Shown here: piece by piece, positions 1 through 42,623 of the stretch
Layout: each line of letters starts with the position of its first letter
Numbering within the stretch: the first letter of the stretch is position 1
From: Candidatus Zixiibacteriota bacterium
GTDB lineage: Bacteria > Zixibacteria > MSB-5A5 > GN15 > JAAZOE01
NCBI GenBank assembly: GCA_030668485.1
Contig: DAOUTW010000037.1
Location: forward strand, 1 to 42,623
DNA length: 42,623 bases
Direction of reading: 5' to 3'
Notes under the pieces: model-generated
What the model was told of the DNA's origin: nothing
The model's input: only the letters and a program-made list of their open reading frames with translations
Database searches by the model: none
Made by a program: the position numbers and the translations under genes

Positions 1-1
1 A

Positions 2-106
2 AGCTACTTCAGTCGTCTGAAAATGCGTTATCGTCAACACCGGGGTCTTCATCGGAGGATGAGAGATAATTACTTCCTCTGGTACTTCCATTTATGTAAA
101 AAATGA
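2..106 (+). pseudogene. C-terminal tail of a possible DDE transposase (partial, runs off the left edge)
   Basis: Frame 2 is open from the window edge to TGA at 104-106 and gives 34 residues rich in Arg, Tyr and Trp, including RYRQHRGL and NYFLWYFHL. The mix of basic and aromatic residues around an HRG core recalls the end of DDE transposases, where a similar stretch precedes the terminal helix. Frame 1 also gives a short open tail ending at 69 with a Ser/Glu-rich composition, so the reading frame is not certain. Nothing upstream is visible, so a complete gene and a remnant cannot be told apart. Confidence 0.25.
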
Positions 107-228
107 CCCCTTTACCAACACTTTTTGGTCATTATGCCCGCAATGACCATATCTCGATATTGAAAAATAGTCAATCATATTATTCTGAACAGCCCACCCC
201 CATATTTCTAATTAGATCTCTGCCTCGG

Positions 229-281
229 GTCATTGCGAGGAACGAGTGACGCCATAGGCGGAGCGAGTGACGAAGCAATCT
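229..281. repeat. Dispersed intergenic repeat with ATTGC/GCAAT ends
   Basis: The block begins GTCATTGCGAGGAACGAGTG and ends with CGAAGCAATC. ATTGC and GCAAT are reverse complements at the two ends, and CGAGTGACG occurs twice inside. Sequences of this form (CATTGCGAGG...GAAGCAATC) recur in intergenic DNA of many unrelated bacteria. It lies in the gene-poor left end of the window, downstream of the minus-strand clan CD gene. No function is visible. Confidence 0.5.
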
Positions 282-320
282 ATAGATAGATTCATGATGT
301 GAGTCGAATTATGTTTCGTG

Positions 321-378
321 GCTGGCGGACGTCCTCGTCTGCCAGCGGGGTAGTTGGTGCACGGGGACGTACACCAAC
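321..378. repeat. Two adjacent hairpins downstream of the clan CD/fascin gene
   Basis: Stem 1 pairs GCTGGCGGACG (321-331) with CGTCTGCCAGC (336-346) across a four-base loop. Stem 2 pairs GTTGGTG (353-359) with CACCAAC (372-378), with an inner ACG/CGT pair. Neither is followed by a clear T-run on the minus strand, so intrinsic termination is not proven. The first stem has the same GGCnGAC...GTCTGCC plan as the hairpins at the right end of the window. The remaining bases of 107-402 show nothing else. Confidence 0.45.
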
Positions 379-402
379 TACAAAACCGGTTCATGGTTAC
401 AC

Positions 403-2049
403 CTAAACCTCGACTATTTTGAAGCTTTCTTTGGCCCCCATCGAAGCACTCTTAGCGATCAACGGTTTGGCTCCGTCAGCCCTGACGTATTTGTTGTTAT
501 AGGCCTTAAAGCCAATTTTCCCTCCGCTCTTTTTTACGATTCTGAAGGTCTCCCAACCACGAATCCAATTGCGGTTAGCCATTAGCTTTTTCTTTCCTGC
601 ATCTTCGGCACAGACATATTGCTTGTTACAGGCTTGCAGGGCAACCTTCCCACCACCGAGGTCGGTCAAGATAAATGTCTCCCAGCTTTTAAGCACGGCA
701 CGATTGGCGATCAATCTGTCTCCGCCGCCGTTCACGGCACAAACATATTTGCCACTGCTGGCCTTAAGGCCGACCTTCTTCAGGTTGATGAGTTCGAACG
801 TTTCCCAACTTCGAAGCCAGTCGCGATTGGCCATCAAGTGTGATTTTCCGCTATTTTCAGCGCATACATACTGGCCATTGCAGGCTTGTAAGCCAATTCG
901 ATTGCCTACTACTTTTTTCAGCCTGAAAGTCTCCCAGCTGCGGATCCAGTCACGATTGGCGCGCAGTTCCCTCCCGCCGCCGCCTTCGGCGCAGACGTAT
1001 TTGCCGTTGGGCGCCTGGAGAGCCACCTTACCCTGACCCAGATCTACAAGATTGAATGTTTCCCAACTGCGGATCCAAGTGCGGTTGGCGATAAGATCTT
1101 TCCCGCCGCCATCGATTGCGCAAACGAAACGGTCGTTGCAGGCGCGAAGGCCAATCGGGCGGGCAATCCGGAAGGGACCCCGATCACCCGAAATACCATG
1201 ATCGCCGATATTGGGATACTTATCTCGTTCACAGGTCTGCAGGGCATTTCCCATATGAGAAGACGTTTTTAGTATTTTGGTCCAGAAGCATTTGCAGACT
1301 TCCTCGGAAGCACCGATAAGAAGATTGACGATTCCGCCAATGAAGGTGCGGGCGCCCGAGTGCATAACGGCAGGTTGGAGCGGATTATTGAACACCTGGC
1401 AGGAATTGAAGTATACTACAGCCGGGGAAACCGGCCTGCCGGACTGGCTTAGGAACCACGCGGAACGCAAACGCCCGTCATGAAGAATAATTTCGTTCGG
1501 ATTTCCATGACCAATGTTCACGAAACCCTTTAATCCGGAAGCTAGATATTGCCTGTAATTGGCCACAGTGGCGTCGGCGCCAAGCAGCATCTTGGACTTT
1601 AGGCCGGCTCTGGTTGCTAACTCATGGAGTTTTTGGACAGCCTGCTTGGCGGTAGGGATTTCGGGGCAGGGAGTAGCCGCAACAAAATCATACACAGCGT
1701 ACTCCCCTGTTGAGGCCCCCTCTATACCATCATCTTCATCATCATAATCGTCAATGTCGTCGTAGTCTTCCTTGATGGCTTTGACGTTGTAATCACCATT
1801 GACATCGATTCTGACGACTTCAGCTGTGTACGTATCCTTTCTGAGCATATAAGCCAACAAGTATTCCGGCGTTTGGTTTCCTTTACGCTTGACTTTGACT
1901 TTGACACTGTGGTACTCGGCCTTGGCGGCTGGTAGAACCTGGTTTCGGATTGTATCAATGATCTTTTTTTCATCATCCGAATCATAGGTTTTCTGCTTTC
2001 TACCTGAAGCGAATACCTTAATTTCAATGTTCTTGTTAGGATTTGGCAT
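403..2049 (-). CDS. Clan CD (caspase/gingipain-like) protein with six fascin-like beta-trefoil repeats
   Basis: The protein has 548 residues. After a charged N-terminus and an acidic Asp-rich stretch (about 94-108) comes a domain with FVNIGHGNPNE (His181) and AVVYFNSCQVF (Cys217). The spacing and the hydrophobic strands before each residue fit the His/Cys dyad of clan CD peptidases (C14/C25/CHAT). Residues 299-548 are six repeats of about 42 residues, each with a pattern like G(L/F)(Q/K)A.N..YVCA...G...L.ANR..I.SWETF. This is the fascin-type beta-trefoil unit, so six units would make two trefoils, probably binding actin-like polymers or glycans. No signal peptide is evident. The start is set by AAGGAGGT seven bases upstream. 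The gene is monocistronic between two repeat-bearing spacers. The peptidase call is a motif inference; the repeats are clear. Confidence 0.8.
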   Translation of the reverse strand: MPNPNKNIEIKVFASGRKQKTYDSDDEKKIIDTIRNQVLPAAKAEYHSVKVKVKRKGNQTPEYLLAYMLRKDTYTAEVVRIDVNGDYNVKAIKEDYDDIDDYDDEDDGIEGASTGEYAVYDFVAATPCPEIPTAKQAVQKLHELATRAGLKSKMLLGADATVANYRQYLASGLKGFVNIGHGNPNEIILHDGRLRSAWFLSQSGRPVSPAVVYFNSCQVFNNPLQPAVMHSGARTFIGGIVNLLIGASEEVCKCFWTKILKTSSHMGNALQTCERDKYPNIGDHGISGDRGPFRIARPIGLRACNDRFVCAIDGGGKDLIANRTWIRSWETFNLVDLGQGKVALQAPNGKYVCAEGGGGRELRANRDWIRSWETFRLKKVVGNRIGLQACNGQYVCAENSGKSHLMANRDWLRSWETFELINLKKVGLKASSGKYVCAVNGGGDRLIANRAVLKSWETFILTDLGGGKVALQACNKQYVCAEDAGKKKLMANRNWIRGWETFRIVKKSGGKIGFKAYNNKYVRADGAKPLIAKSASMGAKESFKIVEV

Positions 2050-2848
2050 GGTCTAACCTCCTTCTTTACGACCTGGACCAGAGATCCGTTTCCTTTGCGG
2101 CATGAGTGGAATCTCAGGACAGGCCTATGATTATATGGTTTCGTCTCCTATTCTGAGCCCGATTCGCCCAACAATAATGGCTTTTTCCTAAATTTGTTGA
2201 TTGGTGCTTTACCGGATGCTATACGTATAACCAGACAATTATATGTAAAAACGGCTTCGAACACAACAGAATAATGCTGCGTCTCGAATTCAAACTGCTG
2301 ACCCCGGGCCAGCGCCACCAAAATCGACAGTAAATCAATGTAGATCCCGGCGTCAAATCTATTAGTAGAGGCAATGAATAAGAAAGGAGACATGTGTCAT
2401 GCAAAACAGTTCACTCATACAAAGACAATTCAACAGTAACCGAAAAGATATATGTGGTCGCAAAAATAATATCAATTCGCATCAGCAGATGCCAACCCGT
2501 CCGCGCGACAGCCAAAAAGCGGCCCCTGCCGCAAAAAACTTAAAAAATGAGGGACCAAAGCCAAATCTCTTGTAAAGCATACTATGACAGACTGTTGGGG
2601 GAACCCAAAAAGACGGAGGTGTATGTAAAAAGTGTATGTACGATTTCGAAAACGCACTGGGTCCGATATGGACAGAGGCTTTACACCTAACCGACCCACA
2701 GTCCACCAGGGCGGATGCGCCCCCGACGGATAAGGCCCCCTGCGGGTATGGCTCACCCAAAAATAGTTGACATAATTTCTCCTTTGGCTATATTGAGGTA
2801 TATATTATCCATATTTTCCTTCAGGTTTCCCTGGGGAGGGCAATTGGA
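2050..2848. other. Gene-free spacer between the clan CD gene and the beta-helix gene
   Basis: Apart from the composite repeat and a palindrome-rich stretch at about 2695-2760 (GGGCGGATGCGCCCCC, and CCCGCAGGGGGCC on the other strand), there is no credible gene. Short frames lack start signals and look like translated repeat. A TATAAT on the minus strand at 2135-2130 could be the -10 element of the clan CD gene, but no -35 element is convincing. Confidence 0.5.
2503..2570 (-). repeat. Composite dispersed repeat, copy 1 (ends in the GGCTGTCGC hairpin unit)
   Basis: Read on the minus strand, this block runs from TTTGGCTTTGGTCCCTCATT through GCGGCAGGGGCCGC to TTTTTGGCTGTCGC. A closely matching block lies on the plus strand at 41303-41367. 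A weaker match continues outward in the GTATGTAAAAAGTGTATGT stretch (2620-2640) and the counterpart near 41230-41255. GCGGC/GCCGC forms a hairpin. Open frames on the minus strand here translate the repeat and are not believed to be genes. Confidence 0.6.
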
Positions 2849-4054
2849 ATGCGGACTTTGTATTTTCTGAGCCTGTTATTATTGCTACCCGCACTTGCAC
2901 CGGCTACCATCATTCATGTCCCAAGCGATTCGGCCACTATCCAGGCCGGCATCAACGGCGCTATAAATGGTGACACGGTCCTGGTCGCGGCAGGAACCTA
3001 CACCGGCGACGGCAACCGCGACATCCGATACGACGGCAAGGCCATCCTGGTTACCTCCGAGGCCGGCGCCGAATCGACCATTATTGATCTTCAGAAAATC
3101 CCCGGCTACCGGGCTTTTGTCATTGAATACTATGAGGACACAACCTCGATTCTCGACGGTTTTACCATCAAGGACAACGCCATCGATGGTTTTGGCGGCG
3201 TGGGTGGCGGCATCCTCTGCAAAGCCTCCCCCACCATCCGCAATTGTATCTTTACCGGATGCGTAGCCTGTGATGGGAGCGCCATTTGTGTCACGTCAAA
3301 CGGTACGCCTACCATTACCAATTGCACCTTCACCGGCAATCAAAGTGTCAGCGGAACTATTACCTTCTGGGGATCATATGGGACAATCATCAACTGCTCA
3401 TTCACCGATAATCATGGTAACCTGGGACATGTTCACTGCAGCGGCGATGTTGGGTACGGCGACTTTGTCGTCAAAAATTGCACCTTCGCCAATAATGGAC
3501 CCGGCGGATATTGCGGTGGTATCTATATGAGGAAATTTGCGTCTCTTTATGTCGAGAATTGTCTTTTCGCCTTCGGAACGGCATTAAGCGGTATATACTG
3601 TGAGGTTGAAAGCGGTGATATAGAAATCGTTGGTACCGATATTTATATCGCGCCCGGTTACAACAATTGGGACGGATGTATTGCGGAGTATGAAGGCATC
3701 AATGGTAACTTCAGCGCCGACCCTCTGTTTTGCGATGCCTCTAACGGCGATTATACCCTCAGCGCCCTCTCGCCCTGCACCCCGGCTCATAATTCGTCAG
3801 GAGAATATATTGGCGCCTGGCAGGTCGAGTGCGGCATTGTGTGCGGGGATGCCAATGGTGATTCGGGGACAAACGTCGCCGACGCTGTGTTCATGATTAA
3901 TTTTATTTTCAAGAATGGTCCCGAACCGGGACCGATTTGTTCCATGGATGCCAATGGCGACAGCAGCTCAAACGTTGGTGACGCTGTCTATATGATCAAT
4001 TATGTTTTCAACGGTGGTCCTCCGCCGCAAGCCGACTGTTGCCCGGGGTATTAA
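2849..4054 (+). CDS. Secreted right-handed beta-helix protein with C-terminal dockerin-like module
   Basis: The protein has 401 residues. Residues 1-19 are a signal peptide (hydrophobic Leu run ending ALAPA). The mature part starts IIHVPSDSATIQAGI, the entry motif of parallel beta-helix proteins, and continues with coil repeats of the type PTIRNCIFTG, PTITNCTFTG, TIINCSFTDN, VVKNCTFANN and YVENCLFAFG. Residues about 331-401 are two EF-hand-like units (DANGDSGTNVADAVFMINF and DANGDSSSNVGDAVYMINY), ending DCCPGY. The fold suggests carbohydrate or surface binding, but no pectate-lyase active site was recognised. GGGGAGGG upstream supports the start. It converges with the IPTL-CTERM-like gene. 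Confidence 0.85.
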   Translation: MRTLYFLSLLLLLPALAPATIIHVPSDSATIQAGINGAINGDTVLVAAGTYTGDGNRDIRYDGKAILVTSEAGAESTIIDLQKIPGYRAFVIEYYEDTTSILDGFTIKDNAIDGFGGVGGGILCKASPTIRNCIFTGCVACDGSAICVTSNGTPTITNCTFTGNQSVSGTITFWGSYGTIINCSFTDNHGNLGHVHCSGDVGYGDFVVKNCTFANNGPGGYCGGIYMRKFASLYVENCLFAFGTALSGIYCEVESGDIEIVGTDIYIAPGYNNWDGCIAEYEGINGNFSADPLFCDASNGDYTLSALSPCTPAHNSSGEYIGAWQVECGIVCGDANGDSGTNVADAVFMINFIFKNGPEPGPICSMDANGDSSSNVGDAVYMINYVFNGGPPPQADCCPGY

Positions 4055-4083
4055 CGCCTTTACATCATCATACGCTGCTCATG

Positions 4084-4200
4084 CAATTCCCCGATCCGAC
4101 CCGCTTCCTTTGCATAGCGAACAGGTCAGGTCTATGTGGGACCGGACGACATAGGCAGGATATCCCTCGAAAGACTCGGGCCTGCGGCACGGATCCTGCC
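4084..4200. other. Structured convergent spacer
   Basis: Two inverted repeats lie between the convergent genes. CTATGT pairs with ACATAG around a GGGACCGGACG loop (about 4132-4154), and GGCAGGAT (4154-4161) pairs with ATCCTGCC (4193-4200) around a smaller GC-rich hairpin. The region may act as a bidirectional transcription end or encode a small structured RNA. No T-run is present and no RNA family was recognised. Confidence 0.3.
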
Positions 4201-4228
4201 ATACGACTAATGATTTTCCGGGGCTTGT

Positions 4229-4975
4229 TTAGGCTGTAACGTTGCGCCGGCGTCTGAAGATTATATATCCCGCCGATACAATGATTAGTATTGTCAGGAT
4301 GATAATTCCCCAGGTAGTCAGCGATGGGATCAGACCGGGAAGCATGGGCAGTTCATGTCTATGCCGTGCATAACCGATTTCCGCTCCTGAATTATCGTAA
4401 AGAGCGACTTTCCTCGGGTCCTCGTATGTGTGTCCATACGGAGGCAGGAATCTACCGGTCGCCATGGGATTCCAGCCTGGGTCGGCAAAACATCCCTCCT
4501 GCAACTCCATTTGAGCGGATCCCCGGATGGTATCCATCGGATAAGCCATGGTCGTTGTGATTACGTAATGGATTTCAAATGTGCCAGTCGCCATTTCGCA
4601 AGTAGTATCACAGGGCTCGATGATGCCTATTGATGCTGGCGCATCGGCATCAAGAGATATTGAAAACGAACCTCCCAGGGAAGGACTGACACCATCGGCC
4701 GAGATGTCAAGTATTTCAGTATGCACTTCTTCGCCAACAATATCATATGATCCCCGCCATATTACTACCGGACCGGTCGCCTCAAGTGTTTCTGCCAGCA
4801 AAGTGGTATCGGGCGGCAAATAAAGCTCTATCGCATACATGCTATATGGTATTGTATCATACCCCACTTCATCAGGCCATCCATCGCATCCAGCCTGCAA
4901 CTCTCCTGGCCAGAAAGCAAGGCACACAAATGTGATGGCCGCGATGAAGACCGGTGCATAGCGCAATTTCATCAT
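4229..4975 (-). CDS. Secreted protein with IPTL-CTERM-like sorting tail
   Basis: The protein has 248 residues from the chosen ATG at 4975, preceded by AAAGGATG. A longer frame from 5035 has no ribosome site and adds charged residues before the signal peptide. Residues 1-28 form a signal peptide (hydrophobic FIAAITFVCLAFWPG, ending LQA). The middle is a beta-rich region without a recognised domain. The C-terminus reads IPSLTTWGIIILTILIIV followed by FRRRR, which matches the plan of IPTL-CTERM tails: a PxLxxWG motif, a transmembrane helix and an Arg cluster. The protein is probably held in the membrane and processed or sorted at this tail. Its function is unknown. Confidence 0.7.
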   Translation of the reverse strand: MMKLRYAPVFIAAITFVCLAFWPGELQAGCDGWPDEVGYDTIPYSMYAIELYLPPDTTLLAETLEATGPVVIWRGSYDIVGEEVHTEILDISADGVSPSLGGSFSISLDADAPASIGIIEPCDTTCEMATGTFEIHYVITTTMAYPMDTIRGSAQMELQEGCFADPGWNPMATGRFLPPYGHTYEDPRKVALYDNSGAEIGYARHRHELPMLPGLIPSLTTWGIIILTILIIVSAGYIIFRRRRNVTA

Positions 4976-5252
4976 AACATCATCCTTTCGTTGTTTGCGC
5001 CGCAGGAGCGTATAAGGCGATAAGACCCACATCAATGATGTGATTGCGATAATGTAAAGTGGGTTTAGATATTACTCCTGCAATTGAGTATAATATAGGT
5101 TTATGTATAATTACGTCAAGAACTATTTTAAGTAAAAGACCGAAGTTTGTCCCCTAATATGGAGGTAAATGAAGATTTCCGTCGCACACAACCCTAATGC
5201 CGGGGCAGACCTTTCATTCCTCAGGACACCCCAAAAGCCGTTTTGCGGTTGC
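4976..5252. other. AT-rich spacer upstream of the IPTL-CTERM-like gene
   Basis: This spacer between two minus-strand genes should carry the promoter of the IPTL-CTERM-like gene. CATCAATGATG (about 5030-5040) is a small palindrome. GGAGGTAA followed by ATG at 5169 on the plus strand opens a frame that soon runs antisense into the SDR gene; it was not accepted as a gene. No RNA gene was seen. Confidence 0.35.
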
Positions 5253-6002
5253 TTAGATCATCTGCGTGCCGCCGCTGACTGGCAAATATGCGCCGGTAAC
5301 AAATCCTGCCTCATCCGAGACCATCATCAGCACCGCTCCCGCGACATCTTCAGGCAGACCAACTCGCTTCAACGGCGTCGCCTCGGCAGCAGCGGCGAAA
5401 CGTTCAGGAGGCAGCCATGAGGTGGCATCGGTCACGGTCAGTCCCGGCGCAACGGTGTTGACTCTGATCCCGATCGGGCCAAGCTCCAGGGCGAGCGATT
5501 TCATGAGGCCGTCGACGCCGGATTTGACTGTCGTATGAGCGCTGAAACCATACGCCGCATAACGCGACAGACCGCTGGATATCCCGACAATGCATCCCGA
5601 TTTACGTTCCATCATCGACGGGAGAACCGCCTTGAGAGGATAGAAGAAACATTGCAGTTCACCCATAACTTTGCCTTCGAATTCGTCATAGGAAAGTTCA
5701 GCGAACGACTTAAACGGCACACTCATCCCGGCATTGAGGATAAGAATATCGACCGGCCCAAATTCCTCAGCCGCCTTTTTGACCATCGCATCGACCTGTC
5801 CCTTATTCCGCCCATCGGCCTGAATTGCGATCGCTTTGCCGCCGTCATCGGCGATTGCCTTGACGACTTCGTCGGCCGCTTTCTGATTTTGGTTATAATT
5901 GACAATCACGGAGGCTCCATGTTTGGCCAGCAGCTTTGCTGTCGCCGCCCCTATCCCTCGGCTCGCTCCGGTCACCAACGCCACTTTTCCGGCTATACTC
6001 AT
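5253..6002 (-). CDS. SDR family NAD(P)-dependent oxidoreductase, catalytic Tyr replaced by His
   Basis: The protein has 249 residues, the usual length for a classical short-chain dehydrogenase/reductase of the FabG type. The cofactor motif TGASRGIG is at 11-18, NAG at about 90-92, Ser143 in ISSG, and a PG..VT.A segment follows. The active-site YxxxK reads HTTVK (His156, Lys160): the codon at the Tyr position is CAT. Tyr148 and Tyr151 lie just upstream and might substitute, or the enzyme may have altered chemistry. AAAGGG upstream supports the start. No linked biosynthetic partner indicates a substrate. The family call is secure, the activity is not. Confidence 0.9.
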   Translation of the reverse strand: MSIAGKVALVTGASRGIGAATAKLLAKHGASVIVNYNQNQKAADEVVKAIADDGGKAIAIQADGRNKGQVDAMVKKAAEEFGPVDILILNAGMSVPFKSFAELSYDEFEGKVMGELQCFFYPLKAVLPSMMERKSGCIVGISSGLSRYAAYGFSAHTTVKSGVDGLMKSLALELGPIGIRVNTVAPGLTVTDATSWLPPERFAAAAEATPLKRVGLPEDVAGAVLMMVSDEAGFVTGAYLPVSGGTQMI

Positions 6003-6081
6003 TGCTCTACCCTTTCCAGAAAATTATGTAGAATGTTTCTCAGAAGTTACTTCTTGAGTTGCCGATTGGCATCAAAAACTT

Positions 6082-6098
6082 CCGCCTGCCACAGGCGG
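6082..6098. repeat. Short GC-rich hairpin upstream of pckA
   Basis: CCGCCTG (6082-6088) pairs with CAGGCGG (6092-6098) across a three-base loop. It lies between the divergent SDR and pckA genes, upstream of the inferred pckA promoter. It could be a small dispersed hairpin. There is no T-run. Confidence 0.35.
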
Positions 6099-6160
6099 GC
6101 GGTCAGCGTTACTGGCTCTGCCAAAAATAACGGTTAGCGATAGATGTATTTGTTGAATAT

Positions 6161-6190
6161 TTGCCCCCTTCCACCGATATACTGTATAAT
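6161..6190 (+). promoter_or_regulatory. Candidate sigma-70 promoter of pckA
   Basis: TTGCCC (6161-6166) and a perfect TATAAT (6185-6190) are separated by 18 bases. This predicts a transcript start near 6197 and an 85-base leader. An overlapping TTGAAT/TATACT pair is a weaker alternative. Confidence 0.5.
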
Positions 6191-6281
6191 CAAATGTATC
6201 TGTGGGCTTGCCGGACAGATAATTTAGAAGCGAAAATTAAAACCCGGATAAGAATATAGAAATAAATGGAGGATTGATTGG

Positions 6282-7895
6282 ATGCGGATAATTTCTGAGG
6301 GAAGCAGCAAGACATTGCAGGAACTGGGACTGATAAACCTGGGTAAGGTTTACTGGAATGCCACCACTCCGGTCCTTTATGAGGAGGCGGTCAAAGGTCA
6401 CGAGGGGGTAGTTGGTCACCTCGGGCCGTTGGTGGTCCGGACCGGCAATCATACCGGTCGAAGTCCGTACGACCGTTTTATTGTCAAAGACTCAATCAGC
6501 GCCGATAAGATCAACTGGGGCGATGTCAATCGGCCGATTGAACCAGGAAAGTTTGAGAACATGCTTCGCCGTTTGCAGGCTTATCTGCAGGGCAAGGATA
6601 TTTTTATTCAGGACTGCCATGCCGGAGCCGATCCCGATTACCGCTTTCCAGTGCGAATTATAACCGAAACCGCTTGGCACAATTTGTTTGCCCGGAATAT
6701 GTTTCGGCAAATTCATGATCCCGGCGAAAGACAGCAGCATGTGCCCGAGTTCACGGTGATCAATGTACCCAATTTCAAGGCGATCCCGGAGGTCGACGGA
6801 ACCAATAGCGAGGCGTTTATCCTGCTCAGTTTCGAAAAAAAACTGGTGCTGATCGGCGGCACTCATTACGCCGGGGAAATTAAAAAATCGATCTTCACGA
6901 TTTTAAACTTCCTCCTCCCCTCAGATAACGTTCTGCCGATGCATTGCTCCGCCAATATCGGCGGTGATGGTGACGTTGCGATATTCTTCGGTCTCTCCGG
7001 AACCGGCAAGACGACCTTATCGGCTGACCCCGACCGGATGTTGATCGGAGACGACGAACATGCCTGGTCGGAAAATGGCGTATTCAATTTTGAGGGCGGC
7101 TGCTATGCCAAGGTAATCCGTCTCTCGGCTGAAAACGAACCCGATATTTATGAGACAACCCGCCGTTTCGGAACTATCCTGGAAAATGTCGGTATCGATA
7201 TCGACACCCGACGGGTCGATCTCGACGATAATTCTCTGACAGAAAATACTCGCGCCGCCTACCCGATCAGTCATATCAAAAACACTACCCGCGACGGCGT
7301 GGGCGGGCATCCGAAAAATATCATAATGCTTACCGCCGATGCCTTCGGCGTCCTGCCGCCGATCAGCAAGCTGACGGTGGAACAGGCCGGATACCAGTTT
7401 ATCTCCGGCTATACCGCCAAGGTTGCCGGAACCGAAGTCGGCATGGGCAACGAACCGAAAGCGACTTTCAGCACCTGTTTCGGGGCTCCCTTTATGGCTC
7501 TCCCTTCGACCGTTTACAGCCAACTGTTGCGTGCCAAGATCGAGAAGCACGGGGTCAACTGCTGGCTGATCAATACCGGATGGACCGGCGGGCCTTTCGG
7601 AGTCGGAAAACGGATGCCGCTTCCATTTACGCGCGCGATGATCAATGCGGCTCTGGCAGGGCAGCTTGATAATGTGGAATATGAAACCGACCCGATTTTC
7701 GGTCTTCATGTCCCGAAATCATGCCCCGAGGTGCCTCCGGAAGTGCTTCACCCGCGCAATACCTGGGACGATCCGGCCGCTTATGACAAAAAAGCCAGGG
7801 AGTTGGCGGTTCTGTTCCATGAGAACTTCCGCACCTTTGAAAAAGATGTTCCGGAAAATGTCAAAAATGCCGGGCCGGTAGCGGTGCCGGTGTAA
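6282..7895 (+). CDS. pckA: Phosphoenolpyruvate carboxykinase (ATP)
   Basis: The protein has 537 residues, the standard length for the ATP-dependent enzyme (EC 4.1.1.49), which converts oxaloacetate and ATP to PEP, CO2 and ADP in the cytoplasm. Diagnostic motifs are RTGNHTGRSPYDRF for the oxaloacetate site, the P-loop GLSGTGKTTLS, the metal-binding LIGDDEHAW and the TENTRAAYPI adenine-site segment. GGAGGA lies eight bases before ATG. It is monocistronic, with a good -10 element upstream and a hairpin downstream. The enzyme serves gluconeogenesis or, in some anaerobes, anaplerotic CO2 fixation. Confidence 0.97.
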   Translation: MRIISEGSSKTLQELGLINLGKVYWNATTPVLYEEAVKGHEGVVGHLGPLVVRTGNHTGRSPYDRFIVKDSISADKINWGDVNRPIEPGKFENMLRRLQAYLQGKDIFIQDCHAGADPDYRFPVRIITETAWHNLFARNMFRQIHDPGERQQHVPEFTVINVPNFKAIPEVDGTNSEAFILLSFEKKLVLIGGTHYAGEIKKSIFTILNFLLPSDNVLPMHCSANIGGDGDVAIFFGLSGTGKTTLSADPDRMLIGDDEHAWSENGVFNFEGGCYAKVIRLSAENEPDIYETTRRFGTILENVGIDIDTRRVDLDDNSLTENTRAAYPISHIKNTTRDGVGGHPKNIIMLTADAFGVLPPISKLTVEQAGYQFISGYTAKVAGTEVGMGNEPKATFSTCFGAPFMALPSTVYSQLLRAKIEKHGVNCWLINTGWTGGPFGVGKRMPLPFTRAMINAALAGQLDNVEYETDPIFGLHVPKSCPEVPPEVLHPRNTWDDPAAYDKKARELAVLFHENFRTFEKDVPENVKNAGPVAVPV

Positions 7896-7945
7896 CCAAC
7901 GCCAAATCGGTTAGTCGTATCTAATCGAAATAAGGCCAATGACAT

Positions 7946-7985
7946 ACGGTCGTCCTTGAACTCCAGGGACGACCGTTCTGTTCTT
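7946..7985 (+). terminator. Terminator-like hairpin after pckA
   Basis: ACGGTCGTCC (7946-7955) pairs with GGACGACCGT (7967-7976) across an 11-base loop and is followed by TCTGTTCTT. The T-run is interrupted, so efficiency is uncertain. The stem resembles the hairpin at 16992-17017. Confidence 0.6.
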
Positions 7986-8030
7986 GATTACCTCGATATT
8001 ATTGACGTATGGCATATTATTACTATTTTC

Positions 8031-8059
8031 TTGACAGCCACAGAAAATATAGCTACCAT
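8031..8059 (+). promoter_or_regulatory. Candidate sigma-70 promoter of the radical SAM peptide locus
   Basis: A perfect TTGACA (8031-8036) stands 17 bases before TACCAT (8054-8059). The predicted start near 8066 leaves a long leader that holds a 33-codon ORF and an intrinsic terminator before the precursor peptide gene. Confidence 0.5.
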
Positions 8060-8118
8060 ATTTATGCATCTTAAGCAGATCTTTCGAATGTCGTTGAAAA
8101 GTATCCTTTGGGGATCGG

Positions 8119-8220
8119 ATGGATGAAGAATATGGCATCACGGAAATCGATTCAATCACCAACAAATGCAAATATTATAACAGGTCTATGTATATGCGTT
8201 ATGAACTACTGATGGCATAA
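8119..8220 (+). CDS. Possible 33-residue leader peptide ORF
   Basis: ATG at 8119 opens 33 codons ending in TAA at 8218-8220. The product starts MDEEYGITEIDS and is rich in Tyr and Met near its end (MYMRYELLM). A weak GGGGAT ribosome site lies upstream. The stop codon touches the terminator hairpin that begins at 8221, the geometry of a translated attenuator leader. It resembles no known family and could be a chance frame; its value lies in its position between promoter and terminator. Confidence 0.3.
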   Translation: MDEEYGITEIDSITNKCKYYNRSMYMRYELLMA

Positions 8221-8252
8221 CCGGGAGGGGATTATTCCCTCCGGACATTTTT
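8221..8252 (+). terminator. Intrinsic terminator or attenuator ahead of the precursor peptide
   Basis: CCGG-GAGGG pairs with CCCT-CCGG (8221-8229 with 8237-8244, one bulged G), followed by ACATTTTTA with five T at 8248-8252. It sits 40 bases before the peptide gene and after the promoter at 8031, so it either ends the leader ORF transcript or regulates read-through into the operon. Confidence 0.6.
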
Positions 8253-8291
8253 ATAAACCTCAACCGCCATTCCATGGAAGGAGGTGAGCAC

Positions 8292-8384
8292 GTGAAGTTT
8301 ATCGAAAAACCGCAGATGAAAAAGACCGATCGTCCGTGCCCTTGCTACAAGATGTTTTTCCCGATCATTTGTTCGGCAGACTAA
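8292..8384 (+). CDS. Candidate RiPP precursor peptide, 30 residues, Cys-rich core
   Basis: GTG at 8292 follows AAGGAGGTGA (8278-8287), a perfect ten-base complement of the 16S rRNA 3' end. The peptide has a leader-like part, KFIEKPQMKKTD (residues 2-13), then RPCPCYKMFFPIICSAD (14-30) with Cys16, Cys18 and Cys27. The leader recalls the YxxP-type recognition motif used by RiPP recognition elements (here IEKPQM). The next genes encode two paralogous SPASM radical SAM enzymes, the usual maturases that install thioether or C-C crosslinks. An in-frame ATG at 8274 would add six residues but has no ribosome site. No database identity is claimed; the role rests on size, Shine-Dalgarno, composition and neighbours. 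Confidence 0.7.
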   Translation: MKFIEKPQMKKTDRPCPCYKMFFPIICSAD

Positions 8385-8410
8385 ACACAAGGCACTAAGT
8401 CGAGGGAGTG

Positions 8411-8433
8411 CGTCGGGTCTTAACGGCCCGACG
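8411..8433 (+). promoter_or_regulatory. Hairpin between precursor and first maturase gene
   Basis: CGTCGGGTC (8411-8419) pairs with GGCCCGACG (8425-8433) across a five-base TTAAC loop; there is one G-T pair. No T-run follows, so it is more likely an RNA-stabilising or partial attenuation hairpin, as often seen between RiPP precursor and maturase genes. Confidence 0.55.
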
Positions 8434-8461
8434 TATTCCCAGCCATAAGCGAGCACTATTT

Positions 8462-9781
8462 ATGAAAAAATCACGATTTAATCACATAGTCACATTGGAT
8501 GATGGAACTGCGTTAATCTATAATTGCCTGACCGGCGCATTGGCGGAGATTGAATCTGAACAGCTTGCGCACGTCCGGCGACTTCTGGAATTCCCCGGGA
8601 ATAAAGATTCGGCGGCAGATCCGGAACTTTTGGAAAATCTGACCGAAGGCGGCTATCTGGTTACCGACGAGACCGATGAAGTTGCCGATTTATGGGCCGA
8701 AAGCCGGAGCCGCAGGCAGCAACTGGGGACTCTGGCATTGACTATCGCCCCCACCCTGGCCTGCAATTTTGCCTGCGATTATTGTTTTATCAGTCAATCT
8801 TCTGTCCGGATGAATGAATCGACTCAACAGTCACTAATCGACTATGTCGATAACAGACTGGATGGAATCGCCCGGCTGAGGATCAGTTGGTTTGGCGGAG
8901 AGCCGACTCTTTGTTTCCCAACGATAGAAAAGGTCCAGGCGGAGTTGAACGAATTGACCTCTCGGCGTCAGGTTGAGATTGGCCCGATTTCCATGGTTTC
9001 AAACGGTTACTTACTCAACCGCCAGATGGCCCGGCGCATGAAGTCGCTGGGATTTGGCAGAGTTCAAATAACTCTTGACGGACCGGAAGAGGTTCATGAT
9101 TCACGTCGCAAGCTTCACAATGGGAAGGGCACATTTCGACAGATTCTGGCGAATCTCGAAGAGATCACCGACTTGTTGAAAGTTCGATTACGGGTCAATC
9201 TCGACCGGGACAATCTGAAATCCGCAATCGAGGTGGTGCGAATTCTGGAGCGGCATAAAATACTGCCAAAGGTCTCGGTAACTTTTGCCCAGGTGCAAAC
9301 GACTAGCGATGTATGCGCCAGTATCCGGGGTCGATGCTTTAATGAGGAAGAGTTTTCCGGAGGCTTGATCGAATTGTATCAGCAGTTGATTGAACAGGGG
9401 ATCTATCAGGTCGAAAATCCCAAGTCATTCGATGCGGTTTTTTGCGGGGCCCTAACCGAAAACTGCATTGCTGTGTCACCGACCGGTCATCTGTTTCGCT
9501 GTCGCGATTCTTTATCGCTCGACCCGGAAAAATCGACAGGGGACATCTTTGGCACACCGCCAACGGAGGCCCAGAGGCGGAACCTGCAGAAGTTTCAATT
9601 GTGGGATCCGTTTGAGTTTGATGAATGCCGTGAATGTAATATTCTGCCGATCTGTCTGGGTGGCTGTCCATTACAGAGTAGGGATGATTCGAAAAAACAA
9701 AAAGGAACCTGCTCACCGTGGAAACATAACCTTGAAGAGATGCTTAAGCTGAAATACCAATGCAAAACCGAAAAGAATTAG
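8462..9781 (+). CDS. Radical SAM/SPASM peptide maturase 1
   Basis: The protein has 439 residues from ATG 8462, chosen because it aligns with the start of the next paralogue. A GTG at 8408 would extend through the hairpin. Residues 1-90 form an N-terminal domain (FNHIVTLDDGTALIYN...GALAEI...GGYLV) typical of peptide-modifying SPASM enzymes and probably used for leader binding. The radical SAM cluster is CNFACDYC (Cys101, 105, 108), with WFGGEPTL following. The C-terminal SPASM domain has C(x13)G(x4)C, then CRECNILPICLGGC and a final C before SPWK: seven Cys for two auxiliary 4Fe-4S clusters. The expected role is crosslinking of the 30-residue peptide encoded 78 bases upstream. It is about as long as its paralogue and collinear with it. 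Confidence 0.9.
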   Translation: MKKSRFNHIVTLDDGTALIYNCLTGALAEIESEQLAHVRRLLEFPGNKDSAADPELLENLTEGGYLVTDETDEVADLWAESRSRRQQLGTLALTIAPTLACNFACDYCFISQSSVRMNESTQQSLIDYVDNRLDGIARLRISWFGGEPTLCFPTIEKVQAELNELTSRRQVEIGPISMVSNGYLLNRQMARRMKSLGFGRVQITLDGPEEVHDSRRKLHNGKGTFRQILANLEEITDLLKVRLRVNLDRDNLKSAIEVVRILERHKILPKVSVTFAQVQTTSDVCASIRGRCFNEEEFSGGLIELYQQLIEQGIYQVENPKSFDAVFCGALTENCIAVSPTGHLFRCRDSLSLDPEKSTGDIFGTPPTEAQRRNLQKFQLWDPFEFDECRECNILPICLGGCPLQSRDDSKKQKGTCSPWKHNLEEMLKLKYQCKTEKN

Positions 9782-9794
9782 GATACGACTGCAT

Positions 9795-11123
9795 ATGAAA
9801 CCGTCAAGATACAATTTTTTCTTTGAAGTGGATGGTGGTGTTACTCTGGCCTTCAACAGTAACAGCGGCGCGCTGGCGGAAATCGAAAAAGAACACCTGC
9901 CCCGCATTCAGAATCTCCTGAAACATCCGGATCAGGCTGAGTCCGACATGGATAAAGAGTTCGTTGACAGCCTGCGCGGCGGCGGATACCTGGTCGGTGA
10001 TGCCATCGACGAAATTTCCTGCCTGCAGGTCGATGCTAATACTTATCGGTTATCCAGCGCCACGCTATCTTTGACAATTGCCCCGACCCTGGCATGCAAC
10101 TTCAGTTGCGATTATTGTTATGAAAGTCAGTCAGGCCTAAGAATGTCGGAACAGACTCAAGAGGCTCTTTTGGAGTTCGCCGACCGGCGGCTGGGGCAAT
10201 CATCCAAACTTTTGATCTGCTGGTTCGGTGGCGAGCCGACGCTTTGTTTGCCGGTCATCGAGCGACTGCAGGGAGGCCTTCTCGAATTAGCGAATAAGCA
10301 CCAGTCTCAGGTCGAGCCGACCTCGATAATATCGAATGGTTATCTACTCGACGCTGCTATGGCGCGACGAATGAAAGAGATCGGCATCTCCGAGGTTCAG
10401 ATTACGATCGACGGCCCCCCTGAAGTCCATGATCGCAGAAGGAAACTGCGCAACGGCAAGGGCACATTTAGCCGGATTCTCGATAATGTAACGGATATCT
10501 GCGATATCCTGGAGGTCGGGATTCGAATCAACGTCGACCGAGAGAACACCGACGACGCCTGCCGGGTCGTCGAAATATTCCGGGACCGGCAGATTCTTCA
10601 TAAAGTCAAAATTTATTTTGCCCAGGTGCAATCGTCGGGGATCGCCTGCGCCGATATCCGTGACCGCTGTTTCGGCCAGGAGGAGTTTTCAAAATGGCAG
10701 GTAAAACTCTACAAGACATTAATCGACCGGGGAATTTATCATGTCGATTATCCGGAAGTGAGCGGTGGAATTACATGCGGCTCCGTTTCCAATAATTCCT
10801 TCGTCGTCTCACCAACCGGTCATTTATTCAAATGCTGGGAAGAGCTTTCCCTCGATCCGGGAAAATCGGTTGGAGATATTTTCTCATCGGAACTGACCGA
10901 CGAACAAAAGGCCAATATTGACAAATTCAAGAATTGGAATCCATTCAAACTGTCCGAATGCCGGGAATGCGAGATCCTTCCGGTCTGTATGGGCGGCTGC
11001 CCGATTCACAGTATAAACGCCGGACACCCCGACCGGGGCTCCTGTTCGCCGTGGAAATTCAACCTCCGCGAGATGCTGGAACTCCGCCATCAATGCGAAC
11101 AAGCCCGCGAGGCCAAAGTATAG
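9795..11123 (+). CDS. Radical SAM/SPASM peptide maturase 2 (paralogue of the preceding gene)
   Basis: The protein has 442 residues and begins 13 bases after the previous stop. It aligns from end to end with maturase 1: a GALAEIE N-terminal domain, LTIAPTLACNFSCDYCYE (Cys101, 105, 108), CWFGGEPTLC, SNGYLL, a DGPPEVHDRRRKL segment, C(x13)G(x4)C, CRECEILPVCMGGC and a final CSPWK. The third cluster Cys is followed by YE, the common form, where maturase 1 has FI. Identity is well over half by eye, so this is a tandem duplication that has diverged. The two may act on different residues of the same peptide or form a heterodimer. The ribosome site is weak (GGA), which suggests translational coupling. 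Confidence 0.9.
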   Translation: MKPSRYNFFFEVDGGVTLAFNSNSGALAEIEKEHLPRIQNLLKHPDQAESDMDKEFVDSLRGGGYLVGDAIDEISCLQVDANTYRLSSATLSLTIAPTLACNFSCDYCYESQSGLRMSEQTQEALLEFADRRLGQSSKLLICWFGGEPTLCLPVIERLQGGLLELANKHQSQVEPTSIISNGYLLDAAMARRMKEIGISEVQITIDGPPEVHDRRRKLRNGKGTFSRILDNVTDICDILEVGIRINVDRENTDDACRVVEIFRDRQILHKVKIYFAQVQSSGIACADIRDRCFGQEEFSKWQVKLYKTLIDRGIYHVDYPEVSGGITCGSVSNNSFVVSPTGHLFKCWEELSLDPGKSVGDIFSSELTDEQKANIDKFKNWNPFKLSECRECEILPVCMGGCPIHSINAGHPDRGSCSPWKFNLREMLELRHQCEQAREAKV

Positions 11124-11148
11124 CGATCATCATAAGAGGATTTTGAGC

Positions 11149-12186
11149 ATGAATCGACAACAGAAAAGCGGCCCCCCGGTGATCGGATGGGAAATAACGG
11201 CGCAATGCAATCTTACCTGTCCCCACTGCTATAGCGCGGCGGCCAAAAGACCTCACAACGAAATGTCGATTGCTGAATGCAAGCTGGTGATCGAAGCGAT
11301 GTCACGTATCGGCGTAGGAACGATCGGCTGGACCGGCGGTGAGCCGTTGTTATGCAATGACCTCGAGGAATTGATCGTATATGCCAAAGAACGCGGGATC
11401 AAATCCAGCATTACGACCAATGGAGTCCTGCTGGACGAAACCCGGACCTTGAGTTTGAAAGAAGCCGGAATAAGTTCGATTCAAATCAGCATAGACGGAT
11501 CGACTCCGGAAGTTCACCATCGCATGCGCCGCACGACCGATGAGGAATACTCGAAAATTCTCGAAGCGATTCAATTATGCAAAAAGCATAATATAAAGCT
11601 CTTTATCGCGACTCTGGTAGGGCAGGAAAATCTGGACGACGCTCGAGAAATGATCAATATGGTTAAGCGGGAGGGGTTGGATCGAATCAGGCTTTGTTGC
11701 TTTACTCCTGTTGGCCGCGGTAAAGGTTCCAAAATCAAAGATCGACTGGCTTTTGATGAGCGAATGCGTGATCTTTATAAATTCGCCCAGGAGGCACAAC
11801 TGGACGGGTCGATTATGCCGATGTTCGATCCTCCTTTCGGCCCTGTTCCCCCCCGATTCGATTTTCATGAATGTATCGCCGGCAAAGAGACTTTTTATCT
11901 TAAAAGCAACGGCGATTTATTCCCGTGTACTTCTCTTCTGAACCGGGAATTTCGGGTCGGCAATATCCGCCAGCGCCCGCTGGAAGAACTCTGGAATGAT
12001 CCCGCCATGACAGCGATAGCTAATTTTCCACGAGAAAAAATACAGGGGCCCTGCCGGGATTGTGATAATTTTGCCCGGTGTCATGGCGCCTGCCGAGGGG
12101 TTACTTTTGCCCATACCGGAGACCTGACGGCCTCTTTCCCCGTTTGCCTCTACCAGGTTGCCCTGAATACGGTTGTCGAGAAATAA
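11149..12186 (+). CDS. Radical SAM/SPASM protein 3 (PqqE/NirJ-like)
   Basis: The protein has 345 residues from ATG 11149, which has AAGAGGA eight bases upstream; an upstream TTG at 11143 is less likely. The cluster motif CNLTCPHC is at Cys20, 24 and 27, followed by GWTGGEPLL. The C-terminal SPASM domain has C(x12)G(x4)C, CRDCDNFARCHGAC and a final Cys near PVCLYQ. It lacks the N-terminal domain of maturases 1 and 2 and belongs to the PqqE/NirJ/AhbC-like group, which includes both peptide and haem modifiers. It begins 25 bases after maturase 2 on the same strand, so it is probably the last gene of the operon, for a second modification step or an accessory role. Confidence 0.88.
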   Translation: MNRQQKSGPPVIGWEITAQCNLTCPHCYSAAAKRPHNEMSIAECKLVIEAMSRIGVGTIGWTGGEPLLCNDLEELIVYAKERGIKSSITTNGVLLDETRTLSLKEAGISSIQISIDGSTPEVHHRMRRTTDEEYSKILEAIQLCKKHNIKLFIATLVGQENLDDAREMINMVKREGLDRIRLCCFTPVGRGKGSKIKDRLAFDERMRDLYKFAQEAQLDGSIMPMFDPPFGPVPPRFDFHECIAGKETFYLKSNGDLFPCTSLLNREFRVGNIRQRPLEELWNDPAMTAIANFPREKIQGPCRDCDNFARCHGACRGVTFAHTGDLTASFPVCLYQVALNTVVEK

Positions 12187-12245
12187 TGTAGTCTCGTCCT
12201 TCACTCCTACGTATATTATATTAATAAATCAATCCGCTGATGCGT

Positions 12246-12269
12246 AACGCGATTACCGATTGCAGCGTC
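12246..12269 (+). promoter_or_regulatory. Possible ECF-type promoter of the sigma/anti-sigma operon
   Basis: GTAAC (12244-12248) and CGTC (12266-12269) are 17 bases apart, the arrangement of many ECF promoters (AAC ... CGTC). The predicted leader would be very short, about ten bases, which weakens the case. ECF operons are often autoregulated. Confidence 0.22.
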
Positions 12270-12285
12270 TTAGTGGTGATTGGAA

Positions 12286-12849
12286 ATGATGAGAGATTTA
12301 TTCTGGAAGTTATTGGAACCGGAGCATCCCAAGGCGGAAGCATTCTGCCGGAAGTTGATGCGGAACCGGGAAGAAGGAGACGACCTTTACCAGGACGCCC
12401 TGCTTCTGGCCCTACGCAATTTCGGCAGTCTCAAGGACCATGAATCCTTCCGCCCCTGGTTGTACCGGATTATCGTCAACGGCTACAAGAGCCGGTTTCG
12501 CCGGCCATGGTGGCGCCGCCATGCAACGTTGACGCCAAAACTGGAGGAAACCCGGTCGACGGGCGATCCGGACGGGCAGTTGACCGCCCGGAGATGGCTG
12601 GAACGGGCCTTTGAGGGGCTGACTCCCGAAGAGAGCACTCTGGTCACCCTGTTCGAATTGGAGGAGTGGAACACGGCCGAACTAGCCCGACTCTACCGAA
12701 TCTCTGAAGGAGCTGTCAGAGCTCGACTTTTCCGATCCCGGCGAAAGATGCGGCAGACAATCGACCGCTTCATTTCGCAAAACGAGACAAGCAACCGTAT
12801 CAAGGAGGCCGACTATGCGCTGCCACGAGGCGAAACGTCTTCTGAATGA
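12286..12849 (+). CDS. ECF-type RNA polymerase sigma-70 factor
   Basis: The protein has 187 residues from ATG 12286; a second ATG follows directly and a TTG at 12280 is unlikely. Region 2 contains AEAFCRKLMRNREEGDDLYQD and SFRPWLYRIIVNGYKS, the DNA-melting and -10 contact helices. Region 4 contains LTPEESTLVTLFELEEWNTA and the helix-turn-helix ISEGAVRARLFRSRRKM. The downstream anti-sigma gene starts 34 bases before this stop, so the two are translationally coupled. The activating signal is unknown. The gene lies 100 bases after the third radical SAM gene, which leaves open a regulatory link to the peptide locus, although no shared promoter was seen. Confidence 0.92.
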   Translation: MMRDLFWKLLEPEHPKAEAFCRKLMRNREEGDDLYQDALLLALRNFGSLKDHESFRPWLYRIIVNGYKSRFRRPWWRRHATLTPKLEETRSTGDPDGQLTARRWLERAFEGLTPEESTLVTLFELEEWNTAELARLYRISEGAVRARLFRSRRKMRQTIDRFISQNETSNRIKEADYALPRGETSSE

Positions 12850-13612
12850 AGGCGACATCAACAACCGGGAACTGGTCAAGCATCTCAATGATTGCTCTGA
12901 TTGCGCCCGAGAAGCGAAGGCTGCGGGATTAATACACCGTTCGCTGGATTCTCTGCGCCAACAGGACCAGCCCACCCCGACGCCATTCGCTGACATCCGC
13001 GCACGTGTGGAATCGCACCCGGCCGCTAACACTCGAAAGGAGTCTTCACGCATGGCGGAATTAACCCACAAACTGACAGCCCGCAAGAAACTTAGTTTCG
13101 GGCTGGGACTGGCAATGGCGGCCCTTCTCTTTTTCACCCTGGTGCCGTTTTCATATGACCGCGTGGTCGGATATGATCTTGAAATCAGCGGCATCGAGCC
13201 GGGCAATATGATCAATATCGATCCGGTAATCATGGGAATGACCGGGCTGGGATATGACAACATCTCAATCTCCACCAATTATTCCTCGACCGAAACGTCG
13301 GTCTGGATCACCGGCCTGCCGCATGAAAAGGCGGCTCAGGAGGCCTCGGCCGTCTTTGCAACCCTAACCGGACTTGAGGGCAAATCGGAGTATACTCCCA
13401 AGGTGGAAGCTGTATCCGGCAGCCTCTACGCCCAGGTCAAGGAGAATCTCTTTTCGGTCGAAATCACTGTCTCCGGGGAAACACCTGAGGAAATGAAGGC
13501 CAGTGTCGAGGCTCAACTGGAGAGCATGGGTATGACCGGTGGTGAGGCGGTAGTCACTCAGGACGGCGACCAGATGCAGATCGAAATCACGATACCGGGT
13601 TCAGACGAATAA
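12815..13612 (+). CDS. Membrane-bound anti-sigma factor (zinc-finger type)
   Basis: The protein has 265 residues. The N-terminus carries HLNDCSDC (His23, Cys27, Cys30), the HxxxCxxC motif of ZAS anti-sigma domains, so the cytoplasmic part should bind the sigma factor encoded just upstream. A transmembrane helix follows at about 93-112 (FGLGLAMAALLFFTLVPF), leaving an extracytoplasmic domain of about 150 residues without a recognised fold. AAGGAGG six bases before ATG supports the start inside the sigma gene. The extracellular region may sense envelope signals. Confidence 0.85.
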   Translation: MRCHEAKRLLNEGDINNRELVKHLNDCSDCAREAKAAGLIHRSLDSLRQQDQPTPTPFADIRARVESHPAANTRKESSRMAELTHKLTARKKLSFGLGLAMAALLFFTLVPFSYDRVVGYDLEISGIEPGNMINIDPVIMGMTGLGYDNISISTNYSSTETSVWITGLPHEKAAQEASAVFATLTGLEGKSEYTPKVEAVSGSLYAQVKENLFSVEITVSGETPEEMKASVEAQLESMGMTGGEAVVTQDGDQMQIEITIPGSDE

Positions 13613-13613
13613 G

Positions 13614-13689
13614 CCGGCAAAGCCGGTTTTTGGCCCGATCAATCAATGAATCATGAATGGAGAAGGCGCTCATTTGAGCGCCTTTTTTT
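13614..13689 (+). terminator. Two tandem intrinsic terminators after the anti-sigma gene
   Basis: CCGGC-AAA-GCCGG is followed by TTTTT (13614-13631). GGCGCTC (13665-13671) pairs with GAGCGCC (13676-13682) and is followed by seven T (13683-13689). The second is a strong terminator for the plus-strand operon and also separates it from convergent trmB. Confidence 0.85.
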
Positions 13690-13694
13690 ATATA

Positions 13695-14303
13695 CTATGA
13701 TTTTACTTTCTGATACCGCATGTAGTAGATGGCGCGGCCTTCTTTGCGCCATTTCTGCTCAAAATAACTGGGACTGTAATAGGCCATATCGTCAATTGTG
13801 GTAAAATATGGCTTACCCAGACTCTTCAATCGCGGTACCTCGGCGACATTATCCACCACCCAGTCGGCATAAGGCCAGAAATCGGTGGCGAAAAAGAGGT
13901 CGCCCCCCTCTTTGAGGCAATCGGTCAGCAGATTTATGAAATCGACCGACATAAGGCGGAGCGGGTAATGTCGTTTCTTGGGCCAGGGGTCGGGGAAAAG
14001 AACATATGCTTTCTCAAATGTCCCCGGCTTGAAATACCTTGGCAGAGCGATGCGAGCATTGCCCCCGATGAGTAAAATATTGGTCAGCCCTTTTTTCTCG
14101 ACCCGGGGAATCATTTTGCGATGACGCCGCTTGTCAAGCTCGATGGCTACCAGTTTTTTATCGGGATTCTGTTCGGCGGCCGAGAGGAGGAAGTCTCCCC
14201 TGCCCGGTCCAATTTCCAGGATATCAGCCTCGAATTTCTCCGGCTTTTCCGGAGAGAACAGTATTTCTTTTTTTGACTCATACTCCAGAGGAAATGTCTT
14301 CAT
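13695..14303 (-). CDS. trmB: tRNA (guanine-N7-)-methyltransferase
   Basis: The protein has 202 residues, the usual size. It makes m7G46 in the tRNA variable loop using S-adenosylmethionine (EC 2.1.1.33). Motif I is EIGPGRGDFLLS, motif II-like IELDKRRHRK, and the family signature is FPDPWPKKRH. The C-terminus has TDFWPYADW and SYFEQKWRKEGR, as in other TrmB proteins. It is monocistronic and convergent with the anti-sigma gene. Confidence 0.96.
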   Translation of the reverse strand: MKTFPLEYESKKEILFSPEKPEKFEADILEIGPGRGDFLLSAAEQNPDKKLVAIELDKRRHRKMIPRVEKKGLTNILLIGGNARIALPRYFKPGTFEKAYVLFPDPWPKKRHYPLRLMSVDFINLLTDCLKEGGDLFFATDFWPYADWVVDNVAEVPRLKSLGKPYFTTIDDMAYYSPSYFEQKWRKEGRAIYYMRYQKVKS

Positions 14304-14489
14304 CTAACGCTCGCTCCCGATCAACACCACTTAAAAAATCGCGTCAATATAATACATCCACGGCCATGAACCAACCGGTTTTGGATTATGTACTATACGA
14401 AGCGTTTGGCATTGTTTTGAAAATAAAATGGCCGCGCCGGGGGAGGGAAATTCGACGCGGCCGGGGGTAAGGGATCTGGTTAGAGCAAA

Positions 14490-15911
14490 TTATTGCCCGG
14501 GGTTTCGTGGTGATAGATCGGTACGACCGTTGTCGTACAAACCGATCACTTCGGTGATTTTTCCTGTTTCATCGGCCACAAATTGCAGCCGGAAATAGGG
14601 GATATCGGCAAAGATAAAGGTATCATCCGACATCGGAATCATTTTGTATTTCGGTCGATCCTCGCGCTGGTAATATAATTCACCATCTTCGAGAGTCACC
14701 ATACGCGGACCATACGCTCCGGCGTATTTTTTCATCAAATCAATGCTGACGGTAGCCGGGTTATCCAGAGTCTCCTTGGTTTCGATAACCCAGGTATATC
14801 TTGCCTTGACATTTTCTTCGTCAACCCCCTCTCGAATTTTCTTCAACGCCTCTACATGAGTCCGGTCGAGCGCCTCATCTTTAGAAACGGCGATGTGGGG
14901 ATCAATACCGGTGCCTTCCCAGTTGGTTCCGGTAATCGGATTTACGGCTCTCCCGATCGGGACCCTCAACATGGTTTTCAGGTTCACAAACCCGAAACCG
15001 TCAACCGGATGAGCGCCACCGCCGGTGGTCTCGCCTACGATGGTCGCCCGCTCGAGATTCTTCATATTGTAGGTAAATTCTTCAGCTGCTGAGAAAGTGT
15101 AAGAACTGGTCAGAATATAAAGAGGCAGATCGGTCATGCGCGGACCCTGAACATAAGCCTGCGACCAGAATTGCTGAATCGAATCGGCAGGTCGATAATA
15201 GAAGTTGTTCAGGTGCGTCGGTTCGTCGAAGAAGTAACTCGAAATAAGCTGAATCATCGACGGGCTGCCCCCGCCGTTTTCGCGCAAATCGATAATGACC
15301 GCATCGGAATTGGACAGGAAATTCATGGCGGCCACCGCGGTCGCTCCGGCATATTCTGCCGGGTTGAAACCTCTCAAATCCAAATACCCGACGTTTCCTT
15401 CCAGACGTTCCAGTTTATAAAAACCGAAATTCTCGAAACGCATATCACGGATTCGTTCATCTTCCTGTTGTTTTCGTTCTTCATCGCTTAACAGTGAATC
15501 CGGTTTGAAATCGGCCTCGGTTATGCCGGGCATAAATCTGATACCCAAATGACGGTCCTTGCAAATTTCACGGAGATCATTGGTCAATTGCTCGCTGAAT
15601 TCAAAGGCATCATCAATATCTTTGTACGCTTTCGCTTTCTGTTTCTCGCGGATATGCTTGACCATTTTCTCGGCCACATCGGGGAAAACGTAATTCTTAT
15701 CCAGAGTTTCCAGAACGCTGTCGATGACTTCTGCCTTCCAGGCGGCATCGACTTTTGCTTCTTCGCTACCAGGCGTTACTTGAGCGCCGGCGGTAAGCGG
15801 CAGGAAGAATATCAGCACCATGGCCAATATCGCTGCTCCGGCCCGGACTAACCGGTCTCGTGTATAGCCCCAGGCGCGGCCTGTTCTGCTTTTGTCATTA
15901 TCCCTTCTCAT
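14490..15911 (-). CDS. Exported S41 (C-terminal processing-like) peptidase
   Basis: The protein has 473 residues. A signal/anchor segment lies at about 21-44 (Ala/Ile/Leu-rich, ending AGAQ). The N-terminal helical region (VIDSVLETLDKNYVFPDVAEKM) and the body (VGYLDLRGF, AVIIDLRENGGGS) match the IRBP/tail-specific protease fold. Ser274 in TSSYTFSAAEEF is the expected nucleophile, and GETTGGGAHP follows. No PDZ domain is present, as in IRBP-like members. A tail of about 100 residues (YAGAYG...) looks like the small beta domain often found after such proteases. It lies nine bases downstream of the MarR-GNAT gene, in an operon. GGAGAG supports the start. Confidence 0.9.
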   Translation of the reverse strand: MRRDNDKSRTGRAWGYTRDRLVRAGAAILAMVLIFFLPLTAGAQVTPGSEEAKVDAAWKAEVIDSVLETLDKNYVFPDVAEKMVKHIREKQKAKAYKDIDDAFEFSEQLTNDLREICKDRHLGIRFMPGITEADFKPDSLLSDEERKQQEDERIRDMRFENFGFYKLERLEGNVGYLDLRGFNPAEYAGATAVAAMNFLSNSDAVIIDLRENGGGSPSMIQLISSYFFDEPTHLNNFYYRPADSIQQFWSQAYVQGPRMTDLPLYILTSSYTFSAAEEFTYNMKNLERATIVGETTGGGAHPVDGFGFVNLKTMLRVPIGRAVNPITGTNWEGTGIDPHIAVSKDEALDRTHVEALKKIREGVDEENVKARYTWVIETKETLDNPATVSIDLMKKYAGAYGPRMVTLEDGELYYQREDRPKYKMIPMSDDTFIFADIPYFRLQFVADETGKITEVIGLYDNGRTDLSPRNPGQ

Positions 15912-15920
15912 GACTCTCTC

Positions 15921-16889
15921 CTATGACTTCTTGTGCTTTGGATTAAGTTTCAATGACATAGTTATCGAACGGCGTTCAAATTTGGTTGGTTGATCGGCTT
16001 CCAGTTCCACAAAGCCAATCTTACGGTAGAGATTGTTTGCGGCGGTCAGTTTGGGACTGGTGAAAAGGATAATCGACTCGGCACCCATCTCTTCAGCCTT
16101 TTCAATTGCGGCTAACACCAGACGTTTCCCGATCTGTTTGCCTTGAGCCTTTTCCGTTACGCCCATTTTAGCCACTTCGAATTTTCCATCATCATGATTC
16201 ATCATGGCAATCGTGCCGACGATTTCTCCATCGAACCGCGCAAAAAGAATAAATCCCCCCTTGTTTATAATCCGGCGGCGGGGATCACCCAGCAAAGCCC
16301 GGTCATATCCTTCGACCGTGAAATATTTTTCAAGCCATTCGACATTCAGCCTTTCAAACTCTTTTCTCAGTTTAGGCTCGTAATCTATGATTTCCACGTT
16401 ATTCAATTGCCGTTTCTTGATCCGTGCCGAAACGCGCCCGTACATATCTTTTTCATCAAGCGATTTCTCGACCTTACTGAGATTACCCAGTAAATCCCGG
16501 CCGGATTCTTCAATCACCTCTTGTGTGGCCGCCTCGATATCCTTCCAGACCGGTACCAGTGAGGCCAGAACCTTGCCACCCTTGTTTGAGAGCGACAGCA
16601 TCCGGCGGCGTTCATCCTGAATATCTTTTGTCGAAGATAAAATACCGGCTTCGGTCATTCCGGCCGCAATTTGATTGATAGCGGGATGGGTCATCCCCAG
16701 CTCGCGGGCGATCTCAGTCACCGCCAGGGGCGATTTCTGGCCCAGTAAATACATAACCGGGAACCAGCGAGCGTGAAACTCGACATCCAGTTCCCGGTAA
16801 ATGCGCGAAACATCCCTCATCAATCTCTCGCTAATTCTTTTCAGCCTGCTGGCGAAAGCCAGGGCCCCGAGTTGTTGGATCATATCCAC
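15921..16889 (-). CDS. MarR-family regulator fused to GNAT acetyltransferase
   Basis: The protein has 322 residues. The N-terminal half is a winged helix of the MarR type (PLAVTEIARELGMTHPAINQIAAGM, then DERRRMLSLSNKG). Residues from about 165 are a GNAT acetyltransferase with the acetyl-CoA-binding segment EKAQGKQIGKRLVLAAIEKA and the closing ANNLYRKIGF. Fusions of this kind are known as bifunctional helix-turn-helix/acetyltransferase regulators. It is the first gene of an operon with the S41 peptidase (nine bases apart), so it may regulate its own operon. The substrate of the acetyltransferase is unknown. Confidence 0.93.
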   Translation of the reverse strand: MDMIQQLGALAFASRLKRISERLMRDVSRIYRELDVEFHARWFPVMYLLGQKSPLAVTEIARELGMTHPAINQIAAGMTEAGILSSTKDIQDERRRMLSLSNKGGKVLASLVPVWKDIEAATQEVIEESGRDLLGNLSKVEKSLDEKDMYGRVSARIKKRQLNNVEIIDYEPKLRKEFERLNVEWLEKYFTVEGYDRALLGDPRRRIINKGGFILFARFDGEIVGTIAMMNHDDGKFEVAKMGVTEKAQGKQIGKRLVLAAIEKAEEMGAESIILFTSPKLTAANNLYRKIGFVELEADQPTKFERRSITMSLKLNPKHKKS

Positions 16890-16982
16890 AAAATCTTCCC
16901 TTTCCCCAAAGGCCTTTTTCTCTAAGATATCGTTTTTTACGTAAGGGCTTACGCAAATGTTTCACAAATTTTTGTGCGAGAA

Positions 16983-17018
16983 CAAAAAAAATGGCCGTCC
17001 CTTATGGGACGACCATTC
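16983..17018 (-). terminator. Intrinsic terminator of the M28 peptidase gene
   Basis: On the minus strand ATGGTCGTCCC pairs with GGGACGGCCAT (one mismatch, TTAT/ATAA loop) and is followed by eight T. It lies 25 bases after the M28 gene stop and upstream of the MarR-GNAT gene. Confidence 0.8.
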
Positions 17019-17042
17019 TGAACCTGTATATCATTTTGTCTG

Positions 17043-19880
17043 TTAGGGGCAACAACCTGCCACTGGCGGCGGTCCGCCGCTAAAGACATAAGCGATCAAA
17101 TAAACGGCATCGGCCACATTGACATCGCCATCGCCGTTGGAATCGCCGACACAATACGGGTCAGGTCCCGGACCGCCTTTGAAGACATAGTTTATGATGT
17201 AAACCGCATCGGCGACATTGGTATCGCCATCGCCGTTGGCATCGCCGCAAACGTAGGGCGCTAATACTTCCACGCTTAGCGGTTTTTCGGCGCTGCTTCC
17301 GATTCCGTCATCAACGCGGGCAGTAAATTCAATCAGACCACTGCTTGTCGGAGTGCCGGATAGCAGGCCCGCTGGAGAAAGCGTCAGACCTGTTCCCGAT
17401 AAATCGCCGTCACGGTCGCTCCAGATTTTGGAACCGGTGCCGCCTGAAGATATCAACTGCTCGCTGTATGGATCGCCAGCAAAGACCGAAGCCAGAAGAT
17501 CGGTGGTAATTAGCAAGGCATCGTTTACCGTGAAGGTAAACAGCTTTTCATCGACATTGACATCCTCATCCGTGACCTCGGCCGTAAACGAAATGTTTCC
17601 GGATGCCATGGGCGCTCCCGATAGCATGCCGGTAGTCGAAAGCGACAGACCGCTGCCGGTCAGGTCGCCGTATTTATCGGACCAGGTATACTGGCCGACT
17701 CCGCCGGTGGCAACCAGTTGTTCGGTAAAGGCGAATCCGGCTGTCCATTCGGGCAATGATTCGGTTGCAATATCCAATGGCGCGGGTCCCTGATCGCAAC
17801 CATAAGCATTGACAACGACATCGTCGATGTTCCAGCCGCAATAGACCCAGCCGGCATCGGTGGATCCCATCACCCAACGCAAGTAAACAGTTGACTGATT
17901 ATCGGCAATTGCAGAAATATCATATTCCAACTGCACCCAGGCATCATCGGCGATTTCTGAAGAGTTTTCCCAGATGGTGGTCCAGTCGACACCGTTATTG
18001 CTGACTCGAATATAGGCATGATCATATATAGGCTGCTCCACGCCGAGCCAGCGCCAGAATGACAAACGACTGCCGAACAACCCGGAACAATCGATGGCCG
18101 GGCTGGTCAGAAATCTTTCCGACATGTCGTTGGTGTAATCGCCACTTAAATTATAGCCATAGACATTGGTACTGTTGTATCCGCCGACCGGGTCAGGGCC
18201 GCCATACTGTCCTCCACCTCCGGTGGGACTTCCCCTCTCCCAGAGTCCGCCGGAAACGGTCCAGCTTTTGTCGGTTTCAAAATCGTCGGAGAACACCACC
18301 GAATCGGTAGTAGTCGGGAAAGCGATATAGGGCGATCCCGGATCAGGATCATAGATAATTCCCTCTGTAGCTTCTTCGGCGCTGACATAAAACGAGGCAT
18401 ACTCGCCGCATGTCAAACCCGGAAGGGTTGCCATATAGCGATCCCCCGACAATTGTGTCATCGCCTGTGACTGGGTGACCCCGCCGCTGATGCTATAATG
18501 GATCTGCCCTGTTCCCGGTACCGGGACGCCGCCAAAGAATCCGCTGACGACGACTTCGAACATGGTCGATTGTTCGGGAGTGAGCATCGACGGAACATCA
18601 TCGGGGTAACCGAAGGCCAGCGAAGGCCCCGGAATATAATTCTGAGAAGCCGAATAGGCTGTGGCCAGCGAAGCTTTAACCATTTTGGTCATATATGGAA
18701 AATCCATATAGGTGGTGCTGTCCTGGTATGAATGATAAACGTCGGAGAAGATATATTCATGGACAAAGGTTGCTTTGTAGCCTAACTGGGTGAACGGATA
18801 ATGATCCGATCCGCCGGAATTTCCGCTGAGGATTCCGGTCAGGCCGACCAGGGAATCGCCCAGATCCTGCCAGAGGATGCTGTAGGTTTGGTCGGTACCA
18901 TGATACAGCTTGGCCTGAGTGGTATTTTCGTGAAAGGCGATCATATCGAGGTTGAGCATGTAGACAATGCTATCACCGCGGGCATAGGCCTCATCGGCGT
19001 AATGATAGGAGCCATGCAACCCCTGTTCTTCGGCGTCAAATAGAGCAAACACAAAGGTCAAGTCAGTATCATAGTCCTTGAGGATACGCGCCATTTCCAG
19101 AACAGCGGCGCTTCCCGAACCGTTATCATCGGCTCCGGGTGAACCGGTGACGGCGTCGCGATGAGCGCCGATAATGACATGGTGTTCTGTCAGATGAGTG
19201 CCGACTTTGTAGGCAAGCACATTCATGCAATTGGAGGAAGCGGCGTAAAAGCTGTCGATAACAATCGAATCATAGCCGAATTCATCAAACTTGGCTGCAA
19301 TCCAGTCTCGCGAGTTGTAATTGGAGACGGTGCCGGTGTACCGGCTGCCATAAGCCTGCAGAGCTTCAGTGTAGGACAGCAGAGAATCCTGATTTACCTG
19401 ATCAATCAATTCCTGCAAACCACTGACACGACTACCATCGGCGAGTTTGAGAGCCTGCACAGGTGTATATTCTATCTGTAATCGCTCGTTCCTGACCGGC
19501 ATCAATGACAGCGATTCAAGACCTGTCGAACGCATACTCTCATCAATGCGATACAGCCTGAAGTTTCCTTCTTCGAACAGAAGTTGATGCTTTTCGGCAT
19601 TGACTGCATCGAGGCGGAGATCGATGGCCAGGTCGCCCTTGTCGATATCGGTAGCAATCGGCTCAATCGAAATCTTGGCCGCCGCCAGATCCTGTGCTAC
19701 ACGGGGATCGGCAGTTATTAAATAGCCATTATTGAGCCGGGCAATCGGTTCAACACCGGCGTCGATTAATAATTTGGCATCATGATCGCTTTTTACCTCG
19801 ACCCGATACAAATCGGCGCCGAATGCGGCGTTACTGATGACAAAAATTAAAAGACAGCCGAAAAGACAAAGCTTTGACAT
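17043..19880 (-). CDS. Secreted M28 metallopeptidase with lectin-like, Ig-like and dockerin-like modules
   Basis: The protein has 945 residues. A signal peptide (1-21) is followed by a propeptide-like region and an M28 aminopeptidase domain at about 180-410. Zinc motifs are IIGAHRDAV, SPGADDNGSGSAA, DAEEQGLHGS, MLNLDMIAF and VYHSYQDS. Next comes a MAM/jelly-roll-like region (about 530-695, DDFETDKSW ... WNIDDVVV), two He_PIG/Ig-like repeats (about 700-870, each with GLxLSxxGxLSGxPxxSG) and a dockerin-like pair (877-945) ending GCCP. It is probably an extracellular aminopeptidase anchored through the C-terminus. In the first SPGADDNG motif GAHRD has Arg where many members have His-Tyr/Leu-Asp; HxD is formed by His and Asp around Arg and is intact. 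Confidence 0.93.
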   Translation of the reverse strand: MSKLCLFGCLLIFVISNAAFGADLYRVEVKSDHDAKLLIDAGVEPIARLNNGYLITADPRVAQDLAAAKISIEPIATDIDKGDLAIDLRLDAVNAEKHQLLFEEGNFRLYRIDESMRSTGLESLSLMPVRNERLQIEYTPVQALKLADGSRVSGLQELIDQVNQDSLLSYTEALQAYGSRYTGTVSNYNSRDWIAAKFDEFGYDSIVIDSFYAASSNCMNVLAYKVGTHLTEHHVIIGAHRDAVTGSPGADDNGSGSAAVLEMARILKDYDTDLTFVFALFDAEEQGLHGSYHYADEAYARGDSIVYMLNLDMIAFHENTTQAKLYHGTDQTYSILWQDLGDSLVGLTGILSGNSGGSDHYPFTQLGYKATFVHEYIFSDVYHSYQDSTTYMDFPYMTKMVKASLATAYSASQNYIPGPSLAFGYPDDVPSMLTPEQSTMFEVVVSGFFGGVPVPGTGQIHYSISGGVTQSQAMTQLSGDRYMATLPGLTCGEYASFYVSAEEATEGIIYDPDPGSPYIAFPTTTDSVVFSDDFETDKSWTVSGGLWERGSPTGGGGQYGGPDPVGGYNSTNVYGYNLSGDYTNDMSERFLTSPAIDCSGLFGSRLSFWRWLGVEQPIYDHAYIRVSNNGVDWTTIWENSSEIADDAWVQLEYDISAIADNQSTVYLRWVMGSTDAGWVYCGWNIDDVVVNAYGCDQGPAPLDIATESLPEWTAGFAFTEQLVATGGVGQYTWSDKYGDLTGSGLSLSTTGMLSGAPMASGNISFTAEVTDEDVNVDEKLFTFTVNDALLITTDLLASVFAGDPYSEQLISSGGTGSKIWSDRDGDLSGTGLTLSPAGLLSGTPTSSGLIEFTARVDDGIGSSAEKPLSVEVLAPYVCGDANGDGDTNVADAVYIINYVFKGGPGPDPYCVGDSNGDGDVNVADAVYLIAYVFSGGPPPVAGCCP

Positions 19881-20064
19881 TGTAGGTTTCCTTCCGAAGA
19901 AACACTGAAATAAGTATTATATCCCAATATAGCCATAAGTTATATTTTGTAAAGTAATAATAGATAAAGTCGGTCTCTTTTGGACATAATAAACGGGGAC
20001 GCCTCAATGGTGTCCCCGTTATTGCTTTCGAATTTATTGTGCCGTAAAACGGCCAATTATTTGC
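19881..20064 (-). terminator. Spacer with terminator-like hairpin after the propeller gene
   Basis: AACGGGGAC (19992-20000) pairs with GTCCCCGTT (20012-20020) across 11 bases and is followed on the minus strand by TTATTAT. This would end the propeller gene transcript. The remainder is AT-rich and should hold the M28 gene promoter; no clear -35/-10 pair was identified. Confidence 0.6.
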
Positions 20065-22728
20065 CTACTGACAACACCCCTCCACCGGCGCCGGGCCGCC
20101 GAGGAAAACATAGGCGATGAGATAGACGGCATCGCCGACATTGACACCTCCATCGCCATTGGCGTCACCGGCACAAACCGGATCGGGAGCCGGACCGCCC
20201 TTGAAGACATAATTGATAATGTAAACGGCATCGGCGACGTTGACGCTTCCATCGCCGTTGGCATCGCCGCAGACGGCATGCGGTGTTTCATCCAACGTCC
20301 TGAAAGCATACACGAGGCCGTCGGACCCGAAGGTTATGCAGACAATATTAACCCGGTCATTGCAGTTTACATCGCCGACAAGAATATGCATAACATCGTC
20401 GGCAGTGCTCTGACTCCATTCGACAGCACCGGTGGCTCCGTCCACGACATATACATTTTGATCGTCGGAACCGATAATCCCTTCATTCTCGCCGTCGTTA
20501 TCGACATCATAAACCATACAGTGGTTCACTTCGGCTCCGGTCGGGAATTCCCACAATATACGACCGTCGTCACCACTTAGGGCGATGGCGGCATCGGTAC
20601 CTCCCAGGTACGGAACCAGCACATCGGGTATTTTATCTCCATTCAAATCACCGCCGCCCATATCATGAATATTAGATTCCACCTGGATCGGCTGTGTCCA
20701 AATAGCCGTTTGAGTGGCGCCGTCGATCATAATCACCTGTTTGTCGAAAGGCGCCAGGCCGGCGGCTACGTCCATAACTCCATCTTCATTGACATCCATC
20801 GCCTCAACATGTGCAACCGCTTCCGGTGTCGTGTAGCGCCATAATACGCTTCCATCAAACCCATCCAGTACCGTGACATTATTTCCATCCGGACCGCCGG
20901 CAACCGCCACGACAACATCCAGGGGACCGGCGTCATTCATCTGGACCAGATCAACCTCATTGACCTCTCCCCCGACATATTGCGACCAAAGCTCTATACC
21001 GTTTTCGCCTCGGATGGCATAGACCATATTATCGTCGGCTCCGGCAATGACATCGACATTTCCATCATCATTGAGATCGGCGGCATCGAGGCACTTGCGG
21101 TACAATTGATCGGTGGGAGCGGTAAACTGCCACATCACCGACCCGTTTTCACCGTCTATGGCCGTTACCATATCATCACCACCGGCAACGGCAGCATCGT
21201 CAAAACCGTCATTGTCGAAATCCCCTGCGGTGGCGGCGTACAGATTCGCTGTTCCCTGCCAGACCCATAACTCGGTGCCGTCGTTACCGTCCATAGCAAT
21301 GGCGTTATCTCCGACCGAGGCGGCGGAGACGACATCCAGACAACCATCGCCGTTGAAATCGCCAAGAGCGATGGAGTTGCCGTACTGGCCGATATCATGT
21401 TCCCACAGTATCGGCGATTGGACAGTCATCAAAGCCCACACACCCTTACCCGGATCGGGTGGCGTTCCTATGTAATCGGCTCCGCCTCCAGCGGCGATAT
21501 CGAAGACTTCATCGCCGTTAAAATCGGCGACGCCGACACCGCGCATGGAGCCGTTGACCGAATAATAATACTGGAAGGTACCGTCGAGGCCGTTGAGGAC
21601 CTCAATGCGGTCGCTTCCGGCACACACGACATTCATATCCTTGTCGCCTAGAACATCCCCGAAAGCGATATCCCGGGTATGCCCGACCAAGGTATCGGAG
21701 ACCCAGACAAGGGAAGAGCCATTAAGCGCATATACTACACGCTCGCCGAGATAGGTTCCAACTATTAATTCGCGCGACCCGTCTTCGTCGAGATCCTGGA
21801 GATACAGCAGGATATTGCCGTTGGAATGATCGACCGCACCGATATTATATGACCATTCCAGAACGCCGTCGACGGCGTTACGGGCCTGTATTTCGCCGTG
21901 ATCGTCACCGTATATTACGCCAAAGATAGCTTCCGGTTCGGGATCGCCGTCGATGTTATCGATAATGACATCCATGACCAGATACGGCACGATAGAATCC
22001 CAGATAAACGATCCGTCGGTCCCATCGAAAACACCCATGTGATTATCGAAATTGGCCAGGTATTCGTTGCCGAAACCTATATCATCAATCCCATCATCGT
22101 TAACATCTCCGCCCTCGACGGCATTAACCCACATGCCATCGACATGATGACTCCACAGATGAGCTCCCGTTTGTCCATCGACGGCATAAACGGAATCGTC
22201 GAAGGAACCGGCGGCAACATCCATATACTCATCACCATTGAGGTCGGCAACCGTCACCGTCTGGATCGTAGCGCTGATAGGGAAGGTCCACAGGGCTGTG
22301 CCATCGACGCCGTTGATGGCATGAATTTGGCCGTCGGGAGTAGGCGATGATTGGTATGATGCTCCCGCGACCGCATCCATGACGCCGTCATTATTCAAAT
22401 CGCCGATAGTCATGGATCGGACGCCATCCTGGAGCAGATAGGTCCAGAGGGTATCGCCGGTTTCGCCGTCCAGAGCATAAACCCTGGAAGGTTCGCCGTA
22501 ATAGGTCATATCGTATTCACCGGCGATAACATCCTTGATGCCGTCTCCATTGAGGTCGGCCGTTTCCACCTTTCCGACGGTCAGGCTCGAATCATAAATC
22601 CATATCGGATCACCGGAATATCCATCGGCCCGATAGAGGGCGTACCCAGCGGAAAGAGTCATCAAGGTTATCACTGCAATAATGATAACGACAACTTTAC
22701 GGTTATTTTGTGGGGAATGAACCATCAT
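20065..22728 (-). CDS. Exported FG-GAP/PQQ-like beta-propeller protein with dockerin-like module
   Basis: The protein has 887 residues. A hydrophobic N-terminal segment (about 11-30) serves as signal or anchor. The body is built from repeats that combine an FG-GAP calcium loop (DLNGDGIKDVIAG, DLNNDGVMDAVAG, DFNGDGCLDVVSA and others) with a PQQ-like blade (YALDGETGDTLWTY, AINGVDGTALWTF). About 15 such units give two propellers. Residues 816-887 are a dockerin-like pair ending GCCQ. No enzyme motif was seen; a surface or binding role is likely. AAGGAG precedes two adjacent ATG codons at 22728 and 22725; either may be used. Confidence 0.9.
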   Translation of the reverse strand: MMVHSPQNNRKVVVIIIAVITLMTLSAGYALYRADGYSGDPIWIYDSSLTVGKVETADLNGDGIKDVIAGEYDMTYYGEPSRVYALDGETGDTLWTYLLQDGVRSMTIGDLNNDGVMDAVAGASYQSSPTPDGQIHAINGVDGTALWTFPISATIQTVTVADLNGDEYMDVAAGSFDDSVYAVDGQTGAHLWSHHVDGMWVNAVEGGDVNDDGIDDIGFGNEYLANFDNHMGVFDGTDGSFIWDSIVPYLVMDVIIDNIDGDPEPEAIFGVIYGDDHGEIQARNAVDGVLEWSYNIGAVDHSNGNILLYLQDLDEDGSRELIVGTYLGERVVYALNGSSLVWVSDTLVGHTRDIAFGDVLGDKDMNVVCAGSDRIEVLNGLDGTFQYYYSVNGSMRGVGVADFNGDEVFDIAAGGGADYIGTPPDPGKGVWALMTVQSPILWEHDIGQYGNSIALGDFNGDGCLDVVSAASVGDNAIAMDGNDGTELWVWQGTANLYAATAGDFDNDGFDDAAVAGGDDMVTAIDGENGSVMWQFTAPTDQLYRKCLDAADLNDDGNVDVIAGADDNMVYAIRGENGIELWSQYVGGEVNEVDLVQMNDAGPLDVVVAVAGGPDGNNVTVLDGFDGSVLWRYTTPEAVAHVEAMDVNEDGVMDVAAGLAPFDKQVIMIDGATQTAIWTQPIQVESNIHDMGGGDLNGDKIPDVLVPYLGGTDAAIALSGDDGRILWEFPTGAEVNHCMVYDVDNDGENEGIIGSDDQNVYVVDGATGAVEWSQSTADDVMHILVGDVNCNDRVNIVCITFGSDGLVYAFRTLDETPHAVCGDANGDGSVNVADAVYIINYVFKGGPAPDPVCAGDANGDGGVNVGDAVYLIAYVFLGGPAPVEGCCQ

Positions 22729-23052
22729 TCTACTCCTTGCCTGGTTTTTTATACATCGGCGAGCACTAGCTTTGCGAGCCAGTTGGGTCTACTCGGCAGT
22801 CATAAACGAATCACGCAATAAGTAATTGTGGCGTCGTGCTGGACTCAGGAAGTATCGAAAACAAATACTAACAAAGGGCGAAATCGGCTGTCGCATCGCC
22901 TGAAGGTCCTTCGCCGATAGGTTACGCCATATATTTTAAAGATAGCCACATAGTGGCTTATGTCAAGCGATTAAATTGGGTGGAAAGCCGAATATCAACA
23001 GGGTCGATTATTAATCGGCCCTGTTGATTCGAAAGCGATTTGTATCGAGTAT
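22729..23052 (-). terminator. Spacer with terminator hairpin after the subtilase gene
   Basis: ATCAACAGGG (22994-23003) and CCCTGTTGAT (23019-23028) form a long stem whose inner part is CGATT/AATCG. It lies 25 bases after the subtilase stop on the minus strand and is the likely terminator. A smaller AGCCAC/GTGGCT hairpin is at about 22945-22959, and CGGCTGTCGC at about 22889 matches the tail of the dispersed repeat family. No gene is present. Confidence 0.6.
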
Positions 23053-26000
23053 TTACGGACAGCATCCGGGTAGCGGTGCCGGACCGCCTTTGAAGACATA
23101 GGCGATCAGATAAACAGCGTCCCCGACATTGCAACTACCGTCGCCATTGGCATCGCCTCTGCAAACCGGGACAGGCGCCGGACCACCCTTGAAGACATAA
23201 CTAATGACATAGACGGCATCGCCGACATTTACGCTTCCGTCGCTATTGGCGTCCCCGCAAACGATCGGTCCGGTCGGTTCGGTCACTTGCATATGATTGT
23301 TGACGTTGACGCCGACAATAACCTGATTCGTGCCGGAAGGCCAGTCGATTATCAGGGAATCGATCCAGGTTTTACTTCCGACCCCGAATTCGGCTGTCAG
23401 GGAATGCATCGAGCAGTATCCGGAGCCGCTGGTTACTTCGCGGATTTGTGACACCCCGCCGGCTGAAATCCGAATACGGGCGCCAATGCCGCATTTGTTG
23501 GAGGCCACACCGATTAGATCGACCTTCAGCCAGTTATTATCATCGCCGATTTCATTTCTATACATCCTGCAGTTTTGCCACAGACCGGCATTCGGCACAT
23601 AGATGTCCAAGTCTCCATCGTTGTCATAGTCGCCCCAGGCAAAACCCATGCCGTACCCGGTATCAGCAAGGACCGGGGAGGTGGCATCGGTAAATATCGT
23701 GGGCGCCTCATTGCGGAACAGTTTATTGGAGCCACTGCTGTTGGTAACGTACAAATCGAGATCGCCATCGTTGTCATAGTCGGCCCAACCGGCGCTCAAG
23801 CCCCAGCCGGCATCATTCAGGACCGGAGTTCCGGGATCAACGAAAGTACCGCCCTGGTTTTCAAACATCCTGTTGGCCTGACCACCGTTCTTAACGAGGT
23901 AAATATCAAGATCGCCATCGCCATCATAATCGCCCCAGGCCACGCCGGTACCTTCGCCGATGTCGGCAAGAAGCGGGGAGGTCACATCGGTGAATGTTCC
24001 TCCGCCGTCATTGCGATAGAGATGATTCGCCTCACCATAATTGCAGGCCAGGTAGAGGTCCATATCGCCATCATCATCATAATCGGCCCAAGCCGAACCG
24101 GCGCTGCTGCCGGCATAATTAACCGGTGATCCAACGATATCGGTCCAAGACCCGCCGCCATCATTGCGGAAAAGCCGGTTGGGTCCGGCGTACGTGGTCA
24201 CATAGAGATCGATATCGCCGTCATTATCGTAATCTACCCAGTTGACCTGCTGGTTCATACTGGCCGGATCGTCGATAGGCGAAGCACTGACGTTGACGAA
24301 CACCCCGCCACCGTCATTACGATAGAGGTCATTGGGACTCGCACTATTGGCCAGGTATAAATCAAGGTCGCCATCGTTGTCATAATCACCCCAGGCGACG
24401 CCGTATCCGATGCCATTATCATCAACCGGAGACGCGGAGACATCGGTGAACGAAGGCGAGTCATTGCGGAAGAGCTTGTTGGGATTGTTATTACTATTGG
24501 AGACATATAAATCCAAGGATCCATTGTTATCATAATCTCCCCAGGCAGCGCCAATGGAATGCTGACTAAAGATATCGACCGGTGGGGCGGTGACATCGGT
24601 CCACTCTGCCTTCAACAACGCGAAAGCGGCCTGCAGATTCGGCCTCGGGCCGATATTACCGAAGGGCGGAGTAATCTGTGCGGTCCCGGATGTGACCAGG
24701 TAATTTCTCAGCATTGGCGGCGTAAGACTTGACGGAGGCACCCCCTGAGCCATCCAGTAACCAACGCAGCAGGCAACCGCTCCGGCCACGCATGGCGAGG
24801 CGCTGGAGGTACCGTCAAAGGAGTTGGTATACATCCAATAGTAGCCATAGGTGCTGTCGAGGTCGCCGTATGCGGTGGTAGCAACATTTTCTCCCCACCC
24901 CTGAAGATCATAGCGGGTGCCATAACTGGACCATGAAATCCGCTCAAGATCGCCTTCGGCCCAAGTCCCACCGGTATAGGCACCACCGGCGCCGACGATT
25001 ATCGCCCCGGAATGTTGCGGATACCAAGTGAGCACATCGGTATTATAGCCGCTGTTGAGCGTTGGCGCGCCGCCGTTGCCGCCGGCTTCAACGACATGGA
25101 TGCCTGCAGCAATTGCGGCCCCAATGGTGGAAAAGACACCATTGAAATTTTGCGCATTAGGATAATAGCAAGTCCACCATTCAATTGGAATATAATCGGT
25201 ATGGGCCGTATTGGGGTCATTGTACCCCCATTGATGTTCCAAAAGAATAACGTCACCCGCCGACATGGCAGTAGAGGCCATGATTATTGCGGCCGGGACA
25301 TCCCAAACGGTATCGGGTGGGGGGCCAGGATAGATGAAGTAAGAAGCGCATGTTAACAAGGTGGCATTTTTGCAAATCCCGGTCGTCCCGATGCCATTAT
25401 CATCGGCCGCCAGAACACCGGCAACAGCCGTGCCATGAAAAGCCCGTTGGGCCGGGAATGGGTCAAGGATTGGATAGGTATTAATCTGCGAACCGGGAAG
25501 CTGGCTGATATCGTTGTGGTTATACCAGCTATACTCGATATCGCACACTGTGACGCCAGCGCCGTCCCCTCCCAGCTGCCCCCAGGCATAGATTATATCC
25601 AGTCCAGTCGGCGTGCTGCTGGCCGGCTGCAAGTAACCTTGCAGGGATTGGTAATCGGGAGGCTGCACGGCTGGCGGCGGAGTCGGAAGCGGCATCGGCG
25701 CGGCATTGATGATGCCGGGCAGAGCTTTCAATTCTTCACATAAAGACCAGATATCATTTCCTTTGGGAATACGCAGGCGATATAAATTATTGAGGTTATA
25801 GACGGGTTGACCGGTATTGCGTTCCCCCCTGAGGTGCAACTCATCCAGTTTTTCCTCAGAGACATCACCTACCCGACGCCAGGTACAAGGAGTAACCTTG
25901 GCCAGCACCTCGTTCACGCCGTTTAGGGCCTTGGAGGCCGACAGGTCAACCGGTTTGCCATCTCGGAGACGTACTTCCGAATCCCAGGAGAACATTACCT

Positions 26001-26130
26001 CGATCAGATTATCTTTGCAGGGATAGGGCGGCTTGTCAGGGCCGTTAGCTTGCACGACTGCAACTTCCAGTCCGAAGAGCAAAATAAAAATGGCTATTAA
26101 AAAGTAGAGAGAACCTTTCTTCGTGCTCAT
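23053..26130 (-). CDS. Secreted S8 subtilase with seven FG-GAP repeats, UnbV-type and dockerin-like modules
   Basis: The protein has 1025 residues. A signal peptide (about 1-28) and an inhibitor-like propeptide precede the subtilase domain: Asp in VTVCDIEYSW (about 195), His in AFHGTAVAG (about 233), oxyanion Asn in EAGGNGGAP and Ser in GTSSASPCVAGA (about 443). Seven VCBS/FG-GAP repeats follow (about 513-857), each WGDYDNDGDLDLY-like and ending in a LFRNDGG-like turn, enough for a seven-bladed propeller. Then comes an ASPIC/UnbV domain (about 858-947, GIGARIRI, IIDWPSG) and a dockerin-like pair ending GCCP. It is an extracellular protease with a large binding platform. All three catalytic residues are present. 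Confidence 0.95.
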   Translation of the reverse strand: MSTKKGSLYFLIAIFILLFGLEVAVVQANGPDKPPYPCKDNLIEVMFSWDSEVRLRDGKPVDLSASKALNGVNEVLAKVTPCTWRRVGDVSEEKLDELHLRGERNTGQPVYNLNNLYRLRIPKGNDIWSLCEELKALPGIINAAPMPLPTPPPAVQPPDYQSLQGYLQPASSTPTGLDIIYAWGQLGGDGAGVTVCDIEYSWYNHNDISQLPGSQINTYPILDPFPAQRAFHGTAVAGVLAADDNGIGTTGICKNATLLTCASYFIYPGPPPDTVWDVPAAIIMASTAMSAGDVILLEHQWGYNDPNTAHTDYIPIEWWTCYYPNAQNFNGVFSTIGAAIAAGIHVVEAGGNGGAPTLNSGYNTDVLTWYPQHSGAIIVGAGGAYTGGTWAEGDLERISWSSYGTRYDLQGWGENVATTAYGDLDSTYGYYWMYTNSFDGTSSASPCVAGAVACCVGYWMAQGVPPSSLTPPMLRNYLVTSGTAQITPPFGNIGPRPNLQAAFALLKAEWTDVTAPPVDIFSQHSIGAAWGDYDNNGSLDLYVSNSNNNPNKLFRNDSPSFTDVSASPVDDNGIGYGVAWGDYDNDGDLDLYLANSASPNDLYRNDGGGVFVNVSASPIDDPASMNQQVNWVDYDNDGDIDLYVTTYAGPNRLFRNDGGGSWTDIVGSPVNYAGSSAGSAWADYDDDGDMDLYLACNYGEANHLYRNDGGGTFTDVTSPLLADIGEGTGVAWGDYDGDGDLDIYLVKNGGQANRMFENQGGTFVDPGTPVLNDAGWGLSAGWADYDNDGDLDLYVTNSSGSNKLFRNEAPTIFTDATSPVLADTGYGMGFAWGDYDNDGDLDIYVPNAGLWQNCRMYRNEIGDDNNWLKVDLIGVASNKCGIGARIRISAGGVSQIREVTSGSGYCSMHSLTAEFGVGSKTWIDSLIIDWPSGTNQVIVGVNVNNHMQVTEPTGPIVCGDANSDGSVNVGDAVYVISYVFKGGPAPVPVCRGDANGDGSCNVGDAVYLIAYVFKGGPAPLPGCCP

Positions 26131-26372
26131 AATAACATCCTCCGCTTAGCCCTGGAACATTTTCGGGCCGCTGACTCCATCCCGCATCAAATCTAAGCTG
26201 TACCAGTTGTCATAAACCAAAGAAGTCTTTTAAGAAATTCACGGGGCTTAAGTTTTCACATAAATCCTATGTTTCTCTATCTAAATTTACGTTTTATCCC
26301 GGTTTTGTCAATCTTGAATATTAAATAAGACAGACGAATGCCTGGTGTTACCACCATTATAAACATTAAAGT

Positions 26373-26420
26373 AACCGGTGATTTCCCGACAGCGTGATAA
26401 TTTTGTTGATTTCACCGGTT
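26373..26420. promoter_or_regulatory. Inverted repeat in the divergent subtilase/C69 intergenic region
   Basis: AACCGGTGA (26373-26381) and TCACCGGTT (26412-26420) are perfect reverse complements 30 bases apart. They lie 52 bases before the C69 peptidase start. They could be paired operator half-sites or a hairpin. The rest of 26131-26472 is AT-rich with no gene. Confidence 0.4.
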
Positions 26421-26472
26421 GCAGAAGTAATTTGGAATTAGTGGAAAATCCTTTATAAGGCTCTGGCAAATT

Positions 26473-27945
26473 ATGAATATCAAGAATATACTTCGGTTAT
26501 CGGTCATGAGTTTATCGCTGGCGGCATTCCTTTCGAGTACAACCGTCACGGCCGACGATTACAACTGCTTTACTGTTGCGGTCGGCAAAAATGCCGCGAT
26601 TGACGGTCATGTCATCATGGCCCACAATGAGGATGACGGCCCGCCGCAAGTGGTTCATCATCGAAAAGTTCCCCGCAAGAAGTATCAAACCGGCTCTATG
26701 GTCACACTTGACAATGGCGGCCAATTGGATCAGGTGGAAGAAACCTGGTCCTATATTTGGGCGGAAATGCCGGGGATGTCGTTTTCCGACAGCTACCTCA
26801 ATGAATGGGGCGTATGCATAGCCTCCGATGCCTGTCAATCGCGTGAAGATCAGCCTGAATTGACCGAAGGCGGTATCGCTCGCATGTTGCGCCAATTGGT
26901 AGCGCAAAGAGCAAGATCGGCGCGCGAGGGAGTGATGTTGGCCGGCGAGTTGGTGGAACGATTCGGTTACGCTTCGTCGGGGCGAACTTATACCATCTGC
27001 GATCCTGAGGAAGGGTGGCTTTTTTGCGCTGTCAACGGTAAGCATTGGATCGCTCAAAGAGTACCGGACGATGAAATCGCAATTATTGCCAATACATACA
27101 CAGTGCGCCGAGCCGATCTGTCCGACACCTTGAATTTCCTGGCCTCAGACGACATAGTTGAATACGCCATCAATCGTGGCTGGTATCGACCGGAAAATGA
27201 TGGCGATTTCGATTTTGCAGCCGCCTATGCTCGGCCTAAAACCGCTACCGATTCAGCCAACTTTTGTCGCCAATGGGGTGGGTTGCGGCTTATCTCCGCC
27301 GATCCTATTGATCCAACCCCGGCTCTCCCCTTCTCCATAAAACCGAAGGAAAAAGTCGGCATTAAAGATATGATGAGTATCCTGCGCGATCATTATGAGG
27401 AGACCGATCTGTATATGGTCGACTCTGAAACCGGTGATCCGCATCGAACCGGCATGCGCAGTATCTGTGCCCCGACAACTCAGACCAGTTTCGTTGCCGA
27501 ACTGCGTAACGATATGCCGCTCGATATCGGTTTGGTCTACTGGGTATGCCTTGGTGAGCCATGTACATCTTTTTATATTCCGCATTATTTCGGTGCGCAT
27601 GATTTCCCGCAAGGATATGCTTCGGACGAGATGCAGCCATCGATGGAATATTATGACAAAGCACTAAATGCCCCATTCGAGGCTAATAGAGATCGCGCTT
27701 TCTGGACCTTTCGTAATTTCAATCGGAAAGCCTGTGCTCGCTATAATGAATTGATGCCAACCCTTAAAAAGGAAATCGAGTCTTTGGAAAATTACGCGAT
27801 AAAACTCCGGGGACCATTGGAACGGACGGTACTCGATTCGTATTCGCTGGACAAGAAAGCCGCCCTGGATCAATTATCCGGTTATTCCGAAGGACTATAC
27901 CGATCGGCCATGGAATCGATGAGTAATTTGGATTTTGATAAATAA
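26473..27945 (+). CDS. Exported C69 family dipeptidase
   Basis: The protein has 490 residues. A signal peptide (about 1-27) ends near VTA, and Cys32 in DDYNCFTVAVGK is the expected N-terminal nucleophile after processing, as in PepD-type Ntn hydrolases. The next motif, DGHVIMAHNEDD, is the family signature, followed by NEWGVCIASDA and EGGIARMLRQLV. It should release N-terminal residues from di- and short peptides in the periplasm or outside. The ribosome site is weak. It is monocistronic and convergent with the GlmL-like gene. Confidence 0.92.
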   Translation: MNIKNILRLSVMSLSLAAFLSSTTVTADDYNCFTVAVGKNAAIDGHVIMAHNEDDGPPQVVHHRKVPRKKYQTGSMVTLDNGGQLDQVEETWSYIWAEMPGMSFSDSYLNEWGVCIASDACQSREDQPELTEGGIARMLRQLVAQRARSAREGVMLAGELVERFGYASSGRTYTICDPEEGWLFCAVNGKHWIAQRVPDDEIAIIANTYTVRRADLSDTLNFLASDDIVEYAINRGWYRPENDGDFDFAAAYARPKTATDSANFCRQWGGLRLISADPIDPTPALPFSIKPKEKVGIKDMMSILRDHYEETDLYMVDSETGDPHRTGMRSICAPTTQTSFVAELRNDMPLDIGLVYWVCLGEPCTSFYIPHYFGAHDFPQGYASDEMQPSMEYYDKALNAPFEANRDRAFWTFRNFNRKACARYNELMPTLKKEIESLENYAIKLRGPLERTVLDSYSLDKKAALDQLSGYSEGLYRSAMESMSNLDFDK

Positions 27946-28008
27946 TAGTGGGAGTGATTGGTCATCCTAATTCAGAAAGTAGTTGACGATATCCTTTCAT
28001 ACCTTTTG

Positions 28009-30798
28009 CTATGCCATAATTTCGGGGAGGATAATCCGGGGGCGTTTGACTCCCGCCCGCATTTGAGTTACAGCATCAATTGAGGCTGTCTTTCCGACAT
28101 GAGCATGGAGAAGTTCCATCAGTTTTTTGTCCATCGGCAAAGCTCCGAATCCTTCGGTGATTATAATGGGAAAATCAGGTGACAAATCATCAAAGTCCTT
28201 GAGATGCAGTCCACCGGTTATCAAGCCTTTTATTTTATTGGCCTGACACCGGGTTATATCACTTCGGCTTGTGGTTTCTCTGAATACGATTTCTCCCTCA
28301 GCGCCTTCATCCTCAGATAAGGGACCAAAAACCTGGCCACCATTTCCCCAAATCCCCTGTATAATGGCTCCTCGATTTGAAATCGTACAGCCCTTTTCGG
28401 AAATATCATTGACCGTTCCCGGAAGCCAGGCATTCAGTTCCAATTCCTCCAGCAGAGGAACGATGGTGATAGCACATTCTTCGAGGTCAATCTCGGTGAC
28501 CTTGCCTCTGATCGGGGAGCGGGAAGCTTTGGATAAACCTTTTATCGGGTTTCCGGCGAGCAATTGGCCTTTCTCAATATCCTGCCCCACTTCGACAACC
28601 ACTTCCAGCCTCGCCTTTTTCGGTTTTAGATTGAGATCCTTGGCGAATTCGACGCTATAAGATTTTTTCGCAAAATCAGCTTTTTCGCGAGCGATAACGG
28701 TTCCGGTCGGGAGAATTTTCTGGATCACGGCCGATACCGGCGAAACGAAATCTTTCACGTTAACCATGCCGCTTTTTTTCCGAGCGATAATTTCACCCGG
28801 CTCGATTTCATCCCCGATTTTTTTGCGGAAACACGACGGCAGGTCGGACGGGTCGATCTTTAGAACATCGGCGATATGGAGAAAAAACGGGCGCAGGAAT
28901 GTCCGGCTGCTTTTGGCAATAATCGTTTCCGGTGACACCATTTCACCCGGCTTGACAAATACCTCGCCCGGGACAGCCAATTCTCTCGTCTCGACAATAT
29001 CCCCCTGATACAGGCGATGGCCAGCCCCCTCCGTTTTATCAATTCTGTTCGGGATATCTTCAATAGAAATGAAATAATCACTTTTTCCAATCGGAGGTCT
29101 TCCCCGGGCGTCGACTATAAGATTATTAGCACTTCCGTCGATTGTTACTTTCTTCTCCTTCAGTTTCAGACGACCCGGCTTTATAGTGAAATCAACATCT
29201 GCACCCGGATCAATCGGTATAAACTTTGCCGTACCATGCTCTACCCGGTCATCAATCTCCTTTGAGCCTGCAATACTTCCGACAACTTTGACTTCCCGTT
29301 TACCCGGTTTGGCGCTTCCTTTCGGCGCCACCACCGTTCCCAGCTTGACAAGTCCGAACCGATGAAATAGTTCCACCGCCAGTTGTGGATTTTCCTGCGA
29401 GAGAACGCCGAGATGTGGAAACATGAATACGCTGTCAACTGCCAGATCGAGTTTACCTGCCGGCTGCAAGGCATCGATCAGGATCATGGCCGCTGTCTTC
29501 CGCGGCGAATGAGACAACTTGCCGCCACTGCCGATGACTATATCATAATCGAATGACGGTTTATTGGATGAGGATTTTGCCCCGCTCTTCTTTCGCCTAA
29601 TAACGCTCTTGCTCATTTCCTCTTCTGTCATACTCAGCGAAATACCGTGCAGGACACTGATATGTTCTTTGACGGCTTCCCTGATGGCCAATGAAGCGGC
29701 TGCGCATTCGATGATGGTATCAATCTGATTATCAGGTAATTTTGTCGGGCGCAGATATTTGTTTCCGATCCGATCCCAAACTTCTTCCTCGGTGATATCA
29801 AGACCCAGAAGATCCATCATTGAATCGATACCGGCCTGTTTGATGACATTTAAGATACTGTAACTCATTCCGAGGTTGGCGCTGACGGTACGGACGACTT
29901 TTCCTCGATCGGCCGTGAAGATATCAGTCGTCGCCCCGCCGATATCGACCGCAAGGATTTTCTTGTCGAGATCTTTGGAGGCCAGTTCGAGGATACGGCT
30001 GACTGCCGCCGGCGTCGGGAGTATCGGAGCGCTGATCCACGTTTTGTATTTATTATATCCCGGGGCGCGGGACATGACATGATCCATAAAAACATCGTGA
30101 ATCGCCTCGCGGGCCGGATCAAGATTTTCGCGATAATCGGACGGCCTCAGGTTCGGAACCGGATGATAAATAAAATTGTCAGCTAATTGTTCCTCGACAT
30201 ACTCGCGGGCGCGCTCATTTCCGGCAAATATAACCGGTAATTTCCCCCGTTCCATCAGCTTGGGGCGCAGGCCCGATTGATTTAACAGTTCAGCCAGATA
30301 AACCGGACCATGGACAGTACCGTTATCATAACCTCCGGCCAGAAGAACCATATCCGGACGCAGAGTTTTGAGGGCCTCTATTTTCCTGTATGGCGTCCGG
30401 TCGTCATTGAGAGCAATAACATCCTGTACTATCGCACCCGCCCCCAGAGCGACTCTCTCGGCACTCTTGGCGGTGACTTCAGCTACCAAACCGGCCACAA
30501 CTATAGCCAGCCCTCCACCGGCGCTTGAGGTTGAAAAACATGGGATGCAGGGGACATTGTCTTTCAATAACAGATGCCCTGTTTCTTTTTCGAGCGCCTG
30601 CAGGGCATTGATCACACCAAAGGTGACATCCTCGAAAGGTTTTTCGACGGTAGTTGGAGCTTCCTGGCGGAAATATTTCCAATCTGATTCCTTGATGAAG
30701 AGTATTGCTTTGGTGGTCGTACTTCCGACATCTATCAGACAAAATTCTGTCAGATTATTAAGCTGATCGTTTCTGATTTGTTCATCTTTACTATTCAT
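28009..30798 (-). CDS. Long GlmL/MutL-like ASKHA ATPase
   Basis: The protein has 929 residues from ATG 30798 (GGGAAAATT upstream). A frame extending to 30957 translates repeat DNA and is rejected. The N-terminus has the ASKHA phosphate motif IDVGSTTTKAI and the rest of the fold: STSSAGGGLAIVVAG, LLAGGYDNG, VDIGGATTDIF and GSGGKLSHSP. These match glutamate mutase L (MutL/GlmL), which is thought to reactivate or protect the B12-dependent mutase. That family is usually 450-600 residues. Here about 400 extra residues at the C-terminus form beta-hybrid, lipoyl-like segments (EVFVKPGEMVSPETII, KIGDEIEPGEIIARKKSG). No mutase subunit is nearby. The name is family-level only. Confidence 0.8.
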   Translation of the reverse strand: MNSKDEQIRNDQLNNLTEFCLIDVGSTTTKAILFIKESDWKYFRQEAPTTVEKPFEDVTFGVINALQALEKETGHLLLKDNVPCIPCFSTSSAGGGLAIVVAGLVAEVTAKSAERVALGAGAIVQDVIALNDDRTPYRKIEALKTLRPDMVLLAGGYDNGTVHGPVYLAELLNQSGLRPKLMERGKLPVIFAGNERAREYVEEQLADNFIYHPVPNLRPSDYRENLDPAREAIHDVFMDHVMSRAPGYNKYKTWISAPILPTPAAVSRILELASKDLDKKILAVDIGGATTDIFTADRGKVVRTVSANLGMSYSILNVIKQAGIDSMMDLLGLDITEEEVWDRIGNKYLRPTKLPDNQIDTIIECAAASLAIREAVKEHISVLHGISLSMTEEEMSKSVIRRKKSGAKSSSNKPSFDYDIVIGSGGKLSHSPRKTAAMILIDALQPAGKLDLAVDSVFMFPHLGVLSQENPQLAVELFHRFGLVKLGTVVAPKGSAKPGKREVKVVGSIAGSKEIDDRVEHGTAKFIPIDPGADVDFTIKPGRLKLKEKKVTIDGSANNLIVDARGRPPIGKSDYFISIEDIPNRIDKTEGAGHRLYQGDIVETRELAVPGEVFVKPGEMVSPETIIAKSSRTFLRPFFLHIADVLKIDPSDLPSCFRKKIGDEIEPGEIIARKKSGMVNVKDFVSPVSAVIQKILPTGTVIAREKADFAKKSYSVEFAKDLNLKPKKARLEVVVEVGQDIEKGQLLAGNPIKGLSKASRSPIRGKVTEIDLEECAITIVPLLEELELNAWLPGTVNDISEKGCTISNRGAIIQGIWGNGGQVFGPLSEDEGAEGEIVFRETTSRSDITRCQANKIKGLITGGLHLKDFDDLSPDFPIIITEGFGALPMDKKLMELLHAHVGKTASIDAVTQMRAGVKRPRIILPEIMA

Positions 30799-30861
30799 AA
30801 TTTTCCCAGATAGAAAGAAGCTCAGAATTTCAGAAAAGGCAAGTATTATCGAGATAAAACG

Positions 30862-30953
30862 GTGGCAGCAGCCACTTTTCGGCTGTCGAGCGGATAACCC
30901 GTGTTCAGTGGCAGAAGCCACTTTTCGGCTGTCGCGCAAATGATCCGTGTTCG
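30862..30953. repeat. Two tandem 46-bp units of the GGCTGTCGC hairpin repeat
   Basis: The units at 30862-30907 and 30908-30953 share GTGGCAGnAGCCACTTTTCG, GCTGTCG and CGTGTTC. Each contains an AGCC/GGCT hairpin. They sit in the divergent spacer between the GlmL-like and YedF-like genes, so they lie in the leader or promoter of one or both. Confidence 0.75.
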
Positions 30954-31044
30954 GCAATCAGAAATCATTTGTACTTGACCCATATTCGGATTATCTTGAG
31001 CGTCAACTTTTCGGTATTGAGTTTTGCTTTATTAAGGATATGGC

Positions 31045-31392
31045 ATGACGGACAATAAAAAACTTATGGTGCTGGTCAAATCTTCGAGCTTTGGCGAGGG
31101 TGAGCCTGACCTGGGTGAAAAGCTTCTCAAGTCGTTCCTTCAGATGCTGCTGGAATCTGATGCGGCTCCCGGTCGGATAGTGTTTATGAACAGCGGTATT
31201 TTCCTGACAACTGAGGGGTCGCCTGTTGTCGAGATAATTCGTGAGTTTGAGAGTAATGGGGCTGAGATTTTATCTTGCAAGACCTGTTTGGATTATTTCG
31301 GTCGCCATAATAAACTGATAGTCGGTCATCCAACCAATATGAAAGACACGGTCGAGGCCATGCTCGATTATGAGCGGGTCATTTCGATTTAA
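31045..31392 (+). CDS. YedF-like DsrE-domain protein (no TusA domain)
   Basis: The protein has 115 residues and corresponds to the C-terminal DsrE-like domain of YedF, a protein associated with selenium or sulfur relay. Visible motifs are LMVLVKSSSFGEGEPDLGEKLL, FMNSGIFLTTEGSPV, and LSCKTCLDYFG with the conserved Cys pair. The usual N-terminal TusA domain is missing. AAGGATATGGC precedes ATG. Divergent from the GlmL-like gene, it has a hairpin downstream. A cytoplasmic sulfur/selenium carrier role is inferred from the family. Confidence 0.82.
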   Translation: MTDNKKLMVLVKSSSFGEGEPDLGEKLLKSFLQMLLESDAAPGRIVFMNSGIFLTTEGSPVVEIIREFESNGAEILSCKTCLDYFGRHNKLIVGHPTNMKDTVEAMLDYERVISI

Positions 31393-31440
31393 GTATGTTT
31401 TCATAAAAACTCACGATATTGGCTATCAATATAAATAATA

Positions 31441-31470
31441 CCCGGTGGGGGAAGCACCAATCCCACCGGG
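31441..31470. terminator. Bidirectional terminator hairpin between convergent genes
   Basis: CCCGGTGGG (31441-31449) pairs with CCCACCGGG (31462-31470) across a 12-base loop. The related hairpin at 34869-34900 has the same stem ends, so these belong to one small family. Confidence 0.65.
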
Positions 31471-31520
31471 CGGTAAACTGATTTAGGCTCAACTAATAAT
31501 TCTTTTTCTATATACTTCTT

Positions 31521-34500
31521 CTATTTAAGTAAAATCATCTTACGAGTTTCTGTGTATTCTTCGGTTTCCATTTTATACAGGTACAATCCTGATGACAATG
31601 GTTGTCCCTTATCGTCCTTTCCATCCCATTCAACCGTATGCAAACCGGCCGATAATTTGTGGTCGACCAATATCCGCACCCTTTCTCCTAAAATATTGAA
31701 TACCGATATTACTGTCTGGCTTGACCTCTCCAATGTAAATGATATTTGAGTCGTCGGATTGAATGGGTTGGGCAAGTTCTGTTTTAACGAGTAACTGTAA
31801 GGAACCACATTTATGCTTTCATCGCTCACATCATCAAGTATCCCTGCGGCGACCGGCCAGCATTGACCGCCTTCCCACTCCGGTGTTATTGATCCGACAA
31901 TATTATCGTAAAATAGGAAGCAGTTCGCCATGCCAGTGGTATCAATACAGAACGACCCAATCTCAGATATTCCAGCATAGGTCGGCACGATATGCAGAGA
32001 CAACATATGCTGCAAAGGTCCCAGCGGCATGGTATTGGAAGTCGACATGGAAACCAGTAATAAGGTATCTTCTGAATCTCCATCCATATCTTTCTCTACC
32101 ACCTGGAGCCCCATTGTCGGCCAGATATCCAGTGGAGGATCCATGCGACATCCCGGTACGCAAGATATAAATGCAGAATCTCCAAGGCCATCGCCCTGAT
32201 GCAGCCAACTCCAAGCCGACTGCTCTGGCGAATAAAACCGAGATCCGAACATCATACCTTTTAGCGGGGTGTCGTTTTCAATCCACAACCTCAACTCGTA
32301 TATGCTATCCAGATACATGGTATCGACGGGTCGTTGATCGCCCGCAGTTACCATATCGTATGCGATTATATCTACAATATCGCAGGAATCGCCGTATCCA
32401 TCACCGTCAATATCGTTTTGCGAGGGATTGTATATATAAGGACAATTGTCACAGACTGTCCCGATCCCGTCAAGGTCGTCGTCAGCTTGATCGGGATCAT
32501 AGTCATCAGGACAGATATCTTCCTCACATGTGTTCAGTACAAATCCAGGATTCCCGAAACCATCGTTATCAGTATCGGTGCATTCATCGCAGACATCACC
32601 GATTCCATCGGCATCAGTATCCTCCTGTCCCGGATTATAAACCAGGGGACAATTATCCTCTATGCATTCATCTTCCGGATGATCCGGATCGCCAAAACCG
32701 TCGCCATCCGTATCGACACAAGGATAGGTCACCGGCCAACAGCCATGGGCCGTTGTAAAGAGAGGTGTCGATGGGGCACCGTGTAAATCGTAGAACACAA
32801 AGTCGCCATCCGGCGGGACAAAGGCACTGTCGAGACAGAACATACTTACCGCATTCTTTGATAAGGCGGTAGGCACAAAATGGATGGAATAAAGATGTTC
32901 CAGGGATCCGCCGGGCAAACCATTGGTGCCCGCCATAGCTTTTATAAATACTGTGTCGGCGCCACCCTGTGCATCCATATCCTGCTGGATGACATTAAAT
33001 CCGGTACTGTCCCAAATTGTCTCGGCCGGATCCATACGGGAGCCGACTGCTACTGTCACATAGGCTGAGTCACCGTAGCCTTCTGTCTGACTCCGCCAAT
33101 CCCAAGCCAGACCGTTTGGAGAAGATATCCGGTATCCGCTCTGAATCCCTTTGAGGAGCGACTCATTGCGCATCCAGGTGCGGATTTCATATTCGCTCCC
33201 TATAAACAGCGTATCGGCCATCGCTCCCGATTCCACCTTGGCAATATCGACGTGAACCCAGTCACTTGTTATCGAATTTCCGGGACTCATGGTTGCGGCC
33301 CATTGGGAATTTTGAATCAATTCCGAAAAATCCAGTTGATCATAGAATACTTGTGGATCGTAGGGGTCATAATAATTCTCAAAGTCGGTTGGATCGACAT
33401 GAATCTCGCCCATGACGATAGAATAGCAGAACATAACCGAATCGCCCGGATCGATATCATATGGACCAAATGAAAACAGCATCCTGGTATCGTAACCATC
33501 AGCAAAGGTTGTGGCTCCGCTCGGCGGCGGTGGCAGAAATCCTTCACTTTCATGCGATATTGCCGTGAATAACTGGTCATAGTCAACTTCTCGGTGAGAT
33601 AAGATATAATATTTATTCCTGTCGCCGGTTGGTGTACCCAGATGGGCGTTGAACGGCCGGAAAGGGTCTTCCGGTGTTCCTGCCAACCGTGGTCCGAAGT
33701 CCCTGGTAGGGTCTGCATTTGAGAGCCACCAGTTAAAATTGATCCAGCTAATAGGAGGGAATACTGAATGGAGACGGAGCCCGATGGCGGAGCGTGGACT
33801 GGTAAACGACCAATTGCCGTCATCGGTCGGATCACCGTCGTTATCGAAAATGTAGGCCATGTTTTCATCAGCCAGATAACCGGTAATATCATCTTGGAAT
33901 CCTGATACATCATTGGAACTATGAAATACATCACCGTCAATGACAATGCCAATCCACGCTTCTTTGAGTGGGTATTGGCCGATATTCTTGACTGAATACC
34001 TGAAAAGTACAAAATCTTCCAGATATTCATCTGACCATGTTGAACTTGTTTGTGTCACTTCGACATTCAGGGGAATATGCGGGCGGTTATCATAGTTATC
34101 AGTCCCTGTTAGAGATGGATCGGTGATAGTATCAGTGTATTTGCAGGTTAGGTCATATTCGGAATAGGCATCCGGTGAATAGTATATACTCGCAGGCAGA
34201 TTGGATAGTCTTATAATTTCTGCCACTTCACCAGTATCAGGAAATAACTCATTGGTCCTAATCCACCCATCCGCCCCGACCGACACAAGCGTATCCTGCC
34301 CGACTATGGCCCCGATCCAGATCATACCAGCAAAAAGGTATTCAAGGTTAGAATTAATGGGATACTCACAGGATGGTGCCAATTCTCCGTCGAATATCGG
34401 ATTATTGACATATCCAGTTCCGATTGTGCCAAAATTGGTTACTGTCAGCCCCACTTTGTTTTTATTATGTACATCGAATAAGAGAGTGGGGGATGCGTTT

Positions 34501-34661
34501 GTTGCCGAGGCTTTCAGGGTTGATTCGCTCTTTGCCTTTACGGCCGATTGTCTCTCCCTCGCACCGGCAATATTGATCAGAGTTAAAATGACAATAGTCA
34601 CGATAACAAAGTACGAGTAACGGTTCTTCCTTCCAGAATCATTAACCGAATACCTGCCCAT
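31521..34661 (-). CDS. Large secreted protein with thrombospondin type 3 repeats and Por/T9SS sorting domain
   Basis: The protein has 1046 residues from ATG 34661, which has GGAGGTAAGC directly upstream; a longer frame to 34745 lacks this. A signal segment lies at about 15-33 (FVIVTIVILTLINIAGA). A long beta-rich body follows. A region of about 170 residues occurs twice (from about 472 and again from about 765), each with LKGxxxGxRxxSP, GDSA, RMDP and a final CWPV. Between them are TSP3 calcium repeats (about 647-763, DTDGDGFGD, DNCPLVYNPGQEDTDADGIGD, DNCPYIYNPSQNDIDGDGYGD). The last 90 residues (NLPNPFNPTTQISFTL ... SSGLYLYKM) are a type A C-terminal sorting domain, which sends proteins through the type IX system. 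Confidence 0.9.
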   Translation of the reverse strand: MGRYSVNDSGRKNRYSYFVIVTIVILTLINIAGARERQSAVKAKSESTLKASATNASPTLLFDVHNKNKVGLTVTNFGTIGTGYVNNPIFDGELAPSCEYPINSNLEYLFAGMIWIGAIVGQDTLVSVGADGWIRTNELFPDTGEVAEIIRLSNLPASIYYSPDAYSEYDLTCKYTDTITDPSLTGTDNYDNRPHIPLNVEVTQTSSTWSDEYLEDFVLFRYSVKNIGQYPLKEAWIGIVIDGDVFHSSNDVSGFQDDITGYLADENMAYIFDNDGDPTDDGNWSFTSPRSAIGLRLHSVFPPISWINFNWWLSNADPTRDFGPRLAGTPEDPFRPFNAHLGTPTGDRNKYYILSHREVDYDQLFTAISHESEGFLPPPPSGATTFADGYDTRMLFSFGPYDIDPGDSVMFCYSIVMGEIHVDPTDFENYYDPYDPQVFYDQLDFSELIQNSQWAATMSPGNSITSDWVHVDIAKVESGAMADTLFIGSEYEIRTWMRNESLLKGIQSGYRISSPNGLAWDWRSQTEGYGDSAYVTVAVGSRMDPAETIWDSTGFNVIQQDMDAQGGADTVFIKAMAGTNGLPGGSLEHLYSIHFVPTALSKNAVSMFCLDSAFVPPDGDFVFYDLHGAPSTPLFTTAHGCWPVTYPCVDTDGDGFGDPDHPEDECIEDNCPLVYNPGQEDTDADGIGDVCDECTDTDNDGFGNPGFVLNTCEEDICPDDYDPDQADDDLDGIGTVCDNCPYIYNPSQNDIDGDGYGDSCDIVDIIAYDMVTAGDQRPVDTMYLDSIYELRLWIENDTPLKGMMFGSRFYSPEQSAWSWLHQGDGLGDSAFISCVPGCRMDPPLDIWPTMGLQVVEKDMDGDSEDTLLLVSMSTSNTMPLGPLQHMLSLHIVPTYAGISEIGSFCIDTTGMANCFLFYDNIVGSITPEWEGGQCWPVAAGILDDVSDESINVVPYSYSLKQNLPNPFNPTTQISFTLERSSQTVISVFNILGERVRILVDHKLSAGLHTVEWDGKDDKGQPLSSGLYLYKMETEEYTETRKMILLK

Positions 34662-34868
34662 GCTTACCTCCAAGGATTGAGGTTGAACATATTCTTGAGA
34701 CTTCTTCTTTGATCTTCGAATAAAATGGCCGTACCTGCAAGCCACATGATAATACTGAATGAAAATAGAACATAATAAATGCAGAAGTCATAGTCAAGGA
34801 AATAGCGATCTATTATTAACAGCATTATGGCGTTCTTATCAGGCTTATAACGACGACTGATAATCAAT

Positions 34869-34900
34869 GCCCGGCGAGGAGAACACTAACCCCACCGGGC
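34869..34900 (-). terminator. Terminator-like hairpin after the small dockerin gene
   Basis: GCCCGG (34869-34874) pairs with CCGGGC (34895-34900), with further GG/CC pairs inside. The sequence is a relative of the hairpin at 31441-31470. The rest of 34662-34991 is AT-rich with no gene. Confidence 0.5.
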
Positions 34901-34991
34901 CTCTCGTTCTCAATCAACCAATCGGCCGATTGAAGCCCCCCTAATTTGCACCAAATCGCACGCTCATTCCCTATGAAATCAATTATGTTTA

Positions 34992-35783
34992 TTATGGACA
35001 ATCATCATTGGCAGGGTCCGTCGGTGGAGGTCCACCTTTGAAAATCCAGTTAATTAGATAAACCGCATCACCCACGTTACCATTCCCATCACCATTGGCG
35101 TCTCCACCGGCTCTACTTTTAAGGGAAACGAAGTCAACGCACACATCCCTCTCTGGCCAACTACCACCAAATTCATAGAATCCCAGCATAATTTTGGTAA
35201 TGGGTTTTGAGGGAGGCAATATCAGGCTATCTTTGACAATTCCATCCACAAGTGCAACCCATTTTTCTCCAGTGCGACGCATCTCCATCATGCCATTTAT
35301 AGTTGGGTATTCAGAATCAAATCCAGAAGTATCTCCGTAAATCCAATTCCCTTCTGCAATAAACGTCACCCCCCCCATGCCAATACCTGCTTGAGGCTCA
35401 AACCAAGCCATAGTAAATACTTCCTCATCGGCATCGTTGAGGCAATATATCGCAACTCCGACCATTTGACCTGAAATATCAGATAGGCAGATTGGCTTGA
35501 AAGATATGGAGATGTGCTCACTTGGTTGAATAGGACGACAGAGGGCAGTCTCAATGAAATTATATTTGGGATCATTGGGGCTTCCCCAATCGGAGACATA
35601 AACCCGGCCTAAACTATCTGTTTCGAGAACAAATCCCGGATTATTGTTAGAGCCATATTGCCACGTGATGCCATTGTTAAAGTCCTCGTGCAACAGAGTA
35701 GGTTGGCCAGCAACCAAAGAGTTCAAACCAACCAGGAATGTAACGAAGAGCATATACGCACATACTCCCTTCATTCCGGACAT
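34992..35783 (-). CDS. Small secreted protein with a single dockerin-like repeat
   Basis: The protein has 263 residues. A signal peptide ends near LVAGQ (about 27). The body, residues 30-225, is predicted to be a concanavalin-like beta sandwich (HEDFNNGITW at the start, VCVDFVSLKS at the end), a lectin/LamG-like outline, but the family was not identified. The C-terminus has one EF-hand unit, GDANGDGNGNVGDAVYLINW, where the other four have two, and ends DDCP. GGGAGGTTACC precedes the start. It lies upstream of the Por-sorted gene on the same strand. Confidence 0.8.
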   Translation of the reverse strand: MSGMKGVCAYMLFVTFLVGLNSLVAGQPTLLHEDFNNGITWQYGSNNNPGFVLETDSLGRVYVSDWGSPNDPKYNFIETALCRPIQPSEHISISFKPICLSDISGQMVGVAIYCLNDADEEVFTMAWFEPQAGIGMGGVTFIAEGNWIYGDTSGFDSEYPTINGMMEMRRTGEKWVALVDGIVKDSLILPPSKPITKIMLGFYEFGGSWPERDVCVDFVSLKSRAGGDANGDGNGNVGDAVYLINWIFKGGPPPTDPANDDCP

Positions 35784-36096
35784 GGTAACCTCCCATCATT
35801 TTGAGTTGATGCGGTATGAAGTAATGTATCTGCCGCTTCCATCCGCAAAGGATTGTCGCCTTTTCCCATTGGTTGTTTGCTCGACGATGCGAGGCAAACT
35901 GATTGGTCGGGATTACTGCAATTACTATGCCAATAAATCTACTACACGGCTTGGGATGTGATTATAGTGAGTTAACCGGGTCACACAGTAGGATGCGACT
36001 ATGCCAGATGGAATATTGGACTTTCTTTCGAAAAGATTTGGAAATTTTGGAATATTATTCCAATTTTCCGGGTCGCACAGGAGTGAAAAAAGGTCG
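35784..36096. other. Spacer between the signalling operon and the small dockerin gene
   Basis: About 310 AT-rich bases with several short frames but no ribosome site or recognisable protein. It should contain the promoter of the small dockerin gene. A repeated TTTGGAAATTTTGGAATATT stretch is near 36037-36060. Nothing else was seen. Confidence 0.3.
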
Positions 36097-37464
36097 TTAC
36101 TTCCCCTTATCTCGCCACAGATCATACTTATCGATTTTTTTGTAAAGGTTCGAGATACCCATATTCATTCTTTCGGCAGCCTGTTTAATATCCCAATCGC
36201 ATTCCTTGAGTGTGCTAAGCAACAGATCCCTCTCGGCCAACTGCCGCGCTGACTTCAAATCCGGTTTCTTTTGCTGAGAGGGATCATCTAATTCCATAAA
36301 CTGTATCAGGTCATCGGTAGTAAGAGTTTCTTCCGTATGATATAATGACATTCTTTTGGTCAGCCTTGTCAATTCTCTGACGTTTCTGGGCCAATGATAG
36401 CTCATTAAAAAGTCTAAGATGCTATTATCATACGAAGGCGGTTCGTTGCCAGTGCTATCATAATTCTTAATCATATAATATCCGAATATCGACGGGATAT
36501 CTTCCTTTCGCTTACATAAAGGCGGCACATGCAAATGTAGAGTATCCAGCCGGGACAACAAATCTTCGCGGAACTGTCCCCGCCTGACCAGTTCTTCCAG
36601 GTTTTTGTTGGTTGCCGTTATAATTCTTGCAGGGACCTTGATCGGAGTATGTCCGCCAATTCTAAAAACGGTTCTTTCCTCAAGAACTCGCAGGAGCTTG
36701 GCCTGTATCTCAAGGGACATGTCACCGATCTCATCCAACAATAAGATGCCATTACCAGCTTCCACAAAGGCACCGTCTCTCTTTCTATCAGCACTTGAGA
36801 AGGCACCCTTTTCGTGGCCGAAAAGTTCGCTTTCAACCAAATTCTCCGGAATAGCAGCGCAGTTAAGAGGCAAATAGGGATGTGAAACTCTATTGCCTTG
36901 TCTATGAATTGCCTTGGCCACCAATTCTTTACCAGTCCCAGTTTCGCCGGTTATGAGAACGGGATAATCCGAATCGGCAATTTTCAGGATATTCTCCTTT
37001 AATTTGATTATTGACGGATGATTGCCGATCATGGGAGCTTCGGAATCCAAGGTTCGGCGTAGCGCTATATTTTCACTCATGGTTTTGGAGGCGGCGATGG
37101 CATTACGGACGGTGACCTTGACTCGTTCCAGTTCCGACGTCTTTTCCAGGTAGTCGTAAGCGCCCATCTTCATTGCTTTGACGGCTGACGGGACTTCGCT
37201 GATATTTGTCAGGACGACGACAACCGGCGGTGAGGGAATTTGCCGGATCTTTTTGAGAATCTCAAACCCCCTCAGTTCGCCTTCAAAAAGTAAATCCAGC
37301 AATACTACATCGTATCCCTTCCGGTTCAGGGTCGCCAAAACCTGCTCTTCCCGGGAGATCCAGTCGATATCGACCCCAACTTGGCGTTTGATGATTTCAG
37401 TGAACGTGCGACAGTACTTTTCTTCGTCATCAATTAGCAATACTGAGCCTGAGGTGTCCGACAT
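36097..37464 (-). CDS. NtrC-family response regulator with altered GAFTGA motif
   Basis: The protein has 455 residues from ATG 37464 (AAGGAG upstream). The receiver has LIDDEE, phospho-acceptor Asp57 in VVLLDLL and Lys108. The AAA+ domain has Walker A GETGTGKE (173-180), Walker B LLLDEIGD (241-248) and the usual FREDLLSRLD and WPRNVREL segments. The C-terminal Fis-type helix-turn-helix is present (LKECDWDIKQAAERMNMGISNLYKKI). The sigma-54-contacting loop reads GAFSSA (220-225) where GAFTGA is standard. The start lies four bases after the kinase stop, and its ribosome site overlaps the end of the kinase gene, so kinase and regulator are coupled. Confidence 0.92.
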   Translation of the reverse strand: MSDTSGSVLLIDDEEKYCRTFTEIIKRQVGVDIDWISREEQVLATLNRKGYDVVLLDLLFEGELRGFEILKKIRQIPSPPVVVVLTNISEVPSAVKAMKMGAYDYLEKTSELERVKVTVRNAIAASKTMSENIALRRTLDSEAPMIGNHPSIIKLKENILKIADSDYPVLITGETGTGKELVAKAIHRQGNRVSHPYLPLNCAAIPENLVESELFGHEKGAFSSADRKRDGAFVEAGNGILLLDEIGDMSLEIQAKLLRVLEERTVFRIGGHTPIKVPARIITATNKNLEELVRRGQFREDLLSRLDTLHLHVPPLCKRKEDIPSIFGYYMIKNYDSTGNEPPSYDNSILDFLMSYHWPRNVRELTRLTKRMSLYHTEETLTTDDLIQFMELDDPSQQKKPDLKSARQLAERDLLLSTLKECDWDIKQAAERMNMGISNLYKKIDKYDLWRDKGK

Positions 37465-37468
37465 AGTA

Positions 37469-40021
37469 CTACTCCTTGTCTTTGCGAAGTCCAATAAACA
37501 CCGCGGTTCCCTTTCCCATGGTACTTTGAATAGAAATTTGCGCATTAAGCATGTTGCATAATTTTCGAGCGATAGCTAATCCCAGACCATGGCCTCCCTT
37601 TTCAGCCTTGGTCGTATAAAGGGGCTCAAATACTCGATGCAATATTTCTTCGGGAATTCCCTTCCCATTGTCTTCAACAACAACTATTGCATCGTAGTCA
37701 TTATCCATATCCGCCGGTAATGCCGTTCGCATATTCTGTGCCGATTTGCAATGGATAATAATTTCCCCATTATCTGCATTAACCGCATCTACCGCGTTGT
37801 GAATAAGAATAGACAGTAATTGCCGGAATATTTCATGATCCGTATACAGTTTTAGATAGGCGTCATCCACCTCAACTTTACAATCGACTGGGATTCCCAG
37901 AGGAACCATGGTGTAATCGACTGTTTCTTGGATGATATCTCTTGTGACATAATTATTCTTGCTTACCTGTCTTAGGCGAAATTGAAGAAACCGATCGGCA
38001 ATATCAATTGACTGTCTAATGTAGAGGACGGCATTGTCCAATTCCTTTTCGACAGTATCTCCCCTCTCATCATCCATATCCTGGAGGAGTTCGCGAGTCA
38101 GCTCAACAGACCGCAGAATATGTGTCATAGGTGACTTAATGCCATGCATGAGGCTACTCGACAAATCAAACCAGCCCAGAAGCATCTCCTCTGTTTCCAG
38201 CGGGTCTGCCGCATCAACAATGTAAAATCTGATGTGTTCACGAAACGACGACATGTCGCCCGCAATTTGGAATCCTGCTATTTTGAGTCCCTTGGGTGTT
38301 ATCAGGGGGAGGGATTGTCTCGTATCGGCCCCGCTAAGTTTTAACTGGTCGAGCAAGCGAGTGAATTTATTGCCCTCTTTCAGACCAAAAATCGAGATTA
38401 TGCTTTTCCACCGCCAACGATCCGGCAGGGCCAGATTATTCTGTGCGATTTTATTGGCATAAAGAACCCTGTTGTTATCATTTATGCCAATGATCCCGGA
38501 TGTTGAAGAAACGCCATACTCATTCACCTGCAAAGAGACTGCATTTTTCAACAACCCGGCTCGAATGATTCCTATAATTATCAGCAGTAGAAGTGACCCA
38601 ATATAGGCAAGAATCACTCTCCAATTATTGGAAGATACCCAGACATAGATTTTCGCCATTTGAACATTGGGAACTTCCGGTATACGGAAGACCATAGTGT
38701 TTGTCGTTTGTGTTATAATGCGACAATCTTCGAATTTCTGACGCTTTAAAATGGCTGAGTAGTTTATCTTCTCGTCTGTCACATTATACTCAGCAAACTC
38801 TACCATAAAATTGTCCAACATCCGTAGATGATTATCCTCTGTGATAATCATTGATTCCACATACCCGTTATTATCAATATCTAATAAGGTTCGGAATGAC
38901 ATCCCTACATATTTGGTGCTTTGGTATTTCAAATCCAAATTTTGATTATACACCCGTAGATAACCATCATTCCCGTCAGTAATTATTCCTGAAAGTCGTG
39001 TAGTTTCATTCAGAGGATCCTGCATTCTTTGAAAAGCAAACGATTGATTTCCCAGCACAATTTCCCTGATTATATCACTTTTTATGGGATCAATCGATAT
39101 AACTCGTCCCAATTGAATGGAAGAATCCGCTTCGTCAGGCGCGGAAGGTGTAATGGCGGCATAGAGCATTCCAGAGAATCGGTCATAACCCTCAAATCCC
39201 ACTACCGAACACCATGAGTATTTCCCCCCCAACTTCTTCTGGAAGATTAGATCCCCTTTTCGGTCGAGCATAATCAGGTAGCTATGATAATCGTCCGTTC
39301 CGTTCACACCTTCTCGCGGCCCATTGGTAAACGCGTGACTTCCCATGATGATTTCATCGAATCCGTCCGAATTGAAGTCACCGATATCAAAATACCCGAT
39401 GGCAGTCCCGAAATTGTATTTCCATACTGTTTCCTTATTAATCGGATCATAGGCAAATAGTGCCCGAGGCTGGTAATTATAATTCGTATGCACATGGAAA
39501 AGGATTTCATCTTGACCGTCATCATTGGTGCCAATCATACCAATCGCCTTATAAAACCCATCCCAGTATCCGGGATAGTCGGCACTACTTCCTTGAGGAA
39601 ATGCAATCCGGGCACTTGGACGCATATAATTTTCAATCACAGCATAAAATTGAATGACAACGGAATCCGGAATTTTGTACGGAATCCCCAATTCCAAAAT
39701 GCCATCACCATCAGTATCCACCCAGCTGAATACGCTGCTGTAATCTCTCTCAGGCAACATTTCTTGGTGTATGGGGTTCAGATCTTGATCGACCAATTGT
39801 ATATAATTGGTAGGGTGATCAAAATCAAATACGAATACTTCGTCATTACCGTCGCTATCAATATCTTTTACTGTGAATCCATCCGATCCGTTCTTATTAA
39901 TAAAATATTCAGAAATATCATGGGGACTCATTTGGGGAAGGATTATTAACCAATAAGCCCCGATGAGCAAAGCGAATATAGCTGTTACCCCAATGAGGTA
40001 TTTATAGACTCCTCGCAGCAT
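37469..40021 (-). CDS. Sensor histidine kinase with extracellular FG-GAP propeller
   Basis: The protein has 850 residues. Transmembrane helix 1 is at about 8-29 and helix 2 at about 470-493 (ILAYIGSLLLLIIIGII). Between them is a periplasmic region with FG-GAP-like calcium loops (DIDSDGNDEVFVF, DTDGDGILELGI, DFNSDGFDEIIMG, DIDNNGYVESMII), probably a beta propeller. The cytoplasmic part has a PAS-like segment (IIGINDNNRVLYAN), an H-box LMHGIKSPMTHIL (His near 625), N-box LIHNAVDAV, and G1 VEDNGKGIP, F FEPLYTTK and G2 GGHGLGLAIA ATP-binding motifs. It is the first gene of the operon with the NtrC-type regulator. The ligand is unknown. Confidence 0.92.
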   Translation of the reverse strand: MLRGVYKYLIGVTAIFALLIGAYWLIILPQMSPHDISEYFINKNGSDGFTVKDIDSDGNDEVFVFDFDHPTNYIQLVDQDLNPIHQEMLPERDYSSVFSWVDTDGDGILELGIPYKIPDSVVIQFYAVIENYMRPSARIAFPQGSSADYPGYWDGFYKAIGMIGTNDDGQDEILFHVHTNYNYQPRALFAYDPINKETVWKYNFGTAIGYFDIGDFNSDGFDEIIMGSHAFTNGPREGVNGTDDYHSYLIMLDRKGDLIFQKKLGGKYSWCSVVGFEGYDRFSGMLYAAITPSAPDEADSSIQLGRVISIDPIKSDIIREIVLGNQSFAFQRMQDPLNETTRLSGIITDGNDGYLRVYNQNLDLKYQSTKYVGMSFRTLLDIDNNGYVESMIITEDNHLRMLDNFMVEFAEYNVTDEKINYSAILKRQKFEDCRIITQTTNTMVFRIPEVPNVQMAKIYVWVSSNNWRVILAYIGSLLLLIIIGIIRAGLLKNAVSLQVNEYGVSSTSGIIGINDNNRVLYANKIAQNNLALPDRWRWKSIISIFGLKEGNKFTRLLDQLKLSGADTRQSLPLITPKGLKIAGFQIAGDMSSFREHIRFYIVDAADPLETEEMLLGWFDLSSSLMHGIKSPMTHILRSVELTRELLQDMDDERGDTVEKELDNAVLYIRQSIDIADRFLQFRLRQVSKNNYVTRDIIQETVDYTMVPLGIPVDCKVEVDDAYLKLYTDHEIFRQLLSILIHNAVDAVNADNGEIIIHCKSAQNMRTALPADMDNDYDAIVVVEDNGKGIPEEILHRVFEPLYTTKAEKGGHGLGLAIARKLCNMLNAQISIQSTMGKGTAVFIGLRKDKE

Positions 40022-40235
40022 TATGTGTGACTCCGAATGTTTATGACAATGACAAGCAGATTATATACCAATTTGCTCCAAAAATCAATGCTCCTCGCCA
40101 TCGAATATTAGTAACTTGTGGATTACCAACAAATTGTACAATGCGATGTCGATACCATACCACAGACAAGCAAGTATTTTTGTCAAATATCTGGAGTCCA
40201 AGAACCGGAGGTTCGCGGAGGTTGGGCGTAACATG

Positions 40236-40412
40236 TTATATTACAATTATCAGCGATATCATGAATCGCTGGACAATGTGACCCCGGCCGATGTCTACAC
40301 TGGCCGGGCGGTGCGAATACTGAAGGAAAGGGATCGAATCAAAGAACGAACTATGAAACAGAGGAAACGAGAATACAAAAAAGCCATTGCCATCAGACAA
40401 ACTATGTCTTAG
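40236..40412 (+). pseudogene. C-terminal remnant of an IS3-type transposase
   Basis: The last 58 residues of the frame (LYYNYQRYHESLDNVTPADV, then YTGRAVRILKERDRIKERT) match the end of the rve integrase domain and tail of IS3-family transposases, where YNxxRxHxxLxxxTPxxxY is diagnostic. No upstream DDE residues are present and the frame before 40236 does not resemble a transposase, so the element is truncated. It lies 45 bases from the 3' end of the tRNA gene. The upstream part 40022-40235 shows nothing else. Confidence 0.75.
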
Positions 40413-40457
40413 ATTTAATTACACTTTGTCCGAATTGTCTGACGACATACAAAAAAA

Positions 40458-40531
40458 TAGCGGAGCAGGGATTTGAACCCCGGACACGCGGATTATGATT
40501 CCGCTGCTCTAACCAACTGAGCTACTCCGCC
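40458..40531 (-). tRNA. tRNA with CAT anticodon (probably elongator Met)
   Basis: A complete 74-base cloverleaf is read on the minus strand. The acceptor is GGCGGAG/CTCCGCT (first pair G-T), the D arm GCTC...GAGC, the anticodon stem GCGGA/TCCGC with loop ATCATAA (anticodon CAT), and the T arm CGGGG-TTCAAAT-CCCTG. The discriminator is A and CCA is not encoded. CAT may be elongator Met or Ile2 (lysidine); the sequence resembles elongator Met. Seven T follow the 3' end. Confidence 0.93.
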
Positions 40532-40602
40532 ATTTTTCCGTCGTCGCTTCGCCATTCACCCGGGCGAGTTTCCGGCAAAGCTACATATTTTTTAGCCCCG
40601 TA

Positions 40603-40629
40603 ATTTAATATAATTTATCGGCCTGTCAA
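40603..40629 (-). promoter_or_regulatory. Candidate promoter of the tRNA gene
   Basis: On the minus strand TTGACA (40629-40624) is followed 15-16 bases later by an AT-rich TTAAAT/TAAATT -10 candidate. The predicted start is about 60 bases before the tRNA. Confidence 0.4.
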
Positions 40630-40961
40630 GCCTAATTATTACATCTGCCACCAAAAGGTCTATTTCCGGCAGGAGCAGGCGGGGGCCTGTTTTTGGCTGT
40701 CGCGCATATAAGTCATCATACTGCATAAACCACAATATATGGTAGTGTTTTGTTTCACCACACTACCATAGGTCGTCTCTAAACCTCCAAATTTTCGTGT
40801 AAGGTGCTGTCGTCCTAGTGTTTGGCGGGAACTGGGTTTGAATTGTACAATAAAGGGATTTCCATTCGCTCCCGGCAGGCAGAAGCCTGTTTTTGGGTGT
40901 CGCGGTGGCAGAAGCCTGTTTTTGGGTGTCGCGGTGGCAGAGCCACTTTGAGGCTGTCGCC

Positions 40962-41028
40962 TGGATGATCTGAATTAGTTGCAATTGTAAAAGCTGAGGC
41001 AGATCCGCCGCGGCGGACCGCCCACATA
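40962..41028 (+). repeat. Type B repeat, copy 1 (conserved arm plus variable palindrome)
   Basis: Starts TGGATGATCTGAATTAGTTG and continues to AAAAGCTG, then a GC-rich palindrome containing TCCGCCGCGGCGGA and the end CCGCCCACATA. Copy 2 at 41845-41908 shares the first 35 bases with one difference, but its palindrome is GGCAGACGGGACGTCTGCC. Confidence 0.7.
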
Positions 41029-41078
41029 GAATTATCCCACCCGAAACGTTAAGAAGCGTTTCAGGTGGGGCACCAAGC
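41028..41078. repeat. Type C 51-bp palindromic repeat, copy 1
   Basis: CCCACCCGAAACG and CGTTTCAGGTGGG form a long imperfect stem around TTAAGAAG. The copy at 42013-42063 is identical except for one base. Confidence 0.85.
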
Positions 41079-41162
41079 AGGCCGGCAGGGGCCGGTTTTT
41101 GGGTGTCGCGCAGGCAGAAGCCGGTTTTTGGCTGTTCCACTGCAGGCCGACAGGCGCGTCGA

Positions 41163-41221
41163 TGACCGGGGCTCAGTCGCGGGGTCATTCGCCTTTGGCG
41201 AATCCATTCGGAAAGGACCCC
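41163..41221. repeat. Type D palindromic repeat (nested GGGTC and ATTCGCC arms)
   Basis: Inner arms ATTCGCC-TTT-GGCGAAT form a hairpin; outer GCGGGGTC and GACCCCGC are reverse complements around it. Relatives are at 42171-42207 (GCAGGGTC...GACCCTGC) and 42230-42276 (GCAGGATC...GATCCTGC), with a different outer stem that remains paired. Confidence 0.65.
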
Positions 41222-41844
41222 GCGAAACAGTGTATTTTTTAACATACACCCCGGCGTCATTTCATGTCCCATATGAGGATGTGGCGCATTGGATTGTGCG
41301 GAATTTGGCTTTGGTCGCTCATTTTTAAAGAAATTTCTTGCGGCAGGGGCCGCCTTTTGGCTGTCGCTGTTGTATGACAACGGCTTAGGGTTAGTTTTTC
41401 ATATTTAAGGCTTTTCCTTCCTTTGGCTTTCGATGGGATTTTCTTTTCGGTTACGGGCATCGGTATTATCTCTTTGAATAATCGGGTTCAATAATAGAGA
41501 TATGGCCGGAATCAACGCAGAATCTATGTCGATTTTGGTGGCGAAGCAACTTTTGGGCTATCGCGGTGGCAGAGCCACTTTGAGGCTGTCGCGTGGATGA
41601 TCAGAGGCTGTGGCAGATGGGGATTGGCCGCGGCTGACCGCCCACATAATTCACCTATGTTGGACCGAGGCATGACGGACGAAAACCAGAGATGACCTCA
41701 TCGAGACATGAATAGATAGCAGGGTCAAAAAGTAAACCCACCTGGCGCCCGCAAGCGGGCTTAGGTGGGGTACAGGTTTTTTTAGGTGGGCAAGGGCCTG
41801 TTTTTGGCTGTCGCACCGGCAGGAGCCGGTTTTTTGCTGTCGCG

Positions 41845-41908
41845 TGGATGATCTGAATTAATTGCAATTGTAAAAGCTGGGGCAGACGGGACGTCTGCCG
41901 CCCACATA
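41845..41908 (+). repeat. Type B repeat, copy 2
   Basis: Nearly identical to 40962-41028 in the left arm, with a different but still palindromic right half (GGCAGACG/CGTCTGCC). Confidence 0.7.
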
Positions 41909-42012
41909 ACGATGATGATTTTGGTGGCAGGAGCATGTCATTAGAGAAGTATTTGCGTTTCCCGCAAAGGGGAAATCCGAGATCAGGGATCGCGGCCACT
42001 CGTCGGTTTTCC

Positions 42013-42063
42013 AGAATTATCCCACCCGAAACGTTAAGAACCGTTTCAGGTGGGGCACCAAGC
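42013..42063. repeat. Type C 51-bp palindromic repeat, copy 2
   Basis: Differs from 41028-41078 at a single base in the right arm (AAGAACCG versus AAGAAGCG), which changes the base next to the loop. Confidence 0.85.
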
Positions 42064-42170
42064 GTTTATGATCTATCTAACCCGCTATTATCATTGCCCG
42101 TTGGCGCACGGGGATTAGCCGCGGCGAACCAACCACAATATGGGTGATAAGTAGCAGGCAAGATATACCG

Positions 42171-42276
42171 CAGGGTCACACTCGCCAAGGGCGAGCAGGA
42201 CCCTGCGGAACAATAATGACTACGGCCGCAGGATCATTCGCCGTTGGCGAATCCTGTCGGAAAGGATCCTGCGGAA
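42171..42276. repeat. Two type D palindromic repeats
   Basis: Unit 1 is GCAGGGTC...CTCGCC-AAG-GGCGAG...GACCCTGC. Unit 2 is GCAGGATCATTCGCC-GTT-GGCGAAT...GATCCTGC. The arms differ from copy 41163-41221 but keep their pairing. Confidence 0.65.
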
Positions 42277-42482
42277 CGGGAATGCTGTCGCGCAGGCAGG
42301 GGGCAGAAGCCACTTTGATGCTGTCGCGAGGATGATCAAAGGTTGGGGCAGACCGGGAGGTCTGCCGCCCACATGACAGGCAGGGGCCTGCTTTCTGCTG
42401 TCGCGTTTATGATCTGAATTTGGCAGAAAGACAAAGAAATCCCACCCGACGGTCGCTGGAGCACCTTTGGGCGGGGCACAGA

Positions 42483-42614
42483 GTCAAGACCACAAGGGTC
42501 TTGACCTTGTATCTTAATCACAAGGAATATTATAAATTGGAACGGATCGGGATGAAACTGTTTTTGACCTCAGGCCCAAGAGCCTGTTGAGTAGATTAGT
42601 TCGCCCGATCCGTT
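42483..42614. other. Structured right edge: two further inverted repeats
   Basis: GTCAAGACC and GGTCTTGAC form a hairpin at 42484-42506. AACGGATCGGG (42541-42551) and CCCGATCCGTT (42604-42614) are perfect reverse complements 52 bases apart and enclose a CAGGC/GCCTG hairpin. No coding frame or known RNA was recognised; the window ends nine bases later. Confidence 0.45.
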
Positions 42615-42623
42615 CACAGGATT

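Follow-up and report, generated by a model that had tools for sequence, protein, structure and literature searches.

The analysed window, a stretch of 42,623 nucleotides from a Candidatus Zixiibacteriota bacterium (contig DAOUTW010000037.1), encodes a peptide of 30 amino acids followed on the same strand by three radical SAM/SPASM enzymes, here called rA, rB and rC (Table 1). There is very little doubt that these genes make up a RiPP pathway, a reading that is strongly supported: a short precursor is conserved beside modifying enzymes, as in RiPP operons in general, and it has a conserved leader, a cysteine-containing core and homologues under selection. The initial annotation, which had proposed the peptide as a RiPP precursor next to radical SAM maturases, is borne out in this respect. 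The sections below document the gene set and its conservation, the selection acting on the relatives' peptides, the folds of the enzymes and their cluster-binding cysteines.

Table 1 Features of the peptide and radical SAM locus (positions in the window)
Feature	Position	Strand	Evidence
Promoter-like site (TTGACA, 17 nt, TACCAT)	8031..8059	+	Consensus match only, 10/12 bases
Ribosome site AAGGAGGTGA of the peptide gene	8278..8287	+	Read in sequence; equivalents precede nearly all homologous peptides
Precursor peptide gene, 30 aa	8292..8384	+	Profile built on relatives' peptides, E 5e-10; homologue present in every rB-rC locus with enough sequence
Stable 16-bp hairpin directly 3' of the peptide gene, no T-run	8404..8440	+	MFE of 78-nt stretch -33.4, z -4.8 (mononucleotide shuffles)
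rA: RRE-SPASM radical SAM maturase, 439 aa, rB paralogue	8462..9781	+	Pfam Radical_SAM 1e-20; TIGR04334 290 bits (cut-off 600); catalytic and SPASM cysteines all kept
rB: RRE-SPASM radical SAM maturase, 442 aa	9795..11123	+	TIGR04334 312 bits (cut-off 600); AlphaFold pLDDT 92.5; best fold match CteB, Z 27.5, residues 4-433
rC: SPASM radical SAM enzyme without RRE, PqqE/SkfB/MftC-like	11149..12186	+	Pfam Radical_SAM 1e-30, SPASM 1e-12; PDB profile SkfB 5e-36, PqqE 7e-30

The precursor peptide gene

The peptide frame starts with a GTG codon at 8292 and runs for 30 codons (MKFIEKPQMKKTDRPCPCYKMFFPIICSAD) to a stop codon at 8382-8384. The frame and the perfect ribosome site in front of it are present as first described (8278-8384). 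Its product has a leader-like N-terminus, MKFIEKP..., followed by the core RPCPCYKMFFPIICSAD. An alternative in-frame ATG at 8274, giving 36 amino acids, was considered and rejected. Since the ribosome site falls within this longer frame, and since the peptides of relatives begin with M[KR][FIL]I, the GTG is taken to be the start. A profile built from 12 peptides of relatives, from which the window was excluded, was run on all short-frame starts in the window (1,608). Here, the peptide frame was the sole significant match, and the next, unrelated frame had an E-value of 0.8. A genome search with the window peptide as query returned no match except itself, and the family libraries contained no match to it. 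Precursors of this kind, mostly 27-50 amino acids long, are shorter than gene callers usually accept, so that they would as a rule escape annotation.

A further clue against a chance frame is that short frames with cysteines and a strong ribosome site cluster near rB on the coding strand. Because an earlier scan had selected for the N-terminal motif and so could not be used to judge it, all frames with at least two cysteines and a strong ribosome site were counted, with the opposite strand and regions further away as controls. Near rB (17 loci, 30.6 kb), 26 such frames occur on the coding strand and none on the opposite one; 8 were counted in 269 kb further away. The N-terminal motif is present in 18 of the 26 near frames, in none on the opposite strand and in none of the 8 distant ones, counts that are supportive rather than independent proof, since the motif was defined after some of the peptides were known. 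In the wider rB family outside Zixibacteria (68 loci), 11/28 near, 0/5 opposite-strand and 1/54 distant frames had the motif. This enrichment near rB relatives in other phyla suggests that the motif is common to a wider Clo7bot-like family. The strongest candidate for a recognised leader is this N-terminal motif.

Homologous loci and gene order

Loci of relatives were collected by searching 60 related genomes for rB and 132 genomes of the phylum for rC. Genes of the rC type occur in 19 of the 132 phylum genomes (21 loci, all E < 1e-110), with an rB-type gene beside them in every phylum locus except L153, which lies at a contig end; the rB-rC pair is kept in homologous loci of these 19 genomes and of one Acidobacteria bin. 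These loci were searched for a short frame, the check that the initial annotation had proposed, and a peptide was found in all 17 phylum loci with enough sequence and also in the Acidobacteria bin (L055), at a position that varies. Each sufficiently covered rB-rC locus has one to four of them.

Where rB and rC are contiguous, the peptide lies upstream (the window, L032, L033 and L151); three further loci share the contiguous layout on contigs too short for the peptide search (L034, L042 and L152). Where a gap separates the two genes, the peptides lie inside it (L035-L041, L043, L044, L154, L155, L055 and L057), and L050 has peptides in both places. A scan limited to the region upstream of rB missed most of the relatives' peptides, which the rB-rC gap contained. 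Thus, the proposed position upstream of the enzymes applies to the window and three other loci, but in most relatives the peptide, often present in more than one copy, is found in the rB-rC gap. Among the loci examined, only the window has the tandem rA/rB pair, and what is conserved is a single rB-type enzyme together with rC. Clustering of the flanking proteins revealed no transporter, protease, immunity gene or downstream sigma factor conserved beside the set, which agrees with the earlier remark that a linked protease and transporter are missing. Elsewhere in the window, five regions (2849-4054, 17043-19880, 20065-22728, 23053-26130 and 34992-35783) encode secreted-looking proteins with terminal dockerin-like repeats (CGDANGDGxxNVADAVYxINYVFKGGPxP).

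In the phylogeny, the Zixibacteria rB sequences of this system and the Acidobacteria copy form one group (support = 0.73), in which the window branches with the loci of the upstream type (support = 0.99). The grouping of rA with rB, which bears on a possible duplication within this lineage, has a support of only 0.42. The Acidobacteria locus (CALMJU010000060.1, 6001-8552) has an rB-rC pair and a peptide ending in ...LILPPYLIVSPY, and suggests a transfer between phyla or a binning error. A second, paralogous system of the same genomes forms a separate group (support = 0.99). It is found in the genome of the window and in related ones (L049, at G000:C128:18839-20131 and neighbours; also L045-L048, L051, L062, L070 and L082) and consists of an RRE-SPASM enzyme and another SPASM enzyme whose nearest model is TIGR03913, below cut-off; several loci also include a B12-binding radical SAM protein and an ABC transporter. 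Its peptides are of the type MIYLIDP...C...PLYGVPP.

The peptide family and its selection

The leader-like N-terminus and the cysteine-containing core that had been noticed in the window are conserved among the peptides of relatives. Most of these begin with M[KR][FIL]I..P and many share the core KPCPCYxxxFxILPPW (examples are MKLIENPKGITPRKPCPCYRRLFLILPPGPK in L035, MKFLEKPQDSVKKPCPCLNRLFLILPPW in L036, MRIVQKSKETRKPCPCYKIMFYILPPW in L037 and L038, MKFIEKPKTAQAKPCPCYNRLFYILPPNPVK in L043 and MRIIETARQAQSKPCPCYKMLFLILPPW in L040). Copies within one locus, three in L036 and four in L044, keep the N-terminus constant and vary in the remainder, and a constant N-terminus with a varying core in multiple copies is the usual pattern of RiPP precursors. 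The upstream-type peptides other than that of the window have ...IIC or ...PVC near their end; in the window peptide, a gap-type CPCY occurs together with an upstream-type IIC. The number of cysteines ranges from one to five, every peptide found having at least one, and the tail I-x-P-P is kept about as well as the CxC pair. Among the three residues proposed earlier as cross-link sites, Cys16 and Cys18 form this widely kept pair, but only peptides of the upstream-type subgroup have a counterpart of Cys27.

The loci L037 and L038 belong to two congeneric species. They encode the same pair of peptides, while the DNA of these differs at 13/168 positions and the surrounding spacer is heavily diverged. 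One of the differences is a TTG/ATG change of start codon, and since the other 12, all internal substitutions, are synonymous, the frames of these relatives are under purifying selection. The window frame has no close relative, so that selection on it can be argued through homology only. Relatives without the peptide, or a decayed frame, had been named as observations that would speak against the annotation; the search instead returned the peptide in all sufficiently covered loci and purifying selection in relatives.

The radical SAM enzymes

The three enzymes were first described as two collinear SPASM paralogues and a third SPASM enzyme of another type on the same strand, and they are present as such. 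The paralogues rA and rB are 51% identical. Both rA and rC start with ATG; an in-frame TTG precedes the latter at 11143. The radical SAM domain is certain in all three according to Pfam, and each has the CxxxCxxC motif and the full seven-cysteine SPASM pattern (C328-x13-G-x4-C347, C389xxC392x5C398x3C402 and C417 for rA/rB in the rB alignment numbering; C242, C260, C302xxC305x5C311x3C315 and C333 in rC). Two further cysteines of rB, C285 and C292, lie outside the SPASM pattern and are invariant within the rB sequences of this system, not across the wider family.

All curated models are matched below their cut-offs. The top ones for rA and rB are TIGR04334, the Clo7bot maturase model (Table 1), and TIGR04463 (288 and 311 bits, cut-off 525); the PapB ranthipeptide model NF047865 gives 136 and 127 bits (cut-off 340) and the SCIFF maturase model TIGR03974 gives 77-78 bits (cut-off 425). 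There are many matches to rC, up to 170 bits and none near its own cut-off, including the PqqE (131 bits, cut-off 381) and MftC (155 bits, cut-off 265) models.

The AlphaFold model of rB consists of an N-terminal domain of three strands and three helices of the RRE type, a radical SAM barrel and a SPASM domain. Its full-length fold matches are CteB (391 residues, rmsd 4.8) and TigE (Z 23.5, 388 residues, rmsd 4.0); the sequence profile also places CteB as the nearest solved structure (4e-40). Since the N-terminal domain of the rB model aligns with the N-terminus of CteB, it is predicted to be an RRE. The earlier statement that there is no separate recognition protein stands insofar as none is encoded separately, but a recognition element appears to exist, fused as the N-terminal domain of rA/rB. 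With 345 residues, rC has no space for an RRE ahead of its radical SAM core, and its model, of moderate confidence (pLDDT 73), matches BlsE, SuiB, SkfB and PqqE at Z 22-25. A PqqD-family partner (PF05402) was sought in the whole genome with no match, a result to be read knowing that PF05402 overlooks many RREs (PMC7470986).

A proposed pathway

A compact RiPP operon working in the steps that follow is, as a whole, a highly probable reading. The peptide would be made in excess over the enzymes, owing to its strong ribosome site and to the stable hairpin past its stop codon. Its N-terminal M-K-F-I-x-x-P would act as the leader and bind the RRE at the N-terminus of rA/rB, as the domain model and the conserved N-terminus suggest. 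The seven-cysteine SPASM enzyme rA/rB would then join the cysteines of the CxC pair to carbons of nearby residues, most likely as thioethers, comparable to the CteB/PapB-type ranthipeptides. Ranthipeptide thioethers run from Cys to a non-alpha carbon, those of sactipeptides to an alpha carbon. Thioethers are the likeliest chemistry, with about an even chance of being right; this assignment draws on the relatedness to CteB and PapB, and the transfer is one from distant homology, since rA and rB reach no curated maturase family and rB is about 20% identical to CteB. Lacking an RRE of its own, rC would dock on the complex of rA/rB with the peptide and modify the same peptide. That rB and rC act jointly on this substrate is probable, and a complex of the two is proposed because of their constant pairing, the missing RRE of rC and the precedent of thuricin CD, whose two radical SAM enzymes TrnC and TrnD work as one complex (PMC12093266). 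The target of rC might be the hydrophobic tail, FxILPP in most relatives and FFPIIC in the window, a suggestion made tentatively and with slightly more doubt than the chemistry of rB. The removal of the leader and any export would be carried out by products encoded elsewhere. Among the points that weigh against the scheme are the lack of a conserved transporter, protease or immunity gene beside the set, the variable number of cysteines per peptide and the fact that a sequence alone cannot reveal the chemistry.

Alternative explanations

A RiPP pathway with a different chemistry is the most serious competitor, somewhat doubtful but with a considerable share of the probability. In that case, rB and rC would make C-C or C-O cross-links or rings, or they would act on the tail by epimerisation or decarboxylation, leaving the cysteines free, for instance for metal binding. 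Of the two structures that match the rB fold over its full length, TigE (8vpo) is not known to be a thioether enzyme; the nearest relatives of rC (SkfB, PqqE, MftC and BlsE) differ in their reactions; the second peptide copy of L036 has a single cysteine, and the similar conservation of the I-x-P-P tail and the CxC pair points the same way. Nevertheless, at least one cysteine is found in every peptide, the closest solved structure to rB is a thioether maturase (CteB) and the PapB model does match rA and rB, albeit below its cut-off. Moreover, the CX13GX4C pattern of the rA/rB SPASM domain fits an auxiliary cluster I coordinated by three cysteines, which we take to be the arrangement of Cys-binding thioether maturases.

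A pathway to a peptide-derived redox cofactor of the PQQ or mycofactocin kind, with rC as the counterpart of PqqE or MftC, is improbable. The matches of rC to both models and to the PqqE structure over nearly its full length are consistent with it, as are a core unusually well conserved between genera and the lack of a linked transporter or immunity gene. Yet, a cofactor precursor would not be expected in several divergent copies per genome, every cofactor model is far below its cut-off, no dedicated oxidoreductase is linked and the whole-genome search with PF05402 found no PqqD-family protein.

The RNA around the peptide gene bears on a third possibility. Comparable hairpins (z of -2 or lower, by the same shuffles) follow 18 of the 28 homologous peptides, with unrelated stem sequences, and a hairpin without a T-run after the precursor is seen in the window and in most of the loci L032-L054. 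The hairpin at 8404-8440 may be a stabilising or processing element that raises the precursor over the enzyme. A search of Rfam around the peptide gene matched no known element. Between the promoter-like site at 8031 and the peptide gene there is also a terminator-like hairpin with a T-run (8224-8242), which could be an attenuator or a product of chance. That the short frame is a regulatory leader peptide (a translation-coupled attenuator) of enzyme genes with another substrate is very improbable, for although the frame precedes the enzymes in the window and is followed by one strong hairpin and preceded by the terminator-like one, the peptides of most relatives occupy the rB-rC gap, where up to four differing copies share an N-terminus and vary elsewhere, which is hard to reconcile with attenuation, the rB model includes a recognition domain of the RiPP type and no leader RNA family is matched.

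Relation to known systems

The RiPP pathway proposed here resembles several described ones. TIGR04334 is the best full-length curated match of both rA and rB, and in the loci of the wider family the maturase is accompanied by short cysteine-containing peptides whose N-terminus is of the hydrophobic-x-Pro kind (M[KE][YM][IV][VI].P type), which recalls Clo7bot. However, rA and rB score about half of the cut-off of that model, the Clo7bot peptide model TIGR04333 has no match to the window peptide at E 1 (one relative reaches E 1.2), the cores are Cys-poor, and, among the loci examined, a close rC (at least 45%) was seen next to rB relatives only in Zixibacteria and one Acidobacteria bin. The CteA/CteB thermocellin (SCIFF) and PapB freyrasin ranthipeptide systems share the succession of RRE, radical SAM and SPASM domains, and CteB is closest to rB by sequence profile and by fold. 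Contrary to SCIFF, with six cysteines in about 45 residues, the window peptide has three in 30, and the peptides of this family are without the fixed-spacing Asp/Glu or Thr acceptor pattern of ranthipeptides.

Thuricin CD likewise combines two radical SAM/SPASM enzymes and short cysteine-containing peptides in one operon (PMC12093266), but in the present operon one of the two partners is PqqE/SkfB-like and has no RRE, the precursors are unrelated and there are no adjacent export or immunity genes. With PqqE, MftC and SkfB, rC shares the fold and the seven-cysteine SPASM domain, along with the profile matches to the SkfB and PqqE structures; it differs in its low scores against the PqqE and MftC models, in the RRE-bearing second enzyme that adjoins it and in the missing PqqD partner.

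A search of the literature by title found no relevant paper on RiPPs of Zixibacteria, and searches for Clo7bot and geopeptide returned nothing. Radical SAM RiPP pathways are already known. Nevertheless, since no curated family is reached at its cut-off and no description was found in the literature searched, the combination of an RRE-SPASM enzyme, an RRE-less SPASM enzyme and mostly Cys-poor precursors of 27-50 amino acids with a conserved hydrophobic tail and no linked transporter is very probably undescribed so far. A bolder and rather unlikely interpretation is that it represents a separate RiPP class with hardly any members outside one uncultured phylum. The RRE-bearing SPASM enzyme and its RRE-less PqqE/SkfB-like partner would then jointly build an as yet undescribed structure on the small, strongly conserved KPCPCYxxxFxILPPW core, for an intracellular role (signal, metal carrier or cofactor) and not as an antibiotic.

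What is surprising is the chemistry and not that such a pathway exists. Zixibacteria are uncultured, and the operon offers complete small sets, a precursor and two enzymes, together with many natural variants of the precursor. Since these sets are small and complete, the reaction of each enzyme, and how the RRE-less partner shares the leader-binding enzyme, would be testable in E. coli.
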